From positions 1 through 64,000 of the forward strand of contig NZ_WIAX01000004.1 in the NCBI RefSeq assembly GCF_009467795.1: DNA of 64,000 nt, written 5' to 3'. A model generated the notes under the pieces. The model was not told the origin of the DNA and did not search any database. It saw only the letters and a program-made list of their open reading frames with translations. Within the stretch, counting starts at the first letter, position 1. Every line of letters begins with the position of its first letter. This document shows, piece by piece, positions 1 through 64,000 of the stretch. A program made the translations under genes and the position numbers. Source of the DNA: Nesterenkonia halophila. Its GTDB lineage: Bacteria; Actinomycetota; Actinomycetes; Actinomycetales; Micrococcaceae.

Positions 1-236
1 GCGTCGACGACCAGGCGCATGTCGCCTCGTGCGTGGTGCCGGCGCTGACTTCGGTGGCGCTGCCGCACCGCGGGATCGGTGCTCGGGCCATGGAGATCCT
101 GCTGCATCAGGTGCCGGGCGTCGCCGTCGAGGCGAAGGCCGCCGGGCCCCCGGCCCCCGGCGACGTCGGCGCCGCGGAGCTGATCAGCACGGAGCTGATG
201 GTGCGGGACTCCACTGCCGCAGCTCCCACCAGGTGA
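1..236 (+). CDS. LacI-family transcriptional regulator, C-terminal fragment
   Basis: This is only the 3' end of a gene that starts before the window; the frame is open from base 3. The 77 visible residues show the end of a LacI-type effector-binding domain: VDDQAHVASCVVPALTSVAL followed by RGIGARAMEILL and the terminal VRDST, which match the usual PpLTTV...G..A...L...P.L..R.ST pattern of this family. The DNA-binding domain is not visible. It converges on the GH32 gene and its last 53 bases overlap that gene on the opposite strand. The position beside a sugar ABC operon suggests it controls that operon, binding a sugar as inducer; this is inference from context. Confidence 0.85.
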   Translation, partial: VDDQAHVASCVVPALTSVALPHRGIGARAMEILLHQVPGVAVEAKAAGPPAPGDVGAAELISTELMVRDSTAAAPTR

Positions 237-1554
237 CGGTGGCCTCCTCCTCGGCCTCCAGCCGCCAGAGCTGTCCGCCGTGCGGTTCGACGCGGAGCGT
301 GCAGGGGGCGTCGTCCGGTCGATAGATCTCCACGATGGAGTGGTCGATGACCAGCCGTTCAGCCCGTCCGGAGAAGGTGGTCTCGAGAGGCTCGCCGTGC
401 TCGTCGAGCATGATCAGTCGGACGGATGCTCCGCCGGGCGTGTCAGCCTCGACGAGGGCATCGCATGCCGGGGGCAGCTCCATGGCCGGGGACGTGCCGG
501 CGCCGATCCTGTGTCGGAGGGCCTCGCCGGCCCGCCAGCCCTCGCACTCCGGCGCCGGGGTGCTGATCAGCCGTCCGTCGCGGAGGAACAGTTCGCGCGG
601 CCAGGTCAGCAGGCCGGCCCAGCCGGCGGCATCCGACGCCTCCTGCGAGCGCTCCTCCCGAGCCCAGCCGACCAGCAGGGCTCGGTCGTCGTGGACCAGA
701 ACCTGCGGTGCATAGAACGAGTCGCCGTCGTCGACGGCCGCCGTGCTGCGCACCGTCGGTCGTGGCATGGGGTCGTCGCTCGTGGGTTCAGCCACGTCGA
801 GCAGCAGCGCCCGGGTGCTGTTGCGCACGGTGAGGCCGTCCTCGTCCGAGTGCCAGCGGCAGATGATCAGCGCCCAGCATCCGGCGTCCTCGAACGGCAC
901 CAGCTGCGGGCACTCCCAGATCTCGGCGTCGACGTCGGCGGGCGTCTCGGAGGAATCGAGCCATATCCCGCAGTAGGTCCAGTGCCAGAGGTCGGCGGCG
1001 TCGTAGAGCAGCACTGCGGCCCGGCCGTCGGCCAGGCCCGCGCCCTGCAGCGCCCAGCGGCGTCCTCCGATGGTCAGCAAGAAGGGGTCGCGGACAGCCG
1101 TGACTCGTTCGTCGTCGGGCATGTCGGCCGCGACGTGACGATCCGGCCCCCACCGGCGCAGGTCCGAGGATCCGCGGACCAGCGTCACGCGGGACGATCC
1201 GTCGAACTGCTGCACACCGCTGTAGACCGCCACGGGCTCCTCGCCGTCGAAGCCCATGACTCCCGACCAGCAGCCGGCGCGGTCCGGTCCCTCCTCGGGC
1301 GGGGCGAGGGCGACCGGTTCCTCCGTCCAGGCCACCAGGTCCGGGGAGGAGAGATGGCCCCAGTGGACATTCCGATGCTGCGCCGAGTCCGGGTTGTACT
1401 GGAAGAAGACGTGCCAGACGCCGTCGACGCGGCAGAGTCCGTTGGGATCATTCAGCCACCCCGAGGTCGGGCGGGGATGTGCGATGGGGAACGCCGGGTC
1501 CGTGGACGATCGGAGGGTCGCCGCGGGCGAGTCGTGGGCGGAGGAGGTGGTCAT
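184..1554 (-). CDS. Glycoside hydrolase family 32 (sucrose/fructan hydrolase)
   Basis: A 456-residue enzyme predicted to cleave beta-fructosides such as sucrose, inulin or levan. The three GH32 signatures are present: WLNDPNG at residues 33-39 (Asp36 as nucleophile), RDP at 155-157 (transition-state stabiliser Asp156) and WECP at 213-216 (Glu214 as acid/base). FFQYNP at 50-55 is also typical. The C-terminal beta-sandwich ends with an IDHSIVEIY segment. There is no signal peptide, so it should act in the cytoplasm on imported sugar. It is the last gene of the minus-strand ABC operon; the start ATG is preceded by GAAAGGA. Whether sucrose-6-phosphate, sucrose or oligofructose is the substrate cannot be decided. 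Confidence 0.95.
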   Translation of the reverse strand: MTTSSAHDSPAATLRSSTDPAFPIAHPRPTSGWLNDPNGLCRVDGVWHVFFQYNPDSAQHRNVHWGHLSSPDLVAWTEEPVALAPPEEGPDRAGCWSGVMGFDGEEPVAVYSGVQQFDGSSRVTLVRGSSDLRRWGPDRHVAADMPDDERVTAVRDPFLLTIGGRRWALQGAGLADGRAAVLLYDAADLWHWTYCGIWLDSSETPADVDAEIWECPQLVPFEDAGCWALIICRWHSDEDGLTVRNSTRALLLDVAEPTSDDPMPRPTVRSTAAVDDGDSFYAPQVLVHDDRALLVGWAREERSQEASDAAGWAGLLTWPRELFLRDGRLISTPAPECEGWRAGEALRHRIGAGTSPAMELPPACDALVEADTPGGASVRLIMLDEHGEPLETTFSGRAERLVIDHSIVEIYRPDDAPCTLRVEPHGGQLWRLEAEEEATVTWWELRQWSPAPSAPC

Positions 1555-1597
1555 GGGGTCCTTTCAGGAAGTCGGAGCGGGGAATCGGGGCTGGGGA

Positions 1598-2527
1598 CTA
1601 TTTGCCGGCGCCGGCGGTGAGCCCCTCGCGGAGGTAGCGCTGGCCGAAGAGGAAGACGATCAGCGCCGGGATCATCGAGAGGATCACTCCGGCGAGCACC
1701 ACGGAGATGCTGCCCGTGCCCAGGTTCCCCTGCAGCGAGACCAGCCCCAGCGGGAGGGTGAAGTTCTCCTGGGAGCTGGTCAGCACCAGCGGTCGGAAGA
1801 ACTCGTTCCAGTGGTAGTTGAACGCCAGGATGCCGACGATCGCCATCCCCGGGGCGGCCAGCGGCAGGTAGACCGAGAAGAAGATCCGCCACGGCCCCGC
1901 GCCGTCCAGCGAGGCGGCCTCGGCATAGTCGCCGGGCAGGTTCAGGAAGTGCTGGCGCATCAGGAAGGTCCCGAAGGCGGTGGGCACCGCCGGGATGATC
2001 AGCGCCAGCAGAGTGTCCGCCAGGCCCATGCCGCGGATGAGCATGAACACCGGCACGATGGTGACCTGCACCGGGATCATCATCGTGGCCAGCACCAGGG
2101 CGAAGAGCAGCCCGGAGCCGCGGAAGGGCAGGCGGGCGAAGACGTAGCCGGCCATCGCGGCAGTGATCATCTGGCCGCCGGCGATCAGCGCGGTGACCAG
2201 CGCGGAGTTGGTCACCAGGCGGATGACGTCGATCTGTGCGAACACCTCCGTGTATGCCGTGAGGTCCGGGCTCAGCGGCAGGAAATGCGGCGGTAGGTCG
2301 AAGGACTCGGCCGGGGCCCGCAGCGAGGTGGAGAGCGTCCACATCACCGGCCCGAGCACCATCAGCGCCGCCAGGCCCATGAAGAGCAGCGCCGCGGCGC
2401 GCGACGGCGAGGGCAGGCGGAGCCGACGACGTCGGCGCGTCGGCGGGCGGCGGGCGGGGGAGGCCGGGGCGGACTCGGAGGCGGCGCGCGGGGCCGCCTG
2501 CTCGGAAGTGGACGGGAGAGTGGTCAT
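1598..2527 (-). CDS. Sugar ABC transporter permease, MalG type
   Basis: A 309-residue inner-membrane permease of the carbohydrate uptake (CUT1) family. After a charged, Pro/Arg/Ala-rich N-terminus of about 45 residues there are six predicted membrane spans. The cytoplasmic EAA loop that docks the ATPase is visible as YAEAASLDGAGPWRIFFSVY followed by LPLAAPG. A AGGAG ribosome site precedes the ATG. It follows the MalF-type permease after 40 bases and is followed by the GH32 gene, so all four genes look like one transcript. No ATPase gene is present in the operon; such systems usually borrow a shared MsiK-type ATPase encoded elsewhere. Confidence 0.93.
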   Translation of the reverse strand: MTTLPSTSEQAAPRAASESAPASPARRPPTRRRRRLRLPSPSRAAALLFMGLAALMVLGPVMWTLSTSLRAPAESFDLPPHFLPLSPDLTAYTEVFAQIDVIRLVTNSALVTALIAGGQMITAAMAGYVFARLPFRGSGLLFALVLATMMIPVQVTIVPVFMLIRGMGLADTLLALIIPAVPTAFGTFLMRQHFLNLPGDYAEAASLDGAGPWRIFFSVYLPLAAPGMAIVGILAFNYHWNEFFRPLVLTSSQENFTLPLGLVSLQGNLGTGSISVVLAGVILSMIPALIVFLFGQRYLREGLTAGAGK

Positions 2528-2567
2528 GACAGGCTCCTCTCGATGGAGAGTCGGCGGGCGGGACGCC

Positions 2568-3536
2568 TCACTGGTAGAAGACGAAGCGGCGGGAGAGCCG
2601 GAACTGGATCCAGGTGATGAGCATGATCAGGGCCATCAGGACCAGACCTGCGGCCGAGGCGAGGCCGAACTCGAGACGCTGGAACGCGGCTTCGAAGACG
2701 ACCATCACTGCCGAGCGGGTGGAGTCGCCCGGGCCTCCGCGAGTCAGCACGTAGGGCTGATCGAAGACCTGCAGGGCGGTGATCATCGCGGTGACCGAGG
2801 CGACCAGCAGCGAGGGCGAGATCAGCGGCAGGGTGACGTTCTTGAAGGCCTTCCAGCCGCGGGCGCCGTCGATCTCTGCGGCCTCGTAGAGTTCTTGGGG
2901 CACGGCGGCGATGCCGCCGAGCAGGATGAGGAAGGAGAATCCGAAGTTCTGCCAGACGAAGACGAAGATGACCACCGCGGCGGCTCCGGTCGAGGTGGTC
3001 AGCCAGGGCACCTGGGCGATGCCCACAGTGCCGAGCAGCCAGTTCACGACGCCGAACTGTTCGTTGAACATGTAGCGCATGAAGATCGAGACGCTGGCCG
3101 CGGAGAGCACCAGGGGGAAGAAGAACGTCGAACGGAAGAACAGTCGCAGCCAGACCGGCATGCGTGACTGCACCATCACCGCGAGGAACACCGCCAGGGC
3201 GAGCTGCAGCACCACGGCGACGACGACGAAGACGATGGTGTTCAGGAAAGCCGTGCGCACGGTGGCGTCGGCGCCCAGTGCGATGAAGTTGTCCAGCCCG
3301 GCGAACTCCGGGGCGGTGATCAGGTCCCACTCGAAGAACGCCAGCGCCAGTGATCCCACGATCGGCAGCAGGGTGAAGATGCCCATGCCCAGCACGGTCG
3401 GGGCCAGCAGCAGGATGATGACCCAGCGCTCGGAGCGGCGGCTCCTCCGCGCTCGGGTGTGTGACGGGGAGTCTTCGGCGGAGGGACGCGAGGCGGGGCG
3501 GGATGTGCTGCGGGTCGGTGCGGTGTCGATGCTCAT
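2568..3536 (-). CDS. Sugar ABC transporter permease, MalF/UgpA type
   Basis: A 322-residue permease that should pair with the MalG-type protein to form the channel. It has six predicted spans starting near residue 40 (WVIILLLAPTVLGMGIFTLL) and an EAA-loop region reading YEAAEIDGARGWKAFKNVTL then PLISP. The start ATG overlaps the stop codon of the binding-protein gene by four bases (ATGA), which points to translational coupling. A GAGAAGG site lies just upstream, inside that gene. Confidence 0.93.
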   Translation of the reverse strand: MSIDTAPTRSTSRPASRPSAEDSPSHTRARRSRRSERWVIILLLAPTVLGMGIFTLLPIVGSLALAFFEWDLITAPEFAGLDNFIALGADATVRTAFLNTIVFVVVAVVLQLALAVFLAVMVQSRMPVWLRLFFRSTFFFPLVLSAASVSIFMRYMFNEQFGVVNWLLGTVGIAQVPWLTTSTGAAAVVIFVFVWQNFGFSFLILLGGIAAVPQELYEAAEIDGARGWKAFKNVTLPLISPSLLVASVTAMITALQVFDQPYVLTRGGPGDSTRSAVMVVFEAAFQRLEFGLASAAGLVLMALIMLITWIQFRLSRRFVFYQ

Positions 3537-4945
3537 GCTGCCTTCTCCATCGCTGCGGTGAGTTCACGATCGAGCCGCTCGAGGGCGGCGTCGAGCTGCG
3601 CCGGACCGCCGCCCATTCCGCTGGCGACGTTCCGGGCCAGGGCGTTCTCCACCTCCGCCTGCTGCGGCGGGGCGGGGATCGGGCCGGAGGTGGGGAACTG
3701 GTCGAGGGTGTCGTAGAAGACCTTCCAGTTGTGCGGTCCGGTCTCGCTGTAGAAGGCGTCGTCGACCATGGAACGGCGGGTCGGCGTCGTCGACGGCGTC
3801 GGGAAGGCCGTCTCCATGGCCTCCTTGCGGGCGGTGAAGGAGAGCCAGCGCCAGGCCTGCTCCTTGCGCGTCGACGAGCGGAGGATCGAATAGCCCGCCG
3901 TGCCGAACTGGTGGCGCTGTGTCCGCCACTGCGGGAAGTACTGCACGTCGAACGCGTCGGGGGACATGCCGGCTTCGTGCAGGCCCTGGGCCCAGTAGCC
4001 GCCGGCGGGAGTCGCGCCGATCCGCGAGGAGCCGAAGAGTCCGACCAGCGCATTCCCACCACCCTCCTCCGGACGGACGCTCAGGTCGTCGGCCACCCAG
4101 CCGCGGAGCCGCTCGAAGGTCTGGTGGACCCGGTCGGAGGAGACGTTGGAGCCGGTCCATCGGTAGCCGCCGCGGCGGGACGAGGTCTTCTCCGGCGTGT
4201 AGAAGGTGTCCCAGAGCCAGTCGCCGCCGTCGAACCGCTCCTCGGTGAGGATGCTGGTGTCATTGGCATAGAGCCAGGGCACGATGCCGCCGAAGAGCCG
4301 GTTGGTCCAGTAGTAGGGCACGAAGTTCGCGGCCGACTGCGCCTGCATGGTGCGCAGCATCTCCTCGAACTCGTCGACGCCCCAGTCCGGCGCGGGGAAG
4401 TCCAGGCCGGCCTGCTGCAGCGCGTTCCGATTGAGGTACATGTTCGCCGCGTTGAAGTCCAGCGGCAGCGCGTAGAGGCTGCCCTGGTACATGAAGGCCT
4501 CCACCAGCGCGGGGTGGACGTCCTGGAAGTAGTCGACCATCTGCGGAGCCTCGGAGGTGATCCACTCGTCGAGCGGCTCGGCGAGCCGCTCGGCGAAGAG
4601 CTGGGCGCCCTCGGTCGCGAGGTACACCACGTCCGGGGCGGTGCCCGAGGCGACCATCGTGAGGATCTTGGTGAAGAACCCGCCCCAGTCGGCGGACTGG
4701 ATGGCCTCGAACTGCACGGGGATGTCCGGGTTCTCCGCCATGAAGGCGTCCGCGAGGTCCTGTCGCGCGGCGGCATCCTGGGTGGTCCCCTGGATGGCGA
4801 CGCGCAGCACGTCCTCGCCGCGGCCGGGGATGTCGGAGCCGGTCAGCCGCGGCCAGGCCGCGACCGTGGCGCCCGCGGCGGCGAGCCCGCCGGTGCCGAG
4901 CAGAGTTCGACGAGTGATGGACCTGGTGGTCGAGGGGTGGGGCAT
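3533..4945 (-). CDS. Extracellular sugar-binding protein (ABC), Tat-type signal
   Basis: A 470-residue substrate-binding protein of the carbohydrate family 1 type, first gene of the operon. The N-terminus carries a twin-arginine signal (SITRRTLLGTGGLAAAGA) and no lipobox cysteine, so it is probably exported folded. The mature start shows the usual RVAIQGT...ADAFMAENPDIPVQFEAIQ layout of the first lobe. I chose the ATG at 4945 because AGGAGG lies 4 bases before it; an in-frame GTG at 4960 would place this ribosome site inside the coding region. The GH32 neighbour suggests sucrose or fructo-oligosaccharide as ligand, which is inference. Confidence 0.9.
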   Translation of the reverse strand: MPHPSTTRSITRRTLLGTGGLAAAGATVAAWPRLTGSDIPGRGEDVLRVAIQGTTQDAAARQDLADAFMAENPDIPVQFEAIQSADWGGFFTKILTMVASGTAPDVVYLATEGAQLFAERLAEPLDEWITSEAPQMVDYFQDVHPALVEAFMYQGSLYALPLDFNAANMYLNRNALQQAGLDFPAPDWGVDEFEEMLRTMQAQSAANFVPYYWTNRLFGGIVPWLYANDTSILTEERFDGGDWLWDTFYTPEKTSSRRGGYRWTGSNVSSDRVHQTFERLRGWVADDLSVRPEEGGGNALVGLFGSSRIGATPAGGYWAQGLHEAGMSPDAFDVQYFPQWRTQRHQFGTAGYSILRSSTRKEQAWRWLSFTARKEAMETAFPTPSTTPTRRSMVDDAFYSETGPHNWKVFYDTLDQFPTSGPIPAPPQQAEVENALARNVASGMGGGPAQLDAALERLDRELTAAMEKAA

Positions 4946-4953
4946 GAATCCTC

Positions 4954-4967
4954 CTAACACGTGTGAG
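4954..4967. promoter_or_regulatory. Candidate LacI-type operator of the sugar operon
   Basis: CTAACACGTGTGAG is a 14-base inverted repeat with a central CG, identical in both arms except one position each side. It lies between the -10 box and the ribosome site of the binding-protein gene, where a bound repressor would block transcription. A central CG in an even-length palindrome is the usual LacI-family layout. The regulator ending at 236 is the obvious candidate, by context only. Confidence 0.55.
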
Positions 4968-4969
4968 GA

Positions 4970-4998
4970 AACCTACTGTGAGCCGCCACACATGTCAA
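4970..4998 (-). promoter_or_regulatory. Promoter of the sugar ABC/GH32 operon
   Basis: Read on the minus strand, a perfect TTGACA -35 box (4993-4998) is separated by 17 bases from TAGGTT (4970-4975), a TANNNT-type -10 hexamer. The expected start point is next to the palindrome at 4954-4967. Confidence 0.6.
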
Positions 4999-5131
4999 CG
5001 AGGTGGTGAACGGCCGAGAGGTCGGCGGGAGCGCGAGGAGTGCGTCCCGGGCGGGCCCGGCTCGTGCGGGGCGTCCGGTGTGCGGACATCATCGGAATTC
5101 GTCCGTCGCGCGGCGCCTCCGGCGTTAGACT

Positions 5132-5251
5132 GTCTGCGGACTGCGGCACCACGCTGGGCATCATGCCCACCGGCGTGGATCCGGGAGCGGGCTCGGCGCG
5201 CGGCCTCGGCGAGGCGCGCGGGGGTCCGCGGCGTCGTGCCGCCGTCGCCCC
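5132..5251 (+). ncRNA. Candidate ZTP (pfl) riboswitch or structured leader of glyA-folD
   Basis: The leader can fold like the pfl/ZTP motif, which is known to occur before folate and purine genes including glyA and folD. GTCTGC (5132-5137) can pair with GCGGGC (5187-5192) using two G-U pairs. Inside lies GGACTGCGGCA, then a hairpin CCACGC/GCGTGG (5149-5154, 5173-5178), then ATCCGGGA. These resemble the conserved GACUG-GC and CGGGGA segments. Further down, GCCGCC at 5238-5243 in a GC-rich hairpin may correspond to the conserved CCGCC loop, but the following bases (GTCGCC) differ from the consensus TGGGC. A -10-like TAGACT at 5126-5131 would start transcription near 5137 and remove half of P1, which speaks against it. 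Confidence 0.35.
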
Positions 5252-5280
5252 CTGACCTTCCCAGCGAGGAGACCGCGTCG

Positions 5281-6600
5281 ATGACTGCAGCTGAGCCCAC
5301 CCTCAACGTCAACACCGCGCCCCTGTCCGACGTCGACCCGGAGATCGCCCAGGCGATAGACGCCGAGCTCGGCCGCCAGCGCGGGACCCTGGAGATGATC
5401 GCCTCCGAGAACTTCGTGCCGCGAGCGGTCCTCGAGGCCCAGGGATCGGTGCTGACCAACAAGTACGCCGAGGGATATCCGGGTCGCCGGTACTACGGCG
5501 GCTGCGAGTTCGTCGACGTCGCCGAGAACCTGGCCCTCGACCGGGTCAAAGAGCTCTTCGGCGCCGAGTACGCCAACGTCCAGCCGCACGCCGGCGCCCA
5601 GGCCAACGTCGCGGTGATGACCGCCTTCCTCAAGCCCGGCGACAAGCTGATGGGCCTCTCGCTGGCCCACGGCGGCCACCTGACCCACGGCATGAAGCTG
5701 AACTACTCGGGCAAGTTCCACGAGGTCGCCGCCTACGAGGTCGACGCGGAGACCGGCATGATCGACATGGAGAGGGTGCGCGAGCAGGCGCTGGCCGAGC
5801 GGCCCGACATGATCGTCGCCGGCTGGTCGGCCTACCCGCGGCAGCTCGACTTCGCCGCCTTCCGCGAGATCGCCGACGAGGTCGGAGCGATCCTCTGGGT
5901 GGACATGGCCCACTTCGCCGGACTCGTCGCCGCCGGCCTGCACCCGAACCCGGTGCCCTATGCCGACGTGGTGACCTCCACTGTGCACAAGACGCTGGCC
6001 GGGCCGCGCTCTGGGCTGATCCTGGCGAAGGAGGAGCACGCGAAGAAGCTCAACTCCGCGGTCTTCCCGGGTCAGCAGGGCGGGCCGCTGATGCACGCGA
6101 TCGCCGCGAAGGCCATCGCCTTCAAGATCGCCGGCTCCGAGGCCTTCAAGCAGCGTCAGCGGCGCACCGTCGACGGCGCGAAGACCCTGGCCGAGCGCCT
6201 GACGTCCGACGACGTCACCGCCCACGGGGTCTCGGTGCTCACCGGCGGCACCGATGTGCACCTGGTGCTGGTCGACCTGCGCGACTCCTCGCTGGACGGC
6301 AAGCAGGCCGAAGACCTGCTCCATTCGATCGGCATCACCGTCAACCGCAACGCGGTCCCGAACGACCCGCGTCCGCCGATGGTCACCTCCGGGCTGCGCA
6401 TCGGCACCCCGGCGCTGGCCTCCCGCGGCTTCGGCGACGCCGAGTTCCGCGAGGTCGCCGAGATCATCGCCGAAGTGCTCAAGACCGGCGCCGAGCACGC
6501 CGAGGACGGCGTCCCGGCCGCCGAGCTGTCGGCGCTCCGCACCCGCGTGGAGCAGCTGGCCGCCGACTTTCCGCTGTACGAGGGCCTGGAGGAGTGGTGA
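5281..6600 (+). CDS. glyA: Serine hydroxymethyltransferase
   Basis: A 439-residue PLP enzyme that interconverts serine and glycine and loads one-carbon units onto tetrahydrofolate. Clear SHMT segments are [34 protein letters not shown] and the PLP lysine in [12 protein letters not shown] (Lys237). Length is usual for bacterial GlyA. The ATG at 5281 follows a GCGAGGAG ribosome site; longer upstream readings in the same frame are rich in Arg/Gly/Ala and have no homology. It is followed by folD with a one-base stop/start overlap, so both one-carbon enzymes are co-translated. Confidence 0.98.
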
Positions 6601-7499
6601 TGGCCGAGCAGATCACACAGACGGCGCAGGTGCTGGACGGCCGCGCCACGGCGAAGGCGCTCAAGGAGGAGCTCACCGAGCGGGTCGCGGCGCTGAAGGA
6701 GCGCGGAGTCGTCCCCGGACTCGGCACGGTGCTGGTCGGGGCCGACCCGGCCTCGCAGACCTATGTGGCCGGCAAGCATCGCGACTGCGCCGAAGTGGGC
6801 ATCCGCTCGATCCAGCGCGAGCTCGACGGCGACATCTCCGAGGAGGAGCTGCTCGCCGAGATCGCCGCGCTCAACGCCGACGACGCCTGCACCGGCTACA
6901 TCGTCCAGCTGCCGCTGCCGGGTCACATCGACACCCAGCGCGTGCTGGAGGCCATGGACCCGGACAAGGACGCCGACGGCCTGCATCCGACGAATCTCGG
7001 GCGGCTGGTGGCCTCGGTGCGCGGCGAGCTGCAGTCCCCGCCGCCGTGCACTCCGCAGGGCTGCCTGGACCTGCTCGAGCGCCACGGCCTCGACCTCGAC
7101 GGCAAGCACGTCGTCGTCGTCGGCCGCGGGGTGACCATCGGTCGGCCGATCGGGCTGCTGCTCACCCGTCGTGAGGTGAACGCGACTGTGACGCTGTGCC
7201 ACACCGGCACCCGCGACGTCGAGACGCACCTGGCCCAGGCCGACGTCGTCGTCGCCGCGGCCGGGGTGAAGCACATGGTCGACCCGCAGGTGCTCAAGCC
7301 CGGCGTGATCGTCCTCGACGTCGGCGTGACCCGCGAGGAGGATCCCGAGACCGGCAAGGCGACGATCTTCGGCGACGTCGCCCCCGGCATCGAGGATGTG
7401 GCCTCCTGGTACTCGCCGAACCCCGGGGGCGTGGGTCCGATGACCCGCGCGGAGCTGCTGGCCAACGTGGTCGAGTCGGCCGAACGGCAGGCCGGCTGA
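6600..7499 (+). CDS. folD: Methylene-THF dehydrogenase / methenyl-THF cyclohydrolase
   Basis: A 299-residue bifunctional enzyme that oxidises 5,10-methylene-THF to methenyl-THF and hydrolyses it to 10-formyl-THF. The catalytic region YVAGKHRDC contains Lys59; [11 protein letters not shown] and the nucleotide-binding [18 protein letters not shown] are diagnostic, as is the end segment [14 protein letters not shown]. The ATG shares its A with the glyA stop codon (TGATG), and the ribosome site GGAGGAG lies within glyA. A 13-bp hairpin after the gene probably ends the operon. Confidence 0.98.
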
Positions 7500-7536
7500 C
7501 GCGCTGAGCGCCCGAGGTCCGCGGACCCCGACGATG

Positions 7537-7573
7537 GGCCCGGTCGAGAGCCCGAGAGGTTCTCGACCGGGCC
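7537..7573 (+). terminator. Hairpin terminator after glyA-folD
   Basis: GGCCCGGTCGAGA (7537-7549) and TCTCGACCGGGCC (7561-7573) form a perfect 13-bp stem with an 11-base loop. There is no T run after it, as is common in actinobacterial terminators. Confidence 0.7.
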
Positions 7574-7586
7574 GACGTCTGTTCAC

Positions 7587-7613
7587 CGGCGCCGTCTCAG
7601 GGCGACGGCGCCG
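7587..7613. terminator. Second hairpin downstream of folD
   Basis: CGGCGCCGTC (7587-7596) pairs perfectly with GACGGCGCCG (7604-7613) around a 7-base loop. It lies 14 bases after the first hairpin and may form a tandem terminator; no T run follows. Confidence 0.45.
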
Positions 7614-7676
7614 ACCAGGCCCCTCGGAGCCGACCGAGGGCCGCGTCCGGCGCTCCGAGGAATGCCGGGGATCGCC

Positions 7677-7705
7677 TTGACAGGCGCGGCGCGCCCGCGT
7701 GGAAT
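7677..7705 (+). promoter_or_regulatory. Promoter of the ACC deaminase gene
   Basis: TTGACA (7677-7682) is a perfect -35 box and is followed after 17 bases by TGGAAT (7700-7705), which keeps four of the six -10 positions. The coding start is 54 bases downstream. Confidence 0.55.
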
Positions 7706-7717
7706 GACTCGACCCAT

Positions 7718-7728
7718 ATATCGCATAT
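7718..7728. promoter_or_regulatory. Candidate operator ATAT-CGC-ATAT
   Basis: ATATCGCATAT is an AT-rich inverted repeat in an otherwise GC-rich leader, placed just after the expected transcription start of the ACC deaminase gene. AT-rich repeats of this sort with a short GC centre are often GntR-family sites. No such regulator is encoded nearby, so the binding protein is unknown. Confidence 0.35.
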
Positions 7729-7758
7729 CGCCCCGCGCGGCGCACGGAGGAGTCCCCC

Positions 7759-8796
7759 ATGGCCATCAGCGATTTCCCGCGTCACCCGCTCACCTTCGGG
7801 CCCAGCCCGGTCCATCCGCTGGATCGCCTCAGTCGTCGCCTCGGCGGCGCCTCCGTGTGGGCCAAGCGCGAGGACGTCAACTCCGGCCTGGCCTTCGGCG
7901 GCAACAAGACCCGGAAGCTGGAGTACCTCGTGCCCGACATCCTCGAGTCCGGAGCCGACACCCTGGTCTCCATCGGCGGACACCAGTCCAACCACACGCG
8001 GCAGGTGGCGGCGGTCGCCGCCCATCTGGGCCTTCGGGCGCGTCTGGTGCAGGAGCGCTGGGTGGACTGGGACCAGCCAGGCGACGAGACTGCCGGCAAC
8101 ATCCTGCTCTCCCGGATGATGGGTGCCGACGTGCGGCTGGATCCCTCCGGCTTCGACATCGGCATCCGGTCCAGCTGGCAGGAGGCGATCCAGGAGGTCG
8201 AGGCCGAGGGCGGGACGCCGTACCCCATCCCGGCCGGCGCCTCGGAGCATCGTCTGGGCGGTCTGGGGTTCGCCCGCTGGGCCGAGGAGGTCGCCGTGCA
8301 GGAGGAGGAGCTCGGCGTCTTCTTCGACACCATCCTCGTCTGCACGGTCACGGGCTCCACCCATGCCGGGATGATCGCCGGGTTCGCCGCGCTGGAGGAT
8401 GCCGGCGGCCGTCCGCGCCGGGTCATCGGCATCGACGCCTCGGCCACGCCGGAGAAGACCCGTGACCAGGTCGAGCGGATCGCCCGGCACACGGCGGAGC
8501 TCATCGGCGTGCGACGCACGCTGCGCGACGACGAGATCACTGTGCTCCCCGGCTGGGCCGGTCGGCGCTACGGAGTGCCGGTGGCCTCCACCGTCGAGGC
8601 GATGCGGACGACGGCCGAGCTGGAGGGCGTGATCCTGGATCCGGTCTATGAGGGGAAGTCGATGGCCGGACTCATCGACCTGGTCGCCGACGGAGAGATC
8701 CCCCGCGACTCGACGGTGCTGTACGCCCATCTGGGCGGTCAGCCGGCGCTGAACGCCTACACGGGGATCTTCGACGATCCTGCGCTGCTGGACTGA
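7759..8796 (+). CDS. acdS: 1-aminocyclopropane-1-carboxylate (ACC) deaminase
   Basis: A 345-residue PLP enzyme of the tryptophan-synthase-beta fold. It should break ACC, the plant ethylene precursor, into 2-oxobutyrate and ammonia. Lys50 in GGNKTRK is the PLP lysine and Ser77 in [12 protein letters not shown] fits the active-site serine. It can be told apart from the related D-cysteine desulfhydrase by Tyr297-Glu298 in DPVYEGKSM and Leu325 in [11 protein letters not shown]. These fit the diagnostic Tyr294/Glu295 and Leu322 of characterised ACC deaminases. Its own promoter and an operator-like repeat precede it, and it stands alone between two hairpins. Ribosome site GGAGGAG. Confidence 0.88.
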
Positions 8797-8808
8797 ATCC
8801 CCAAGCGC

Positions 8809-8833
8809 TGCACCCGGTCCTCGGCGAGGTGCA
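8809..8833. terminator. Weak hairpin between convergent genes
   Basis: TGCACC (8809-8814) and GGTGCA (8828-8833) can pair across a 13-base loop in the 57-base gap between the ACC deaminase and the opposing ABC-2 permease gene. The stem is short, so its role as a bidirectional terminator is tentative. Confidence 0.3.
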
Positions 8834-8853
8834 CCGGGCGACCGCGTCGCCGC

Positions 8854-10647
8854 TCACCGCAGGAAGAGCCGACGCATCCGCCACGTCGCCACGGACAGCC
8901 CGACGACGACCATCACCACGTAGTACCCGATGTGCACCAGAGTCATCGCATCGCCGGTGCGGAAGGCGATGTCGCGCATCAGCTCGACGCCGTGCCAGAG
9001 CGGCATCGCCTGCACCAGCGCCTGCACGCCGGCGGGGTAGACGTCGATGGGGAAGAGGGTGGCGGAGAAGAGGAACATCGGCATCAGCACCATCATCATC
9101 CAGTCCATCTGCTGGAACCGGGTGAAGAACGAGGTCACCGCCATGCCGACCGCGGCGAAGCCCAGCGCGATGAACAGCGCGGTGACCCACATCAGCACCG
9201 CCGAGACGCCGTCGACCAGCCCGGCGCCGACGAGCACCGCCAGGAACCCGACCGAGTAGATCGCCCCGCGGAAGAGGGCCAGACCGATCTCGCCGAGGGC
9301 GACGTCGACCGGTCCGAGCGAGGTGGCCATCATCGTGCGGAAGAGCTTGGTGATCTTCAGCTTGAAGAACACGTTCCAGGTGGAGTCGAAGATCGCCCCG
9401 TTCATCGCCGAGACGGCCAGCAGCGCCGGGGCGATGAACGCCGCATAGCTGATCGTGCCGTCCTGCCCGACGCCGGCCTGCTCCGCCTCGATGCCCGAGA
9501 TCATCGGACTGATCCCCAGCCCGAAGGAGGTCAGGAAGAGGATCGGCTCCAGGAAGCCGGAGACGAACAGCACGCCGCGGTTGTTCCGGATCGCCGAGAG
9601 CCCGCGGGCGAAGACCGCCCGGATGTTGCCCGAATACCAGCCGGCGCCCGCCCCGGTGCGGAACTGGGCGACCGGCGCCGGCCCCGCCGGCCCGTCGTCG
9701 TCGCGCGGCTCGGCCACCCGGGCCTCGCGGCGGGCGTCGGCCCGGGCGCCGGGGGTGCGGCCCCGCCACTCGGCGAGGCCGAGCCGACGGGTGAAGACGT
9801 GCACCGTCGCCCACCAGGCCAGCAGCGTGACCACCACGAGATAGCCGAGATGCGCGGCGATCATCGCCGGCGAGGTCGGCTGGTCGAAGCTGAGCACCCG
9901 GCCGAGCTCGTTGGCGTGCCAGATCGGCGAGATCCAGCCGATCGCCTGCAGCGGGCCCGGCAGGTTCTCCAGCGGGTAGAACGTCCCGGAGAAGAGGAAC
10001 AGCGGCATGATCACGAAGCGCTGGATCAGCGCGCCGTGGCCCTTCTCCTCGCGCAGCATGGAGATGTAGGCCATGATCGGCACGCCCAGCGCCAGGCCGC
10101 CCAGCGTCGCGGTGAGGATCTGCAGCCAGACCAGCGGCGACGACGTCGCGCCGACGAGCACCAGCACGCCGGTGAAGACGGCGGAATGGAAGAGGAAGCG
10201 CACGCAGACCGCGAGGATGTGGCCGGACGCGATCTGCCCCGGCGTCAGCGGAGCGGCCTGGGCCCCGTAGTAGAGCCGGCGCCAGGTGAAGCCCTCCAGC
10301 ACCGGGAAGGCGAACTCGATGCCGGCGGTCATCGCCACAGTCGCGGCGAGCACGCCGGGGCCGATGTACATCAGGTACGACTCCGCGCCGAGCTCCGCGA
10401 CCGCGGGGGCGTCGCCGACGAGCAGGCCCAGCCCCAGGCCCATGGCCAGGATGTACATCAGCGGCTCGGCGACGGAACTGGTGACGATGACCCCGGCGTA
10501 GGCGCGCATGCTGCGCAGCGTCCGCTCGGCCTGGTGCAGCGCGCCGAACCGGCGGGTGCGACGGGTCAGCCGGTCCTTGTCGGCGGTCGGAGAGTCAGGC
10601 GCGGCGACGCCGGCGGCCGGGGCGCCCTCGGGACTGGCGTCACTCAA
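8854..10647 (-). CDS. ABC-2 exporter, double-length fused permease
   Basis: A 597-residue membrane protein made of two ABC-2 (DrrB/NodJ-like) permease halves in tandem. The first half runs from about residue 40 to 280 and the second from about 330 to the end, joined by a hydrophilic Arg/Ala/Asp-rich linker. Both halves contain the same landmarks: a PLMYILAMGLGLG or PILFLTSFGLGIS segment near the start, a FF...R or MF.FS.T.FP.. segment later (LFLFSGTFYPLENLPG and MFLFSATLFPIDVYPA). Usually each half is a separate chain acting as a dimer. The start is TTG, 5 bases after AGGAG, and overlaps the ATPase gene by 8 bases. The exported substrate is unknown; drug export is typical of the family. Confidence 0.9.
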   Translation of the reverse strand: MSDASPEGAPAAGVAAPDSPTADKDRLTRRTRRFGALHQAERTLRSMRAYAGVIVTSSVAEPLMYILAMGLGLGLLVGDAPAVAELGAESYLMYIGPGVLAATVAMTAGIEFAFPVLEGFTWRRLYYGAQAAPLTPGQIASGHILAVCVRFLFHSAVFTGVLVLVGATSSPLVWLQILTATLGGLALGVPIMAYISMLREEKGHGALIQRFVIMPLFLFSGTFYPLENLPGPLQAIGWISPIWHANELGRVLSFDQPTSPAMIAAHLGYLVVVTLLAWWATVHVFTRRLGLAEWRGRTPGARADARREARVAEPRDDDGPAGPAPVAQFRTGAGAGWYSGNIRAVFARGLSAIRNNRGVLFVSGFLEPILFLTSFGLGISPMISGIEAEQAGVGQDGTISYAAFIAPALLAVSAMNGAIFDSTWNVFFKLKITKLFRTMMATSLGPVDVALGEIGLALFRGAIYSVGFLAVLVGAGLVDGVSAVLMWVTALFIALGFAAVGMAVTSFFTRFQQMDWMMMVLMPMFLFSATLFPIDVYPAGVQALVQAMPLWHGVELMRDIAFRTGDAMTLVHIGYYVVMVVVGLSVATWRMRRLFLR

Positions 10648-11683
10648 CGAGGCTCCTGCCGGTCAGCCGCAGGAAGACGTCCTCGAGCGAGGAGCGGCGC
10701 ACCAGCGAGGTCATCGGGCGCAGTCCGGCGGTGTGGACGGCCTCCAGTGCGGACTCGGCGGCGTCGGCGTAGACCAGCAGCCGGTCGGGGAGGATCTCGA
10801 CGTGGCTGTAGCCCAGCGGCTCGGCGCGCGGGGCGAGCAGCGTGTCCAGCTGCTCGGCGAGCTCGGCGTTGCGGTCCATCCCGAAGCGCAGCTCCAGCAC
10901 CTCGCGGGTGGAGTGGGCGCGGATGAGCTCGGACGGGCTGCCCTCGGCCATGATGCGGCCCTGGTCGACGACGATGAGCCGGTCGCAGAGCTGCTCGGCC
11001 TCGTCCATGTGGTGGGTGGTCAGCACCAGCGTGGTGCCCCGCTCCTTCAATCGGAAGAGCCGGTCCCACAGGATGTGCCGTGCCTGCGGGTCGAGGCCGG
11101 TGGTCGGCTCGTCGAGCAGCAGGATCTCCGGATCGTTGACCAGGGCGCGCGCGATGGTCAGCCGGCGCTTCATCCCGCCGGAGAGATCCTCCACCCGGGA
11201 TCCGGCCTTGGCGGTGAGCTGGGCGAACTCGAGCAGCTCGGCGGTCTTGGCGCGCAGCCAGCGCCGGGGCAGGCCGAAGTAGCGGCCGTACATGATGATG
11301 TTCTCGCGGACGCTGAGCTCCTCGTCCAGGTTGTCCTGCTGCGGGATCACGCCGAGTCGGGCGCGCACCGCCGGACCCTGCCGCTCGGGGTCCAGGCCGG
11401 CGACCCGCATCGTGCCGGAGGTGCGGGCGGCGACGGCGGCGATCATCCGCATCGCCGTCGACTTGCCGGCACCGTTCGGCCCCAGCAGTCCGAAGGACTC
11501 GCCGCGGGCGACGCGGAAGTCGATCCCGTCGACGGCGGTGAAGGTCCCGTACTGCTTGGTCAGCGCCGTCGCGACGATCGCCGCGTCCTCGGCAGCATCT
11601 GATCCGTCCGCGGGCCCGGCAGGGGCGGCCGCGGAGCGCGGATCGGCTGCGGACGCACCGGAGGTGCGGAGAGGGCGGGGCAT
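10640..11683 (-). CDS. ABC transporter ATP-binding protein, DrrA/NodI type
   Basis: A 347-residue ATPase that should energise the fused permease encoded right after it. After an Ala/Pro-rich N-terminal extension of about 35 residues come the Walker A GPNGAGKST, Q-loop IPQQDNLDEELSVRENI, signature LSGGMKRRL, Walker B ILLLDEPTTGLDP and switch His in LTTHHMDEAEQL. The C-terminal ~110 residues form the extra domain seen in DrrA-like proteins. The ATG sits 7 bases after a TAGACT -10 box and lacks a ribosome site, so the messenger is probably leaderless. Confidence 0.93.
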   Translation of the reverse strand: MPRPLRTSGASAADPRSAAAPAGPADGSDAAEDAAIVATALTKQYGTFTAVDGIDFRVARGESFGLLGPNGAGKSTAMRMIAAVAARTSGTMRVAGLDPERQGPAVRARLGVIPQQDNLDEELSVRENIIMYGRYFGLPRRWLRAKTAELLEFAQLTAKAGSRVEDLSGGMKRRLTIARALVNDPEILLLDEPTTGLDPQARHILWDRLFRLKERGTTLVLTTHHMDEAEQLCDRLIVVDQGRIMAEGSPSELIRAHSTREVLELRFGMDRNAELAEQLDTLLAPRAEPLGYSHVEILPDRLLVYADAAESALEAVHTAGLRPMTSLVRRSSLEDVFLRLTGRSLVE

Positions 11684-11690
11684 GCCCGGC

Positions 11691-11719
11691 AGTCTACGGC
11701 GGCGACGGCGGCGTGACCA
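11691..11719 (-). promoter_or_regulatory. Promoter giving a leaderless ABC exporter transcript
   Basis: On the minus strand TGGTCA (11714-11719) lies 17 bases before TAGACT (11691-11696), and only 7 bases separate this -10 box from the ATG at 11683. Transcription would start at or next to the start codon. Confidence 0.55.
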
Positions 11720-11847
11720 GGGTCATGCCACAGGATTCCGGGCGGCGAGCCGCCTGTTCGCGCCCGTCGTCGTGCGTCGGCGCCCCGGACTCGGGTCGGG
11801 GAGAGGTGTGCGGGAGAGATCATCCTCAGGGGCGATGGATCGGAGCG

Positions 11848-11867
11848 CCTCATCCGGCAGGATGAGG
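11848..11867. promoter_or_regulatory. Inverted repeat before the MacB-like operon
   Basis: CCTCATCC (11848-11855) and GGATGAGG (11860-11867) form a perfect 8-base inverted repeat with a GGCA centre, 59 bases before the start of the ABC ATPase gene. Its place in a divergent promoter region suggests a regulator site, for example for a response regulator of a cell-envelope stress system; this is inference. Confidence 0.4.
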
Positions 11868-11926
11868 GATGGATCGTGCTCCGCGCTCGCGGAGCCCTCG
11901 GCACGTTCACGAAAGGACGCCCCACC

Positions 11927-13030
11927 ATGTCCGTTCCAGTTCTCGAGACGGAGAACCTGGTGAAGGTCTACGGGCGCGGAGCAGCACGCTTCGACGCCCT
12001 GAAGGGCCTGACTTTCGAGATCCACGACGGCGAATCCGTCGCCGTGGTAGGGAAGTCAGGCTCGGGCAAGTCGACCCTCATGCACCTGCTCGCCCTGCTC
12101 GACCGTCCGACCTCCGGCGTCGTCGCGCTCGGCGGCGAGCCGGTCTCGGAGCTGAAGCCGCGGCGCGTCTCGCAGCTGCGCAACGCTTCCTTCGGATTCG
12201 TCTTCCAGCAGTTCTTCCTCAATGCCAACCAGACCGTGCTGGAGAATGTCACCCTGCCGCTGAAGATCACCGGCATGTCGCGCGGGGACCGCCACCGGCG
12301 GGGCATGGAGGTGCTCGAGCAGCTGGAGATCGCCGAGAAGGCCAAGAACAAGGCCAAAGACCTCTCCGGCGGCCAGAAGCAGCGCGTCTGCATCGCCCGC
12401 GCCCTGGTGAACCGCCCGTCGGTGATCTTCGCCGACGAGCCCACCGGCAACCTCGACTCGGCCACCAGCGAGGTCGTCGAGGACATCCTGTTCGACCTCC
12501 ACCGCGACCACGGCATCACCCTGGTCGTCGTCACCCATGACGAGGATCTGGCCGCCCGCTGCGAGCGGCGGCTGAAGATGCAGGACGGCGAGATCGTCGC
12601 CGAGGAGCACGGCGTGCTCGCCGACCGGCATATCGACACCACCTTCGACCCGGACCAGCTCGGCGTCGATCCCGACGAGCCGCTCGGGCGGAGCCGCACG
12701 GCGGCCGCGCAGGATGCCGCGGACGCTGACACGGTGACGGACGAGGCGGTGGACGAGGAGCAGGACGAGGACGGCTCGCCCCTGCGCCGCGGCCGCCGTC
12801 GGGCCTCGCGTGCCCGGGACCGTGCGCGGGACACCTTCCGCGACCGCGTGCGCGGCCGGGCTCGCACCGAAGGGGCCGCCGTCGAAGACTCCGGGGACCC
12901 CGAGGGATCCGGGGCGCCGGACTCCGCGGAGACCGCCGGGGCCGGCGGCGCCGACGATGACCAGCCGGCCGACGAGGTGTCGCAGCCCCGACGCCGCGGC
13001 CGCGACACAGATGAGGAGGGAACGGCATGA
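11927..13030 (+). CDS. ABC transporter ATP-binding protein, MacB/LolD type, with charged tail
   Basis: A 367-residue ATPase of the MacB/LolD/FtsE group, which powers mechanotransmission-type systems. Walker A is GKSGSGKST, the Q-loop FVFQQFFLNANQTVLENV, the signature LSGGQKQR and Walker B VIFADEPTGNLDS, followed by THDEDLA. The ATPase domain ends near residue 225. The remaining ~140 residues are unusual: an acidic stretch (TVTDEAVDEEQDEDGS), an Arg-rich block (RRGRRRASRARDRARD) and a second acidic block, all likely disordered. Start ATG 11927 follows GAAAGGA; its stop overlaps the permease start (ATGA). Confidence 0.92.
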   Translation: MSVPVLETENLVKVYGRGAARFDALKGLTFEIHDGESVAVVGKSGSGKSTLMHLLALLDRPTSGVVALGGEPVSELKPRRVSQLRNASFGFVFQQFFLNANQTVLENVTLPLKITGMSRGDRHRRGMEVLEQLEIAEKAKNKAKDLSGGQKQRVCIARALVNRPSVIFADEPTGNLDSATSEVVEDILFDLHRDHGITLVVVTHDEDLAARCERRLKMQDGEIVAEEHGVLADRHIDTTFDPDQLGVDPDEPLGRSRTAAAQDAADADTVTDEAVDEEQDEDGSPLRRGRRRASRARDRARDTFRDRVRGRARTEGAAVEDSGDPEGSGAPDSAETAGAGGADDDQPADEVSQPRRRGRDTDEEGTA

Positions 13031-14334
13031 GGGCCGTCGACGTCGCCGGGACCGCACTGTCCAACACCATGCGGTCCAAGATGCGCACCTTCCTGACGGT
13101 GATCGCCATCGTCATCGGTGCCTTCACGCTGACCCTGACCTCCGGCATCGGCGCCGGCATCAACCGCTACGTCGACGACATGGTCGCCGGCTTCGGCGAG
13201 ACCGACGAGATGTACGTGATGCCCGGCGCCGACCAGCAGGCGATGGGCGAGGGCCAGGCCGGGCCCCAGGAGTACGACGCCGGCGAGGCCGGCGGGCCCT
13301 CCGGCAGCTACGGACAGTCCATGCTCAGCAAGGAGGACGTCGAGTCCATCTCCGAGCTCGACGGCGTCACCGCCGTCGACCCGATCGTCTTCGTCTCTCC
13401 GGAGTACCTCGAGATCTCCGACGGCACCCAGTACGCGCTGGACGGACTCGGCACGCCGGCCGACGCTCCCGCCATGGAGCTCGCCGCCGGCGAGACCCCT
13501 GACCCGGAGGCCGACGAGATCACCGTGCCGCGGTCCTGGCTGACCGCCTTCGACGAGGGCGCCGAGGACGCCGAGGAAGCCGACCCGCAGGCGGCGATCG
13601 GCGAGACCGTCGATGTCGGCGTGCGCGACATGGCCCAGGAGGTCCAGACCGTGGAGGTCACCGTCGTCGGCGTCTCCGAGGAGGACCTCGCCGGCATCGG
13701 CAGCTCGCCGATGCCCTCGCAGGCGCTGCACGAGGAGCTCCACGAGCTGCAGAGCTCCGGAGCCCAGGTCGAGCAGGAGGAGAGCTACGCCCAGGCCGTG
13801 GTCCAGGTCGAGGACCTCGCCGCCCAGGAGGACGAGCTGAAGTCCGAGCTCGCCGACGAGGGGCTGATGGGGATGACCCTGGACGACATGCTCGGCGTGG
13901 TCCGCGGCATCATCAACACTGTCACGTGGGTGCTCAGCGGCTTCGCGCTCATCGCGCTGTTGGCGGCCAGCTTCGGCATCGTCAACACGCTGCTGATGTC
14001 GGTGCAGGAGCGCACCCGCGAGATCGGCCTGATGAAGGCGCTCGGGATGAGCCGCGGGCGGGTCTTCGGCCTGTTCTCCATGGAGGCGGTGATGATCGGG
14101 GTGATGGGCTCGGTGATCGGCGTCGGCCTCGGCGCGGGCGTCGGGCTGGCGGCGAACGCCGCGCTGGTCAGCGGCCCGTTGAGCAATGTCGCCGGACTGA
14201 CGCTCTTCGCCCTCGATCCGGTCTCGTTGATCGCCATCATCGCGCTGATCCTGGTCATCGCCTTCCTCGCCGGCACGCTGCCGGCGGCGCGGGCGGCGCA
14301 GAAGAACCCGATCGACGCGCTGCGCTACGAGTGA
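13027..14334 (+). CDS. MacB-like ABC permease
   Basis: A 435-residue membrane protein partnered with the preceding ATPase. One span near the N-terminus (residues ~19-40, FLTVIAIVIGAFTLTLTSGI) is followed by a large extracytoplasmic domain of about 250 residues and then three spans forming the FtsX-type domain (from LSGFALIALLAASFGIVNTL to the end). The tail LPAARAAQKNPIDALRYE is typical of MacB-type permeases. The extracellular domain is very acidic. No MacA-like adaptor is encoded next to it, which is normal in Gram-positive bacteria. The substrate is unknown; antimicrobial peptide defence or envelope signalling are common roles in the family. Confidence 0.9.
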   Translation: MRAVDVAGTALSNTMRSKMRTFLTVIAIVIGAFTLTLTSGIGAGINRYVDDMVAGFGETDEMYVMPGADQQAMGEGQAGPQEYDAGEAGGPSGSYGQSMLSKEDVESISELDGVTAVDPIVFVSPEYLEISDGTQYALDGLGTPADAPAMELAAGETPDPEADEITVPRSWLTAFDEGAEDAEEADPQAAIGETVDVGVRDMAQEVQTVEVTVVGVSEEDLAGIGSSPMPSQALHEELHELQSSGAQVEQEESYAQAVVQVEDLAAQEDELKSELADEGLMGMTLDDMLGVVRGIINTVTWVLSGFALIALLAASFGIVNTLLMSVQERTREIGLMKALGMSRGRVFGLFSMEAVMIGVMGSVIGVGLGAGVGLAANAALVSGPLSNVAGLTLFALDPVSLIAIIALILVIAFLAGTLPAARAAQKNPIDALRYE

Positions 14335-14344
14335 GCGCGCTGCG

Positions 14345-14381
14345 CGACGACGCCCGGGCCGAGGCGGTCCGGGCGTCGTCG
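14345..14381 (+). terminator. Hairpin terminator after the MacB-like operon
   Basis: CGACGACGCCCGG (14345-14357) and CCGGGCGTCGTCG (14369-14381) make a perfect 13-bp stem around an 11-base loop, starting 11 bases after the permease stop. Confidence 0.65.
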
Positions 14382-14493
14382 TGCCTCGGCATGCTGTGCG
14401 GATCCCGACCCCGCCGGACGCGCCGACATCGAATCTGGTGATCAGCCTGGGTCGGACGGTAGATTCGAGACAGTACAATCTGGAGGAGGAACC

Positions 14494-15057
14494 ATGACAC
14501 AGCCACCTGAGGGAGGGCCGCAGCAGGGCCCGCGATTCGGCACCGACCCCTACGACCCGTCCGCCGTCGGCGGACCGATGGCCGAGCCGAGGAAGTTCAG
14601 CCGACTCAAGCAGCTGACGCTGCTCAGCCTGGCGATCTTCGTCGTGGGCACAGTCCTCTCGATGATCCCGATGTTCACCGGTCAGACCCGCGAGCAGACT
14701 GCGGAACAGTTCGACACGATGGGCATGCAGTATACCGACGCCGACCTCGACGGCGCCGTCGCCGGCAGCATCACCTTCACGGCAGCTGTCCTGGTGGTCG
14801 GGCTGATCGTGTATCTGCTGATCTACTTCGGTCTGGTCAAGACCAAGAACTGGGCCCGTGTGCTCGGCATCGTCTTCGCCATCCTCGGCACCCTCATGAT
14901 GCTGTTCGTCGGAGCGTCCGGGCTGCTGGATCCGACCGGGCTGAACCTGCTGCTGATGCTGCTGGGGCTGATCGGGGCCGTGGTCGGCATCTTCTGGCTG
15001 GTCACCGCATTCAACGGGCACGTCAAGGCGTACCTGACGCAGAACGTGCAGAGCTGA
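14494..15057 (+). CDS. Four-span membrane protein of unknown function
   Basis: I do not recognise a family. The 187-residue protein has a Pro/Gly-rich cytoplasmic N-terminus of about 45 residues and then four predicted membrane spans (LTLLSLAIFVVGTVLSMIP, a long AAVLVVGLIVYLLIYFGLV, a VLGIVFAILGTLMMLFVG and a LLLMLLGLIGAVVGIFWLV). A short loop of about 30 polar residues lies between spans 1 and 2. The start ATG has a strong GGAGGAGG ribosome site. A TACAAT hexamer at 14474-14479 lies so close upstream that it would give a leader of only about 10 bases. A long bidirectional hairpin follows the gene. Confidence 0.7.
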   Translation: MTQPPEGGPQQGPRFGTDPYDPSAVGGPMAEPRKFSRLKQLTLLSLAIFVVGTVLSMIPMFTGQTREQTAEQFDTMGMQYTDADLDGAVAGSITFTAAVLVVGLIVYLLIYFGLVKTKNWARVLGIVFAILGTLMMLFVGASGLLDPTGLNLLLMLLGLIGAVVGIFWLVTAFNGHVKAYLTQNVQS

Positions 15058-15106
15058 TCCGATAGCGGTCTGCCGGGGTGCGGCGTCCGCCCGACGCCCC
15101 GGAGCC

Positions 15107-15151
15107 ACGACGACGGCCCGTCCACCGCACTGGTGGGCGGGCCGTCGTCGT
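15107..15151. terminator. Bidirectional terminator between convergent genes
   Basis: A 20-bp stem (15107-15126 with 15132-15151) with one T-G pair and a 5-base loop lies between the membrane protein gene and the opposing oxidoreductase gene. A TT follows on the plus strand and AC on the other. This is the clearest bidirectional terminator in the window. Confidence 0.75.
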
Positions 15152-15180
15152 TCCCGGGGCGAGGCGTCGTCGGGCCGAGC

Positions 15181-16203
15181 TCAGCGCCAGCCGAGCCCCG
15201 GGGCGACGTGGGTGATGATCGACTCCAGCAGATGAGCGTTGTAGTCGACGCCGAGCTGGTTCGGCACGGTGATCAGCAGCGTGTCGGCCTCGGCGATCGC
15301 CTCGTCGCGGGCGAGCTCCTCGATGAGCTGGTCGGGCTCGCCGATGTAGGACCGGCCGAAGATCGCCCGGGTGGTCTCGTCGAGCATCCCCACCTGATCC
15401 TGGGCGTCCCGCTGTCCCAGGAAGTAGGCCCGGTCGCGCCGATCGGTCAGCGCGATGATCGACCGTGAGACCGACACCCGCGGGGTGAAGCCATGGTCAT
15501 GGGCGGCCCATTCCTCGCGGAAGCCGCGGATCTGCGCGGCCTGCTGGACGTGGAAGGGCTGGCCGGTCTCATCGTCCTTCAGCGTCGAGCTCATCAGGTT
15601 CATCCCCTGAGCGGCGGCCCAGCGGGCTGTGGCGTCGGAGCCGGCGCCCCACCAGATGCGCTCGCGCAGTCCGGGGGAGTGCGGCTCCACGCGCAGGAGC
15701 CCGGGAGGATTGGGGAACATCGGCCGCGGATTCGGCTCGGCGAAGCCTGTGCCCTCCAATAGACGCAGCGTCTCCACCGTGTGCCGGCGAGCCATGTCGG
15801 CGTCGGACTCGTCCTCCGCCGGGCGGAAGCCGAAGTGTCGCCAGCCGTCGACGACCTGCTCGGGCGAGCCGCGGGAGATGCCCAGCTGCAGCCGCCCGTC
15901 GCTGATCAGGTCCGCCGCGCCGGCGTCCTCGGCGAAGTAGGCGGGGTTCTCGTAGCGCATGTCGATCACGCCGGTGCCCAGTTCGATGCGCTCGGTGCGC
16001 GCGCCGGCGGCGGCCAGCAGCGGGAAGGGGGAGGCCAGCTGGCGGGCGAAGTGATGCACACGGTAGGCGGCCTGGTCGACGCCGAGCTCCTCGGCGGCGA
16101 CGGCCAGCTCCACCGACTGCTGCAGCGCCTCCTTCGCCGACTGCGTGCCCGAGTGCGGCGATGGAGTCCAGTGGCCGAAGGAGAGGAATCCGAGAGTCTT
16201 CAC
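15181..16203 (-). CDS. Luciferase-like (LLM) flavin-dependent oxidoreductase
   Basis: A 340-residue protein of the bacterial-luciferase superfamily, a TIM-barrel that uses FMN or F420. The N-terminus (KTLGFLSFGHW), YRVHHFARQLASPFPLLAAA, GTGVIDMRYENPAYFAED and GRLQLGISRGSPEQ are characteristic of this group. I chose GTG at 16203 because homology starts there. The frame stays open to a GTG at 16305 after GGGGCGGGG, which would add 34 Pro/Arg/Ala-rich residues and would overlap the promoter of the divergent dehydrogenase gene. The substrate cannot be predicted; the divergent position next to a polyamine pathway may be chance. Confidence 0.85.
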   Translation of the reverse strand: MKTLGFLSFGHWTPSPHSGTQSAKEALQQSVELAVAAEELGVDQAAYRVHHFARQLASPFPLLAAAGARTERIELGTGVIDMRYENPAYFAEDAGAADLISDGRLQLGISRGSPEQVVDGWRHFGFRPAEDESDADMARRHTVETLRLLEGTGFAEPNPRPMFPNPPGLLRVEPHSPGLRERIWWGAGSDATARWAAAQGMNLMSSTLKDDETGQPFHVQQAAQIRGFREEWAAHDHGFTPRVSVSRSIIALTDRRDRAYFLGQRDAQDQVGMLDETTRAIFGRSYIGEPDQLIEELARDEAIAEADTLLITVPNQLGVDYNAHLLESIITHVAPGLGWR

Positions 16204-16294
16204 GTCAGCGGCAACCCCGGTGCGGAGGAGGCTATTCCGCCGGGCGGGTCGGCGGGCCGGCAGGTCGTTCGGCGCCGATGGCGACGGCGGCGTG

Positions 16295-16323
16295 TTGCGG
16301 ATCACGTTCCCCGCCCCTAAAAT
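16295..16323 (+). promoter_or_regulatory. Promoter of the aminobutyraldehyde dehydrogenase gene
   Basis: TTGCGG (16295-16300) and TAAAAT (16318-16323) are separated by 17 bases. The -10 box overlaps the first bases of the operator at 16321-16337. Confidence 0.6.
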
Positions 16324-16337
16324 GAATCCTGATCATT
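16321..16337. promoter_or_regulatory. TetR-type operator, copy 1
   Basis: AATGAATCCTGATCATT is a 17-base imperfect palindrome of the form AATGA-N7-TCATT. Thirteen of its 17 bases equal the site at 18691-18707 before the putrescine oxidase gene. Both overlap -10 boxes, which fits repression. The TetR-family protein encoded between the two promoters is the likely ligand. Confidence 0.7.
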
Positions 16338-16364
16338 AAAACGACCGACGATCAGGAGGCCCCC

Positions 16365-17798
16365 ATGACGGAGCGGCTGAAGAACTTCATCGACGGCGCG
16401 TTCGTCGACGTGCCGGGCGGCGGCGAGGTCCCGGTGGTGCACCCGGCCACGGGCGAGCAGGTCGCGGTCTCGCCGGTCACGGAGTCCGCCGGCGTCGACG
16501 CCGCGTTCTCCGCGGCGGAGGCGGCGTTCGGCGGATGGTCGACGACGACGCCGGGGGAGCGGCAGCGCTGCCTGCTGCGCCTGGCCGACGCCGTCGAGGC
16601 GGACGCCGACCGGCTCGTCGAGGCCCAGCATCGCAACACCGGACAGCCCAAGGCGATCATCGCCGAGGAGGAGGTGGCCGCCGGGGCGGACCAGCTCCGT
16701 TTCTTCGCCGGGGCCGCCCGGCTGCTCGAGGGGCGCGGCGCCGGAGAGTATATGGAGGGATTCACCTCCTATGTGCGCCGGGAGCCGCTGGGCGTCATCG
16801 CCCAGGTCGCCCCGTGGAACTTCCCGCTGATGATGGCGGTGTGGAAGCTCGGCCCGGCTCTTGCCGCGGGCAACACCGTGGTGCTCAAGCCGGCGGAGAC
16901 GACGCCGGAGTCCACGCTGGTGCTCGCCGAGCTGATCGCCGAGATCTTCCCGGCCGGGGTGGTGAACATCGTCCTGGGCGACGGATCCACCGGTGAGCTG
17001 ATGAGCCGGCATCCGGCGGCGGCGATGGTGGCGCTGACCGGCTCGGTGCGGGCAGGACGTGCTGTGGGTGCCGCGGCGGGCGAGGAGCTGAAGCGGTCGC
17101 ATCTGGAGCTGGGCGGCAAGGCCCCGGCGGTGGTCTTCGCCGATGCGGACCTGCCCGCCGCGGCGAAGCAGCTGGTGGAGTTCGGCACCTTCAACGCCGG
17201 ACAGGACTGCACGGCGGTGACGCGTGTGCTGGTCGAGGAGTCGGCCCATGACGAGCTGGTCGAGCATCTGGTCGCCGCCGCCGAGGCGACGGCCACCGGT
17301 CGGGCGGACGAGTCGCAGAACGACTTCGGGCCGCTGAACAACGCGCGGCACTTCGCCGCGGTGCGCGATCGGGTGGCCGCCGTCCCGGCGCATGCGACAG
17401 TGCGCACCGGCGGTCGGCCCGTCGAGGGGTCGGAGGGCTTCTTCTACGAGCCGACGATCATCACCGGCGTGGCCCAGGACGACGCGCTGGTCCAGGAGGA
17501 GACCTTCGGGCCGGTGCTGACCGTGCAGTCGTTCTCCGATGAGCACGAGGCGCTGCGGCTGGCCAACGGCGTCGACTACGCGCTGGCCTCGAGCGTGTGG
17601 ACCGCCGATCACTCCACGGCGATGCGCGTCTCGCGGGGGCTGGACTTCGGGGCGGTCTGGGTCAACACCCATCTGTTGCTGGTGGCCGAGATGCCCCACG
17701 GCGGGTTCAAGGCCTCCGGGCACGGCAAGGACCTCTCGGTCTATTCGCTGGAGGAGTACACCCGGGTCAAGCACGTGATGCACGCGCTGGACGGCTGA
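16365..17798 (+). CDS. patD: Gamma-aminobutyraldehyde dehydrogenase
   Basis: A 477-residue NAD(P)-dependent aldehyde dehydrogenase that should oxidise 4-aminobutanal, the product of putrescine oxidation, to GABA. Family residues are the PWNFPL segment, the general base Glu in LELGGKAP and the catalytic Cys in FNAGQDCTAVTRV. This last motif and the ending YSLEEYTRVKHVM are typical of the PatD/YdcW branch rather than of betaine aldehyde dehydrogenase. The ATG at 16365 follows CAGGAGG. It is transcribed from its own operator-controlled promoter, with the TetR gene following on the opposite strand. Confidence 0.88.
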   Translation: MTERLKNFIDGAFVDVPGGGEVPVVHPATGEQVAVSPVTESAGVDAAFSAAEAAFGGWSTTTPGERQRCLLRLADAVEADADRLVEAQHRNTGQPKAIIAEEEVAAGADQLRFFAGAARLLEGRGAGEYMEGFTSYVRREPLGVIAQVAPWNFPLMMAVWKLGPALAAGNTVVLKPAETTPESTLVLAELIAEIFPAGVVNIVLGDGSTGELMSRHPAAAMVALTGSVRAGRAVGAAAGEELKRSHLELGGKAPAVVFADADLPAAAKQLVEFGTFNAGQDCTAVTRVLVEESAHDELVEHLVAAAEATATGRADESQNDFGPLNNARHFAAVRDRVAAVPAHATVRTGGRPVEGSEGFFYEPTIITGVAQDDALVQEETFGPVLTVQSFSDEHEALRLANGVDYALASSVWTADHSTAMRVSRGLDFGAVWVNTHLLLVAEMPHGGFKASGHGKDLSVYSLEEYTRVKHVMHALDG

Positions 17799-17816
17799 GG
17801 CCCGCGGACCGGTGCG

Positions 17817-18551
17817 TCAGCGGGAGGGATCTCCTCGCTCGATGCGGCGGCGCAGTCCGTCGATCAGCGCGTCCAGTGTGAGCTCGAAGGCGTGGTCGGC
17901 CACCTCGCGGGCGTCGGATCCGCGGGCGGCCGCGGCCGCGGCGAATCGCGGGGCCAGGTCCGCCCGGTGGCCCGGGTCGAAGATGTCCGCCGGGGCCGAG
18001 GCGTCGTAGGCGGCGCCGAAGACCAGCGCCTCGACGCCGACGATCAGGTCCACAGCCTCCGCCCCCGGCACGCCGGCGTCCTCCAGGGCGCCGGTGACGC
18101 GCTCGTACATCTGCAGCGACTGCGGAGCGTCGGCCACGGGGAGGACCGCCATGATCGGGATGAGCGCGGTGTGGCGGATGTAGCAGTCCCGGTAGGAGCG
18201 CGCCCAGACGCGCAGCGCCTCCGGCCAGTCCAGCGTGTCGAAGCCGGTGCAGTCGATCTGTTCGTTGAGCCGGTCCTGGATGAGCACCAGCACGTCGCGC
18301 TTGGAGCTGACGTGGTTGTAGAGCGCAGATGTGGACACGCCCAGCTCGCGCGCCAGACCGGCCATGGTCAGGGAGCGGTAGTCCCGGGTGCTGACGATCC
18401 GGATCGCTGCGGCGGTGATCGTCGAGCGGGAGAGCACCGGCGAGGACGGTCGGCCGCGGCCGCGCGTGCTGCCGCCCTCCTCGCCGGAGGGCGCGCTCGG
18501 GCTCGAGCTCCGGGCGGCGGCGTCCGACGTCGGGTTCTGCTCCGAGCTCAC
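17817..18551 (-). CDS. TetR-family repressor of the polyamine genes
   Basis: A 244-residue regulator. After a disordered Ser/Pro-rich N-terminus of about 35 residues a helix-turn-helix follows: SRSTITAAAIRIVSTRDYRS then LTMAGLARELGVSTSALYNH and VSSKRDVLV. The rest is helical and resembles the ligand-binding C-terminal domain of TetR-type proteins. It reads GTG as start after GGAGGAC. It lies between the dehydrogenase and oxidase genes, whose promoters carry near-identical AATGA-N7-TCATT palindromes, so it most likely represses both. Putrescine or another pathway intermediate would be the natural inducer; this is inference. Confidence 0.88.
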   Translation of the reverse strand: MSSEQNPTSDAAARSSSPSAPSGEEGGSTRGRGRPSSPVLSRSTITAAAIRIVSTRDYRSLTMAGLARELGVSTSALYNHVSSKRDVLVLIQDRLNEQIDCTGFDTLDWPEALRVWARSYRDCYIRHTALIPIMAVLPVADAPQSLQMYERVTGALEDAGVPGAEAVDLIVGVEALVFGAAYDASAPADIFDPGHRADLAPRFAAAAAARGSDAREVADHAFELTLDALIDGLRRRIERGDPSR

Positions 18552-18664
18552 GTGGTCGTCCTCCGGGGTCTGGTGAAGATGTCAGGCGATGATCCGCCGG
18601 GGTGTCCGGCGAAGCCGGGCGGCGCCTCCACAGTCTAGAAGCAGCCGGTCCGTCCGCGGCGGGG

Positions 18665-18693
18665 TTGACAAGCATCGCGTCGTGCCGCTTAAT
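18665..18693 (+). promoter_or_regulatory. Promoter of the putrescine oxidase gene
   Basis: A perfect TTGACA (18665-18670) is followed after 17 bases by CTTAAT (18688-18693), which matches the -10 consensus at four positions and overlaps the operator at 18691-18707. Confidence 0.65.
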
Positions 18694-18707
18694 GAATATA
18701 GTTCATT
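18691..18707. promoter_or_regulatory. TetR-type operator, copy 2
   Basis: AATGAATATAGTTCATT has the same AATGA-N7-TCATT frame as copy 1 and can be extended at each end (TTAATGAA...TTCATTAA), giving a 19-base palindrome with a short centre. It covers the -10 region of the putrescine oxidase promoter. Confidence 0.75.
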
Positions 18708-18727
18708 AATACGTGAAGGAGAACACA

Positions 18728-20128
18728 GTGTCAGCCACTCGAACCATCGGAAGCGTCGAGAGCCTGGAGCGCGACGTCGTCGTCGTGGGCGCGGGGCCCG
18801 CCGGGCTGCGGGCGGCGCGCGCCCTGGAGCAGGCCGGCCGCAGCGTCGCCGTGCTCGAGGCCCGGGACCGCGTGGGCGGCCGCACCTGGTCGGCGGAGAT
18901 CGACGGCGCCTTCCTGGAGCTCGGCGGCCAGTGGGTCTCGCCCGACCAGACCGAGCTGCTCGGCCTGCTCGAGGAGCTGGGCCTGGAGACCTTCCCGCGG
19001 CACCGTGAGGGGGCCAGCGTCTACCTGGCCCCGGACGGCTCCCGGCATGAGTTCGCCGGCGCGATGTTCCCCGCCGGGGAGGCCGCCGTCGCGGAGATGG
19101 AGCGGATCATCGGGATCCTCGACGAGCTCGCCGCCGCGATGGACCCGGCGCGTCCCTGGGCCCATCCGCAGGCCCGCGCGCTGGACACGGTCACCTTCGC
19201 CGAGTGGCTGCGCGCGCAGACCGACGACGTCGCCGCCCGCGAGAACATCGCGATCTTCCTGGCCGGAGGCATGATCACCAAGCCTGAGCACGCCTTCTCC
19301 GCGCTGCAGGCTGTCCTCATGGCCGCCTCGGCAGGCTCCTTCAGCCACCTGGTCGACGAGGACTTCATCCTCGACCGCCGCGTGATCGGCGGCATGCAGG
19401 GCGTCTCGCAGGCCATGGCCGAGCAGCTCGAGCCCGGCACCGTGCACCTGGAGACCCCGGTGCGCGCCATCGCCCACGACGCCACCGGCGTGACCGTCTG
19501 GTCGGACCGGCTGACCGTCCGCGCCCACCAGGTCATCGTGGCGGTGCCGCCGACGCTCTATTCGCGGATCAGCTTCGAGCCGCCGCTGCCGCTGCTGCAG
19601 CAGCAGATGCACCAGCACCAGTCGATGGGCCTGGTCATCAAGGTCCACGCCGTCTACGACCGCCCCTTCTGGCGGGAGAAGGGCCTCTCCGGCACCGGGT
19701 TCGGCGCCGCGGAGATCTGCCAGGAGGTCTACGACAACACCAACTACGGCGATCCGCGCGGGACGCTGGTCGCGTTCATCTCCGACGAGCAGGCCGACGC
19801 GATGTTCGCCCTGCCCGCGGCCGAGCGGCGAGCGCAGATCCTCGAGTCGCTGGCCCGTCACCTGGGCGGAGAGGCCCGCGAGCCGCTGGTCTACTACGAA
19901 TCGGACTTCGCCTCCGAGGAGTGGACCCGCGGCGCCTACGCGTCCAGCTTCGACGTGGGCGGCATCGTCCGCTACGGCGCGCACCAGCGCGAGCCCGTCG
20001 GACCCCTGCACTGGGCCTGCTCCGACCTGGCCGCCGAGGGCTTCCAGCACGTCGACGGCGCCCTGCGCCAGGGACGCCGCGCCGCCGACGACGTCCTCTC
20101 CCGGATCGCCGAGCCGGCCACCGCCTGA
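18728..20128 (+). CDS. puo: Putrescine oxidase (flavin amine oxidase)
   Basis: A 466-residue FAD enzyme that oxidises putrescine to 4-aminobutanal, ammonia and hydrogen peroxide. The dinucleotide-binding motif VVVGAGPAGLRAARALEQAG and VLEARDRVGGRTWS are at the N-terminus. LGGQWVSPDQTEL, AFSALQAVLMAASAGSFSHL, RVIGGMQGVSQAMAEQL and the C-terminal EGFQHVDGALRQGRRAADD closely follow the actinobacterial putrescine oxidases as I remember them. GTG at 18728 is chosen because AAGGAG lies 6 bases before it; an in-frame GTG at 18713 has no such site. It heads a plus-strand series with usp, an APC permease, agmatine deiminase and an amidase. Confidence 0.92.
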   Translation: MSATRTIGSVESLERDVVVVGAGPAGLRAARALEQAGRSVAVLEARDRVGGRTWSAEIDGAFLELGGQWVSPDQTELLGLLEELGLETFPRHREGASVYLAPDGSRHEFAGAMFPAGEAAVAEMERIIGILDELAAAMDPARPWAHPQARALDTVTFAEWLRAQTDDVAARENIAIFLAGGMITKPEHAFSALQAVLMAASAGSFSHLVDEDFILDRRVIGGMQGVSQAMAEQLEPGTVHLETPVRAIAHDATGVTVWSDRLTVRAHQVIVAVPPTLYSRISFEPPLPLLQQQMHQHQSMGLVIKVHAVYDRPFWREKGLSGTGFGAAEICQEVYDNTNYGDPRGTLVAFISDEQADAMFALPAAERRAQILESLARHLGGEAREPLVYYESDFASEEWTRGAYASSFDVGGIVRYGAHQREPVGPLHWACSDLAAEGFQHVDGALRQGRRAADDVLSRIAEPATA

Positions 20129-20208
20129 CCCGACCCCGCACCAGCCCGGGACGCGACGCCGTCGCCGCCCCGCCGCCATACCGCCGTCACCCTGCCGAGA
20201 GGGAGAGC

Positions 20209-21186
20209 ATGACCCACGACGCCAGCCCCCATCCTGCGCCGCCCGCAGGCTCGCAGCCCGACCCTCGGTCGGATGCTCCGCTGCGCCGGATCGCCGTCGG
20301 CTTCGGCGGCGACGAGCGCAGCCGCGACGCCGTGCGGCTCGGCGCCGCCCTCGCCCGCGCCGCCGGCGCCCGGCTGGACATCGTCCTCATCGTCACGCAG
20401 GACGACCCCTTCACGGCCGTCTACCCGCCGGTGGGCAGCATCTCCGGCATCGTCGCCGACCAGGGAGCCGCCTGGCTCCGCGAGGCCGAGGAGCTGGTCC
20501 CGGCCGACGTCGACGTCACCGCCCTCGTGCGCAGAGGCGCCTCAGTGGCCGAAGGGCTCATCGCCGCCGCCGAGGAGCGCGGCGCCGACCTGCTGGTCAC
20601 CGGCTCCGGCGTCGGCGCCGGCCGCATCACCTCCCATCCGGCCGTGGAGGCGCTGGTGCACAGCTCGCCGATCCCGCTGGCCCTGGCCCCGGCCGGCTAC
20701 ACCGGCACCGACGGCGTCACCGACGTCTTCGCCGCCGTCTCCGGGACCTCGGGCCGCCACCAGGTCGTCGACGCGGCCACGGACTGGGCGGACCAGCTCG
20801 ATGCCGAACTCGTGCACGTCACGCTGCGGGCGGGCGAGTCGGCCCCGCATCCCGACGCCGGCGCCGAGACGAGGGCCGACACCGAGACCGACGCCGCGGA
20901 GCAGACTCCGCGGGCCGTCGTCGCCGTCGGACGGACCCTCGCCCAGGCGGTGCGTCGCGTCGACTGGCCGCAGGGGGCGCTGCTGCTCATGGGCTCCTCC
21001 CGGCTGGCCGGACGACGGCGCCTCTTCCTGGGGACCGTCGCCGCCCGGATCCTGAGCCGGCTGCCGATCCCGATGATCGTCATGCCGCGGCACGAGCACG
21101 AGACCGACCACACCCTCGAGACCGATCACATCGCCCATGCTCCAGGGGACGCCGTCACGGCGCCCCCGGCGGGCACCGCCCGCTGA
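20209..21186 (+). CDS. Universal stress protein, tandem UspA domains
   Basis: A 325-residue cytoplasmic protein with two UspA-like domains (about 25-165 and 170-310). The first starts RRIAVGFGGDERSRDAVRLG and ends with the nucleotide-loop-like LLVTGSGVGAGRITSHPAVE followed by LVHSSPIPLALAP. The second ends LLLMGSSRLAGRRRLFLGTV with LSRLPIPMIVMP, which fits the ATP-binding G-2X-G-9X-G-S/T pattern only loosely. An acidic His-rich tail follows. The ATG follows GAGGGAGAG. Its place between the oxidase and permease genes suggests co-regulation; peroxide made by the oxidase may explain a stress protein here, but this is inference. Confidence 0.85.
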   Translation: MTHDASPHPAPPAGSQPDPRSDAPLRRIAVGFGGDERSRDAVRLGAALARAAGARLDIVLIVTQDDPFTAVYPPVGSISGIVADQGAAWLREAEELVPADVDVTALVRRGASVAEGLIAAAEERGADLLVTGSGVGAGRITSHPAVEALVHSSPIPLALAPAGYTGTDGVTDVFAAVSGTSGRHQVVDAATDWADQLDAELVHVTLRAGESAPHPDAGAETRADTETDAAEQTPRAVVAVGRTLAQAVRRVDWPQGALLLMGSSRLAGRRRLFLGTVAARILSRLPIPMIVMPRHEHETDHTLETDHIAHAPGDAVTAPPAGTAR

Positions 21187-21201
21187 GGGAGGAGAAGGAC
21201 C

Positions 21202-22755
21202 ATGACCCAGCAGACCAGCACCGACCCCCGTTCCGGCCCCGGAGGGGCCGTCGACGGAACGGGCCGCGACACCGACCACAGCAAGGGGCTCAGCCGCGGC
21301 GCGATCGGCGCGCTCGGCGCCGTCGTCATCGGGGTGTCCACGATCGCCCCGGCCTACACGCTCTCCGGCGCCCTCGGCCCGACGGCCTCCGCCGTGGGCG
21401 AGCACCTGCCGGCGGTGCTCATCGTCGGCTTCATCCCGATGATGCTCGTCGCTCTCGGGTACCGCGAGCTCAACCGTGCCATGCCCGACTCCGGCACCAC
21501 CTTCACCTGGGCCTCGAAGGCCTTCGGCCCCTGGATCGGCTGGATGGGCAGCTGGTGCCTGCTCGCGGCGACCATCCTGGTGCTCTCCAACCTCGCCGGC
21601 ATCGCCGTGGACTTCTTCTACCTGGCGCTGAGTCAGCTCGCCGGCGTCGAGCAGATCGCCGAGCTGACGCGCAACGTGCCGGTGAACATCCTCACCTGCC
21701 TGGTCTTCATGGCGGCCGCCGCCTGGATCTCCTGCCGCGGCATGGAGGCGACCAAGACGGTGCAGTACGTGCTGGTCTCGTTCCAGGTGCTGGTGCTCGT
21801 CTGGTTCGCCGTCGCCGCCTTCGGGCACGTCGCCGACGGCACCGCCTTCGACGCCACGCGGCTGTCCTGGGAATGGTTCAACCCGCTCGGCGTCTCCTCC
21901 TTCTCGGCCTTCGCCGCCGGCATCTCGCTGTCGGTGTTCATCTACTGGGGCTGGGACGTGGTGCTGACGATGAACGAGGAGTCCCGCGGCACCACGACGA
22001 CGCCGGGCAGGGCCGCAGTGCTGACGATCCTGGTCGTCGTCGGGCTCTACACGCTGGTCACCCTGGGCACGCTGGCCTACGCCGGCGTCTCGACCGGAGA
22101 GCACGGCCTCGGCAACCCGGAGATCCAGGGCAACGTCTTCGCCGCCCTCTCGGGACCCGTGATGGGCCCCTTTGCGATCCTCATCTCCCTGGCGGTGCTC
22201 TCGTCCTCGGCCTCCTCGCTGCAGTCGACGATGCTCTCCCCGGCGCGCACCATGCTGGCCATGGGCCACTACGGAGCGCTGAGCGAGAAGTACGCCCGGA
22301 TCAGCCCGAAGCACCAGACCCCCGCCTACGCGACGATCGTCGCGGTGCTCATCGCCTCGGTCTTCTACGCGGTGATGCGCGTGGTCTCGGAGAACGTCCT
22401 CTGGGACACCATCACCACGCTGGGGATGATGGTCTGCTTCTACTACGGCGTCACGGCCCTGGCCTGCGTCTGGTATTTCCGTCACGAGGCGACCCGCTCG
22501 GTGCGGGAGTTCCTCTCCAAGCTCGCGGCCCCGCTGGTCGGCGGGGTCCTGCTGCTGATCTTCTTCTTCCAGACCGCCTGGGACTCGATGGACCCGGCCT
22601 ACGGCTCGGGGTCGGAGATCGGGGGAGTCGGGCTGGTCTTCATCCTCGGCGTGCTGATCTTCGTGCTCGGCGTGGCCGCGATGCTCTACCAGCACCGGCG
22701 TCGTCCGGAGTTCTTCCGCCGCCGCTTCGAGACGTCCGAACACCTGACCGTCTGA
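21202..22755 (+). CDS. APC-superfamily amino acid/polyamine permease
   Basis: A 517-residue membrane transporter with about 12 predicted spans after a 30-residue polar N-terminus. The first span carries GVSTIAPAYTLSGALGPTAS, a typical APC unwound-helix region, and LGYRELNRAMPDSGTTFTWA follows as in this family. Position between putrescine oxidase and agmatine deiminase makes putrescine or agmatine the likely cargo. It starts 15 bases after the usp gene behind GAGGAGAAGG. Confidence 0.9.
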   Translation: MTQQTSTDPRSGPGGAVDGTGRDTDHSKGLSRGAIGALGAVVIGVSTIAPAYTLSGALGPTASAVGEHLPAVLIVGFIPMMLVALGYRELNRAMPDSGTTFTWASKAFGPWIGWMGSWCLLAATILVLSNLAGIAVDFFYLALSQLAGVEQIAELTRNVPVNILTCLVFMAAAAWISCRGMEATKTVQYVLVSFQVLVLVWFAVAAFGHVADGTAFDATRLSWEWFNPLGVSSFSAFAAGISLSVFIYWGWDVVLTMNEESRGTTTTPGRAAVLTILVVVGLYTLVTLGTLAYAGVSTGEHGLGNPEIQGNVFAALSGPVMGPFAILISLAVLSSSASSLQSTMLSPARTMLAMGHYGALSEKYARISPKHQTPAYATIVAVLIASVFYAVMRVVSENVLWDTITTLGMMVCFYYGVTALACVWYFRHEATRSVREFLSKLAAPLVGGVLLLIFFFQTAWDSMDPAYGSGSEIGGVGLVFILGVLIFVLGVAAMLYQHRRRPEFFRRRFETSEHLTV

Positions 22756-22878
22756 GCGGCGCGGGCCGCGGCACACTGGTCATCGCCCGGCTCTGCTCGC
22801 GGCGCCGTCGCCCTCCCCGTCCTCGTCCCCGACCTCATCGCGGCACGCACCGTCCCGTGCCGACTGCAGGAGAGCCCC

Positions 22879-24000
22879 ATGACCTCCACCGCCCCGTCCT
22901 CGCCCGCCCCGTCCTCGACGGCCGCCGTCACGGTCATGCCCCCGGAGTGGGCACCGCACGACCGCACCTGGATGGCGTTCCCACCGGCCAACGAGACCTT
23001 CGGCCCGCAGAGCTCGGAGTCCCTGGCCCGGGCACGGCGGGCCTGGACCCGCGTGGCGCGCACCATCGCCGCCGCCGAACCGGTGACTGTGGTGGCCGAC
23101 CCCGCCGACGCCGACGTCGCCCGGCAGTCGCTGGGCGAGGTCGCCGAGATCCTGCCCGTCTGTCTCGACGACGCGTGGATGCGCGACATCGGACTGACCT
23201 TCGTGCACACCGCCGCCGGTGACGTGCTCGGCGTGGACTGGCTCTTCAACGGCTGGGGCGACCAGCCCTGGGCCCCGCACGAGCGGGATGCGCAGGTCGG
23301 CGCCGCGATGGCCGGGCCCGCCGGCGTCGAACGGATCGGCAGTCGGCTGGTCAATGAGGGCGGAGCCTTCCACGTGGACGGCCGCGGCACCGTGCTGCTC
23401 ACTCGCACCGTGCAGTGCGACCCGGACCGCAATCCCGATCTGACCGCCGAACAGATCGAGCAGGAGATCCACGCACGACTGGGCACCCGCCACGCCGTCT
23501 GGTTCCCGCGCGGGCTGACTCGCGACTACGAGGAGTTCGGCACCCGCGGGCACGTCGACATGTTCGCCTGCTTCACGCCGTCCGGCGCGGTGCTGCTGCA
23601 CCGCCAGGACGACCCGGCCCACCCCGACCACGAGGTCACCCGGCAGATGCGCGAGGTGCTGGAGGGCGCGGTCGACGCCGACGGCAGGCCGTTGCGGATC
23701 ATCGACGTGCCGGCCCCGCGCACCCTCCGCGACGAGGGGGAGTTCGTCGACTGGACCTACATCAACCACTACGTCGCCGACGGGGTGGTGGTGCTCTGCA
23801 GCTACGACGACCCGCACGACGAGCAGGCCGCGGCGATCCTCGCCGAGGCCTATCCGGACCGTCGGGTGGAGCTGGTCGACGCCCGCGACATCCTGCGCTT
23901 CGGCGGCGGGATCCACTGCATCACCCAGCAGCAGCCGCGGGCGCGCGGCGCAGAACGCGCGGACGGCGCGGACGGCGCGGACAGCGAGGTGCGGGGATGA
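22879..24000 (+). CDS. aguA: Agmatine deiminase
   Basis: A 373-residue member of the peptidyl-arginine/agmatine deiminase family. It should hydrolyse agmatine to N-carbamoylputrescine and ammonia. Active-site segments are DDAWMRDIG, the His in RGHVDMFACF and the nucleophile Cys347 in GGGIHCITQQQP. Length and the N-terminal MPPEWAPHDRTWMAFP match the family. The C-terminus is a small repeat (ADGADGADSEVRG). It is preceded by a 123-base gap with no clear promoter and overlaps the amidase start by four bases (ATGA), so both enzymes are co-translated. Confidence 0.9.
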   Translation: MTSTAPSSPAPSSTAAVTVMPPEWAPHDRTWMAFPPANETFGPQSSESLARARRAWTRVARTIAAAEPVTVVADPADADVARQSLGEVAEILPVCLDDAWMRDIGLTFVHTAAGDVLGVDWLFNGWGDQPWAPHERDAQVGAAMAGPAGVERIGSRLVNEGGAFHVDGRGTVLLTRTVQCDPDRNPDLTAEQIEQEIHARLGTRHAVWFPRGLTRDYEEFGTRGHVDMFACFTPSGAVLLHRQDDPAHPDHEVTRQMREVLEGAVDADGRPLRIIDVPAPRTLRDEGEFVDWTYINHYVADGVVVLCSYDDPHDEQAAAILAEAYPDRRVELVDARDILRFGGGIHCITQQQPRARGAERADGADGADSEVRG

Positions 24001-25754
24001 GTGCAGGATTCGACGTCGTCGAGGCGACGATCCCGCAGCTGCGCGCGGCGCTGGAGCACGGCGAGACCACCAGCGAGGAGCTGGTGCGCGCCCACCTGGC
24101 GCGCATCGAGTCCTATGACCGGTCGGGCCCGAGACTCAACGCCGTCCCGGTGCTCAATCCGGCGGTGCTGGCCGAGGCCCGCGCCTCGGACGCTCGACGC
24201 GCCGCCGGCGAGGCGCGCGGTCCGCTCGAGGGCATCCCGTACACGGCGAAGGACAGCTACCAGGCCGCCGGGCTGCCGGTCTCGGCGGGGTCGCCGGCAT
24301 TCGCCGAGCTCATCGCGCAGCGGGACTCCTTCACCGTGGAACGGCTGCGCGCCTCCGGGGCGGTGCTGATCGGGCTGACCACCATGCCGCCGATGGCCAA
24401 CGGCGGCATGCAGCGCGGGCTGCACGGCCGGGCCGAGAGCCCCTACTCGCAGGACTGGCTCACCTCGGCCTTCGCCTCCGGCTCCTCGAACGGATCCGGC
24501 ACCGCGACGGCGGCGAGCTTCGCAGTCTTCGGCCTGGCCGAGGAGACCTGGTCCTCCGGGCGGGCCCCGGCCTCGCACAACGGGCTCTGCGCCTACACCC
24601 CGTCCTGGGGCATGATCTCCGTCCGCGGCAACTGGCCGCTGGTGCCGACGATGGACGTGGTGGTCCCGCACACCCGCACGATGACCGACATGCTCGAGCT
24701 GCTCGACGTCATCGTCGTCGACGACGCCGAGACCCGCGGCGACTTCTGGCGCGTCCAGCCGTGGATCGACCTGCCCCGGGCCAGCACCGTGCGTCCGTCG
24801 ACGTTCACCGCGCTGCGCCCGAACTCCGCCGAGGAGGCTGTCGCCGTCCTGGACGGGCTGCGCATCGGGGCGCCGGGGATGTACCTGAACGCCGACCCTG
24901 AGGCCGGCACTTCCGCGCCCGATGCGCACGGGGTCACCGGCATCGGCGGCTCCACCGGCCGGCCGGTGACCACCCGCGCCAGCGTCCTCGAGCTCTGGGA
25001 GGCCGCCCGCCGGGACCTCGAAGGGCATGGCGCCGACGTGCGGCTGACCGACCTGCCGGTGGTGACCAACTACGAGGGCGACCGGCCGGGGGCGCCGACG
25101 ATCGCCTCCCGCGGGCTGGTCTCCCGCGCGTACCTCGCCCGCGAGATCCGCGAACTCTCCGCCTGGGCCTGGGACGACTTCCTCGCCGCCAACGGCGACC
25201 CGCGGCTGCACCGGCTGGCCGACGTCGACGGTGCGCGGATCTCTCCGCATCCCGAGGGCGCGCTGCCGGACCGCTACGACGGATTCGACGACGACATCGC
25301 GGCCTATCCCCAGGTCCTGCGCGAGCACCCGGGCCTGCGGATGGAGGACATCCCGCACCTCGCCGAGGGGCTGCGCGGGCTGGTCCGGACGCGGGAGGCC
25401 GACCTCGAGCAGTGGATGGAGGACCAGGGTCTGGACGTGCTGGCCTTCCCGGCGATGGCCGACGTCGGCCCGGCGGACGCGGACCGGAACCCCGCCTCCG
25501 CCGAGCTCGCCTGGCGCAACGGCGTCTGGGTGGCCAACGGGAACCTCGTATGGCGTCATCTGGGCATCCCCACGGTGACGGTGCCGATGGGCACGATGGC
25601 CGACACCGGGATGCCGGTGGGGCTGACCTTCGCCGGCCGGGCCCACGACGACGTCGCCCTGCTGCGCGTCGCCGCCGCCTTCGAGGCGCTCGGATCCCGA
25701 CGCACCGAGCCTCCCCGCACTCGGCGGGCGGGGTCGGGAGAGACTCCGGCGTAG
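23997..25754 (+). CDS. Amidase-signature hydrolase paired with agmatine deiminase
   Basis: A 585-residue amidase-signature enzyme. The Ser-cisSer-Lys triad can be placed as Lys85 (PYTAKDSY), Ser163 (ASGSSNGSG) and Ser187 (EETWSSGRAPAS), with the usual 24-residue spacing between the two serines. The loop around the nucleophile, TWSSGR, differs from the common TGGSIR. It is translationally coupled to agmatine deiminase. In the known pathway N-carbamoylputrescine is cleaved by a nitrilase-fold enzyme (AguB), which is absent from this window, so this protein may do that step. That role is inference; another amide is possible. Confidence 0.8.
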   Translation: MSAGFDVVEATIPQLRAALEHGETTSEELVRAHLARIESYDRSGPRLNAVPVLNPAVLAEARASDARRAAGEARGPLEGIPYTAKDSYQAAGLPVSAGSPAFAELIAQRDSFTVERLRASGAVLIGLTTMPPMANGGMQRGLHGRAESPYSQDWLTSAFASGSSNGSGTATAASFAVFGLAEETWSSGRAPASHNGLCAYTPSWGMISVRGNWPLVPTMDVVVPHTRTMTDMLELLDVIVVDDAETRGDFWRVQPWIDLPRASTVRPSTFTALRPNSAEEAVAVLDGLRIGAPGMYLNADPEAGTSAPDAHGVTGIGGSTGRPVTTRASVLELWEAARRDLEGHGADVRLTDLPVVTNYEGDRPGAPTIASRGLVSRAYLAREIRELSAWAWDDFLAANGDPRLHRLADVDGARISPHPEGALPDRYDGFDDDIAAYPQVLREHPGLRMEDIPHLAEGLRGLVRTREADLEQWMEDQGLDVLAFPAMADVGPADADRNPASAELAWRNGVWVANGNLVWRHLGIPTVTVPMGTMADTGMPVGLTFAGRAHDDVALLRVAAAFEALGSRRTEPPRTRRAGSGETPA

Positions 25755-25769
25755 CTCGGCGGCGAGCCG

Positions 25770-25798
25770 CTGACGTGGGGCTCGCGGCTCCGTACAAT
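25770..25798 (+). promoter_or_regulatory. Promoter of the NIPSNAP-like gene
   Basis: CTGACG (25770-25775) and TACAAT (25793-25798) are 17 bases apart. The resulting leader would be about 130 bases long and very GC-rich. Near its end GGCGTC and GACGCC can pair just before the ribosome site GGAGAG, which could affect translation. Confidence 0.55.
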
Positions 25799-25933
25799 GG
25801 CCGTGGGCCGCGGGCGCGGCGCCGCGAGGCGCGAAGGTCCCGCAGCGCCCGAGGACCGTCCCGCCGAACCATCACCCTTGGCGTCGCATCCGGCGCCGCA
25901 TGCGGCGTCACCCCGACGCCGGCGAGGAGAGAC

Positions 25934-26275
25934 ATGAGCGACCTGCCGCAGACCACTGCGGGCCTCGATGAGACCCGCCGCACCACTGTCATGCGCCGCT
26001 ACGTGCTGGATCCGGCGCTCGTCGACGAGTTCGTCGACTTCCTGCGCACCGAGGTGTTCCCCGCCCGCGAGGAGCAGGGCTTCACCGTGGAGTCCGTCTG
26101 GCTGTCGGCGGAGCGGGATGTGCTGACCTGGTTCGTCAGCCGCTTCGGCACGTCGGAGGAGTTCGACGCCGCCGAGCGCGCCTGGGAGGAGTCCGAGGAG
26201 CGCGCCCGGATCTTCGCCGATCGGCCCAAGTACGTGCTGGAGAAGGACGTCCGGAACGTCACGCGGCTGCGCTGA
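25934..26275 (+). CDS. NIPSNAP-like small protein
   Basis: A 113-residue protein that resembles NIPSNAP/dimeric alpha-beta-barrel proteins: RRYVLDPALVDEFVDFLRTE, VFPAREEQGFTVESVWL, then a tryptophan strand LTWFVSRFG and the closing EERARIFADRPKYVLEKDV. The exact function of the family in bacteria is not established. It has its own promoter and a long foldable leader, and its last 17 bases overlap the end of the convergent MFS gene. Start ATG after GAGGAGAG. Confidence 0.65.
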   Translation: MSDLPQTTAGLDETRRTTVMRRYVLDPALVDEFVDFLRTEVFPAREEQGFTVESVWLSAERDVLTWFVSRFGTSEEFDAAERAWEESEERARIFADRPKYVLEKDVRNVTRLR

Positions 26276-27863
26276 GCCCGCCGGCGGCCTGGTGCCGGCG
26301 GGCGGCCACCACGGCGGCGGCCAGGGCGGCCAGGCTGAACAGCGCGATCGTCGAGGCCGCGGCCACCGCGCCGGCGTCGGCGTCCTGCGCGGCGCCGACG
26401 CCGAAGTACACCGCAGTGACCACGGCGATGCCCAGCGCGGTGAACAGCCGCTGGGCCGTCTGGGCGACGCCTCCGGCGGCGCCGGCGATCCGCACCGGCA
26501 CCTGACGCATGGACAGCGTCTGGGCGCTGGGGATGATCATCGCCTGGCCGACGCCGTTGACGGCCAGCGGCAGCGCGATCATCCAGAGCCCGCCGTCGCC
26601 GCGGCCCAGCAGCCAGGCCGCGCCGGCCAGGGCCAGCATCGAGATCGCCGCGAGCGCCGTGCCGACGACCATCAGCCGCGGGCCGGCCCGATCCACCCGG
26701 CGCCCCACGGCCGAGGAGAGCAGCATGACCATCACCGCTCCGGGCAGCGTCACCAGCCCGGCGGTCAGCGCCGAATGCCCCAGGCTCTCCTGCACATGGA
26801 CGGCGACCACCGCCCAGGTCGCCGGCATGCCGGCGAAGTACAGCGCCAGCACTGTGGTGTTCACCGTGTAGCCGGGCACGGCGAAGAGCGCCAGGTCGAC
26901 CATCGGGGCCTCCGGGTCCCGGCGGCCCAGCCGGTGCTCCCAGCCGATCCACAGCCCCAGCAGCACCAGGCCGGCCAGCCCCAGCAGCATCCCGGCGGGG
27001 CTGCGGAACTGGATGAACGGCAGCATGACCAGCACGACGGCGGCCGCCAGCAGCAGCACTCCGATCGGGTCGAGGGCGCGCAGCCCGGACCGTCGCCCCG
27101 GTCCGGCAGTCCGCGCAGCCCGCACCGTCCGCGCGGCCGGCGCGGCCGGCGCGGTCGTCTCGGCCGTCGTCTGGGCGGCCGCCTCCGGCGTCGCGGAGCT
27201 GGACGGGGCCGCGGCGCCCCGCGGCAGCCAGAGCAGCGCCAGCACCAGGGCGACGCCGGTCAGCGGCGCATTGATCAGGAACGTCACGCGCCAGCCGACC
27301 TCGGTGGAGGCCGCGTCGATGATCAGCCCGCCGATCGTCGGTCCGGCGGCGACGCCGAGACCGATCACCGTGCCCATCAGTCCATAGGCCCGTCCGCGGG
27401 CGGCGCCGGTGAACAGTCGCTGGATCATCCCGATGATCTGCGGGACGAGCAGGCCGGCGCCCAGGCCCATCAGCAGCCGCGCGGCGTTGAGCACCAGCGC
27501 GTCGGGCGCGGCCGCGGCGAGGACCGAGGAGGCGCCGAACACGCCGGTGCCGAGCAGGAAGAACAGCCTTCGGCCCCACAGGTCGCCGGCGCGGCCGGCC
27601 GGCACCAGGATGACGCCGAAGGCCAGCGCGTAGCCGGAGAGCACCCACTGCAGCGCCGACGAGGTCGTCTGCAGCGACTGCTCGATCGCCGGCAGCGCGA
27701 CGTTGACGATGCTGATGCTCATCAGTGAGGCGAAGAGCGGCGCCAGCAGGGTGAGCATCGTGCGCAGCGGGTGGGCGTCGGCCGTGCCGGAGGCGCCGGA
27801 GGCGCCGGTCGGAGACCCGGGCCCGGCGGCCGACGTCCCTCGGGCTGGAGAGGATGACGTCAT
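26259..27863 (-). CDS. MFS multidrug transporter, DHA2 type
   Basis: A 534-residue major-facilitator protein with about 14 predicted spans, similar to EmrB/QacA drug:proton antiporters. Motifs include MSISIVNVALPAIEQSLQTT in span 1, the motif-A like GRAGDLWGRRLFFLLGTGVF and the motif-C like GLGVAAGPTIGGLI. A long Ala/Thr/Arg-rich cytoplasmic loop (about residues 225-275) lies between the halves. The ATG at 27863 opens a Ser/Gly-rich tail before the first span. Substrate unknown. The open frame continues far upstream without homology, which is a composition effect. Confidence 0.88.
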   Translation of the reverse strand: MTSSSPARGTSAAGPGSPTGASGASGTADAHPLRTMLTLLAPLFASLMSISIVNVALPAIEQSLQTTSSALQWVLSGYALAFGVILVPAGRAGDLWGRRLFFLLGTGVFGASSVLAAAAPDALVLNAARLLMGLGAGLLVPQIIGMIQRLFTGAARGRAYGLMGTVIGLGVAAGPTIGGLIIDAASTEVGWRVTFLINAPLTGVALVLALLWLPRGAAAPSSSATPEAAAQTTAETTAPAAPAARTVRAARTAGPGRRSGLRALDPIGVLLLAAAVVLVMLPFIQFRSPAGMLLGLAGLVLLGLWIGWEHRLGRRDPEAPMVDLALFAVPGYTVNTTVLALYFAGMPATWAVVAVHVQESLGHSALTAGLVTLPGAVMVMLLSSAVGRRVDRAGPRLMVVGTALAAISMLALAGAAWLLGRGDGGLWMIALPLAVNGVGQAMIIPSAQTLSMRQVPVRIAGAAGGVAQTAQRLFTALGIAVVTAVYFGVGAAQDADAGAVAAASTIALFSLAALAAAVVAARRHQAAGGLSAAA

Positions 27864-27971
27864 GTCCAGGACAACCTCGCGTCCGCGGACGCCATTCCGG
27901 GCGGCCCGCCGTCGGCCTCGCCTCAGGGGCTGTGAGCCGCGGCGGAGCCGACTCCCGCCCGGTCGGTCGAT

Positions 27972-28001
27972 TCGCCATCGATGCCGACGGGCGGGGATAA
28001 T
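27972..28001 (+). promoter_or_regulatory. Leaderless promoter of the two-span membrane protein
   Basis: TCGCCA (27972-27977) and GATAAT (27996-28001) are 18 bases apart. The ATG at 28009 begins 7 bases after the -10 box, so the transcript should start at the start codon. Confidence 0.55.
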
Positions 28002-28008
28002 CGGGACC

Positions 28009-28689
28009 ATGGGTTCGATCGATCGTGCCGCCGACGGCGGCGACCAGCACGGCTCCACCGGTTCCGGCGAGCAGAGCACCTCGCGGCCGCAGGACGCGGC
28101 CCGCAGCTTCGGACGGCGCTCCTCCGGGTTGACCTTCGCGGTGATGGTCACCGTGCTGCTGGTCGCGCTGGTCTTCGCGGCCAACCAGAACGACGTCATC
28201 GGCTGGATCATCGTGGTGATCTCCGGCGCCTGGCTGGTGCTGGCCGGCATCCTGGTGTTCTCCGTCCGGCGCGGCGCCCAGAAGGTCGGGCAGACCCTCG
28301 ACTCCGCCCGGGCCGACGCCGCGGCCCGCCGCACGACCGAGGGCGGCGGCACTGCGATCATCGATGAGGACGCCCACCAGCGGAACATGAAGCTGGACCA
28401 CTCCTTGAAGATCGTCCAGGTCCAGCGCCGAGTGGTCGCCCAGGAGCTCGCCAAGGGATCCGAGGCCGACCTGGAGATGGCCGAGCGGGCCCTGGACACC
28501 ATCGAGACCACGGCGCACAACGGCCGGGACATGCTCGCCGACGTGCTCGGCGGCTCCGGCCCGTCCGGAGCCTCCTCCGCCGACTCCGGCGCGTCCGCGG
28601 AGGAGGACCGCGGAGCGTCCGGGAACGAGCGGCGGGGCCGGCGCCGCGGCGACGGCCCCGAGACCATCTCCGGCGACGTCGTCGAATGA
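28009..28689 (+). CDS. Two-span membrane protein of unknown function
   Basis: A 226-residue protein that I do not recognise. A polar N-terminus of about 40 residues is followed by two adjacent membrane spans (LTFAVMVTVLLVALVFA and IGWIIVVISGAWLVLAGILVF). A helical, charged cytoplasmic region (residues ~90-185, with LKIVQVQRRVVAQELAKGSE) and an acidic/arginine-rich tail follow. The helical part could form a coiled coil. The gene has no ribosome site and its ATG lies 7 bases after a -10 box, so it is probably leaderless. Confidence 0.7.
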   Translation: MGSIDRAADGGDQHGSTGSGEQSTSRPQDAARSFGRRSSGLTFAVMVTVLLVALVFAANQNDVIGWIIVVISGAWLVLAGILVFSVRRGAQKVGQTLDSARADAAARRTTEGGGTAIIDEDAHQRNMKLDHSLKIVQVQRRVVAQELAKGSEADLEMAERALDTIETTAHNGRDMLADVLGGSGPSGASSADSGASAEEDRGASGNERRGRRRGDGPETISGDVVE

Positions 28690-28763
28690 CGGCACGCCCG
28701 GACCGCCCGGTACGCTCTGCACACCCTGACGGCCCAGCCCGCACCTGCGACGAGAGGATCGAC

Positions 28764-29651
28764 GTGACCGACCAGACCAGCGACTTCGGCGAGCACCCCC
28801 ACCGCATCGTGGACCTCAAGGACGACGGCGTCACCCGCATCGCCTCGGTGAACGTCAACGGCATCCGCGCCGCGGCCCGCAAGGGCATGGGGGAGTGGCT
28901 CGCCGACCGGGAGATCGACGTGCTGGCCCTGCAGGAGGTCCGCGCGAACGAGCAGATCCTCACGAAGCTGGTGGCCGAGATGAGCGAGTCCACCGGCCAG
29001 CAATGGCACATCCATGAGGAGGAGGCCGCCGACAAGGGGCGCGCCGGGGTGGCGATCCTCTCGCGCAGCGAGCCCGCGGCGGTGCGCAGCGGCATCGGCG
29101 ACGGCCACCCGCAGGACCAGGGCCGCTGGGTCGAGGCCGACTTCACCCTCGGCGACGGGTCGACGCTGACAGTGGCCAGCGTCTACGTCCACTCCGGCGA
29201 AGTCGGCACCGAGAAGCAGGAGCACAAGATGCGCTTCCTGCAGCACATGCGCGACACGCTGCCGGCCCTGGCCGAGGGCGCCGAGCACGTGCTGGTGGTG
29301 GGCGACATGAACGTCGGCCACACCGAGCTGGACATCAAGAACTGGAAGGGCAACCGGAAGAACTCCGGCTTCCTGCCCGAGGAGCGGGCCTTCTTCGACG
29401 CCTACTTCGGCGACGAGGTCGGCTACGTCGACGTCGCCCGGCGGCTGGCCGGCGAGGTCGAGGGGCCCTACACCTGGTGGTCGTACCGCGGGAAGGCCTT
29501 CGACAACGACACCGGATGGCGCATCGACTACCAGATGGCCACGCCGCGGCTGGCCGAGCGGGCCGAGAAGTCCGTGGTGGACCGGGCGCTGGACTACTCG
29601 CTGCGCTGGTCCGACCACGCCCCGCTCGTCGTCGACTACCGTCTGCCGTAG
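28764..29651 (+). CDS. xth: Exodeoxyribonuclease III
   Basis: A 295-residue nuclease of the exonuclease-endonuclease-phosphatase family that repairs abasic and 3'-blocked DNA. Catalytic segments are RIASVNVNGIRAAARKGM, LALQEVRAN (metal-binding Glu), VYVHSGE, VVGDMNVGHTELDI and the C-terminal RIDYQMATP with WSDHAPLVVDY (active His). GTG at 28764 is chosen because GAGAGG lies just upstream; the frame is open 26 codons further to an ATG at 28686 without homology. It precedes a small Lrp-type gene and trpS. Confidence 0.93.
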   Translation: MTDQTSDFGEHPHRIVDLKDDGVTRIASVNVNGIRAAARKGMGEWLADREIDVLALQEVRANEQILTKLVAEMSESTGQQWHIHEEEAADKGRAGVAILSRSEPAAVRSGIGDGHPQDQGRWVEADFTLGDGSTLTVASVYVHSGEVGTEKQEHKMRFLQHMRDTLPALAEGAEHVLVVGDMNVGHTELDIKNWKGNRKNSGFLPEERAFFDAYFGDEVGYVDVARRLAGEVEGPYTWWSYRGKAFDNDTGWRIDYQMATPRLAERAEKSVVDRALDYSLRWSDHAPLVVDYRLP

Positions 29652-29690
29652 GCTGACTTCCGTTCTGTCCCGCCCAGTGAGGAGCCTGAC

Positions 29691-29972
29691 ATGGTGACCG
29701 CCTTCGTGATGATCCGGACCGATCCGCACCGCATCCCCGAGGCCGCCCAGGAGATCGCCGACATCGACGGCGTGCGCTCGGTGTACTCGGTCACCGGCGA
29801 CTGGGACCTGGTGGCCATGGCGGAGATGCCCGACTTCGAGCAGCTGGCCACGCTGATCCCGGACCGCATCTCCAGAGTCGAGGCGATCCGCGACACCGAG
29901 ACGATGCTGGCCTTCCGCACCTACTCGAACCAGGACCTCGAGGCCGGCTTCGCCCTCGGCCTGGACGAGTGA
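29691..29972 (+). CDS. Stand-alone Lrp/AsnC ligand-binding domain
   Basis: A 93-residue protein made only of the RAM (Lrp/AsnC effector-binding) domain, without a DNA-binding helix-turn-helix. The pattern VTAFVMIRTDPHRIPEAAQE, VRSVYSVTGDWDLVAMAEM and a final strand ...TETMLAFRTYS is typical. Such single-domain proteins form oligomers that bind amino acids and may modulate full-length Lrp proteins. Ribosome site GAGGAG. It lies between xth and trpS. Confidence 0.85.
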   Translation: MVTAFVMIRTDPHRIPEAAQEIADIDGVRSVYSVTGDWDLVAMAEMPDFEQLATLIPDRISRVEAIRDTETMLAFRTYSNQDLEAGFALGLDE

Positions 29973-30066
29973 ACGCCCGGGCCGACGGCGATCGTGCCCT
30001 TGATACTCTGACCGCACTGAGACTGATCCGGCCGCGGGCCGGACGCGATCCTTCCACGAGGAGACC

Positions 30067-31119
30067 ATGACTGAGGGGACGACAGGCCCGAGCACCGAGC
30101 TGGTCGGCGTCGGCGAGGAGCACCGGGTGCTCTCCGGCATGCAGCCGTCGGCGGACTCGCTGCATCTGGGCAATTACGTCGGCGCGCTGCTGCACTGGGT
30201 GAAGGCCCAGGACCAGTACGACGCGTTCTTCTTCATCCCGGACCTGCACGGGATCACCGTCCCGCACGAGCCGGAGGAGCTGCGCACCCGCACGCGCAAC
30301 ACCGCCGCCCAGTACATCGCCGGCGGCATCGACGTCGAGCGCTCCACGCTGTTCGTCCAGTCCCACGTGCCCGAGCACGCCCAGCTGGCCTGGGTGCTGA
30401 CCTGTATCACCGGCATGGGCGAGGCCTCGCGGATGACGCAGTTCAAGGACAAGTCGGCCAAGCAGGGCGCCGACCACGCCGGCGTCGGACTGCTGACCTA
30501 CCCGATGCTGATGGCAGCCGACATCCTGCTCTACCAGCCAGACGGCGTGCCGGTCGGCGAGGACCAGAAGCAGCACGTGGAGCTGGCGCGGAACCTGGCC
30601 CAGCGGTTCAACCACCGCTTCGGCGAGACCTTCCGGGTGCCAGAGCCCTTCATCCCCGAGGTCGGGGCGCGGGTCTACGACCTGCAGCAGCCCACGGCGA
30701 AGATGTCGAAGTCGGCCGAATCGCCCAACGGGCTGCTGAACATCATGGACACCGACAAGAAGATCGCGAAGAAGATCAAGTCCGCCGTCACCGACGACGG
30801 TGCCGAGATCCGCTTCGACCCGGAGGCCAAGCCGGGGGTGTCGAACCTGCTGAGCATCTTCTCGGCGGTGACCGGCCGCAGCGTCGAGACCCTGGAGGCC
30901 GAGTACGCCGGGTCGATGTACGGGCATCTGAAGGTCGATCTGGCCGAGGCCGTCGTCGCCGCCGTCGGCCCGGTGCGCGACCGGGCGCTCGAGCTGCTCG
31001 ACGACCCGGCCCAGCTCGACGCCCTGCTGGCGACCGGAGCGGCCAAGGCGCGGGCGACGGCGGCGCCGGTGCTCGCCGAGGTCTACCGTAAGGTCGGCTT
31101 CCTGCCGGCCTCCTCCTGA
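30067..31119 (+). CDS. trpS: Tryptophan--tRNA ligase
   Basis: A 350-residue class I aminoacyl-tRNA synthetase that charges tRNA-Trp. The HIGH-like motif is SLHLGNY in [20 protein letters not shown] and the KMSKS motif is intact in [33 protein letters not shown] is also typical. A -10-like TACTCT lies at 30004-30009, giving a leader of about 55 bases, too short for a T-box element. The start follows CGAGGAG. Confidence 0.97.
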
Positions 31120-31161
31120 AGGGCCGACCGTGACGGGCCGGCGCGTGGGGGACTCGCCGCG

Positions 31162-32271
31162 ATGACCCGCGCCCGCCGGCCCGAGGAGCCCGCCGAGCGC
31201 CCCAGCGGGGCCGCCGGGCGGATCCGGGCCGCGCTGCACCGGCTCGACCGCAGCCCGGAGATCGAGCCGATGATCCACCCGCTGGATCTGGCCGCGCTGC
31301 GTGAGCGGGAGCACCGGACCCGCGAGGCCCGCCGTCGGGCGCGTGACGAGGAGGCCGGCCCCGGCGCGCGGCTGGGCGCCTGGATCGCCTGGGCCTACGC
31401 CCGCGTCGACCTGACCCGCGGCATGCGGGTGGTCAACCTCTTCCTCTTCCGCTACGGCACGGTGATGGCGGCCGGCGCCGCCTACATGATGTTCTTCTCG
31501 GTCGCGGCGGCGGTGGTGGCCGGCTTCGCGGTGACCGGACTCGTCGTCGGCGGCGATGCCGAGATCCAGGAGCTCATCACCACTTCGGTCAACACGGTCC
31601 TGCCGGGCGTCGTCGACGTCGGCTCCGGCGGGCTGGCGACCCCCGAGCAGCTCTTCTCCACCCGTGGGCTGAGCTCCACGCTGATCATCTCGCTGATCGC
31701 GATGATCGTGACTTCGCTGAGCTGGGTGCACGGGCTGCGGTCCGGGATCCGCAGCATCTTCGACCGGCCGCTGATGGCCGAGAACGTGCTGTTCGTCAAG
31801 ATCCGCGACCTGGGGATCATGCTCGTCCTGGGCACCATGCTGCTCGCCGCCGGGGCCATGGGCATCATCGCCTCGGGACTGCTGGAGGCGGTGATGGATC
31901 TGGTGGGGTGGGGCGACGACGGCGCCCAGCAGCTGCTGGCCCGGTGGCTGACCCTGGCCGCGGCCTTCGTGCTGGACGTGCTGGTCGCCGTGCTGCTGAT
32001 GCGTGTGGCCTCACGGATCGTGATCCCGGTCTGGGCGCTGTGGCAGGCGGCGCTCATCGCCGGCGTCGGCGCCTCGCTGCTGCGCGTGCTCTCCGCGGAG
32101 CTGCTGGCCAGCACGACGGCCAACCCGATCCTGGTGCCCTTCACGACGGTGCTGGGGCTGTTCTTCTACTTCTTCCTGTTCTCCCTGGTGTATCTCCTCG
32201 CCGCCGCCTGGGGCGCCGTGGCCGCCGCGGAACGCGACCGCCGCCGCGAGGAGCCGACCGCGCGCGCCTGA
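31162..32271 (+). CDS. YihY/BrkB-family (YhjD-like) inner-membrane protein
   Basis: A 369-residue protein with an Arg-rich cytoplasmic N-terminus of about 95 residues and six predicted membrane spans. Family landmarks are FRYGTVMAAGAAYMMFFSVA in the first span and the later LGLFFYFFLFSLVYLLAAAW. The family was once called ribonuclease BN but is now seen as a membrane transport-like group of unclear substrate. It follows trpS after 42 bases. Confidence 0.85.
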   Translation: MTRARRPEEPAERPSGAAGRIRAALHRLDRSPEIEPMIHPLDLAALREREHRTREARRRARDEEAGPGARLGAWIAWAYARVDLTRGMRVVNLFLFRYGTVMAAGAAYMMFFSVAAAVVAGFAVTGLVVGGDAEIQELITTSVNTVLPGVVDVGSGGLATPEQLFSTRGLSSTLIISLIAMIVTSLSWVHGLRSGIRSIFDRPLMAENVLFVKIRDLGIMLVLGTMLLAAGAMGIIASGLLEAVMDLVGWGDDGAQQLLARWLTLAAAFVLDVLVAVLLMRVASRIVIPVWALWQAALIAGVGASLLRVLSAELLASTTANPILVPFTTVLGLFFYFFLFSLVYLLAAAWGAVAAAERDRRREEPTARA

Positions 32272-32354
32272 CACGTCGCGGGGCTGTGAGATGGCGTGGC
32301 GCCATAGCCCGACGACATCTGTGATCAGAGGGCCGGCCCGACCGGCCGGCACGC

Positions 32355-32406
32355 ACGAGGGGCGGGGCCCCTCCGGCGTATGTGCCGGCGGGACCCCGCC
32401 CCTCGT
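32355..32406. terminator. Large bidirectional hairpin between yhjD-like gene and sdhB
   Basis: ACGAGGGGCGGGG (32355-32367) pairs perfectly with CCCCGCCCCTCGT (32394-32406), and an inner CCGGC/GCCGG stem fills the loop. It separates the convergent YihY-like and sdh genes. Confidence 0.7.
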
Positions 32407-32433
32407 CGTGCGGGCGCGCTGTGCCTCGAGAGC

Positions 32434-33216
32434 TCAGGCCGCGCGGGTCAGGATGGCCGTCTTGACCTCCTGGATGGCCTTGGTGACTTCGATGCCGCGC
32501 GGGCAGGCGTCGGTGCAGTTGAAAGTCGTGCGGCAGCGCCACACGCCCTCCTTGTCGTTGAGCACCTCCAGGCGCATGTCGCCGGCGTCGTCGCGCGAGT
32601 CGAAGATGAACCGGTGCGCGTTGACGATGGCGGCCGGACCGAAGTACTGCCCGTCGGTCCAGAAGACCGGGCAGGAGGAGGTGCAGGCCGCGCACAGGAT
32701 GCACTTGGTGGTGTCGTCGAAGCGCTCGCGGTCCTCCGGGGACTGGTAGCGCTCGGCGGACGGCGCCGGGGAGTTGGCGATCATGAAGGGCATGATCTCG
32801 CGGTAGGACTGGAAGAACGGCTCCATGTCCACGATCAGGTCCTTCTCGACCGGCAGACCCTTGATCGGCTCCACAGTGATCGGCTGGGAGGTGTCCAGGT
32901 CCTTCAGCAGCGTCTTGCAGGCCAGCCGGTTGCGGCCGTTGATGCGCATGGCATCGGAGCCGCAGACGCCGTGGGCGCAGGACCGGCGGAAGGACAGCGA
33001 GCCGTCCAGCTCCCACTTGACCTTGTGCAGGGCGTCGAGCACGCGGTCGGTGCCCTGCATGGTGATGGTCCACTCGTCCCAGCGGGCCTCGTCGGAGAAC
33101 TCCGGGATGTAGCGGCGGACCTTCAGCGTGATGTCGAAGGTCGTGATGCCGCCGCCGGTGGACTCGGGGAGGTCGACCGTGGAGGCGGGCTCGGCGGCTT
33201 CGGTGGTGGTGCTCAT
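32434..33216 (-). CDS. sdhB: Succinate dehydrogenase iron-sulfur subunit
   Basis: A 260-residue subunit carrying three iron-sulfur centres that pass electrons from the flavoprotein to menaquinone. The cysteine groups are visible: CAHGVCGSD plus the Cys in RLACKTLL for the 2Fe-2S centre, CILCAACTSSCP for the 4Fe-4S centre and CTDACPRGIEVTKAI for the 3Fe-4S centre. Its ATG overlaps the sdhA stop by one base (TGATG). Last gene of the minus-strand sdhCDAB operon. Confidence 0.97.
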   Translation of the reverse strand: MSTTTEAAEPASTVDLPESTGGGITTFDITLKVRRYIPEFSDEARWDEWTITMQGTDRVLDALHKVKWELDGSLSFRRSCAHGVCGSDAMRINGRNRLACKTLLKDLDTSQPITVEPIKGLPVEKDLIVDMEPFFQSYREIMPFMIANSPAPSAERYQSPEDRERFDDTTKCILCAACTSSCPVFWTDGQYFGPAAIVNAHRFIFDSRDDAGDMRLEVLNDKEGVWRCRTTFNCTDACPRGIEVTKAIQEVKTAILTRAA

Positions 33217-35003
33217 CAGTACTTACGCTCCATCGGCTCGTAACGGGTGAAGACGACCGGCTTGGTCTCGAAGCGGATGCCCTGGGTCCCCTCGGTGACC
33301 GCCTCGGGGTCCTTGTAGAGCATCGAGTGCAGCATGAAGTTCTCGTCGTCGCGGTCCGGGAAGTCCTCGCGGAAGTGTCCGCCGCGGGACTCCTCGCGGT
33401 GCAGGGCCGCGACGGTCATGACCTCGGCCAGGTCCAGGAGGAAGCCGAGCTCCACGGCTTCCAGCAGGTCCAGGTTGAAGCGCTTGCCCTTGTCCTGGAT
33501 CTGGACCTTCGTGTACCGCTCGCGGAGGTTCTCGATGATGCCGAGGGCCTCCTTGATGGTCTTCTCGGAGCGGAACACCTGCATGTTGGCGTCCATGGTC
33601 TCCTGCAGCTCGGCGCGGATGGTGGCCACCCGCTCGCCGCCGTCGCCGTCGCGGACGGTCGAGAGCATGGCCTCGACGCCGCGGGTCGGGTCCTCCGGCA
33701 GCTCGACGAAGTCGGCCTCGGCGGCGTACTCGGCCGCGGCGATGCCGGCGCGCTTGCCGAAGACGTTGATGTCCAGCAGCGAGTTGGTGCCCAGACGGTT
33801 CGAGCCGTGGACCGAGACGCAGGCGACCTCGCCGGCGGCGAAGAGTCCCGGCACGGTGGTGTCGTTGTCCTGCAGGACTTCGGAGTCGATGGTCGTGGGC
33901 ACGCCGCCCATCGCGTAGTGGCAGGTCGGGAAGACCGGCACCGGCTCGGTGTAGGGCTCGACGCCGAGGTAGGTGCGGGCGAACTCGGTGATGTCGGGCA
34001 GCTTGGCGTCGATGTGCTCCGGCTCGAGATGGGTGAGGTCCAGGAGCACGTAGTCCTTCTTGGGCCCGCAGCCGCGTCCCTCGCGGACCTCGTTGGCCAT
34101 CGAGCGGGCGACGATGTCGCGCGGGGCCAGATCCTTGATGGTCGGGGCGTAGCGCTCCATGAACCGCTCGCCGTCGGCGTTGCGGAGGATGCCGCCCTCG
34201 CCGCGGGCGGCCTCCGAGAGCAGGATGCCCAGGCCGGCCAGGCCGGTGGGGTGGAACTGGACGAACTCCATGTCCTCCAGCGGCAGGCCGGCGCGGTAGG
34301 CCAGAGCCATGCCGTCGCCGGTCAGCGTGTGCGCGTTGGAGGTGGTCTTGAAGATCTTGCCCACGCCGCCGGTGGCGAAGACCACCGACTTGGCCTGGAA
34401 GACGTGGATCTCGCCGCTGGCGAGGTCGTAGGAGACGACGCCGGCGGTGCGCTTCTCCGTGCGGGTGGTCCCGTCGTCGTCGGTGACCTCCTCGTCCACG
34501 GTGAGCAGGTCGAGCACGTAGAACTCGTTGTGGAACTCCACATTGTGCTTCACGCAGTTCTGGTACAGCGTCTGCAGGATCATGTGACCGGTGCGGTCGG
34601 CGGCGTAGCAGGCCCGGCGCACGGCGGCCTTGCCGTGGTCGCGGGTGTGCCCGCCGAAGCGGCGCTGGTCGATCTTGCCCTCGGGGGTGCGGTTGAACGG
34701 CAGCCCCATCTTCTCCAGGTCGAGGACGGCGTCGATGGCCTCCTTGGCCATCACCTCCGCGGCGTCCTGGTCGACCAGGTAGTCACCGCCCTTGACGGTG
34801 TCGAAGGTGTGCCACTCCCAGTTGTCCTCCTCGACGTTCGCCAGGGCGGCGCACATGCCGCCCTGAGCGGCGCCGGTGTGCGACCGGGTGGGGTAGATCT
34901 TGGTCAGCACGGCGGTGTGGGCGCGCTGGCCGGATTCGATGGCTGCGCGCATGCCTGCGCCGCCGGCGCCGACGATCACGACGTCGTACTTGTGAACCTG
35001 CAT
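33216..35003 (-). CDS. sdhA: Succinate dehydrogenase flavoprotein subunit
   Basis: A 595-residue FAD protein that oxidises succinate to fumarate in the citric acid cycle. The FAD-binding VVIVGAGGAGMRAAIE, the covalent-flavin His in SHTGAAQGGMCAAL, and the active-site [20 protein letters not shown] and CHYAMGGVPTTIDSE are present. Length is usual. The start follows a weak GAGAGAG site 115 bases downstream of sdhD, behind a long perfect hairpin. Confidence 0.97.
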   Translation of the reverse strand: MQVHKYDVVIVGAGGAGMRAAIESGQRAHTAVLTKIYPTRSHTGAAQGGMCAALANVEEDNWEWHTFDTVKGGDYLVDQDAAEVMAKEAIDAVLDLEKMGLPFNRTPEGKIDQRRFGGHTRDHGKAAVRRACYAADRTGHMILQTLYQNCVKHNVEFHNEFYVLDLLTVDEEVTDDDGTTRTEKRTAGVVSYDLASGEIHVFQAKSVVFATGGVGKIFKTTSNAHTLTGDGMALAYRAGLPLEDMEFVQFHPTGLAGLGILLSEAARGEGGILRNADGERFMERYAPTIKDLAPRDIVARSMANEVREGRGCGPKKDYVLLDLTHLEPEHIDAKLPDITEFARTYLGVEPYTEPVPVFPTCHYAMGGVPTTIDSEVLQDNDTTVPGLFAAGEVACVSVHGSNRLGTNSLLDINVFGKRAGIAAAEYAAEADFVELPEDPTRGVEAMLSTVRDGDGGERVATIRAELQETMDANMQVFRSEKTIKEALGIIENLRERYTKVQIQDKGKRFNLDLLEAVELGFLLDLAEVMTVAALHREESRGGHFREDFPDRDDENFMLHSMLYKDPEAVTEGTQGIRFETKPVVFTRYEPMERKY

Positions 35004-35070
35004 CAGCTTGGGTGCTCTCTCTGTGAGGGTGTCGGAAGCATGAGGAGTCGGAACGGTCCCGTCCGACCGG

Positions 35071-35106
35071 CCGGAGCCGTCGTCGGACGGCCGACGACGG
35101 CTCCGG
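35071..35106 (-). other. Perfect 16-bp hairpin between sdhD and sdhA
   Basis: CCGGAGCCGTCGTCGG (35071-35086) and CCGACGACGGCTCCGG (35091-35106) form a perfect 16-bp stem with an ACGG loop inside the sdh operon. It looks like a terminator or an RNA-stabilising element that could set different levels for the membrane anchor and the catalytic subunits. Confidence 0.6.
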
Positions 35107-35118
35107 GTGCGAGCCGGG

Positions 35119-35613
35119 TCAGGACGGGCAGACCGCGCGGGGCAGCTGCTCGCCGGCGGCGTCGAGCATGCACGGCTCGAAGGTGAAGATCACCAGGGTG
35201 CCGAGCACGACGATGATCGCGGCGCCGAGGACGAGGATCGTCTTCAGCCACAGTCGCGTGGAGTCCTTCTCCGCGTAGTCGTTGATGATGGTGCGCATGC
35301 CGTTGGCGCCGTGCAGCATGGCCAGCCAGAGCATCACCAGGTCCCAGAACTGCCAGACCGGGTTGGCCCACTTGCCGGCCACGAACCCGAAGTCGATCTG
35401 CGCGATGCCGCCGCCGGACATCAGGTTCACCCACAGGTGCACGAAGATCAGCACCACCAGGGCGATGCCGGAGAAGCGCATGAAGACCCAGGCGGCCATC
35501 TCGAAGCTGCCCGAGGAGGTCTTGCTGCGCAGGTACTTGGGATCGATGCGGCCCGAGCGCGGGGCCTCGAGGCTCGTCGCGGGGAAGGCCGCGGGCGTGT
35601 TCGTCGTCGTCAT
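35119..35613 (-). CDS. sdhD: Succinate dehydrogenase membrane anchor subunit
   Basis: A 164-residue hydrophobic anchor with three predicted spans (FSGIALVVLIFVHLWVNL, VWQFWDLVMLWLAMLHGANG and LKTILVLGAAIIVVLGTLVI). The first contains the His that usually helps to hold heme (FVHLWV), and HGANGMRTIINDY is typical of the family. The ATG overlaps the sdhC stop by one base. Confidence 0.92.
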   Translation of the reverse strand: MTTTNTPAAFPATSLEAPRSGRIDPKYLRSKTSSGSFEMAAWVFMRFSGIALVVLIFVHLWVNLMSGGGIAQIDFGFVAGKWANPVWQFWDLVMLWLAMLHGANGMRTIINDYAEKDSTRLWLKTILVLGAAIIVVLGTLVIFTFEPCMLDAAGEQLPRAVCPS

Positions 35614-35993
35614 CAGTGACCACCCTCCAGGAAGAGCATGACGTGGCGGGCGCTGAAGGCGACCATGGTCACCAGCCAGAGCGCCAGCACGCCCCAGAGC
35701 ATCTGCTTGTGGTACCGGGTGCCCTTCTTCCAGAAGTCCACCAGGATGATCCGCAGGCCATTGAAGGCGTGGAAGACGATCGCACCGACCAGGCCGATCT
35801 CGCCGAGGATCATGACCGGGTTCTTGTACGCCCCGATGACGGCGTCGTAGGCCTCCGGAGAGACGCGCACGAGCGACGTGTCGAGCACGTGCACCAGGAG
35901 GAAGAAGAAGATCCCGACGCCCGTGATCCGATGGGCCACCCAGGACCACATGCCTTCACGGCCCCTGTAGAGGGTGCCTCTGGTTCGCGTCAC
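35613..35993 (-). CDS. sdhC: Succinate dehydrogenase cytochrome b556 subunit
   Basis: A 126-residue anchor with three predicted spans. The N-terminal RGREGMWSWVAHRITGVGIF holds the SdhC signature, and FFFLLVHVLDTSLV and FHAFNGLRIILVDFW carry the heme-region histidines. It is the first gene of the operon and starts with GTG; GGGAGG lies about 10 bases upstream, somewhat far. Confidence 0.92.
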   Translation of the reverse strand: MTRTRGTLYRGREGMWSWVAHRITGVGIFFFLLVHVLDTSLVRVSPEAYDAVIGAYKNPVMILGEIGLVGAIVFHAFNGLRIILVDFWKKGTRYHKQMLWGVLALWLVTMVAFSARHVMLFLEGGH

Positions 35994-36249
35994 GTCTGTG
36001 ATACCTCCCTGCGTCGTCGCATGGCGTCCTGCCCGGCGGGTGCTGTCGGTGCGTGCAGATCGCAGCAGGCGGTGCGAGGCGCCTCGGCGCCGGTGCGAGT
36101 GCGATCTCGGGTTCCAGGGTACGGCACCGGGGCCTGTGACCGGGGTCCGCGATGCTCGCTGGAGGACACGCTGTCGTCGTCCCTCATCGTAGCTCCTCCG
36201 CGGGGACCCCGAGTGCAGATGTGTCGGCCCTCGTCGACTCCCCCTCGAC

Positions 36250-36266
36250 TTCTACGTCATGTAGAA
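36250..36266. promoter_or_regulatory. Inverted repeat TTCTAC-N5-GTAGAA
   Basis: TTCTACGTCATGTAGAA has perfect 6-base arms and is AT-richer than the surroundings. It lies in the divergent sdhC/manC region, 257 bases from sdhC and 124 bases from manC. It could bind a regulator of the sdh operon; no known consensus is matched with certainty. Confidence 0.35.
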
Positions 36267-36377
36267 ATTCGGGGCAGGCCCTGTGTGCGGCACTGCTCGT
36301 CCTCGCCCGCCCGTCGTGCCGGGGATCGCCGCGGCCCCGCCGTGCGCCGCCTGCTCCCGGGCGCCCGGCAACATGTC

Positions 36378-36383
36378 TACCCT
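36378..36383 (+). promoter_or_regulatory. -10 box of manC, leaderless
   Basis: TACCCT fits the TANNNT -10 pattern and ends 6 bases before the GTG start of manC. No good -35 box is visible. Confidence 0.45.
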
Positions 36384-36389
36384 GGGGGA

Positions 36390-37544
36390 GTGACTTCCGC
36401 AGACGAGACTCAGCAGCGCCCCGCCGGCGACCCGGCCGGCCCGGCGCTGGACCGGTTCTACACGGTCATCCCGGCGGGCGGGGTCGGCACCCGGCTGTGG
36501 CCGCTCTCCCGCGCCAGCGCGCCCAAGTTCCTCCACGACCTCACCGGATCGGGCACCACGCTGATCCGCAGCACCTACGAGCGGCTGGCGCCGCTGACCG
36601 GGGAGAAGGTGATGGTCGTCACCGGCGACCCGCATCGCGACGCCGTCTGCGCCCAGCTGCCCGAGCTCGACGAGGCCGATCTGGTGCTCGAGCCCTCGCC
36701 GAAGGACTCGGCGGCGGCGATCGGACTGGCCGCGGCGATCCTGCACCGCCGTGATCCGGAGATCATCATGGGGTCCTTCGCCGCCGACCAGGTCATCGCT
36801 CCCGTCGAGGCCTTCCAGTCGGCCGCGCGCGAGGCGGTGGTGACCGCCGCGACCGGACGGATCGTGACCATCGGCATCTCGCCGACCCACCCGTCGACGG
36901 GCTTCGGCTACATACGCCGCGGCCAGGCGCTCGGCGTCGAGGGTGCGCCGAGCGCCCACCAGGTCGTCGAGTTCGTCGAGAAGCCCGGCGAGGAGACCGC
37001 CCGGGAGTACCTGGACACCGGCGACTACCTGTGGAACGCCGGGATGTTCGTCGCGCCGGTGGGGCTGCTCCTGCAGCATCTGGCCGCCGCCCAGCCCGAG
37101 CTGCACGCCGGCGTGGTCGAGATCGCCGAGGCATGGGGCACCGAGCGGCAGCAGGAGGTCATGGAGCGGGTGTGGCCGGACCTGCCGAAGACCGCCATCG
37201 ACTACGCGGTGGCCGAGCCGGCCGCCGACGCCGGCGACGTCGCCGTCATCCCGGGGCACTTCACCTGGGACGACGTCGGCGACTTCGCCGCCATCGCTCG
37301 GCTGAACCCCGCCAAGGAGCAGGACGCGATGACTGTGCTGGGCGAGAAGGCCCGGGTCTACTCGGACCAGTCCTCCGGCGTCGTGGTCTCCGACACCCGG
37401 CGGGTGGTGGCGCTGATCGGCGTCGAGGACATCGTCGTCGTCGACACGGAGGACGCGCTGCTGGTGACCACCACGGACCATGCCCAGTCGGTGAAGCAGG
37501 CCGTGGAGGCGCTGCGCGAGAAGGGGGACTCCGATGTCCTCTGA
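36390..37544 (+). CDS. manC: Mannose-1-phosphate guanylyltransferase
   Basis: A 384-residue nucleotidyltransferase that makes GDP-mannose from mannose-1-phosphate and GTP for glycan and lipoglycan synthesis. The GTP-binding signature AGGVGTRLWPLSRASAPKFL and the sugar-binding VVEFVEKPG are clear. It lacks the C-terminal isomerase domain of bifunctional enzymes. The GTG at 36390 is preferred because homology starts shortly after and a -10 box lies exactly 6 bases upstream, without a ribosome site. It overlaps the next gene by 11 bases. Confidence 0.92.
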   Translation: MTSADETQQRPAGDPAGPALDRFYTVIPAGGVGTRLWPLSRASAPKFLHDLTGSGTTLIRSTYERLAPLTGEKVMVVTGDPHRDAVCAQLPELDEADLVLEPSPKDSAAAIGLAAAILHRRDPEIIMGSFAADQVIAPVEAFQSAAREAVVTAATGRIVTIGISPTHPSTGFGYIRRGQALGVEGAPSAHQVVEFVEKPGEETAREYLDTGDYLWNAGMFVAPVGLLLQHLAAAQPELHAGVVEIAEAWGTERQQEVMERVWPDLPKTAIDYAVAEPAADAGDVAVIPGHFTWDDVGDFAAIARLNPAKEQDAMTVLGEKARVYSDQSSGVVVSDTRRVVALIGVEDIVVVDTEDALLVTTTDHAQSVKQAVEALREKGDSDVL

Positions 37545-38766
37545 TCCCTCCGCCGCCCCCGGGACCGACGACCGGCCGGCCGCGGCCGCGCGCGCCGGCC
37601 TCGTCGTCGACGGGCTGGCCGACCGGCTGGTCGCCATGCGCCGCGAGCTGCACGCCCACCCCGAGCTGTCCTGGCGCGAGGTCGAGACCACGGCGCGGCT
37701 GGCCCGCTGGCTGCGCGAGGCCGGCCTGGACCCGCAGCTGTTCCCCGACACCACCGGCGTCTTCGTCGACGTCGGCTCCGGCCCCGTCGCGGCGGCCTTC
37801 CGCGGCGACGTCGACGCGCTGCCGGTGACCGAGCTGACCGGCCACGACCACTCCTCGGTCGAGGACGGAGTCGCCCATGCCTGCGGTCACGACATCCACG
37901 CGACCGTGATGCTGGGGCTGGCGCTGAGCCTGGCCGAGCTCGACGCCGCGACGCCGGGAGGACTGGGCGGGACAGTGCGGATCATCTTCCAGCCGGCCGA
38001 GGAGACCATGCCCGGCGGGGCGCAGGAGACCATCCGGCTGGGTCTGCTCGATCCGGCGCCGCGGGTCTTCGCCCTGCACTGCGACCCGCGCATCGACGTC
38101 GGCACCATCGGCACGCGCATCGGCGCCATCACCTCGGCCACCGACATCGTCCACATCGACGTCACCGGCCGCGGCGGCCACACCTCGCGGCCGCATCTGA
38201 CCCAGGACGTGGTCTCGGCGCTGGCCCACATCACCGCCACCGCGCCGAGCATCCTCTCCCGGCGCATCGACGTGCGCTCGGCGGTCTCGCTGGTCTGGGG
38301 CCAGATCCACGCCGGCAGCACCTACAACGCCATCCCCTCGACCGGGATGCTGGTGGGCACGATGCGCGTGCTGGACGCCGAGGCCTGGAAGGGCGCCGGG
38401 GATCTGCTGGCCGAGATCATCGAGCAGTGCGCCGCGCCCTTCGGCGTCGAAGTGGATCTGGAGCATGTGCGCGGGGTGCCGCCGGTGGACAACGCCGAGC
38501 GCGAGACCTCGATGATCGAGGACGCCGCCCGCCGGATGCTCGGCGAGGACGCCGTCGAGCTGGCCCCGCAGTCGATGGGAGGCGAGGACTTCGCCTGGAT
38601 GACCCAGCGGCGCCCCGGGGCGATGTTCCGGCTGGGCACCCGGACTCCGGGCGGCGAGACCTTCGACCTGCACCGCGGGGACTACGCGCCCGACGAGCGG
38701 GCCGTCGCCGTAGGCACGCGGGTGATGGTCGGCACCGCGCTGCGGGCGCTGATCGAGCGCGGCTGA
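37534..38766 (+). CDS. M20-family amidohydrolase
   Basis: A 410-residue metallopeptidase-like hydrolase of the M20D group, which removes acyl groups from amino acids (or acts on indole-acetyl-amino acids). Metal ligands are visible in HACGHDIHATVML and in FQPAEETMPGGAQE; a dimerisation domain starts with DVTGRGGHTSRP. SMGGEDFAWM near the C-terminus is typical. It overlaps manC by 11 bases. The real substrate is unknown. Confidence 0.9.
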   Translation: MSSDPSAAPGTDDRPAAAARAGLVVDGLADRLVAMRRELHAHPELSWREVETTARLARWLREAGLDPQLFPDTTGVFVDVGSGPVAAAFRGDVDALPVTELTGHDHSSVEDGVAHACGHDIHATVMLGLALSLAELDAATPGGLGGTVRIIFQPAEETMPGGAQETIRLGLLDPAPRVFALHCDPRIDVGTIGTRIGAITSATDIVHIDVTGRGGHTSRPHLTQDVVSALAHITATAPSILSRRIDVRSAVSLVWGQIHAGSTYNAIPSTGMLVGTMRVLDAEAWKGAGDLLAEIIEQCAAPFGVEVDLEHVRGVPPVDNAERETSMIEDAARRMLGEDAVELAPQSMGGEDFAWMTQRRPGAMFRLGTRTPGGETFDLHRGDYAPDERAVAVGTRVMVGTALRALIERG

Positions 38767-38863
38767 GCGCGGCGGAGGCGCGCTCCGGCGCGTCGCGTCC
38801 GCACCCGCCCGATCGCCGGGCGCGGCGACCGGGCGCGGGAGGCGCGCGGGGGACCTCGCGCCG

Positions 38864-38869
38864 TAGGAT
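38864..38869 (+). promoter_or_regulatory. -10 box of cdd, leaderless
   Basis: TAGGAT ends 6 bases before the ATG at 38876. There is no ribosome site and no clear -35 box. Confidence 0.45.
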
Positions 38870-38875
38870 GTGCTC

Positions 38876-39370
38876 ATGAGCAACGACGACGCCACCCCAC
38901 TCTCCGGACGGGGCGCCCGTCCGGAGCCGACCGACGACACCGAGGTCACCGGCAGTCTGCGGCTGTACCCCGGCGGCGGCGCCGTCGACTGGGAGAAGCT
39001 GAACACCCGGGCCCGCATCGCGATGACCCGGGCCTACGCGCCCTACTCGGGCTACCCGGTCGGGGCGGCGGCGCTGCTGTCGGACGGGACGGTCATCTCC
39101 GGGTGCAATGTGGAGAACGCCTCCTACGGCGTCGGTCTCTGCGCGGAGTGCACGCTCGTCGGCCAGCTGCGCATGGAGGGCGGCGGCGAGATCGTGGCCT
39201 TCACCTGCGTCAACGGCGACGGCGGGCACATCACCCCCTGCGGGCGGTGCCGGCAGCTGCTGCACGAGTTCTCCGCCGACACGATGTACATGCTCACCGC
39301 CGAGGGTGTGACCACGCTGGCCGAGATGCTCCCGCAGGCCTTCGGCCCCCGCGACCTCGCCGAGCACTGA
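38876..39370 (+). CDS. cdd: Cytidine deaminase
   Basis: A 164-residue zinc enzyme that turns (deoxy)cytidine into (deoxy)uridine for salvage. The zinc and catalytic motif CAE lies in GVGLCAECTLVG, and PCGRCRQLLHEF gives the other two zinc cysteines. The first 40 residues are an extension compared with short tetrameric enzymes. ATG at 38876 is supported by the -10 box 6 bases upstream. Thymidine phosphorylase follows, so this is a pyrimidine nucleoside salvage pair. Confidence 0.95.
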   Translation: MSNDDATPLSGRGARPEPTDDTEVTGSLRLYPGGGAVDWEKLNTRARIAMTRAYAPYSGYPVGAAALLSDGTVISGCNVENASYGVGLCAECTLVGQLRMEGGGEIVAFTCVNGDGGHITPCGRCRQLLHEFSADTMYMLTAEGVTTLAEMLPQAFGPRDLAEH

Positions 39371-39492
39371 GCGCCGCGCGACGCCGCACGCGCGCCCGTC
39401 GCGTCCGGCGCCGGCGCGCCGGCGTCCGCACCCCTCCCGCAGCGATCTGCTCCCGCCGTCCCGCGCCTCCGCGGGGAAAGGACCCTGTCACC

Positions 39493-40848
39493 ATGAGCCC
39501 CACAGAGACCTCGTCGCCCGCTCCCGATGCCTTCGACGTCGTCGAGCTGATCCGTGCCAAGCGCGACGGCGGCCGCCTGGAGCCGGCGCAGATCGACTGG
39601 ATCATCGACGCCTACACCGCCGGCCGCGTCGCCGACGAGCAGATGTCGGCGATGGCGATGGCGATCCTGCTCCGCGGCATGGAGCGCGACGAGATCGCCC
39701 GGTGGACGCAGGCGATGATCGCCTCCGGCGAGCGGATGGACTTCTCCTCGCTGACCACCCCCGACGGCGCGCGCCGACGCACTGCCGACAAGCACTCCAC
39801 CGGCGGCGTCGGCGACAAGATCACCCTGCCGCTGGCGCCTCTGGTGGCCAGCTTCGGCGTGCCGGTCCCGCAGCTCTCCGGCCGCGGGCTGGGCCACACC
39901 GGCGGCACGCTGGACAAGCTCGAGGCGATCCCCGGGTGGCGGGCCGCGCTGAGCACCGAGGAGATGCTCGCTCAGCTCGACGACGTCGGCGCGGTGATCT
40001 GCGCCGCCGGCGCCGGGCTGGCCCCGGCCGACAAGAAGCTCTACGCGCTGCGCGACGTCACCGGCACCGTCGAGGCGATGCCGCTGATCGCCAGCTCGAT
40101 CATGTCCAAGAAGATCGCCGAGGGCACCGACGCCCTGGTCCTCGACGTCAAGGTCGGCGCCGGCGCGTTCATGAAGACCCGGGCCGAGGCCGAGGAGCTG
40201 GCCCGGACGATGGTCGCGCTGGGCACCGACGCCGGCGTGGCCACCACGGCGCTGCTGACCGACATGTCGGCTCCGCTGGGGCTGACCGCCGGCAACGGCG
40301 TCGAGGTCGAGGAGTCGGTGGAGGTGCTCGCCGGCGGCGGGCCCGACGACGTCGTCGAGCTGACTGTGGCCCTGGCCCGCGAGATGCTGGCCGCCGCCGG
40401 ACGGCCCGACGCCGATCCCGCCGAGGCGCTGCGCGACGGCCGGGCGATGGACATCTGGCGCCGGATGATCGCCGCGCAGGGCGGCGACCCGGACGCGCCG
40501 CTGCCGCAGGCGCGGCACGAGCACACAGTGTGCGCGGCGGTGAGCGGGACGGTCGCGTCGATGGACGCGATGGGCGTGGGGCTGGCCGCCTGGCGCCTGG
40601 GCGCGGGCCGGGCGCGGAAGGAGGACCCGGTGCAGGCCGCCGCGGGCGTGCGGATGCATGCCAAACCCGGCGACGCCGTGACCGCCGGCCAGCCGCTGTT
40701 CACGCTGCTCACCGACGAAGAGCCCCGCCTCGAGCGCGCCGAGGAGGCGCTGGCCGACGCCGTCGAGATCTCCTCCCAGGAGGTCTCGCGGGGTGACCTC
40801 GTGCTGGGGCGGATCAGCGCCGAGGACGTCGACCCCGCCGCCGGCTGA
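39493..40848 (+). CDS. deoA: Thymidine/pyrimidine-nucleoside phosphorylase
   Basis: A 451-residue enzyme that phosphorolyses thymidine or uridine to base and (deoxy)ribose-1-phosphate. The signature SGRGLGHTGGTLDKLEAIPG, the ADKHSTGGVGDKITLPLAPL loop and SSIMSKKIAEGTDALVLDVK are diagnostic. ATG at 39493 is preceded by GAAAGGA. The 122-base gap from cdd is GC-rich and shows no clear promoter. Confidence 0.95.
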   Translation: MSPTETSSPAPDAFDVVELIRAKRDGGRLEPAQIDWIIDAYTAGRVADEQMSAMAMAILLRGMERDEIARWTQAMIASGERMDFSSLTTPDGARRRTADKHSTGGVGDKITLPLAPLVASFGVPVPQLSGRGLGHTGGTLDKLEAIPGWRAALSTEEMLAQLDDVGAVICAAGAGLAPADKKLYALRDVTGTVEAMPLIASSIMSKKIAEGTDALVLDVKVGAGAFMKTRAEAEELARTMVALGTDAGVATTALLTDMSAPLGLTAGNGVEVEESVEVLAGGGPDDVVELTVALAREMLAAAGRPDADPAEALRDGRAMDIWRRMIAAQGGDPDAPLPQARHEHTVCAAVSGTVASMDAMGVGLAAWRLGAGRARKEDPVQAAAGVRMHAKPGDAVTAGQPLFTLLTDEEPRLERAEEALADAVEISSQEVSRGDLVLGRISAEDVDPAAG

Positions 40849-40856
40849 GGGGCGTG

Positions 40857-41645
40857 ATGGGGCCCGGGGAGCTGCTCGACACCGTCAACGAGGCCGTCCT
40901 CGACGCCGCCTCCGGCTGGTGGACCCTGCTGGGTCTGCTCTTCTTCTGCGTCGTCGACGGGTTCATCCCCGTCGTGCCCTCCGACTCGCTGGTCGTCGGG
41001 CTCGGCTCGCTGCTGGGCGAGCCCGGCACCCCGCCGTGGTTCGGCGTGGTGCTGGTCGCCGCCGGCGGAGCCCTGCTCGGCGACATCATCGCCCATCGGC
41101 TGGGACGGCTGATCGGCACCGAGCGCTTCGGCTGGATGCGCCGGCCGACGCCGCGACGGACGTTCACCTGGGCGCGGCACGAGCTCGACAAACGCGGCGT
41201 GCTGCTGATCTTCGTCGGACGATTCATCCCGGGCGGCCGGGTGGGCATCAACTTCGTCGCCGGCGCCACCGGCTACTCCTTCCGGCGCTTCGTCGTCATC
41301 GACGCCGGAGCCTCGCTGCTCTGGGCGGCCTACACCACCGCCATCGGACTGGTCGGCGGGCAGCTCTTCGACTCGGTGCTGATCTCGATGGTGGTCTCCA
41401 TCGGCGGGGCGGTGGTGCTCGGCTGGATCTTCGACCGCGTCTTCCGCCGGTTCACCGCCTGGCTGGACCGCCGCGGCGTGCACCTGGACCCGGAGGGCTA
41501 TCAGGATCTGGGCGAGCTCGAGGTCGAGGCCCCGGTGCACCTGCCGCACCGGCGGGCCCGCCCGCGGGGCCGGGCCGGCGGCGACGTCGAATGGGAGGCC
41601 GAGGTCGAGGCGGACGACGAATCTCCGGGTGACGCCGACCGCTGA
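40857..41645 (+). CDS. DedA-family membrane protein
   Basis: A 262-residue membrane protein of the DedA (VTT domain) family, involved in lipid flipping and membrane homeostasis. The conserved FVGRFIPGGRVGINFVAGAT segment and the early acidic DGFIPVVPSDSLVVGLG are visible, with about five spans. The C-terminal 60 residues are charged and likely cytoplasmic. An in-frame GTG lies at 40854, but the spacing from GAGGGG favours the ATG at 40857. Confidence 0.9.
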   Translation: MGPGELLDTVNEAVLDAASGWWTLLGLLFFCVVDGFIPVVPSDSLVVGLGSLLGEPGTPPWFGVVLVAAGGALLGDIIAHRLGRLIGTERFGWMRRPTPRRTFTWARHELDKRGVLLIFVGRFIPGGRVGINFVAGATGYSFRRFVVIDAGASLLWAAYTTAIGLVGGQLFDSVLISMVVSIGGAVVLGWIFDRVFRRFTAWLDRRGVHLDPEGYQDLGELEVEAPVHLPHRRARPRGRAGGDVEWEAEVEADDESPGDADR

Positions 41646-41691
41646 TTCCCACCGGACTGCTCATGACGCGTGCCGGGTGAGGGGAAGCGCC

Positions 41692-42291
41692 TCAGCCCTC
41701 CGCCGTCTGCGTCCGCCGACTGTAGGCGCGGGCCGCCCGGGCCCTGTCGCCGCAGCGGGTCGAGCACCACTGGCGGCGCCCGTGACGCACGAAGAAGCGA
41801 ATGCAGGGCGGCGAGCCGCACGCGGCGAGTCGTTCCGCCTCGGGATCGGTGAGCAGATCGGCGGCGCTCGCCGCGAGAGCCGCCAGGGCATGGTCCACGA
41901 CTTCCGTGGTCGGGTGCGGCGTCTCACGGTAGGGCCCCGTCTCGTCATCCCACTTCAGCAGCCGAGCTGTCGGCACCCGGGTCAGCGCGTCGTTGACTGC
42001 TGACAGGGCGCCAGGGTGGGCGGGGACTCCCGCGGTACGCGAGGCGAAGAGAGCTCTGATCTGTTCACGCAGCGCGCGCAGCTGCGCGGCGCACATCTCC
42101 TGCATCGCGAGATCCACCGGCGCGAGGTCATGGTCAGTGAGCCAGCGGTTGGTCTGCGACGGGGTCCCGAGGAGGTCCGTCGCATGCCCGCCCGGCAGGG
42201 CGACGACGCTGTTCGCCAGCGCCAGAGCAGCATGGCGTTCCTCACCGGGAGCGGGCGGGAGGGCATCCTCCGTCGTCGTGACCTCTTCCAT
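41692..42291 (-). CDS. CGNR zinc-finger regulator
   Basis: A 199-residue protein with an N-terminal helical ABATE-like (stress-sensing) region and a C-terminal CGNR zinc finger: CGSPPCIRFFVRHGRRQWCS ending in TRCGDRARAARAY. The finger cysteines are all present, though the name-giving CGNR reads CGDR. Such proteins are taken to be transcription regulators of detoxification or stress genes. The ATG at 42291 lies 6 bases after a TACCAT -10 box with no ribosome site. It is divergent from a metallo-hydrolase/MFS pair, which it may control. Confidence 0.82.
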   Translation of the reverse strand: MEEVTTTEDALPPAPGEERHAALALANSVVALPGGHATDLLGTPSQTNRWLTDHDLAPVDLAMQEMCAAQLRALREQIRALFASRTAGVPAHPGALSAVNDALTRVPTARLLKWDDETGPYRETPHPTTEVVDHALAALAASAADLLTDPEAERLAACGSPPCIRFFVRHGRRQWCSTRCGDRARAARAYSRRTQTAEG

Positions 42292-42297
42292 ATTCTT

Positions 42298-42326
42298 ATG
42301 GTACCCATTGCATCGATCCGTGAGAA
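42298..42326 (-). promoter_or_regulatory. Leaderless promoter of the CGNR gene
   Basis: On the minus strand TTCTCA (42321-42326) and TACCAT (42298-42303) are 17 bases apart, and the ATG begins 6 bases after the -10 box. Confidence 0.55.
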
Positions 42327-42348
42327 TCACTAGGGTCTCATCACGGAT
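42316..42348. promoter_or_regulatory. Long dyad and direct repeat in the CGNR/MBL divergent promoter
   Basis: ATCCGTGA (42316-42323) and TCACGGAT (42341-42348) are perfect inverted arms 17 bases apart. The left arm is also part of a direct repeat: CCGTGAGAATCACT at 42318-42331 recurs as CCGTGAGGATCAGT at 42364-42377 (12 of 14 bases). The first copy overlaps the CGNR -35 box and the second lies next to the hydrolase start. This layout fits an operator bound by the CGNR protein. Confidence 0.5.
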
Positions 42349-42380
42349 AGTCCGAAATATAACCGTGAGGATCAGTGACC

Positions 42381-43160
42381 ATGTCTTCTCCCGCCCCGTT
42401 CGCCGACCAGGTCTCCATCCGTCACTTCGGCGGTCCGACAGCTCTGTTCGAGTATGGAGGCCTTCAGTTCCTCACCGATCCGACCTTCGACGCTCCCGGC
42501 GAGTACCCCGCTCCGGAGGTCATGCTGACCAAGACGGCCCCCGCAGCCGGGAGCCCCGCCGACCTCGGCCGCGTCGATGCGGTGCTGCTCTCCCACGACG
42601 AGCACCCCGACAACCTCGACGACTCCGGCCGCGCCCTGCTCGCCGAGGTGCCGCTCACCCTGACCACGCCGGGCGGCGGACGACGACTGGGCGGCACTGC
42701 CCGAGGTCTGCGGGACTGGGAGTCGGTCGAGCTGGATCGTCCCGGGGGCGGGACGATCACAGTCACCGGCGTGCCGGCGATCCACGGCCCCGGCGACCGG
42801 GCCGAGATCGAGGCGATCTCCGGTGAGGTCGTCGGGTTCGTCCTGACCGGAGAGGGGCTGCCGACGGTCTACGTGAGCGGTGACAACGCGTCGCTCGACG
42901 TGCTCGAGCCGATCGCCGAGCAGTTCGCACCGATCGACACCGCCATCCTCTTCGCCGGGGCTCCTCGTTTCCCCGAGATCTTCGAGGGACGGCCGATCGT
43001 CCTGGACAGCGCTCAGGCGGCCGAGGCCACGAGGATCCTCCGCGCCCGGCACGTGGTGCCCGTCCATTTCGAAGGATGGGCACACTTCACCGAGGGGCGG
43101 GACGACCTCGTGGAGGCCTTCACCGCCGCCGGCCTGTCGGACCGGCTGCAGTGGGCCTGA
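42381..43160 (+). CDS. Metallo-beta-lactamase-fold hydrolase, UlaG-like
   Basis: A 259-residue protein of the metallo-beta-lactamase superfamily, close to the UlaG/YtnP-type. The metal site is atypical: LLSHDEHPDNLDDSG corresponds to HxHxDH, GVPAIHGPGD supplies the next His and VYVSGDNASLDVL the bridging Asp; VVPVHFEGWAHF ends the site. A GTG at 42375 in the same frame is an alternative start closer to the GAGG. It overlaps the following MFS gene and is divergent from the CGNR regulator. Confidence 0.85.
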   Translation: MSSPAPFADQVSIRHFGGPTALFEYGGLQFLTDPTFDAPGEYPAPEVMLTKTAPAAGSPADLGRVDAVLLSHDEHPDNLDDSGRALLAEVPLTLTTPGGGRRLGGTARGLRDWESVELDRPGGGTITVTGVPAIHGPGDRAEIEAISGEVVGFVLTGEGLPTVYVSGDNASLDVLEPIAEQFAPIDTAILFAGAPRFPEIFEGRPIVLDSAQAAEATRILRARHVVPVHFEGWAHFTEGRDDLVEAFTAAGLSDRLQWA

Positions 43161-44488
43161 GCCGGCGACCGCTCGCGGCTCCCGGGGCGTCCGAGCGGGT
43201 CGACGCCGGGCGTTCTGGAGCGGCACCTGGCCCGTCGGGTGCCACCGGCCTCGCCGGCGCACCGGACTCCGGCGTGCAACCGCGCATCCTGACTGTCCTG
43301 ATCTGTTCCCAGATCCTCAGCGGCGTCGGTCTGGCCGCCGGCGTCACCGTGGCGTCTCTGCTCCTGCAGGACATGCTCGAGACCACGGCGCTGGCCGGGC
43401 TGGGCATCGCGCTGCTCACCGCCGGATCCGCCGGCGCGGCCCTGCTGGTCGGACGCGTCTCCCAGGCCCGCGGCCGACGTCCGGGGCTGGCGGGCGGGTA
43501 CCTCGTCGGAGCGATCGGCGGCGGGGGAGTCGTCGCCGGGGCGACGATCGACAGCCTCATCCTCGTGCTCCTCGCCCTGGTGCTCTACGGCGCCGGTACG
43601 GCGGTGAATCTCCAGGCTCGCTATGCCGGCACCGATCTCGTCGCCCCGACCCACAGGGCCCGCGCCATCGCGTCGGTGCTGGTCGCCACCACTCTCGGCG
43701 GAGTCCTGGGCCCCAACCTGGCGGCTCCCGCGGGGGAGCTCGCCGCGTTCCTCGGACTGCCGCGCCTGACCGGCCTCTTCGTCCTCTCCAGCGCGGCCTT
43801 CGCCCTGGCGGCCATCGTCCTCCTCCTCTGGCTGCGTCCCGACCCGCTGCTGCTGGCCCGCTCACAGTCCGCCGCCCAGGACGCGGGTCGGAATGCTCCG
43901 GGAGCCGCAGGCCCGGCGGCCGAGCCCCGCTCGGCGCGCCGCGTCCCGAGCCTGAGGATGGGGGTGCTGACTCTGGTCCTCAGTCAGGGCGTCATGGTCG
44001 CCATCATGACGATGACGCCGGTCCACATGCATGCGCACGGACTCGGCGCTGCGGCCTCCGGTCTGGTGATCGCCGTCCACGTCGCGGCGATGTTCCTGCC
44101 CTCGCCGCTGACAGGGCTGCTGGTCGACCGCTGCGGTCCCCTCACGATCGTCGCGGCGGCCGCCGCGGCCCTCGCGGCCGCCGGCGTCCTGGCCGCGTTC
44201 GCCCCCGGCGACTCCGTGCCGGTGCTCACTCTCGCGCTCCTCCTGCTGGGGCTGGGGTGGAACGCCGGTCTCGTCAGCGGCACCGCCCTCGTGACGGAGG
44301 TCCTCCCGCCGGAGACGCGGGCAAAGACCCAGGGGCTCATCGACGTCGCGATCGCCGTGGCGGGGGCCGTCGGAGGGCTGGCCTCGGGCATGCTCGTCTC
44401 CGCGGCGGACTTCGCCGTCCTCTCGCTCGTCGGGGGAGTTCTGGCCATCATGCTCCTGCCCGCTGTGGTCCGGGGCGGCGCTCACTGA
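43151..44488 (+). CDS. MFS transporter
   Basis: A 445-residue major-facilitator protein with about 12 predicted spans. A motif-A like segment VGRVSQARGRRPGLAGGYLV links spans 2 and 3. The middle cytoplasmic loop (about residues 225-260) is Ala/Arg-rich. The GTG at 43151 lies within the last codons of the hydrolase gene; upstream frame has no homology and no clear ribosome site was found, so the exact start is uncertain. Substrate unknown. Coupling to the hydrolase suggests a joint export or detoxification task. Confidence 0.85.
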   Translation: MGLSRRPLAAPGASERVDAGRSGAAPGPSGATGLAGAPDSGVQPRILTVLICSQILSGVGLAAGVTVASLLLQDMLETTALAGLGIALLTAGSAGAALLVGRVSQARGRRPGLAGGYLVGAIGGGGVVAGATIDSLILVLLALVLYGAGTAVNLQARYAGTDLVAPTHRARAIASVLVATTLGGVLGPNLAAPAGELAAFLGLPRLTGLFVLSSAAFALAAIVLLLWLRPDPLLLARSQSAAQDAGRNAPGAAGPAAEPRSARRVPSLRMGVLTLVLSQGVMVAIMTMTPVHMHAHGLGAAASGLVIAVHVAAMFLPSPLTGLLVDRCGPLTIVAAAAAALAAAGVLAAFAPGDSVPVLTLALLLLGLGWNAGLVSGTALVTEVLPPETRAKTQGLIDVAIAVAGAVGGLASGMLVSAADFAVLSLVGGVLAIMLLPAVVRGGAH

Positions 44489-44542
44489 CCGAAGGTGACC
44501 GACGGTGACCTGGGGCTGAGCGCGTGCGCCCTCGCCGACGCC

Positions 44543-47500
44543 TCAGGTGCGGCGGACCGTCTGCACCGTCCGCGGCGGGCGGCCGCCGTGCAGGAAGAGT
44601 CCGCGGCCCGGGGGCATGCGGCTCGCCCGCATGCCGTCGACCAGCGCGCCCTCGGCGCGATCGCCGTCCATCAGGAACGTCGCCCCGCCCGTCTCGCGGA
44701 CGGCGGTGAGGAACGGGTCGTGCATCCCCCGCATGGCCCCGCGCACTCGCCGGGCGGCCAGGACGTTCAAGCCGATGTCCGGTCCCAGCGGGAGCAGCTC
44801 GGAGAAGGGATGCATCGGCGACCGGCCGCCGGCGGTGAGCACGTCGTAGTCGTCGACCAGCAGCACCACCCGAGGCCCCTCGACGCCGCCGTCCGCCGAG
44901 GCCGCGGCGCGATCCTCCGGGACGCGGGCGCGCAGCTCCCGGGCGACGCCGCCGGCCAGGCCTTCGGCCAGCTGCGGGCTCGTGGCCGTGCCGCCGAGGT
45001 AGGACTCGGGGATCACCCCCTCCAGTCCGCGTCGCGGATCGAAGACGGCGAAGACCAGCTCCTCGGGCGTGTGCTGCTCGATCAGCGACTGCGCCAGCGT
45101 GCCCAGCAGCGAGCTCTTGCCGGAGGACTCGTCGCCGAGCACCAGGAGGTTGGGCTCGGCGCCGAGGAGATCGAGGTGCTTCGGCGTGGAGGTGCGCTCG
45201 ACCAGGCCGAAGGGCACCTGCCCGCGACGGGCCGGCGCGGGGAACTCGTCCAGGGGGAGCACCTGGGGCAGCACCTGCACGCGCCGGGCCACCGGCTCGG
45301 GCTCCTGTTCTCGGACCGTCGCCGCCGCGTCCTGCTGTCCCTGGTTCAGCGAGTCGATCTCGGCGGCGCCGTCGAGGCGCGGCAGCGCGAGCTGCCCGAT
45401 GAGCCGATCGTGGTTCAGACCTCGGCCGGGACGGTCGGCGGGCACCTGCTCGGCGACGCGGCGTCCGTGCGCCGACTCCGCGGGCTCGCCGAGCCGCAGC
45501 TCCAGCCGGGTGCCGAAGAAGGACTGCTGGGCGATGCGCACCTCGTTCCAGCGCGTCGCGGCCGCGACGACGTGCACTCCGTAGCCGCCGCCGCGGGAGA
45601 GGACGTCGTGGACCTGTTCGGCGAGCTCGGCGTGCTCCTGCTGCAGCGAGCCCCAGCCGTCGAGCAGCAGCACCACGTCGGCGGCGTGGAGCTCGGGCAG
45701 CTCGCCGGCGGCGTGGCGCCGGCGCATCGTGGCCAGCGTGTCGATCTCATGCTCCTCGAAGAGGCGTTCCCGCTCGTCGAGGATGTCGCTGAGCTCCTCG
45801 ATCGTGCGGCGGATCGTCTCCCGCGAGGTGCGCGCGGCCATCCCGGCGCTGTGAGGCAGGCCGCGCAGCGGCAGCAGCCCGGCCCCGCCGAGGTCGATGC
45901 CGTAGAGCGCCACCTCCCGCACGGAGTGGGTGGCCGCCAGCGAGAGCCCGATCGTCCGGAGCGCGGTCGAGGTCCCGGACGACGGCCCGCCCAGCACGGC
46001 CACGTGGCCGCCGGCGCGGGCCAGGTCCAGCGTCCACGGCCCCTGCCACTGGTTCGCCGGGTCGTCGAGCAGGCCGACGGGCACCTGCATCGGCCGCATC
46101 CGCGCCGCCCGGAGGTCGCCCTCGACAGTGCGGTCCAGCGACACCGCGTCGGGCAGCGGCGGCAGCCAGATCGGCGCGATCGGCCGCGGACGGTCCCGCA
46201 TCGCCGCGACCAGCGTCGAGAGCACCGTCGGCGCCGTCGGGCTCGTGCCGCCGGGAGAATCCTCCGCGCCCGAGGAGGCGCCCGAATCCTCGGCGTCGAC
46301 GGACCCTGACGACCCGCTCGCGTCCTCGGCCCCGCGGGCGCGCTCGGCCGCCGCCCGGGCCGCGGCGTCGTGCACCGCGTCCTGGGCGTAGAAGCTGTCG
46401 GCCAGCACCGGCAGCTCCTCCTCGGTCTCCACCTCCTCCTCAGCGTCCGTCTCGGCGCTCAGCGGCCCGGAGACGTAGCCGGCCTTGAACCGCGTGTAGG
46501 TCGTGGTGTCGACTTTGAGGTAGCCGTACCCGGGCTGGGGCGGCAGATGGAATGCGTCGGGCGTCTCCAGCACTGTGCGGGACTCGCCCTCGGAGAGCGT
46601 GCGCAGCCCGATCCGGTAGGAGAGATGGGTCTCCAGTCCGCGCAGCTTGCCGGTCTCGATGCGCTGGCTGGAGAGCAGCAGATGCACGCCGATCGACCGG
46701 CCGATCCGGCCGATGGACATGAACAGGTCGATGAAGTCCGGGCGGGCGGAGAGCAGCTCGCCGAACTCGTCGATGATCACGAAGAGATGGGGGAGCGCCT
46801 CCAGCTCCTCGCCGGCGGCCGCCCGCTCGACCCGGTGGGCGCGGTACTCGCCGATGCTGGCGAAGTCCCCGGCGTCCTTGAGCAGCTCCTGGCGGCGCAG
46901 CACCTCGCCCTCCAGGCTCGCATGGATGCGATCGATCAGCGTCGCGTCGTCGTTGAGGTTGGTGATCAGGCCCGAGACGTGGGGGAGCTCGGCGAAGGGC
47001 GCGAAGGTGGCGCCGCCCTTGTAGTCGACGAGCACCATCGACAGCTCCTCGGGCGGGTGGGTCACCGCCAGTCCGGTCACCAGCGTGCGCAGCAGCTCGG
47101 ACTTGCCCGATCCGGTGGCCCCGACGCACAGCCCGTGGGGCCCCATGCCGTGCTGGGCGGATTCCTTGAGGTCCAGCCGCACCGGCTGGCCGCGGTCGTC
47201 GACGCCGATGGGGACGGCGAGGAAGTCCGGAGGCGTCCGCGGGCGCCAGAGCCGGTCGACGTCGTGCGCGTCGACGTCGCGGATGCCCAGATGCGCCGTG
47301 AAGCGTCGACGGTCGAGGTCCTCGTCGTGCTCCCGGGAGTCCGGGGAGAGGCGCAGCGGAGCGAGCATGCGGGCGACGCCGTCGGCGACCGCCTCCGGCA
47401 CCGGGTTCAGCGCCCCGCGGGTGATCTCGGGGTCCAGCGGGTCGGCGGCGCAGTCCTCCAGGCGCAGGCCGTCGGGGGTCTGGACGATGCGCAGCGAGAC

Positions 47501-48706
47501 CTCCTCGGGCTCCTGGTGCTGGGCCGCGACGAGATGCAGCGAGGTGATGGCCAGGTCTCCGGGCCGCAGCGTGGGATCCGGCAGCGAGGGCGCGGAGGCC
47601 GCGCCCTCGTGGGCGAGGTCGAGCATCAGCAGGCGCGGCTGGGCCACGGCGGGACGGGTGGAGAGCGTGGTGCGGCGGACCTCGGCGTGGCGCTGGTGTC
47701 GGGCACGGATCTCCTCGTCGAGCAGATCCCGCAGCGCGGCCGAGGACGGGGCGACGCGATTCAGCGGGCCCCGGGCGGTCGGGCGACGCTGGTCCAGCAC
47801 ATGGGGCAGCCGCGAGAACCAGCGCCAGTCCTCGCGCAGCGCCGGCGGCACCGCGGCGGCCAGCTGCAGGTCCTCGGGACTGTGCAGAGCCGCGGCGGAG
47901 AGCGTCAGCGCGCGCAGCACCTGCTGGCCGAACGACGCGTCGCCGATGATCGAGACGGTGTCGTGGCGGGCCAGGTCCACCAGCAGCGGCACGTCGGGTG
48001 CCGCGCGGAAGCGGCGCACCAGGGTGTCCAGCTCCTGGGAGAGATGCGGATCGGGGCGCTCGCCGGGGGATTCCTCGCCGCCCTCGAGAGCCAGCTGACG
48101 CACCGGAGCCGTGCCGGTGCCCAGGCGCACCCGCAGGAAGTCTTCATGGCCGCGCCGCCGCTCCCACAGTCGATGAGGATCCGAGACGACGTCCACCAGC
48201 GCCTCGGGCAGCGGGTCGCAGGCCCGGGCGGCGGTGCGGTGTGCGCGTTCGTCCTCCAGCAGCTGATGGCGACGTTCCTCGAGATAGTCGAGATAGCCGT
48301 CGCGCAGCGTCTTCCGCCGGCGACCGGCCCGTCCGCGCTGGGAGACGAGCATGACCACCGCCCCGACGACGGTGACGATCATCATCAGCGCGCCCACGGC
48401 GGCGAACGGCGAATCGCGGAAGAGCATCATCACCGTCATGGAGCCGGCCGCGCCGAGCATCGGGATCAGCCCGAGGAGCCCCGAGCCGCCGCTCGACTCC
48501 TCGCCGACCAGCGGGGGCCGGCGGATCGTGGTGGTCTCCGCCGGTCGCGCCGGGGCGGTGGAGCGCGCGGGGCGGTGGACCAGCCGTACGCCGGAGCCGG
48601 CGTCCTCGGAGCCGGCACCGCCGGGCCCGGTGGTCGCTCGGCCGCGCGACCGGGACGGCTCCGGCGAGGCGGCGCTCCGTACGACAGCGGACTCGGCGAT
48701 GCTCAT
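44543..48706 (-). CDS. eccC: Type VII secretion ATPase EccC (fused EccCa-EccCb)
   Basis: A 1387-residue FtsK/SpoIIIE-type ATPase, the motor of type VII secretion. Two spans lie near residues 75-125. Three ATPase domains follow. Domain 1 has an intact Walker A (GATGSGKSE, about residue 527) with LVDYKGGATFAPF and IIDEFGEL. Domain 2 has GGPSSGTST (about residue 907), lacking the Walker lysine. Domain 3 has GDESSGKSS (about residue 1192) with VVLLVDDYD. A low-complexity Ser/Glu/Asp-rich linker lies between domains 1 and 2. The start overlaps the end of the upstream MinD-like gene by four bases. Confidence 0.95.
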   Translation of the reverse strand: MSIAESAVVRSAASPEPSRSRGRATTGPGGAGSEDAGSGVRLVHRPARSTAPARPAETTTIRRPPLVGEESSGGSGLLGLIPMLGAAGSMTVMMLFRDSPFAAVGALMMIVTVVGAVVMLVSQRGRAGRRRKTLRDGYLDYLEERRHQLLEDERAHRTAARACDPLPEALVDVVSDPHRLWERRRGHEDFLRVRLGTGTAPVRQLALEGGEESPGERPDPHLSQELDTLVRRFRAAPDVPLLVDLARHDTVSIIGDASFGQQVLRALTLSAAALHSPEDLQLAAAVPPALREDWRWFSRLPHVLDQRRPTARGPLNRVAPSSAALRDLLDEEIRARHQRHAEVRRTTLSTRPAVAQPRLLMLDLAHEGAASAPSLPDPTLRPGDLAITSLHLVAAQHQEPEEVSLRIVQTPDGLRLEDCAADPLDPEITRGALNPVPEAVADGVARMLAPLRLSPDSREHDEDLDRRRFTAHLGIRDVDAHDVDRLWRPRTPPDFLAVPIGVDDRGQPVRLDLKESAQHGMGPHGLCVGATGSGKSELLRTLVTGLAVTHPPEELSMVLVDYKGGATFAPFAELPHVSGLITNLNDDATLIDRIHASLEGEVLRRQELLKDAGDFASIGEYRAHRVERAAAGEELEALPHLFVIIDEFGELLSARPDFIDLFMSIGRIGRSIGVHLLLSSQRIETGKLRGLETHLSYRIGLRTLSEGESRTVLETPDAFHLPPQPGYGYLKVDTTTYTRFKAGYVSGPLSAETDAEEEVETEEELPVLADSFYAQDAVHDAAARAAAERARGAEDASGSSGSVDAEDSGASSGAEDSPGGTSPTAPTVLSTLVAAMRDRPRPIAPIWLPPLPDAVSLDRTVEGDLRAARMRPMQVPVGLLDDPANQWQGPWTLDLARAGGHVAVLGGPSSGTSTALRTIGLSLAATHSVREVALYGIDLGGAGLLPLRGLPHSAGMAARTSRETIRRTIEELSDILDERERLFEEHEIDTLATMRRRHAAGELPELHAADVVLLLDGWGSLQQEHAELAEQVHDVLSRGGGYGVHVVAAATRWNEVRIAQQSFFGTRLELRLGEPAESAHGRRVAEQVPADRPGRGLNHDRLIGQLALPRLDGAAEIDSLNQGQQDAAATVREQEPEPVARRVQVLPQVLPLDEFPAPARRGQVPFGLVERTSTPKHLDLLGAEPNLLVLGDESSGKSSLLGTLAQSLIEQHTPEELVFAVFDPRRGLEGVIPESYLGGTATSPQLAEGLAGGVARELRARVPEDRAAASADGGVEGPRVVLLVDDYDVLTAGGRSPMHPFSELLPLGPDIGLNVLAARRVRGAMRGMHDPFLTAVRETGGATFLMDGDRAEGALVDGMRASRMPPGRGLFLHGGRPPRTVQTVRRT

Positions 48707-49746
48707 CGGACCTCCTGGGCGGCGGGCTGCGGGCCGGGGGAGGCGGCGAGCGACAGCGCCGCGGCGGCGAGCTCGACGAGCTGCAGGCGCCGCTGCTCGC
48801 CGATGTGCTCCAGGGAGATCGGGAGGCCGGGAGTCAGATGCCGATCATGATCGACCAGCAGAGGGGCCGTGCCGGAGGCCGCGCCGAGCACGTCGTAGGC
48901 GCCGCGCCGTTCGGTCGAGGTCGCCGGGCGGGTGGCGGAGACGACCGGCAGGATCGGCACGTGCGGAGCGTGACGGCGCACTCGGTGCAGATGCTCGGCA
49001 GTCCGCGCGGCACTCGACGGCGCCGCCCCGGAGACCAGGATCAGGCAGTGCATCTGTTCCAGGGAGGTCGTCGGCACCGGGATCGCCGCCGGAGGCAGCT
49101 CGAGCACCGAGACGCTGAACGCCCGGGCGAGCACGTGGTGGAGCAGCTCGGCCTCCTCGGCGGCCGGTGCCGGCGGGGCCGTCGGGTCGGGGTCCCGGTC
49201 GAGCAGATGCAGCGACGACCCTGCCCGTCCCAGGCTGTGGTGCAGGCCTGCCGCCGCCCGGTCGGGGCTGGCCGGGTCGGCCGCCAGCCGTCGCCAGGAG
49301 GAGGCGGGCACCTGCTCCGGCAGCCGGACCGCGACGCCCGACGGGGTCGGCCCCACGTCCACGACGGAGACGGCGTCGGCGCGCGCCGCGGCCAGGAGCA
49401 GTCCGACGGCGGCGGTCAGCGTGGACCGGCCGACGCCGCCGTCGACGCTGAGCACCCCCACGCGGCGGCCGGTTGTCACCGGCAGCCGGCATCCGCCGAG
49501 CGCCCGCTCGTAGGCCTCGGGGAACTCGTCGTCGCCGAGCAGCCGGCGCAGGCGGCGCAGCATCCGCCGGGGCGTCGGATCCCCGTGGCGGCCGCGCAGC
49601 GCGGCGACGTCCTCATCGGGAGCCGGCGCCGATCCGCGGCGTCCGGATGCGGCGTCCGGCGGGGCGGGGGAGAAGGACGGCGCGGCGTGCGGGGCCTGAT
49701 CCACGGCCTGGGAGGGCCGCGGCGACGGGGCGGAGGGGACGGTCAT
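48703..49746 (-). CDS. MinD/ParA-like protein of the type VII locus
   Basis: A 347-residue protein with a Pro/Ala-rich N-terminus of about 70 residues and a SIMIBI-type (MinD/ParA) domain. The P-loop reads VDGGVGRST, where the usual lysine of KGGVGKT is Arg, so ATP hydrolysis may be lost or changed. VSVVDVGPTPSGVAVRLP follows as the switch region. Similar proteins (EspI/EspG-neighbour ATPases) occur in type VII loci. It is translationally coupled to eccC and follows eccD after 7 bases. Confidence 0.78.
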   Translation of the reverse strand: MTVPSAPSPRPSQAVDQAPHAAPSFSPAPPDAASGRRGSAPAPDEDVAALRGRHGDPTPRRMLRRLRRLLGDDEFPEAYERALGGCRLPVTTGRRVGVLSVDGGVGRSTLTAAVGLLLAAARADAVSVVDVGPTPSGVAVRLPEQVPASSWRRLAADPASPDRAAAGLHHSLGRAGSSLHLLDRDPDPTAPPAPAAEEAELLHHVLARAFSVSVLELPPAAIPVPTTSLEQMHCLILVSGAAPSSAARTAEHLHRVRRHAPHVPILPVVSATRPATSTERRGAYDVLGAASGTAPLLVDHDRHLTPGLPISLEHIGEQRRLQLVELAAAALSLAASPGPQPAAQEVR

Positions 49747-49753
49747 CGAGCGC

Positions 49754-51073
49754 TCACTCCTGGAACGTGGTGGTCAGCTGGGCATACAGGCCGAAGAGGC
49801 CCAGCAGCAGCGGGATGAGGGTGATCGTGGCCAGCACCTCGGCGCGTCGCGCGGTCAGCCGCAGCCGCGCGCCGACGTGCTCGGGGCGACGGGCCAGGGT
49901 GAGCGCCAGCGGCAGCGCCGCGACCACGACCAGGACCGCCAGGACTCCGGCGCCGGCTCCGCGGTCGGCGAAGTGGTGGGCGAGCAGCGTCGCCGAGAGG
50001 GTGGCCGAGCCGAGCAGCGCCGCGCGTTCGAGGGACAGCGGCATGCTGCGGGCGCGCAGCGCGGTCAGCGCGGCGACGACGACGGCCAGCGCCGGGCCCC
50101 ACGGCGAGGCTCCGGCGGCGAGCAGCCCGTGCACCGCCGCGGCGCCGGAGGTCGCGCAGAGCAGCACCCCGCCGGCGAGGCCGAGGTGCGCGGCGGTCCA
50201 GGAGCCGCGGACGTCGGAGACAGTGGTGCGCCGACCCGCGGAGACGCGGTCGTCGAGGGCGTCCAGCCCGGAGAGGGCCAGCGCCGCCCGCGGCGCGAGC
50301 CCCAGCATCACTGCGGTCGTCGCCCCGGCGACGCCGGCGGCGTGCCCGGCGGAGCCGGTGAGCAGCGCCGGGACCGCCCAGCCGGCGGCGAGCACCGCCG
50401 TGGTCGTCGCGCAGACCGCCAGCGCCGCCCAGTTCCGGCGCGAGATCTGCCAGGCGCACAGCGCGGCGGCGCCCCAGAGTCCGGGCAGCCATCCGTTCCA
50501 CGGGTGCTCCGGCAGTCCCTGGACCAGTGCGAGGCCCAACGAGGCGGCGCCGGCGACGAGCAGCTCGGCGTCCCAGCCGATCCGTCGGCAGGGGACCGCG
50601 GCGAGGACGGCGAGCATCGCCGTGGCCGCGCCGAGCGACCACCAGGACGGGACGCCCGGGGCCAGCAGATCCGTGAGCACCGTGAGCGCCCCGACCAGCG
50701 CGACGGCGACGACGGCCGCGGAGCCCGCCCGGTCGAGGTCTACGGCCCATCGGCGATCGAGCTCCGGGCTCAGCGCCTCGGCCGTCTCGGTGACGTCGTA
50801 GACCAGCGGATGCGGCACGGCCTCGTCGAGCCGGTCCAGCGCCAGCAGGCTGCCGTCGCCGACGCCCGCCTCGGCGAGGCTCTGCTCGGCGTGCAGCGAG
50901 GGGCCGCCGACGGGGGTCAGCGTCGTCGTCCGCGGCGCGGAACCGCGATGATCGCCGCCGACGTGCCGGAGGATCTCCGGCATCAGGGTGCCGAGCGGCT
51001 GCCGGGCGGGCAGCAGCAGCTCCACGCTGCGCCGCTCGGCGGTGACGGTGACGCGGGCGTAGCCGGGGCTCAT
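49754..51073 (-). CDS. eccD: Type VII secretion integral membrane protein EccD
   Basis: A 439-residue protein with a ubiquitin-like N-terminal domain (about residues 5-80, starting YARVTVTAERRSVELLLPAR) and about 11 predicted spans from residue 110 to the C-terminus. This is the EccD layout: a cytoplasmic YukD-like domain followed by the pore-lining membrane domain. ATG at 51073 is chosen because the frame upstream is Arg/Gly-rich and overlaps the preceding gene; it overlaps that gene by four bases (ATGA). Confidence 0.9.
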   Translation of the reverse strand: MSPGYARVTVTAERRSVELLLPARQPLGTLMPEILRHVGGDHRGSAPRTTTLTPVGGPSLHAEQSLAEAGVGDGSLLALDRLDEAVPHPLVYDVTETAEALSPELDRRWAVDLDRAGSAAVVAVALVGALTVLTDLLAPGVPSWWSLGAATAMLAVLAAVPCRRIGWDAELLVAGAASLGLALVQGLPEHPWNGWLPGLWGAAALCAWQISRRNWAALAVCATTTAVLAAGWAVPALLTGSAGHAAGVAGATTAVMLGLAPRAALALSGLDALDDRVSAGRRTTVSDVRGSWTAAHLGLAGGVLLCATSGAAAVHGLLAAGASPWGPALAVVVAALTALRARSMPLSLERAALLGSATLSATLLAHHFADRGAGAGVLAVLVVVAALPLALTLARRPEHVGARLRLTARRAEVLATITLIPLLLGLFGLYAQLTTTFQE

Positions 51074-51366
51074 CGCGCGACCTCCGCGACGAACGGCGCC
51101 GCCGTCCCGACCCCGTGGTCCGGGGCGACCGGGGAGGCGGGCGCCGAACGGGCCGCCTCCCGGTCGGCGAAGAGGTCGGCGATGAACGAGTAGCCGACGC
51201 ATCCGGCGCAGAGCAGCGCGGCGAGGACGAGACTTATCAGGATGGTCCGCACCCCGACGTCGTAGTGCCGGCGGGTGCGCTCCCGCCCGTGCAGCAGCGC
51301 TTTGAGCAGGCGATGTCGTCGGACCGAGACCGATTCGAGGATCTTCTCGTCGTGGTCGATCGTCAC
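51070..51366 (-). CDS. Short one-pass membrane protein, possibly a minimal EccB
   Basis: A 98-residue protein with a basic N-terminus (SVRRHRLLKALLHGRERTRR), one membrane span (TILISLVLAALLCAGCVGYS) and a short extracytoplasmic tail. The order Arg-rich segment, R-LL-ALL-G and span recalls the first 80 residues of EccB, but the large extracytoplasmic domain of EccB is missing. It is the first gene of the minus-strand ecc operon and is coupled to eccD by an ATGA overlap. The EccB relation is inference from layout. Confidence 0.65.
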   Translation of the reverse strand: MTIDHDEKILESVSVRRHRLLKALLHGRERTRRHYDVGVRTILISLVLAALLCAGCVGYSFIADLFADREAARSAPASPVAPDHGVGTAAPFVAEVAR

Positions 51367-51752
51367 TGCGTCACCTGTCCTGCTCGTCCTGGGTGCTCGC
51401 CGACGGCGCGCCGTCGGCGAGCACTACCGGCGCGCCGGGCGGCGTCGTGAGGCGAGAACATGGCCGTCGCATCACCGGATGCTGTTCAACCCTCCGGCGG
51501 CCCCCGGAGGCGATGTCGAAGATTCCAGGTTCCGGCCGGCCTGTCCAACGGAGGGCCGCCGCTTGTGGAGAACGCGCGACCTCCGGACTGTCGGGGATCG
51601 GGGTTGTGGATGACTGTTTGACGCGGCCTCCCGAACCCGGTGAGCTGAGGGCCGTGCGGCACCGGAGGAGTCCGGGCCGTCGCAGCCGGCCCCGGACCGC
51701 CGCGGGCCGGAGGACGACATACCCAGAGACACCTCGCAGGATGGGAGCAGCC
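51367..51752. other. 386-bp divergent region between ecc operon and esx genes
   Basis: No gene is supported. It contains a perfect 32-base palindrome at 51393-51424, a smaller CCGGCGCGCCGG palindrome at 51428-51439 and a hairpin (CCTCCGG/CCGGAGG) at 51491-51510. TTGACG at 51618-51623 is a -35 candidate for the esx genes, but its -10 partner (TGAGCT, 51641-51646) is weak. Confidence 0.55.
51393..51424. repeat. Perfect 32-base palindrome before the ecc operon
   Basis: GTGCTCGCCGACGGCG (51393-51408) is followed directly by its reverse complement (51409-51424). It lies 27 bases before the first gene of the ecc operon, so it would be in the leader RNA (attenuator or terminator) or act as an operator. 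Confidence 0.7.
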
Positions 51753-52085
51753 ATGAAGTTCGACATGGGGAACGAGACCCTGGGGACGCTCGCTCAGCGG
51801 ACCGAGCAGTCCGGCACGGAGCTGACCTCGCTGGTGCGCCAGCTGGCCGCGGCGGCGGATCCGCTCCAGGGCCGGTTCAACGGGCAGGGGCGCGCACAGT
51901 TCGACAGCTTCAAGAGCCGCGTCGACGAGATCTCCCACGAGCTCAACAGCGCGCTGACCGCGATCAACCGCGGCCAGGCCGAGATGGACGCGGCCACCCG
52001 GACCGGCGACCACGAGTCGGCGGCGAACGCGGAGCGTCGGCAGAGTGCGGCGAACTTCGACGCCGCACGCTTCGCCGGACGCTGA
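51753..52085 (+). CDS. WXG100-like type VII substrate 1
   Basis: A 110-residue helical protein of ESAT-6/WXG100 size. The family's central Trp-x-Gly turn appears as Phe42-Asn43-Gly44 in PLQGRFNGQGRAQFDSF, between two long helices. It lies divergent from the ecc operon and 87 bases before a second protein of the same kind, so the two probably form a secreted heterodimer. Ribosome site GGGAG before the ATG. No C-terminal YxxxD/E export signal is evident. Confidence 0.82.
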   Translation: MKFDMGNETLGTLAQRTEQSGTELTSLVRQLAAAADPLQGRFNGQGRAQFDSFKSRVDEISHELNSALTAINRGQAEMDAATRTGDHESAANAERRQSAANFDAARFAGR

Positions 52086-52172
52086 GCGCCGGGGCGCGGC
52101 CCGGCAGGACTGCAGGACCACTGGACCACGAGCCGCCCGGCGGGGCCGCGGCGGACGGAAGGAGACATCACG

Positions 52173-52478
52173 ATGACGACGGACCGCATTTCCTACGACA
52201 CCGACGCCTCCGGTCAGGTGCAGGGCGACATCGAGCAGATCGCCGCCCGGCTGGAGACGCTGATCAACGACCGGGACCAGCAGGTCGCCGCGGCGATGTC
52301 GGATTTCCAGATGGACGGAGCCGACGCGGAGTACCGCTCGGTGGAGCAACGGTGGCGCTCGGCCTCGGACGAGGTCAAGGGGATCATCCAGCTGGTCCGC
52401 ACGACGCTGTCGGAGAACGACCAGACGGCGCAGTCGACCCAGCAGCGGACCCGCAGCGCGATCAGCGGCATCGGCTGA
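52173..52478 (+). CDS. WXG100-like type VII substrate 2
   Basis: A 101-residue helix-turn-helix protein of WXG100 size. No Trp-x-Gly is present; the turn region reads SDFQMDGADAEYRSVEQRW, with Trp61 later. A YRSVE (Tyr54-Glu58) matches the YxxxD/E export pattern but sits in the turn and not at the C-terminus. It follows substrate 1 and precedes the adenosine deaminase gene, which has its own promoter. Ribosome site GAAGGAG. Confidence 0.8.
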   Translation: MTTDRISYDTDASGQVQGDIEQIAARLETLINDRDQQVAAAMSDFQMDGADAEYRSVEQRWRSASDEVKGIIQLVRTTLSENDQTAQSTQQRTRSAISGIG

Positions 52479-52565
52479 GTCGCCCTGCCCGTCCCGTTCA
52501 CCCGCCCGACGGCCCGGACCACCACCGGCGGCGGCGTGGACTCCCGCCGCGTCGCCGCCGACCGA

Positions 52566-52571
52566 TAGGCT
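52566..52571 (+). promoter_or_regulatory. -10 box of add, leaderless
   Basis: TAGGCT ends 6 bases before the ATG at 52578. No ribosome site and no good -35 box are visible. Confidence 0.45.
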
Positions 52572-52577
52572 GACACC

Positions 52578-53735
52578 ATGACTGCGACTTCCGCTCCGGA
52601 GAGCACCGGCCCGTCCCAGGACCTGCACGAGACCATCCGCCCGCTCCCCAAAGTCAGCCTCCACGACCATCTCGACGGCGGGCTGCGCCCGTCGACGATG
52701 ATCGAGCTCGCCGCCGAGGTCGATCATGAGCTGCCCGCAGACACTCCGGAGGCGCTCGCCGACTGGTTCGTCCGAGCCTCGACGTCGGGGTCCCTGGAGG
52801 CGTATCTGGCCGGCTTCGCGCACACCACCGCCGTGATGCAGACGGCCGAGTCACTGCGTCGCGTGGCCCGCGAGTACGTCGAGGATCTGGCCGCCGACGG
52901 TGTCGTCTACGGTGAGGTGCGCTGGGCCCCCGAGCAGCACCAGCAGCGGGGACTGTCCCTGGACGAGGCCGTCGAGGCCGTCCGGGCCGGACTCGACGAG
53001 GGGGTCGCCGCCGTCGAGGAGAAGGACGGCATCATCATCGTCGGACAGCTGATCTCGGCGATGCGGCAGAACGACCGCGGCGACGAGATCGCCGAGCTGG
53101 CGGTGCGGCACCGCGGCGCCGGCGTGGTCGGCTTCGACATCGCCGGACCGGAGGACGGCTTCTCCCCGGCCCGGCTCGCCGCCGCCTTCACCGAGCTGGC
53201 GACGCAGATGGTCCCGACGACGGTCCACGCCGGGGAGGCCGACGGCGTGGAATCGATCCGCGACGCCCTCGTCTCCGGACGGGCCCGCCGCCTGGGCCAT
53301 GGCGTCCGCATCGCCGAGGACATCAGCGTCGTCGACGACTCGGCGGCCGCCGAGGAGGAGGGCGCCGCCGAGGACGAGCAGGTATTCCAGGTGGAGCTCG
53401 GCCCGGTCGCCCGCTGGGTCCGCGACCGCGAGGTCCACCTCGAGGTCTGCCCGACCTCCAACCTGCAGACCGGGGCGACGGCGGGATTCGGTCCGGAGCT
53501 GGCCGACCATCCCGTCGACATGCTCCACCAGCTGGGCTTCAACGTCGGCATCAACACCGACAACCGGCTGGTCTCGGGCGTCACGCTCACCGGGGAGCTG
53601 GCTCTGCTGGCCTCGACCTTCGGCTACGAGCTGGCCGAGCTGGCCGACTTCCAGATCAACGCGCTGGAGGCGTCTTTCCTGGGGCTGGACGAGCGCGAGG
53701 CGCTCTCGGCCATGATCCTCGAGGCCTGGCAGTGA
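52578..53735 (+). CDS. add: Adenosine deaminase
   Basis: A 385-residue zinc enzyme that converts adenosine to inosine in purine salvage. Zinc and catalytic residues are in KVSLHDHLDGGLRP, TTVHAGEADG (His and Glu), LGHGVRI and NTDNR. LEVCPTSNLQTGA is also diagnostic. A short acidic insertion (DSAAAEEEGAAEDEQVFQVE) near residue 255-275 is not usual. The transcript is probably leaderless. Confidence 0.95.
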   Translation: MTATSAPESTGPSQDLHETIRPLPKVSLHDHLDGGLRPSTMIELAAEVDHELPADTPEALADWFVRASTSGSLEAYLAGFAHTTAVMQTAESLRRVAREYVEDLAADGVVYGEVRWAPEQHQQRGLSLDEAVEAVRAGLDEGVAAVEEKDGIIIVGQLISAMRQNDRGDEIAELAVRHRGAGVVGFDIAGPEDGFSPARLAAAFTELATQMVPTTVHAGEADGVESIRDALVSGRARRLGHGVRIAEDISVVDDSAAAEEEGAAEDEQVFQVELGPVARWVRDREVHLEVCPTSNLQTGATAGFGPELADHPVDMLHQLGFNVGINTDNRLVSGVTLTGELALLASTFGYELAELADFQINALEASFLGLDEREALSAMILEAWQ

Positions 53736-53745
53736 TCCGCGCCGC

Positions 53746-55891
<2,146 letters not shown>

Positions 55892-55945
55892 GCCTGCGAC
55901 GCTGAGCCTCCGACGCTGAGCGCCGGGCGCGCATCGACGCCCCGT

Positions 55946-55983
55946 CCTGCGGCCGGGTCCCTCGCGAGGGACCCGGCCGCAGG
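55946..55983 (+). terminator. Long perfect hairpin terminator after eno
   Basis: CCTGCGGCCGGGTCCCTCG (55946-55964) is followed directly by its reverse complement (55965-55983), a 38-base perfect palindrome. No T run follows. Confidence 0.8.
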
Positions 55984-56149
55984 CGTCTCCGGTCTGCCGC
56001 CGGGACCGATCCTCCCGGTCAGCGCGTGTCCGGCGCGCCGCGGCCCCGGCGCCGCACTACTCTGAAGGTCCGACGTCGCCACCGGCGTCGCAGCAGGTCG
56101 TCGACAGACGGCGGCGCCGAGGTCCGCGCCGCCGGGGATGGGAGGTGCC

Positions 56150-56746
56150 TTGGCCGCACGTCAGGACCGCGCCGCTCGCCGCCTCGCCGAGCGCGAGCAG
56201 GTCTCCGGCGAGATCCGCATGCCCGCCCGCGCCGCGGCCCGCCGCGGCGGCCGGACCGGCTCGTCCCGCCCCGCCGCCTCCGCCCGCGCCGAGACGCCCG
56301 CCGGCGGCTCCGCCGACGGCACCGGCTCCGGCGGTCGCAGCCCGGTCAGCGCCCGCGCCCGGGTCCCCGAGCGGACGATCTCCGGACGGATGATCGTGCT
56401 GACCGTGGTCGCTCTGGTGGTGCTGTCCTTCCTGGTCCCCACCGTCCGCACCTATGTCCAGCAGCGTGGAGAACTCGGCGAGCTCGAGTCCGAGATCTCC
56501 GCCGCGCAGCAGGAGCAGGACGAGCTCCAGGACCAGATCGCCCGCTGGGACGACCCCGAGTACATCCGCCAGCAGGCCCGCGAGCGGGTGGACCTGGTGA
56601 TGCCGGGGGAGAAGCGGTATCACGTGGTCGGGGACCTCGACGCTCAGGACGAAGGCGGGCCGACGCCCGCCGACGGCGAGGTCCGGCATGATCTGCCCTG
56701 GGCCGAGGCGCTCTGGGATTCGCTGGTCCGTTCCGCGGTGGATTAG
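56150..56746 (+). CDS. ftsB: Septum formation initiator, FtsB/DivIC family
   Basis: A 198-residue single-pass protein of the cell-division machinery. A long Arg/Ala-rich cytoplasmic N-terminus (about 75 residues) is followed by one span (MIVLTVVALVVLSFLVPTV) and a coiled coil (LGELESEISAAQQEQDELQD) ending in the DivIC-like DDPEYIRQQARERVDLVMPG. I prefer TTG at 56150 because GGGAGG lies 4 bases before it; the in-frame ATG at 56138 would place this site inside the gene. A TACTCT at 56058-56063 may be the -10 box. Confidence 0.88.
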   Translation: MAARQDRAARRLAEREQVSGEIRMPARAAARRGGRTGSSRPAASARAETPAGGSADGTGSGGRSPVSARARVPERTISGRMIVLTVVALVVLSFLVPTVRTYVQQRGELGELESEISAAQQEQDELQDQIARWDDPEYIRQQARERVDLVMPGEKRYHVVGDLDAQDEGGPTPADGEVRHDLPWAEALWDSLVRSAVD

Positions 56747-56904
56747 TCTCGACGTCGACGGCCGGTGTGACCCGGCAGACATCCGTGGCCGCGACGCGTC
56801 GGCGGCCGCAGCCCCGGTTCGCCGGTCCCCGGCGCCGGCCGCCCGAGCCCGTCCCATCAGAACCCGGCGACGTCGCCGGCGCGCAGAGGAGACCTCAGAT
56901 CACG

Positions 56905-57492
56905 ATGACCCAGCACGAGGCGACGCCGTCGGCGCAGGACCTGGAGACGCTCAGCCGCCAGCTGCGCCGCCCGGTGCGCGACGTCGTCGAGATCCCCGCC
57001 CGCTGCCGCTGCGGGAATCCGCTGGTCGCCGCGACCGCTCCGCGGCTGTCGAACGGGATCCCCTTCCCGACGACGTACTACCTGACCCATCCGACCATCG
57101 TGCAGGCGGTCTCCCGGCTCGAGGCCGCCGGCGTGATGGCCGAGATGACCGAGCGGCTCGCCGACGACGCGCAGCTGGCCGCCGGCCACCGTGCCGCCCA
57201 CGAGGACTACCTCGAGCGGCGTGAGCAGATCCGACGGCGGGCCGGGCTGGATCCGGTCTGGGAGATCGACGGCGTCAGCGCCGGCGGCATGCCCGGACGC
57301 GTGAAGTGCCTGCATGTCCTGGTCGGCCACGCCCTCGCCGTCGGCCCGGGCATCACCCCGCTGGGAGACGAGACCCTGGACCGCCTGGCGGAGGAATGGA
57401 CCCCGCAGACGTGCACCTGCGCGAGCGCCTGGGACCACGACGCCGAGGTCCCGACCGAGGACCTCAGCCGCCACGTCCGGCGCCGGAGCTGA
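56905..57492 (+). CDS. DUF501 protein
   Basis: A 195-residue actinobacterial protein of the DUF501 family, usually found between ftsB and ppx as here. Its role is not known. Conserved parts are ARCRCGNPLVAATAPRLSNG, PFPTTYYLTHPTIVQAVSRL and PGRVKCLHVLVGHALAVGPG, with an ending TCTCASAWD; the Cys/His content suggests metal binding. The ATG at 56905 opens the conserved region; a GTG at 56767 in frame would add 46 Arg/Pro-rich residues. The ribosome site GAGGAG is rather far from the ATG. Confidence 0.85.
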   Translation: MTQHEATPSAQDLETLSRQLRRPVRDVVEIPARCRCGNPLVAATAPRLSNGIPFPTTYYLTHPTIVQAVSRLEAAGVMAEMTERLADDAQLAAGHRAAHEDYLERREQIRRRAGLDPVWEIDGVSAGGMPGRVKCLHVLVGHALAVGPGITPLGDETLDRLAEEWTPQTCTCASAWDHDAEVPTEDLSRHVRRRS

Positions 57493-57502
57493 AGGAGCAG
57501 AC

Positions 57503-58531
57503 ATGCGAGTTGCCGCCATCGACTGCGGGACGAATTCGATCCGCCTGCTGATCGCCGACGTCGGACGCCGGCCCGAGGAGGAGCGGACGGAGCCTCATGA
57601 TCCCTACGGGCATCGCCTCGGCTGCCCGGTGCGGACCTCTCCGCTGACCGACGTGGTGCGCCAGATGATCGTGGTGCGGCTCGGCGAGGACGTCGACTCC
57701 GCCGGCCGCTTCTCCGAGGCCGCCCTCGAGCGGACCTTCGCGGCGGTCGACCAGTACGCCGCGCTCATCCGCCGGCACGACGTCGAGGCCGTGCGCTTCG
57801 TGGCCACCTCGGCCACGCGGGACGCGGCGAACCGCGACGTCTTCATCCAGGGTGTGAAGGAGCGTATCGGGGTCGAGCCGGAGGTCATCCGCGGCAGCGA
57901 GGAGGCCGGGCTGTCCTTCGCCGGCGCGTCGTCGCTGCTGGATCCGGATCCGGCGCGGAAGGTCCTCGTCGTCGACCTCGGCGGCGGCTCCACGGAGTTC
58001 GTGCTGGGGACATCCTTGGGCATGACCCACTCGATCTCCACCGACATGGGCTGCGTGCGCTTCACCGAGCGGCATCTGCACAGCGATCCCCCGGAGGAGA
58101 CCGAGACCTCGATGGCGAGCTTCGAGACGCTCTCCTTCCTGGAGGACGTCTCGCAGGTGATGCCCCTGGACGAGACCGACGTGGTCATCGGCGTGGCCGG
58201 CACGGTCACGACCGTCACCGCCCACGCCCTCGGGCTGGAGGACTACGACCCCGATCTCATCCACGGCGCGGAGATCGACCTGGACCGGTACCAGCAGTCC
58301 GTGGACCAGCTGCTCACCGCGTCCCGCGACGAGCGCGCCCACATGCCGTTCATGCATCCCGGACGTGTCGACGTCATCGGCGCCGGCGCGCTGATCTGGG
58401 GCACCATCCTCGACTACGTGAACACGGTGACCGAGGGGCGCGTGACCTCCGCGGTGGCCTCCGAGCATGACATCCTGGACGGCATCGCCCTCTCGCTGGC
58501 CGCCGGTCGCGAGCCGCAGATCGCCGGATGA
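57503..58531 (+). CDS. ppx: Exopolyphosphatase, Ppx/GppA family
   Basis: A 342-residue enzyme of the ASKHA fold that removes phosphate from polyphosphate or converts pppGpp to ppGpp. Phosphate-binding segments are RVAAIDCGTNSIRLLIADV, VVDLGGGSTEFVLG and GVAGTVTTVTAHALG; FVATSATRDAANRD is also typical. Start ATG after GAAGGAG. Its stop overlaps the start of the S8 protease (ATGA). Confidence 0.95.
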   Translation: MRVAAIDCGTNSIRLLIADVGRRPEEERTEPHDPYGHRLGCPVRTSPLTDVVRQMIVVRLGEDVDSAGRFSEAALERTFAAVDQYAALIRRHDVEAVRFVATSATRDAANRDVFIQGVKERIGVEPEVIRGSEEAGLSFAGASSLLDPDPARKVLVVDLGGGSTEFVLGTSLGMTHSISTDMGCVRFTERHLHSDPPEETETSMASFETLSFLEDVSQVMPLDETDVVIGVAGTVTTVTAHALGLEDYDPDLIHGAEIDLDRYQQSVDQLLTASRDERAHMPFMHPGRVDVIGAGALIWGTILDYVNTVTEGRVTSAVASEHDILDGIALSLAAGREPQIAG

Positions 58532-60084
58532 CCGGAGGACCGACGCAGACGATGAGCCTGATGTCCCCGCAGAGCCCGGAGCCGCCGCGCCGCCGCCGTC
58601 CCCGCCGCCGCCTGCTGCGGTCGACGGCGGTCGTCGGCGCCCTCGTCCCGCTGCTGCTGGCCCCGCAGGTCGGAGGCGTCCCCTCCGCCGAGGCCGACGC
58701 CTGGCGCGAGGCGCAGTACTGGCTGGACACCTACGGCATCGCCGAGGCCTGGAAGACGACCCAGGGCGACGGCGTGCGGATCGCGGTGATGGACACCGGC
58801 ATCGACGCCGAGCATCCTGCGCTGCAGGGCGCGGTCGTCGACGGCACCGACGTCTCCGGCGGAGGAGACCCCGACGGCTCCCCGGTGGAGCAGATGACCG
58901 CCGAGCACGGCACGCTGGTCGGGTCGCTGGCCGCCGGCCGCGGCACCGAGCCCAGCGGCGACGACCCCGAGGACCTGCCCGAGCCCCACGACTTCGAGGA
59001 CTTCTCCGAGCAGGACTGGAAGGAGTTCTGGGACGATCTGCGGAAGGAGATGAGCTCCTCCGGGGCGGCCGGATCCGGCGTGGTCCCCCGCGAGGCGCTG
59101 ACCTCCGGCGCGGTGCGGGCCTCCGACCTGGTCTCCGGCGCGGCGATGTCGCCGAACTCGGCGCGCACCTCCGGCGTCGTCGGCGTCGCGCCGCAGGCGG
59201 ATCTGCTGAGCATCTCCATGTCGCTGGAGATCCCCAGCTCCTACGACGTCCCGCTGGAGCAGCAGGTCGTCGACGGCGTGGACTGGGCGATCGAGCACGA
59301 CGCCGACATCATCAACATGTCCTTCGGCCTGCCCAACCAGCAGGACTGGCCGAAATCCTGGGACCGGGCCTTCCAGCGGGCCGAGAAGAACGACGTGCTG
59401 GTCGTCGCCGCCGCGGGCAACCGGATCTCCGGGCAGTGGAGCGTGGGCGCACCGGCCTCGATCCCCGGCGTGGTCACCGTCGCCGGGGTCACCGAGGAGG
59501 AGGAGATCAGCCAGGACGCCTCGGCCCAGGGCATCGCAGTGGATCTCGCGGCACCTTCCGAACCGCTGGTCGGGGCGGTGCCCGAGGGCGGCTACGCGCA
59601 GTGGTCGGGCACCTCCGGGGCTTCGCCGATCGTCGCCGGGGCCGCGGCGCTGGTGATGGCCGCCCATCCGGACCTGCCGGTCGCCGAGGTCCGCCACCGC
59701 CTGCTGACCACCGCCGAGGACGCCGGCCCCGAGGGCGTCGACCCCGAGTTCGGCCGGGGGATCCTCGACGTCGCCGCCGCCGTGGGCCGCGACGACCTTC
59801 CGGACTACGACCCGGCGGACTACCAGTCGCTGGCCGACTGGGTGCGCATCCACCGGCGCGGGGAGTCCGACACCTCCCAGCACGTCGAGATCCCCGAGGA
59901 CTCCGGGGTGACGCCGGGACCGGAGGGTGATCCTCGCGCCCGCCCGCAGCCGGAGGAGGACGAGACCGTCCAGGACTGGGCCGGCACGACCACCCTCGGC
60001 GTCGCGGCCCTGGTGGTGGTGCTGATCGGCGCCGGCGCGGCCGCCCATCTGGGTCGGCGGAGGCGTCGCGTCACAGGTCGCTGA
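58528..60084 (+). CDS. Mycosin-like S8 serine protease with C-terminal membrane anchor
   Basis: A 518-residue subtilisin-type protease. A basic N-terminus and a signal span (TAVVGALVPLLLAPQVGGVP) lead to the catalytic domain with Asp89 (VMDTGID), His127 (EHGTLVGSL) and Ser363 (GTSGASPIV). A long acidic insertion (about residues 145-210) follows the His. A Pro/acidic linker and one span (TTLGVAALVVVLIGAGAAAH) with an Arg-rich tail end the protein. This layout is that of mycosins (MycP), the proteases of type VII secretion. It is coupled to ppx rather than to the ecc genes, so its link to secretion is inference. Confidence 0.85.
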   Translation: MTGGPTQTMSLMSPQSPEPPRRRRPRRRLLRSTAVVGALVPLLLAPQVGGVPSAEADAWREAQYWLDTYGIAEAWKTTQGDGVRIAVMDTGIDAEHPALQGAVVDGTDVSGGGDPDGSPVEQMTAEHGTLVGSLAAGRGTEPSGDDPEDLPEPHDFEDFSEQDWKEFWDDLRKEMSSSGAAGSGVVPREALTSGAVRASDLVSGAAMSPNSARTSGVVGVAPQADLLSISMSLEIPSSYDVPLEQQVVDGVDWAIEHDADIINMSFGLPNQQDWPKSWDRAFQRAEKNDVLVVAAAGNRISGQWSVGAPASIPGVVTVAGVTEEEEISQDASAQGIAVDLAAPSEPLVGAVPEGGYAQWSGTSGASPIVAGAAALVMAAHPDLPVAEVRHRLLTTAEDAGPEGVDPEFGRGILDVAAAVGRDDLPDYDPADYQSLADWVRIHRRGESDTSQHVEIPEDSGVTPGPEGDPRARPQPEEDETVQDWAGTTTLGVAALVVVLIGAGAAAHLGRRRRRVTGR

Positions 60085-60213
60085 GCCCCGACGTCGGACG
60101 GAGTAGACTGCTGATGTTGCACATCGCACTGTGGCGGTGGAGCACGGCGACGCCGCCGTGGTCCGCCGCCACAGGCCTGTGCGAGCAGTTCACGTTCACG
60201 TCAGCAACACGGC

Positions 60214-60219
60214 TAGGAT
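60214..60219 (+). promoter_or_regulatory. -10 box of ndh, leaderless
   Basis: TAGGAT ends 6 bases before the ATG at 60226. Upstream, GTTCAC occurs twice in direct succession (60188-60199) and could bind a regulator or be part of the -35 region. Confidence 0.5.
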
Positions 60220-60225
60220 GACTCC

Positions 60226-61596
60226 ATGGCAACCTCGCAGAAGCTTTCAGACAAACCGCGCACGCTGATCGTCGGAGGCGGCTACGTCGGCCTGACCGTC
60301 GCGCAGCAGCTGCAGAAGAAGGTCAAGGAGGCCGGCGGGGTCGTGACTCTGGTCGACCCGCTGCCCTACATGACCTACCAGCCCTTCCTCCCGGAGGTCG
60401 TGGGCGGACATATCGAGGCTCGCCACGCCATCGTCTCGCTGCGCAAGCACCTGAAGGACACTGAGGTGGTCGTCGGCACGGTCACCGCCGTGGACCACGA
60501 AGGGCGCGGCGCAGTCGTCGAGCTGGACGACGGATCGGTCGTCGAGCTGCCGTACCAGGACATCGTCATGGCCGCCGGCGCGACGACCCGCACCTTCCCC
60601 ATCGAGGGGCTGGGCGACCAGGGCGTGGGGCTGAAGACCATCGAGGAGGCCGTCTACGTGCGGAACCAGATCCTCGACAACCTCGAGGCGGCCTCGACGA
60701 TGACCGACGAGGCGGCCAAGGCCCGCGCCCTGACCTTCACCGTGGTCGGCGGCGGCTTCGCCGGCATCGAGTGCATCGCGGAGATGGAGGACCTCATCCG
60801 GTCCGCAGTGGACGCCAATCCGCGGCTGAGCCAGTCGGACGTGCGCATCGTCCTCGTCGAGGCCATGGGCCGGATCATGCCCGAGGTCTCCGAGGAGCAG
60901 GCCGAGGGCGTCGTCGAGCACCTGCGTTCGCGCGGCATCGAAGTGCTGCTGAACACCTCGCTGGGCTCGGCGACCGAGGGCGAGCTGCAGCTGATCAACA
61001 TGGCCGACAAGTCCGAGCTCGACCGCTTCGAGTGCGACGTGCTGGTGTGGACCGCCGGTGTGGCCGCCAACGAGGTCGGCAACTCCTCGGGCTTCCCCGT
61101 CGACGAGCGCGGCCGCGTGAAGGCCTCCGCGACGCTGCAGATCGTCGACGACGAGGGAGCGCCCATCGAGCACGCCTGGACCGCCGGCGACGTCGCCGCC
61201 GTGCCGGATCTCACCGGCGCCGGCCCGGGCGGTTTCTGCGTGCCGAACGCCCAGCACGCCCTGCGGCAGGCGAAGATGCTGGCCAAGAACCTGCTGGCCG
61301 CCCGTGCCGGCGAGGCGCCGACCGAGTACAAGCACGAGTCGCTGGGCGCCGTCGCCGGGCTGGGCCTCTACCAGGGCGTGGGCAACCCGATGGGCATGAA
61401 GCTGAAGGGCTTCCCGGCCTGGCTGGCCCACCGCGGCTACCACGGCCTGGCCATCCCCACGGTGGAGCGCACCGCCCGCGTGGCGAGCAACTGGATCAAC
61501 GAACTGATCTTCGGCCGCGACATCACCCCGCTGCGTGACCTGGAGTCTCCGCGTCGCCAGTTCGAGAAGGCCGCCGCCCGGGCGAAGAAGAAGTGA
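60226..61596 (+). CDS. ndh: Type II NADH dehydrogenase
   Basis: A 456-residue flavoprotein that passes electrons from NADH to menaquinone without pumping protons. FAD- and NADH-binding motifs are TLIVGGGYVGLTVAQQLQKK and FTVVGGGFAGIECIAEMEDL; DVLVWTAGVAANE and AWTAGDVAAVPDLTG are family typical. The C-terminal amphipathic part with an Arg/Lys-rich end should hold it at the membrane. No ribosome site; ATG lies 6 bases after a -10 box. Confidence 0.95.
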   Translation: MATSQKLSDKPRTLIVGGGYVGLTVAQQLQKKVKEAGGVVTLVDPLPYMTYQPFLPEVVGGHIEARHAIVSLRKHLKDTEVVVGTVTAVDHEGRGAVVELDDGSVVELPYQDIVMAAGATTRTFPIEGLGDQGVGLKTIEEAVYVRNQILDNLEAASTMTDEAAKARALTFTVVGGGFAGIECIAEMEDLIRSAVDANPRLSQSDVRIVLVEAMGRIMPEVSEEQAEGVVEHLRSRGIEVLLNTSLGSATEGELQLINMADKSELDRFECDVLVWTAGVAANEVGNSSGFPVDERGRVKASATLQIVDDEGAPIEHAWTAGDVAAVPDLTGAGPGGFCVPNAQHALRQAKMLAKNLLAARAGEAPTEYKHESLGAVAGLGLYQGVGNPMGMKLKGFPAWLAHRGYHGLAIPTVERTARVASNWINELIFGRDITPLRDLESPRRQFEKAAARAKKK

Positions 61597-61673
61597 TTCT
61601 TCCTCCGGCCTCTGCCTGACCTGCTTCTCCGGTCGCCGGCGGGCGGGGTGGGCGATGAGGACCCCCGAGGACG

Positions 61674-61725
61674 ACGGCGGGCCGCCGCGGCGGATCTACG
61701 ATGGATCCGCACGGCGGCCCGCCGT
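61674..61725. terminator. Long hairpin between ndh and the tRNA gene
   Basis: ACGGCGGGCCGCCG (61674-61687) pairs perfectly with CGGCGGCCCGCCGT (61712-61725); an inner GCGGATC/GATCCGC stem (61690-61696, 61704-61710) closes a TACGATG loop. It probably ends ndh transcription. The loop holds a TACGAT that could also be the -10 box of the tRNA gene. Confidence 0.6.
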
Positions 61726-61735
61726 GCGCGTCTCG

Positions 61736-61809
61736 GCCCCCATAGCCCAATCGGAAGAGGCAGCTGATTTAAAATCAGCACAGTCTGGGTTCGAATCCCA
61801 GTGGGGGCA
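61736..61809 (+). tRNA. tRNA with anticodon UAA (Leu), short variable loop
   Basis: A complete cloverleaf: acceptor GCCCCCA/TGGGGGC, D-arm GCC/GGC, anticodon stem GCTGA/TCAGC (61763-61779) with loop TTTAAAA, so the anticodon is TAA at 61770-61772. The T-arm is CTGGG/CCCAG with TTCGAAT. The discriminator is A and CC follows, but the final A of CCA is not encoded. The anticodon reads the leucine codon UUA, yet the variable loop is only ACAGT, while tRNA-Leu normally has a long variable arm. The amino-acid identity is therefore less certain than the anticodon. Confidence 0.9.
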
Positions 61810-61831
61810 CCGGCCTGTCGCGGCGACCGGC

Positions 61832-63118
61832 TCAGCCGGGCTGATCGAGGTCGGCCTGCATCTCGGCGTGCATCGCCTCGGCGGCCTCCTGCGGCGTCTG
61901 CCGCTCGAAGAGCACCTCCTGGGAGTAGCGGTAGATGTGGTCCGGGAAGCCGGAGGCACCCTCCGGCGGGATCGGCGTGGGGTCGCCGACTTCGGCGTCG
62001 AGCTCGGCGGCGTAGTCGGCCAGGACCTGCTCCTGCTCGGTGAGCTCGTCGCGGATGGTCTCCAGCGCGCCCTCGGCGGCGGGCATGCCGCGGTCGGTCA
62101 GGTTGATCTCCGCCGACTCGTCCGAGGTGGCGAGGAAGGCGATGAAGTCGCGGACCTCCTCGGGATGCTCGGTGCTCGAGGAGCCCGAGTAGAACATCGA
62201 AGGCTTGAAGAACATCCGGTGGTCGCCGTCGCCGTCGGTGCTGGGCATGCGCAGCGGGGTGAAGCTCGAGTCGGCGTACTCGGAGAGGCCGCCGATCATC
62301 GTGTCCCACCAGGTGCCCATCACGGCCTCGCCGCGGCCGTTCATCGACTGCTCGGCGGATCCGGGCGGCTGCTCCTCGGCCGAGGCCGAGGGCGGCGGGT
62401 AGCCGCCCTCGGCGAGCAGGTCCAGCTGGAACTGGAAGTATTCGGCGGCGTCGGCGGGCTCGAAGCCCAGCTCGCCGGCGTCGGTGGTGATCTGCTTGCC
62501 GTGCTGGCGCAGCCAGGTCTGCAGCCCGGCGGACTCGAGCACCGGGCTGACGCCGTATTCGCCGGTGGCCTCGGCGAGTTCGGCGGCGTACCCGCTGAAG
62601 TCCTCCCAGGTCCAGGAGGTGTCGTCGGGCAGCTCGACGCCGGAGTCGGCGATCATCGAGTCGTTGGCCGCCAGCGTCATCACCGTCATCCCGTGCGGCA
62701 TGGCCCAGACACCGTCGTCGGTGGCGCCGGCGTCGCGCACGCCTGCGGCCAGGCCGCTGAAGTCCATGGCGGAGAGGTCCAGCAGCGTGCCGTTCTCCGC
62801 GTACTCGCGGAGGTAGAGCGCATCCATCTGGATGACGTCGGGGGCCTCGCCGGCGGCGGTCTGGGTGGCCAGCCGGTCCCAGTAGCCCGACCAGTCGGAG
62901 TACTCCGGCTCGATCGTGACCCCGGGGTTCTCCTCCTCATAGATGTCGATGAGCTCCTGGGTGTTCTCGTGCCGGCCGTCGTGGCCCCACCAGTAGAAGC
63001 GCAGCGTGACGTCTCCGTCGCCGTCGGCGGCGGATCCGGCGCCGCAGCCGGAGAGCAGCAGGGCCCCGGCCGCCAGGACGGCCGCGGGGGCGAGGCGGCG
63101 GTGGAGAGAGCGGTGCAT
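61832..63118 (-). CDS. Sugar-binding lipoprotein of an ABC transporter
   Basis: A 428-residue carbohydrate family 1 substrate-binding protein. The signal peptide ends in a lipobox LLLSGCGAG, so it is a membrane-anchored lipoprotein. The mature part starts VTLRFYWWGHDGRHENTQEL and IDIYEEENPGVTIEPEYSDW, followed by APDVIQMDALYLREYAENGT, typical of the family. It ends 23 bases after the tRNA gene on the opposite strand. No permease genes follow in the window on the same strand, so the partners are elsewhere. ATG at 63118 follows GGGAGG; two palindromes and a LacI gene lie upstream. Confidence 0.92.
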   Translation of the reverse strand: MHRSLHRRLAPAAVLAAGALLLSGCGAGSAADGDGDVTLRFYWWGHDGRHENTQELIDIYEEENPGVTIEPEYSDWSGYWDRLATQTAAGEAPDVIQMDALYLREYAENGTLLDLSAMDFSGLAAGVRDAGATDDGVWAMPHGMTVMTLAANDSMIADSGVELPDDTSWTWEDFSGYAAELAEATGEYGVSPVLESAGLQTWLRQHGKQITTDAGELGFEPADAAEYFQFQLDLLAEGGYPPPSASAEEQPPGSAEQSMNGRGEAVMGTWWDTMIGGLSEYADSSFTPLRMPSTDGDGDHRMFFKPSMFYSGSSSTEHPEEVRDFIAFLATSDESAEINLTDRGMPAAEGALETIRDELTEQEQVLADYAAELDAEVGDPTPIPPEGASGFPDHIYRYSQEVLFERQTPQEAAEAMHAEMQADLDQPG

Positions 63119-63139
63119 GGGGCAGGTCCTCCCGAGTGT

Positions 63140-63155
63140 TGTGATGTGTCTCACA
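63140..63155. promoter_or_regulatory. Candidate CRP/GlxR-type site
   Basis: TGTGATGTGTCTCACA has perfect TGTGA and TCACA arms with a 6-base centre, the layout of CRP-family (GlxR) sites. It lies after the expected start point of the binding-protein gene. Confidence 0.45.
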
Positions 63156-63158
63156 GAG

Positions 63159-63189
63159 ATACTGTGACCGATCACATTTCGCGCGTCAA
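63159..63189 (-). promoter_or_regulatory. Promoter of the sugar-binding lipoprotein gene
   Basis: On the minus strand TTGACG (63184-63189) is a good -35 box; CAGTAT (63159-63164) is the best -10 candidate at a long 19-base spacing. The operator at 63163-63176 lies between them. Confidence 0.35.
63163..63176. promoter_or_regulatory. LacI-type operator before the binding-protein gene
   Basis: TGTGACCGATCACA is a 14-base inverted repeat with a central CG, with a single mismatch pair. It lies between the promoter boxes and just 40 bases from the end of the LacI-family gene, which is the likely binder. Confidence 0.55.
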
Positions 63190-63215
63190 GAGGGAAGACC
63201 GGCGACCGTGCCGAC

Positions 63216-64000
63216 TCAGCGGCGCGGCGCGGGGCCGACCGACTCGCGCAGCAGCAGCGTGTTCATCTCCGGCATCACGGTGGGCGGGTCCTGCTCGCGG
63301 ACCAGCGCGATGAGGCGCTCCATGGCGAAGCGTCCCTGGCCGGCCCGGTCGGCGGCGACGGTGGAGAGCGCCGGCACGGCGTAGCGGCTCACGCCCAGGT
63401 CGTCCCAGCCCACCACGCTCAGGTCCTCCGGGATGCGCCAGCCGCGCTCGTGGGCGGCGCGCATCACGCCGAAGGCGACGTAGTCGTTGGCCGCGACGAC
63501 GGCGGTCACGCCGCTGTCCTCGGCCAGCTCCATGATCGCGGCGTGGCCGGTCTCGGGCGACCAGGCGCCGCCGACGACGCCGTGCGACTCGAGTCCGTCC
63601 GCGGCGATCGTCTCCTCGAAGATCTGCCGGCGGGCCGCCGCCGAGGCCCACTCCTGCGGCCCCTGCACGTGCAGGAAGCGGCGGTGTCCCATCGCGGCGA
63701 GCCGGCGCACGATCTCGGCGACGAGCGAGGCGTCGGCGAGCGGACCGATGCCGCGCAGCCGGTCGTCGTACTGGCCGAGCACGGCCAGCGCCGCCGTCGT
63801 CGCCGACCGCGGAGACTCCTCCAGGCCGGGCAGGCCGCTGAGCGACAGCACGCCTTCGACGCGCCCGGAGTCCATCAGCTCCCGGGCTCGGGCGGCCCGC
63901 TCCTGCGGCGAGCCCTCCACCACGGCGATCTCCATGAGGAAGCCCTCGCGATGGGCGACCTCGCCGGCCGCGGCCAGCATCGGGGTGGGCATCTGCTCGA
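63216..64000 (-). CDS. LacI-family transcriptional regulator, N-terminus cut off
   Basis: The frame stays open to the window edge, so the DNA-binding helix-turn-helix is missing. The 260 visible residues form the periplasmic-binding-protein-like effector domain: VEGVLSLSGLPGLEE, VRRLAAMGHRRFLHVQG, VTAVVAANDYVAFGVMRAAH and LSVVGWDDLGVSRYAVPALS followed by TVAADRAGQG. It lies directly upstream of the sugar-binding lipoprotein gene in the same direction and probably controls it through the palindrome in the gap. Confidence 0.9.
   Translation of the reverse strand, partial: EQMPTPMLAAAGEVAHREGFLMEIAVVEGSPQERAARARELMDSGRVEGVLSLSGLPGLEESPRSATTAALAVLGQYDDRLRGIGPLADASLVAEIVRRLAAMGHRRFLHVQGPQEWASAAARRQIFEETIAADGLESHGVVGGAWSPETGHAAIMELAEDSGVTAVVAANDYVAFGVMRAAHERGWRIPEDLSVVGWDDLGVSRYAVPALSTVAADRAGQGRFAMERLIALVREQDPPTVMPEMNTLLLRESVGPAPRR

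What the first reader, a model, noticed from the sequence alone, without database searches (positions are those of the whole stretch)
22879..25754. Agmatine deiminase coupled to an amidase-signature enzyme instead of AguB
Agmatine deiminase makes N-carbamoylputrescine, which is normally cleaved by the nitrilase-fold AguB. Here the deiminase start-stop overlap is with an amidase-signature protein (Lys85, Ser163, Ser187) whose nucleophile loop TWSSGR departs from TGGSIR. With putrescine oxidase and the aldehyde dehydrogenase upstream, the cluster would be a full agmatine-to-GABA route if this enzyme replaces AguB. That would be a non-orthologous replacement.
Basis: partly seen in the sequence, partly recalled or inferred. 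Interest (0 to 1): 0.7.

Follow-up and report, generated by a model that had tools for sequence, protein, structure and literature searches.

The report
Amidase-type AguY beside agmatine deiminase
This actinobacterium appears to break down agmatine with a deiminase and an amidase that stands in for the usual AguB enzyme; the replacement is real, but it was already found and assayed in related bacteria in 2025, where the enzyme was named AguY.

Summary
In detail: aguA (22879-24000) overlaps by ATGA an amidase-signature gene (23997-25754) with K85, S163, S187 and TWSSGR. The window gene is an AguY orthologue: NF005127 931 bits, cut-off 575; about 64% identical to Tse8, the toxin the paper derives from AguY; TWSSGR is the family signature (80 of 81). 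With a permease, putrescine oxidase and aminobutyraldehyde dehydrogenase nearby, agmatine to GABA is the likely route. Added here: of 82 AguA genes in the window's family, 37 have AguY downstream, 30 a nitrilase upstream, 0 both, 15 neither; on the AguA tree the partner changed at least twice. Side lead: an AguY-like clade in the genus, linked to dihydropyrimidinase in 4 of 7 loci, lacks three acidic residues conserved in AguY. AguB (TIGR03381) is over cut-off in 0 of 149 family genomes; the own genome is only 65.5% complete.

The parts
22879..24000 (+). aguA, agmatine deiminase; Cys347, His225 and Glu160 conserved
   Evidence: PF04371 341 bits; PDB agmatine deiminases, best E 6.3e-59; C347, H225, E160 invariant in 67 of 67 aligned AguA with a partner; TIGR03380 260 bits, below its cut-off 381.8. 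Catalytic roles of these residues are recalled.
23997..25754 (+). aguY, amidase-signature N-carbamoylputrescine amidohydrolase (activity inferred); K85-S163-S187, loop TWSSGR
   Evidence: NF005127 931 bits over cut-off 575; Tse8 (6te4) E 1.2e-229; orthologues assayed in PMC12283126
23997..24000 (+). ATGA stop-start overlap of aguA and aguY
21202..22755 (+). APC-family permease, probable agmatine or putrescine uptake (inferred)
   Evidence: PF13520 96 bits; 76-81% identical genes in front of aguA in Nesterenkonia L006, L012 and Nocardiopsis L007, L016, L026, L034, L072
20209..21186 (+). universal stress protein, two Usp stretches; role unknown
   Evidence: PF00582 71 bits, two stretches
18713..20128 (+). 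putrescine oxidase (flavin amine oxidase)
   Evidence: PDB 2yg3 putrescine oxidase E 2.6e-198; PF01593 272 bits
17817..18551 (-). TetR-type regulator, divergent from the putrescine oxidase gene
   Evidence: PF02909, PF00440; same place in Nesterenkonia and Nocardiopsis loci
16365..17798 (+). aminobutyraldehyde dehydrogenase
   Evidence: NF010000 641 bits over cut-off 615; below the stricter TIGR03374 cut-off (521 of 909); PDB 1wnb E 2.6e-144, 6c43 gamma-aminobutyraldehyde dehydrogenase E 1.4e-139

Best explanation
aguA and aguY form a two-step pathway. [quoted passage not shown] AguY, a Ser-cisSer-Lys amidase, attacks the ureido carbonyl with S187 (S163 and K85 as the relay) and yields putrescine, ammonia and CO2, the job that nitrilase-fold AguB does elsewhere. 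Here the pair is catabolic: the permease brings in agmatine or putrescine, putrescine oxidase makes 4-aminobutanal, and aminobutyraldehyde dehydrogenase makes GABA; the TetR protein probably senses one of these compounds. Shown: the genes, their order, family membership, and (in the paper) the activity of two orthologues. Inferred: activity of this very protein, residue roles, uptake, regulation and direction of flow. E147, D432 and D496, conserved in AguY but lost in a paralogue clade, are candidates for holding the free ammonium group of the substrate (inference).
For: Sequence family: NF005127 931 bits; the 80 best related loci are 65-75% identical, 71 of them 69% or more. Assay of orthologues: PMC12283126, kcat/Km 641,800 per M per s for Microterricola gilva AguY and 179,400 for S. 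oneidensis AguY against 82,500 for P. aeruginosa AguB. Genomic coupling: AguA adjacent, same strand, in 58 of 80 loci, upstream in 55, downstream in 3; of the 22 genomes without adjacency, 21 have a PF04371 gene elsewhere. Exchange of partners: 82 AguA genes, 37 with AguY, 30 with a nitrilase, 0 with both, 15 with neither. AguB over cut-off in 0 of 149 family genomes and 0 of 38 genomes with an AguA-AguY pair; the control passes in 2 of 14 named genomes. Catabolic cluster: putrescine oxidase in 11 of 80 loci, oxidase plus dehydrogenase in 7 of 80 (2 Nesterenkonia, 5 Nocardiopsis). The window protein falls in a clade of 6 rows, all aguA-adjacent (100/99, tree of 43 rows). SpeA-type arginine decarboxylase (TIGR01273) is over cut-off in 0 of 30 genus genomes, control 5 of 14, which fits uptake rather than synthesis.
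Against: This protein has not been assayed. AguA scores below the TIGR03380 cut-off (260 of 381.8 bits), so its substrate rests on PF04371, kin and context. NF005127 also covers a paralogue clade of the genus in a different cluster, so the family hit alone does not prove the substrate. AguY occurs without adjacent AguA in 22 of 80 loci, and in 1 of 22 such genomes (L084) no PF04371 gene was found. Agmatinase is over cut-off in 16 of 30 genus genomes, 3 of which have the AguA-AguY pair. The SpeA test covers one type of arginine decarboxylase only. The own genome is 65.5% complete.
Confidence: 0.92

Rival explanations
1. The amidase acts on a different amide or ureido compound, and AguA's product is finished by a nitrilase elsewhere in the genome.
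For: The own genome has two nitrilase-family genes, at 74 and 71 bits to TIGR03381, and a third of it is missing. AguA-adjacent nitrilases exist in 30 of 82 cases in the family. AguY-like paralogues in the genus sit in a dihydropyrimidinase cluster.
Against: Neither own nitrilase is near the AguB cut-off (410 bits) or on the contig of aguA; nitrilases that do pair with AguA score 157-205 bits. AguA was never found with both partners (0 of 82). Orthologues were assayed and act on N-carbamoylputrescine (PMC12283126).
Confidence: 0.05
2. The AguA homologue works on another guanidino compound, and the amidase on the matching ureido product.
For: TIGR03380 is not passed.
Against: Putrescine oxidase and aminobutyraldehyde dehydrogenase in the same cluster, here and in 7 of 80 loci, point to putrescine as the product; C347, H225 and E160 of AguA are invariant in 67 of 67.
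Confidence: 0.02
3. The amidase is a Tse8-like translation-blocking effector and its place next to aguA is incidental.
For: Closest solved relative is Tse8 (E 1.2e-229), about 64% identical.
Against: It overlaps aguA here, and orthologues are adjacent to AguA in 58 of 80 loci; the paper places Tse8 as one branch inside AguY and reports enzyme activity for two AguA-linked members. Type VI secretion is not known from actinobacteria (recalled). No search for secretion or immunity genes was made.
Confidence: 0.01

Closest known systems
AguY, alternative N-carbamoylputrescine amidohydrolase (PMC12283126, Li et al. 2025)
   Same: Amidase-signature protein of about 570-585 aa, gene directly downstream of aguA, reported from Actinomycetota among others.
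   Different: This copy is not assayed; it stands in a cluster with putrescine oxidase and aminobutyraldehyde dehydrogenase; 'putrescine oxidase' occurs 0 times in that paper's main text.
Tse8 (PDB 6te4, 6yhv), type VI effector of Pseudomonas aeruginosa
   Same: Same family, about 64% identical; nested inside AguY in the paper's tree.
   Different: Tse8 is secreted and its gene is not next to aguA (paper).
AguB, canonical nitrilase-fold N-carbamoylputrescine amidohydrolase (TIGR03381)
   Same: Same reaction.
   Different: Unrelated fold; about half the size.
Nitrilases directly upstream of aguA in other members of the family (30 of 82 AguA genes)
   Same: Same place in the pathway, judged by context.
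   Different: Nitrilase family, 157-205 bits and so below the TIGR03381 cut-off, gene upstream instead of downstream of aguA.
Agmatine and putrescine degradation in Arthrobacter sp. Rue61a (PMC3534580, passages seen)
   Same: Agmatine to putrescine to GABA; growth on agmatine reported.
   Different: The agmatine pathway is rated incomplete in the genome-based table and the text assigns the second step to AguB; whether that strain has AguY was not checked here.

Membership tests
AguY (amidase-type N-carbamoylputrescine amidohydrolase) | Sequence relation to the assayed AguY enzymes | tested here: met
   Indirect: NF005127 931 bits over cut-off 575; about 64% identical to Tse8, which the paper gives as 85% and 69% identical to the two assayed enzymes. 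The assayed sequences themselves were not at hand.
AguY (amidase-type N-carbamoylputrescine amidohydrolase) | Gene next to aguA | tested here: met
   4-base overlap
AguY (amidase-type N-carbamoylputrescine amidohydrolase) | Lys, Ser, Ser of the amidase triad and TWSSGR loop as in orthologues | tested here: met
   K85, S163, S187 in 81 of 81; TWSSGR in 80 of 81
AguY (amidase-type N-carbamoylputrescine amidohydrolase) | Falls with aguA-linked members, not with the paralogue clade | tested here: met
   Clade of 6 aguA-adjacent rows, 100/99; paralogue clade of 7 set apart at 100/100
AguY (amidase-type N-carbamoylputrescine amidohydrolase) | Hydrolysis of N-carbamoylputrescine to putrescine | not testable with these tools
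   Needs purified protein
AguB (TIGR03381) | Nitrilase fold, score over cut-off | tested here: not met
   The protein is a PF01425 amidase; no gene found in the own draft genome passes TIGR03381
Agmatine deiminase AguA | PF04371 and conserved active-site positions | tested here: met
   341 bits, cut-off 25; C347, H225, E160 invariant in 67 of 67
Agmatine deiminase AguA | TIGR03380 equivalog cut-off | tested here: not met
   260.4 of 381.8 bits
Putrescine oxidase | Close sequence match to solved putrescine oxidases | tested here: met
   2yg3 E 2.6e-198 over residues 16-464
Tse8 effector | Secretion by a type VI system and an immunity gene next door | not tested
   No search for either was made

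The most novel reading that the evidence does not exclude
AguY is one branch of a wider set of ureido- or amide-cleaving amidases. In the window's genus a sister clade of 7 (47-51% identical to the window protein) has left agmatine metabolism: in 4 of its 7 loci (L085, L172, L174, L175) it is linked to a dihydropyrimidinase, a nitrilase, an ABC transporter and an LLM-type oxidoreductase; 2 of the other 3 are cut by contig ends. E147, D432 and D496, conserved in AguY (80, 81 and 81 of 81) and kept in the distant but aguA-linked L086, are R/H, F/Y and F in this clade. It would be a new hydrolase of a heterocycle-degrading pathway, and the three acids would be the specificity switch. The loop alone does not separate the two, as L086 also reads TVSSGR.
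Probability: 0.4. Interest if true: 0.45.

Novelty: already known. Interest (0 to 1): 0.25.

Why it matters
It extends to a further genus the finding that the second step of agmatine breakdown has been taken over by an unrelated enzyme, and puts that enzyme into a complete agmatine-to-GABA gene cluster. The one-or-the-other pattern of AguY and nitrilase beside AguA within one bacterial family makes a good natural case of enzyme replacement. The matching NCBIfam model is still named just 'amidase' (NF005127), so the label could be improved, with care for the paralogue clade.

Tried and rejected
Tried and dropped: that AguB hides elsewhere in the genome (no gene over cut-off; weak because the draft is 65.5% complete). 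That NF005127 alone proves function (given up after the paralogue clade turned up). Structure prediction was not run, since a solved relative at about 64% identity exists. Paper searches: 'Tse8' with 'amidase' 10 papers (one read in part); 'agmatine deiminase' with 'putrescine oxidase' 5 papers, passages of one seen; 'AguY' 45 papers, 20 listed, of which by title one is about the enzyme; 'carbamoylputrescine' with 'amidase signature' 0; 'carbamoylputrescine' with 'Arthrobacter' 3, listing only apart from PMC3534580. The gene downstream of aguY was not analysed.

Counting notes. One search used the 82 PF04371 rows of 280 bits or more; the 26 other rows listed there (251 bits or less: other subfamilies and fragments) were left out. 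It used 48 AguY rows, one of which (G145, a gene cut by its contig end, 566 bits) is under the cut-off of 575 and counts among the 37 pairs; G063 and G106 count through pieces whose sum passes. It used the 50 nitrilase rows of 157 bits or more. Afterwards 100 weaker listed rows were compared with 40 of the 82 AguA places: none lies within 35 kb; the other 42 places I compared by eye only, and rows that one search did not list could not be compared. All 80 loci were used. In one search adjacency means the nearest ends within 1.5 kb, AguA at least 45% identical over 300 residues. One search dropped the 14 AguA rows with neither partner; with them (81 rows, G026 left out as a fragment) the AguY label needs 6 changes. 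One search used 31 of the 80 loci, plus the window and 11 further rows. The 38 genomes and the 22 were chosen by me from the 80 loci. The 64% identity to Tse8 is a count of identical letters in a printed alignment line (365 over about 572 residues).

Full report
What is in the window. aguA lies at 22879-24000 and an amidase gene at 23997-25754, both on the + strand, sharing ATGA. Upstream on the + strand are an APC permease (21202-22755), a universal stress protein (20209-21186) and a putrescine oxidase (18713-20128); then a TetR gene on the - strand (17817-18551) and an aminobutyraldehyde dehydrogenase on the + strand (16365-17798). The gaps from oxidase to aguA are short (80, 15 and 123 bases), so one transcript is likely but not shown; the dehydrogenase is probably a separate unit because the TetR gene lies between.

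What the amidase is. It passes NCBIfam NF005127 ('amidase', 931 bits, cut-off 575). Its best solved relative is Tse8 (6te4, E 1.2e-229), about 365 identical of 572 aligned residues by a count of the printed alignment. A paper search for Tse8 and amidase found PMC12283126, of which I read the abstract and parts 1-3 of 5 of the text and searched the rest for six terms. It reports that amidase genes next to aguA in Proteobacteria and Actinomycetota encode a new N-carbamoylputrescine amidohydrolase, AguY; that S. oneidensis and Microterricola gilva AguY are active in vitro (kcat/Km 179,400 and 641,800 per M per s; P. aeruginosa AguB 82,500); and that Tse8 evolved from AguY.

Orthologues. AguA lies next to AguY on the same strand in 58 of 80, upstream in 55 and downstream in 3; 22 have no adjacent AguA. 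Of those 22 genomes, 21 have a PF04371 gene elsewhere. Putrescine oxidase is found in 11 of 80 loci and oxidase plus dehydrogenase in 7 of 80: Nesterenkonia (L006, L012) and Nocardiopsis (L007, L016, L026, L034, L072). Two same-genus genomes, G041 and G086, have contigs of the same lengths (238147 and 525472) as those of Nesterenkonia sandarakina and Nesterenkonia sp. LB17, so the window is probably from a Nesterenkonia (inference).

Replacement of AguB. In 149 genomes of the family, NF005127 is over cut-off in 46 and TIGR03381 (AguB) in 0; PF04371 is found in 97. Among 82 AguA genes of 280 bits or more, in 77 genomes, 37 have AguY within 3 kb (always downstream, same strand), 30 have a nitrilase of 157-205 bits (always upstream, same strand), 0 have both and 15 neither; one genome (G083) has both kinds of pair at separate places. 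Of the 15 with neither, 8 lie in genomes with an unpaired AguY elsewhere (in G122 about 8 kb away) and 1 (G108) in a genome with a separate AguA-AguY pair. On a tree of 67 AguA with a partner, the partner label changes 2 times, which starred branches also force as the least, against a mean of 22 in shuffles. One lineage has the order aguA, permease, aguY (L086), and its AguA lies among nitrilase-paired ones. In 38 further genomes with an AguA-AguY pair, chosen from the 80 loci, 0 pass TIGR03381. The AguA-paired nitrilases are far below that strict cut-off too, so 'no AguB over cut-off' does not mean that no nitrilase of the family does this job. The two own nitrilases score 74 and 71 bits and lie on other contigs than aguA. 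The own genome is only 65.5% complete. The paper describes species of Shewanella with AguB and others with AguY, so the pattern is an extension, not a first.

Direction. SpeA-type arginine decarboxylase is over cut-off in 0 of 30 genus genomes, which agrees with catabolism of imported agmatine, as the paper proposes for genomes without a decarboxylase. Other decarboxylase types were not searched. Agmatinase is over cut-off in 16 of 30 genus genomes, G041, G086 and G104 with the AguA-AguY pair among them, and has no match in the own draft. Arthrobacter sp. Rue61a grows on agmatine although the pathway is rated incomplete from its genome (PMC3534580, passages).

A paralogue clade. Eight NF005127 genes score 645-723 bits in the genomes. 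I read all 8 loci (L085, L171-L177). In 4 of them (L085, L172, L174, L175) the gene is linked to a nitrilase, a dihydropyrimidinase (TIGR02033 533 bits over cut-off 393 in L085), an LLM oxidoreductase and an ABC transporter, with an F420 glucose-6-phosphate dehydrogenase in 3 of the 4. L171 and L176 are cut by contig ends; L173 and L177 lack the cluster. The 7 members from the genus form one clade apart from AguY (100/100). They keep K85, S163 and S187 but read TVSSGR (6) or TLSSGR (1), and E147, D432 and D496 are R/H, F/Y and F. The aguA-linked but distant L086 keeps all three acids, though it also reads TVSSGR. E147 is E in 80 of 81 AguY rows and K in 1; D432 and D496 are D in 81 of 81. L177 (G048, with only a weaker PF04371 gene of 237 bits) keeps D496 but not the other two. 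I read the acids as candidates for binding the substrate's ammonium group; this is inference. Whether this clade is in print was not searched.

Verdict. A correct hypothesis, already established for orthologues. The window adds a member in a fuller catabolic cluster. Interest is low for the core and moderate for the partner exchange and the paralogue clade.

Noticed in passing
L085:7745-19900, L172, L174, L175: AguY-like paralogue linked to dihydropyrimidinase, nitrilase, ABC transporter and LLM oxidoreductase in 4 of 8 loci read; three acidic positions differ from AguY.
   Followed up: partly
L086:7311-11992 (G072): Order aguA, APC permease (58% identical to the window's), aguY, in a lineage whose AguA lies among nitrilase-paired AguA; its AguY is only 53% identical to the window's.
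   Followed up: partly
L087:6264-9831 (G030): A second AguY copy preceded by an APC permease (57% identical to the window's) but with no AguA within 3 kb.
   Followed up: no
genomes of L029, L037, L039, L041, L045, L053, L054, L065, L070 (Streptomyces, Kitasatospora, Yinghuangia): These genomes carry 2 to 9 PF04371 matches each, some in tandem groups, none adjacent to AguY.
   Followed up: no
window 20209-21186: A two-stretch universal stress protein sits inside the polyamine cluster, also in L006, L012 (Nesterenkonia), L069 (Kocuria sp.) and L052 (Citricoccus).
   Followed up: no
L084 (Amylibacter cionae): AguY orthologue in a genome where no PF04371 gene was found.
   Followed up: no
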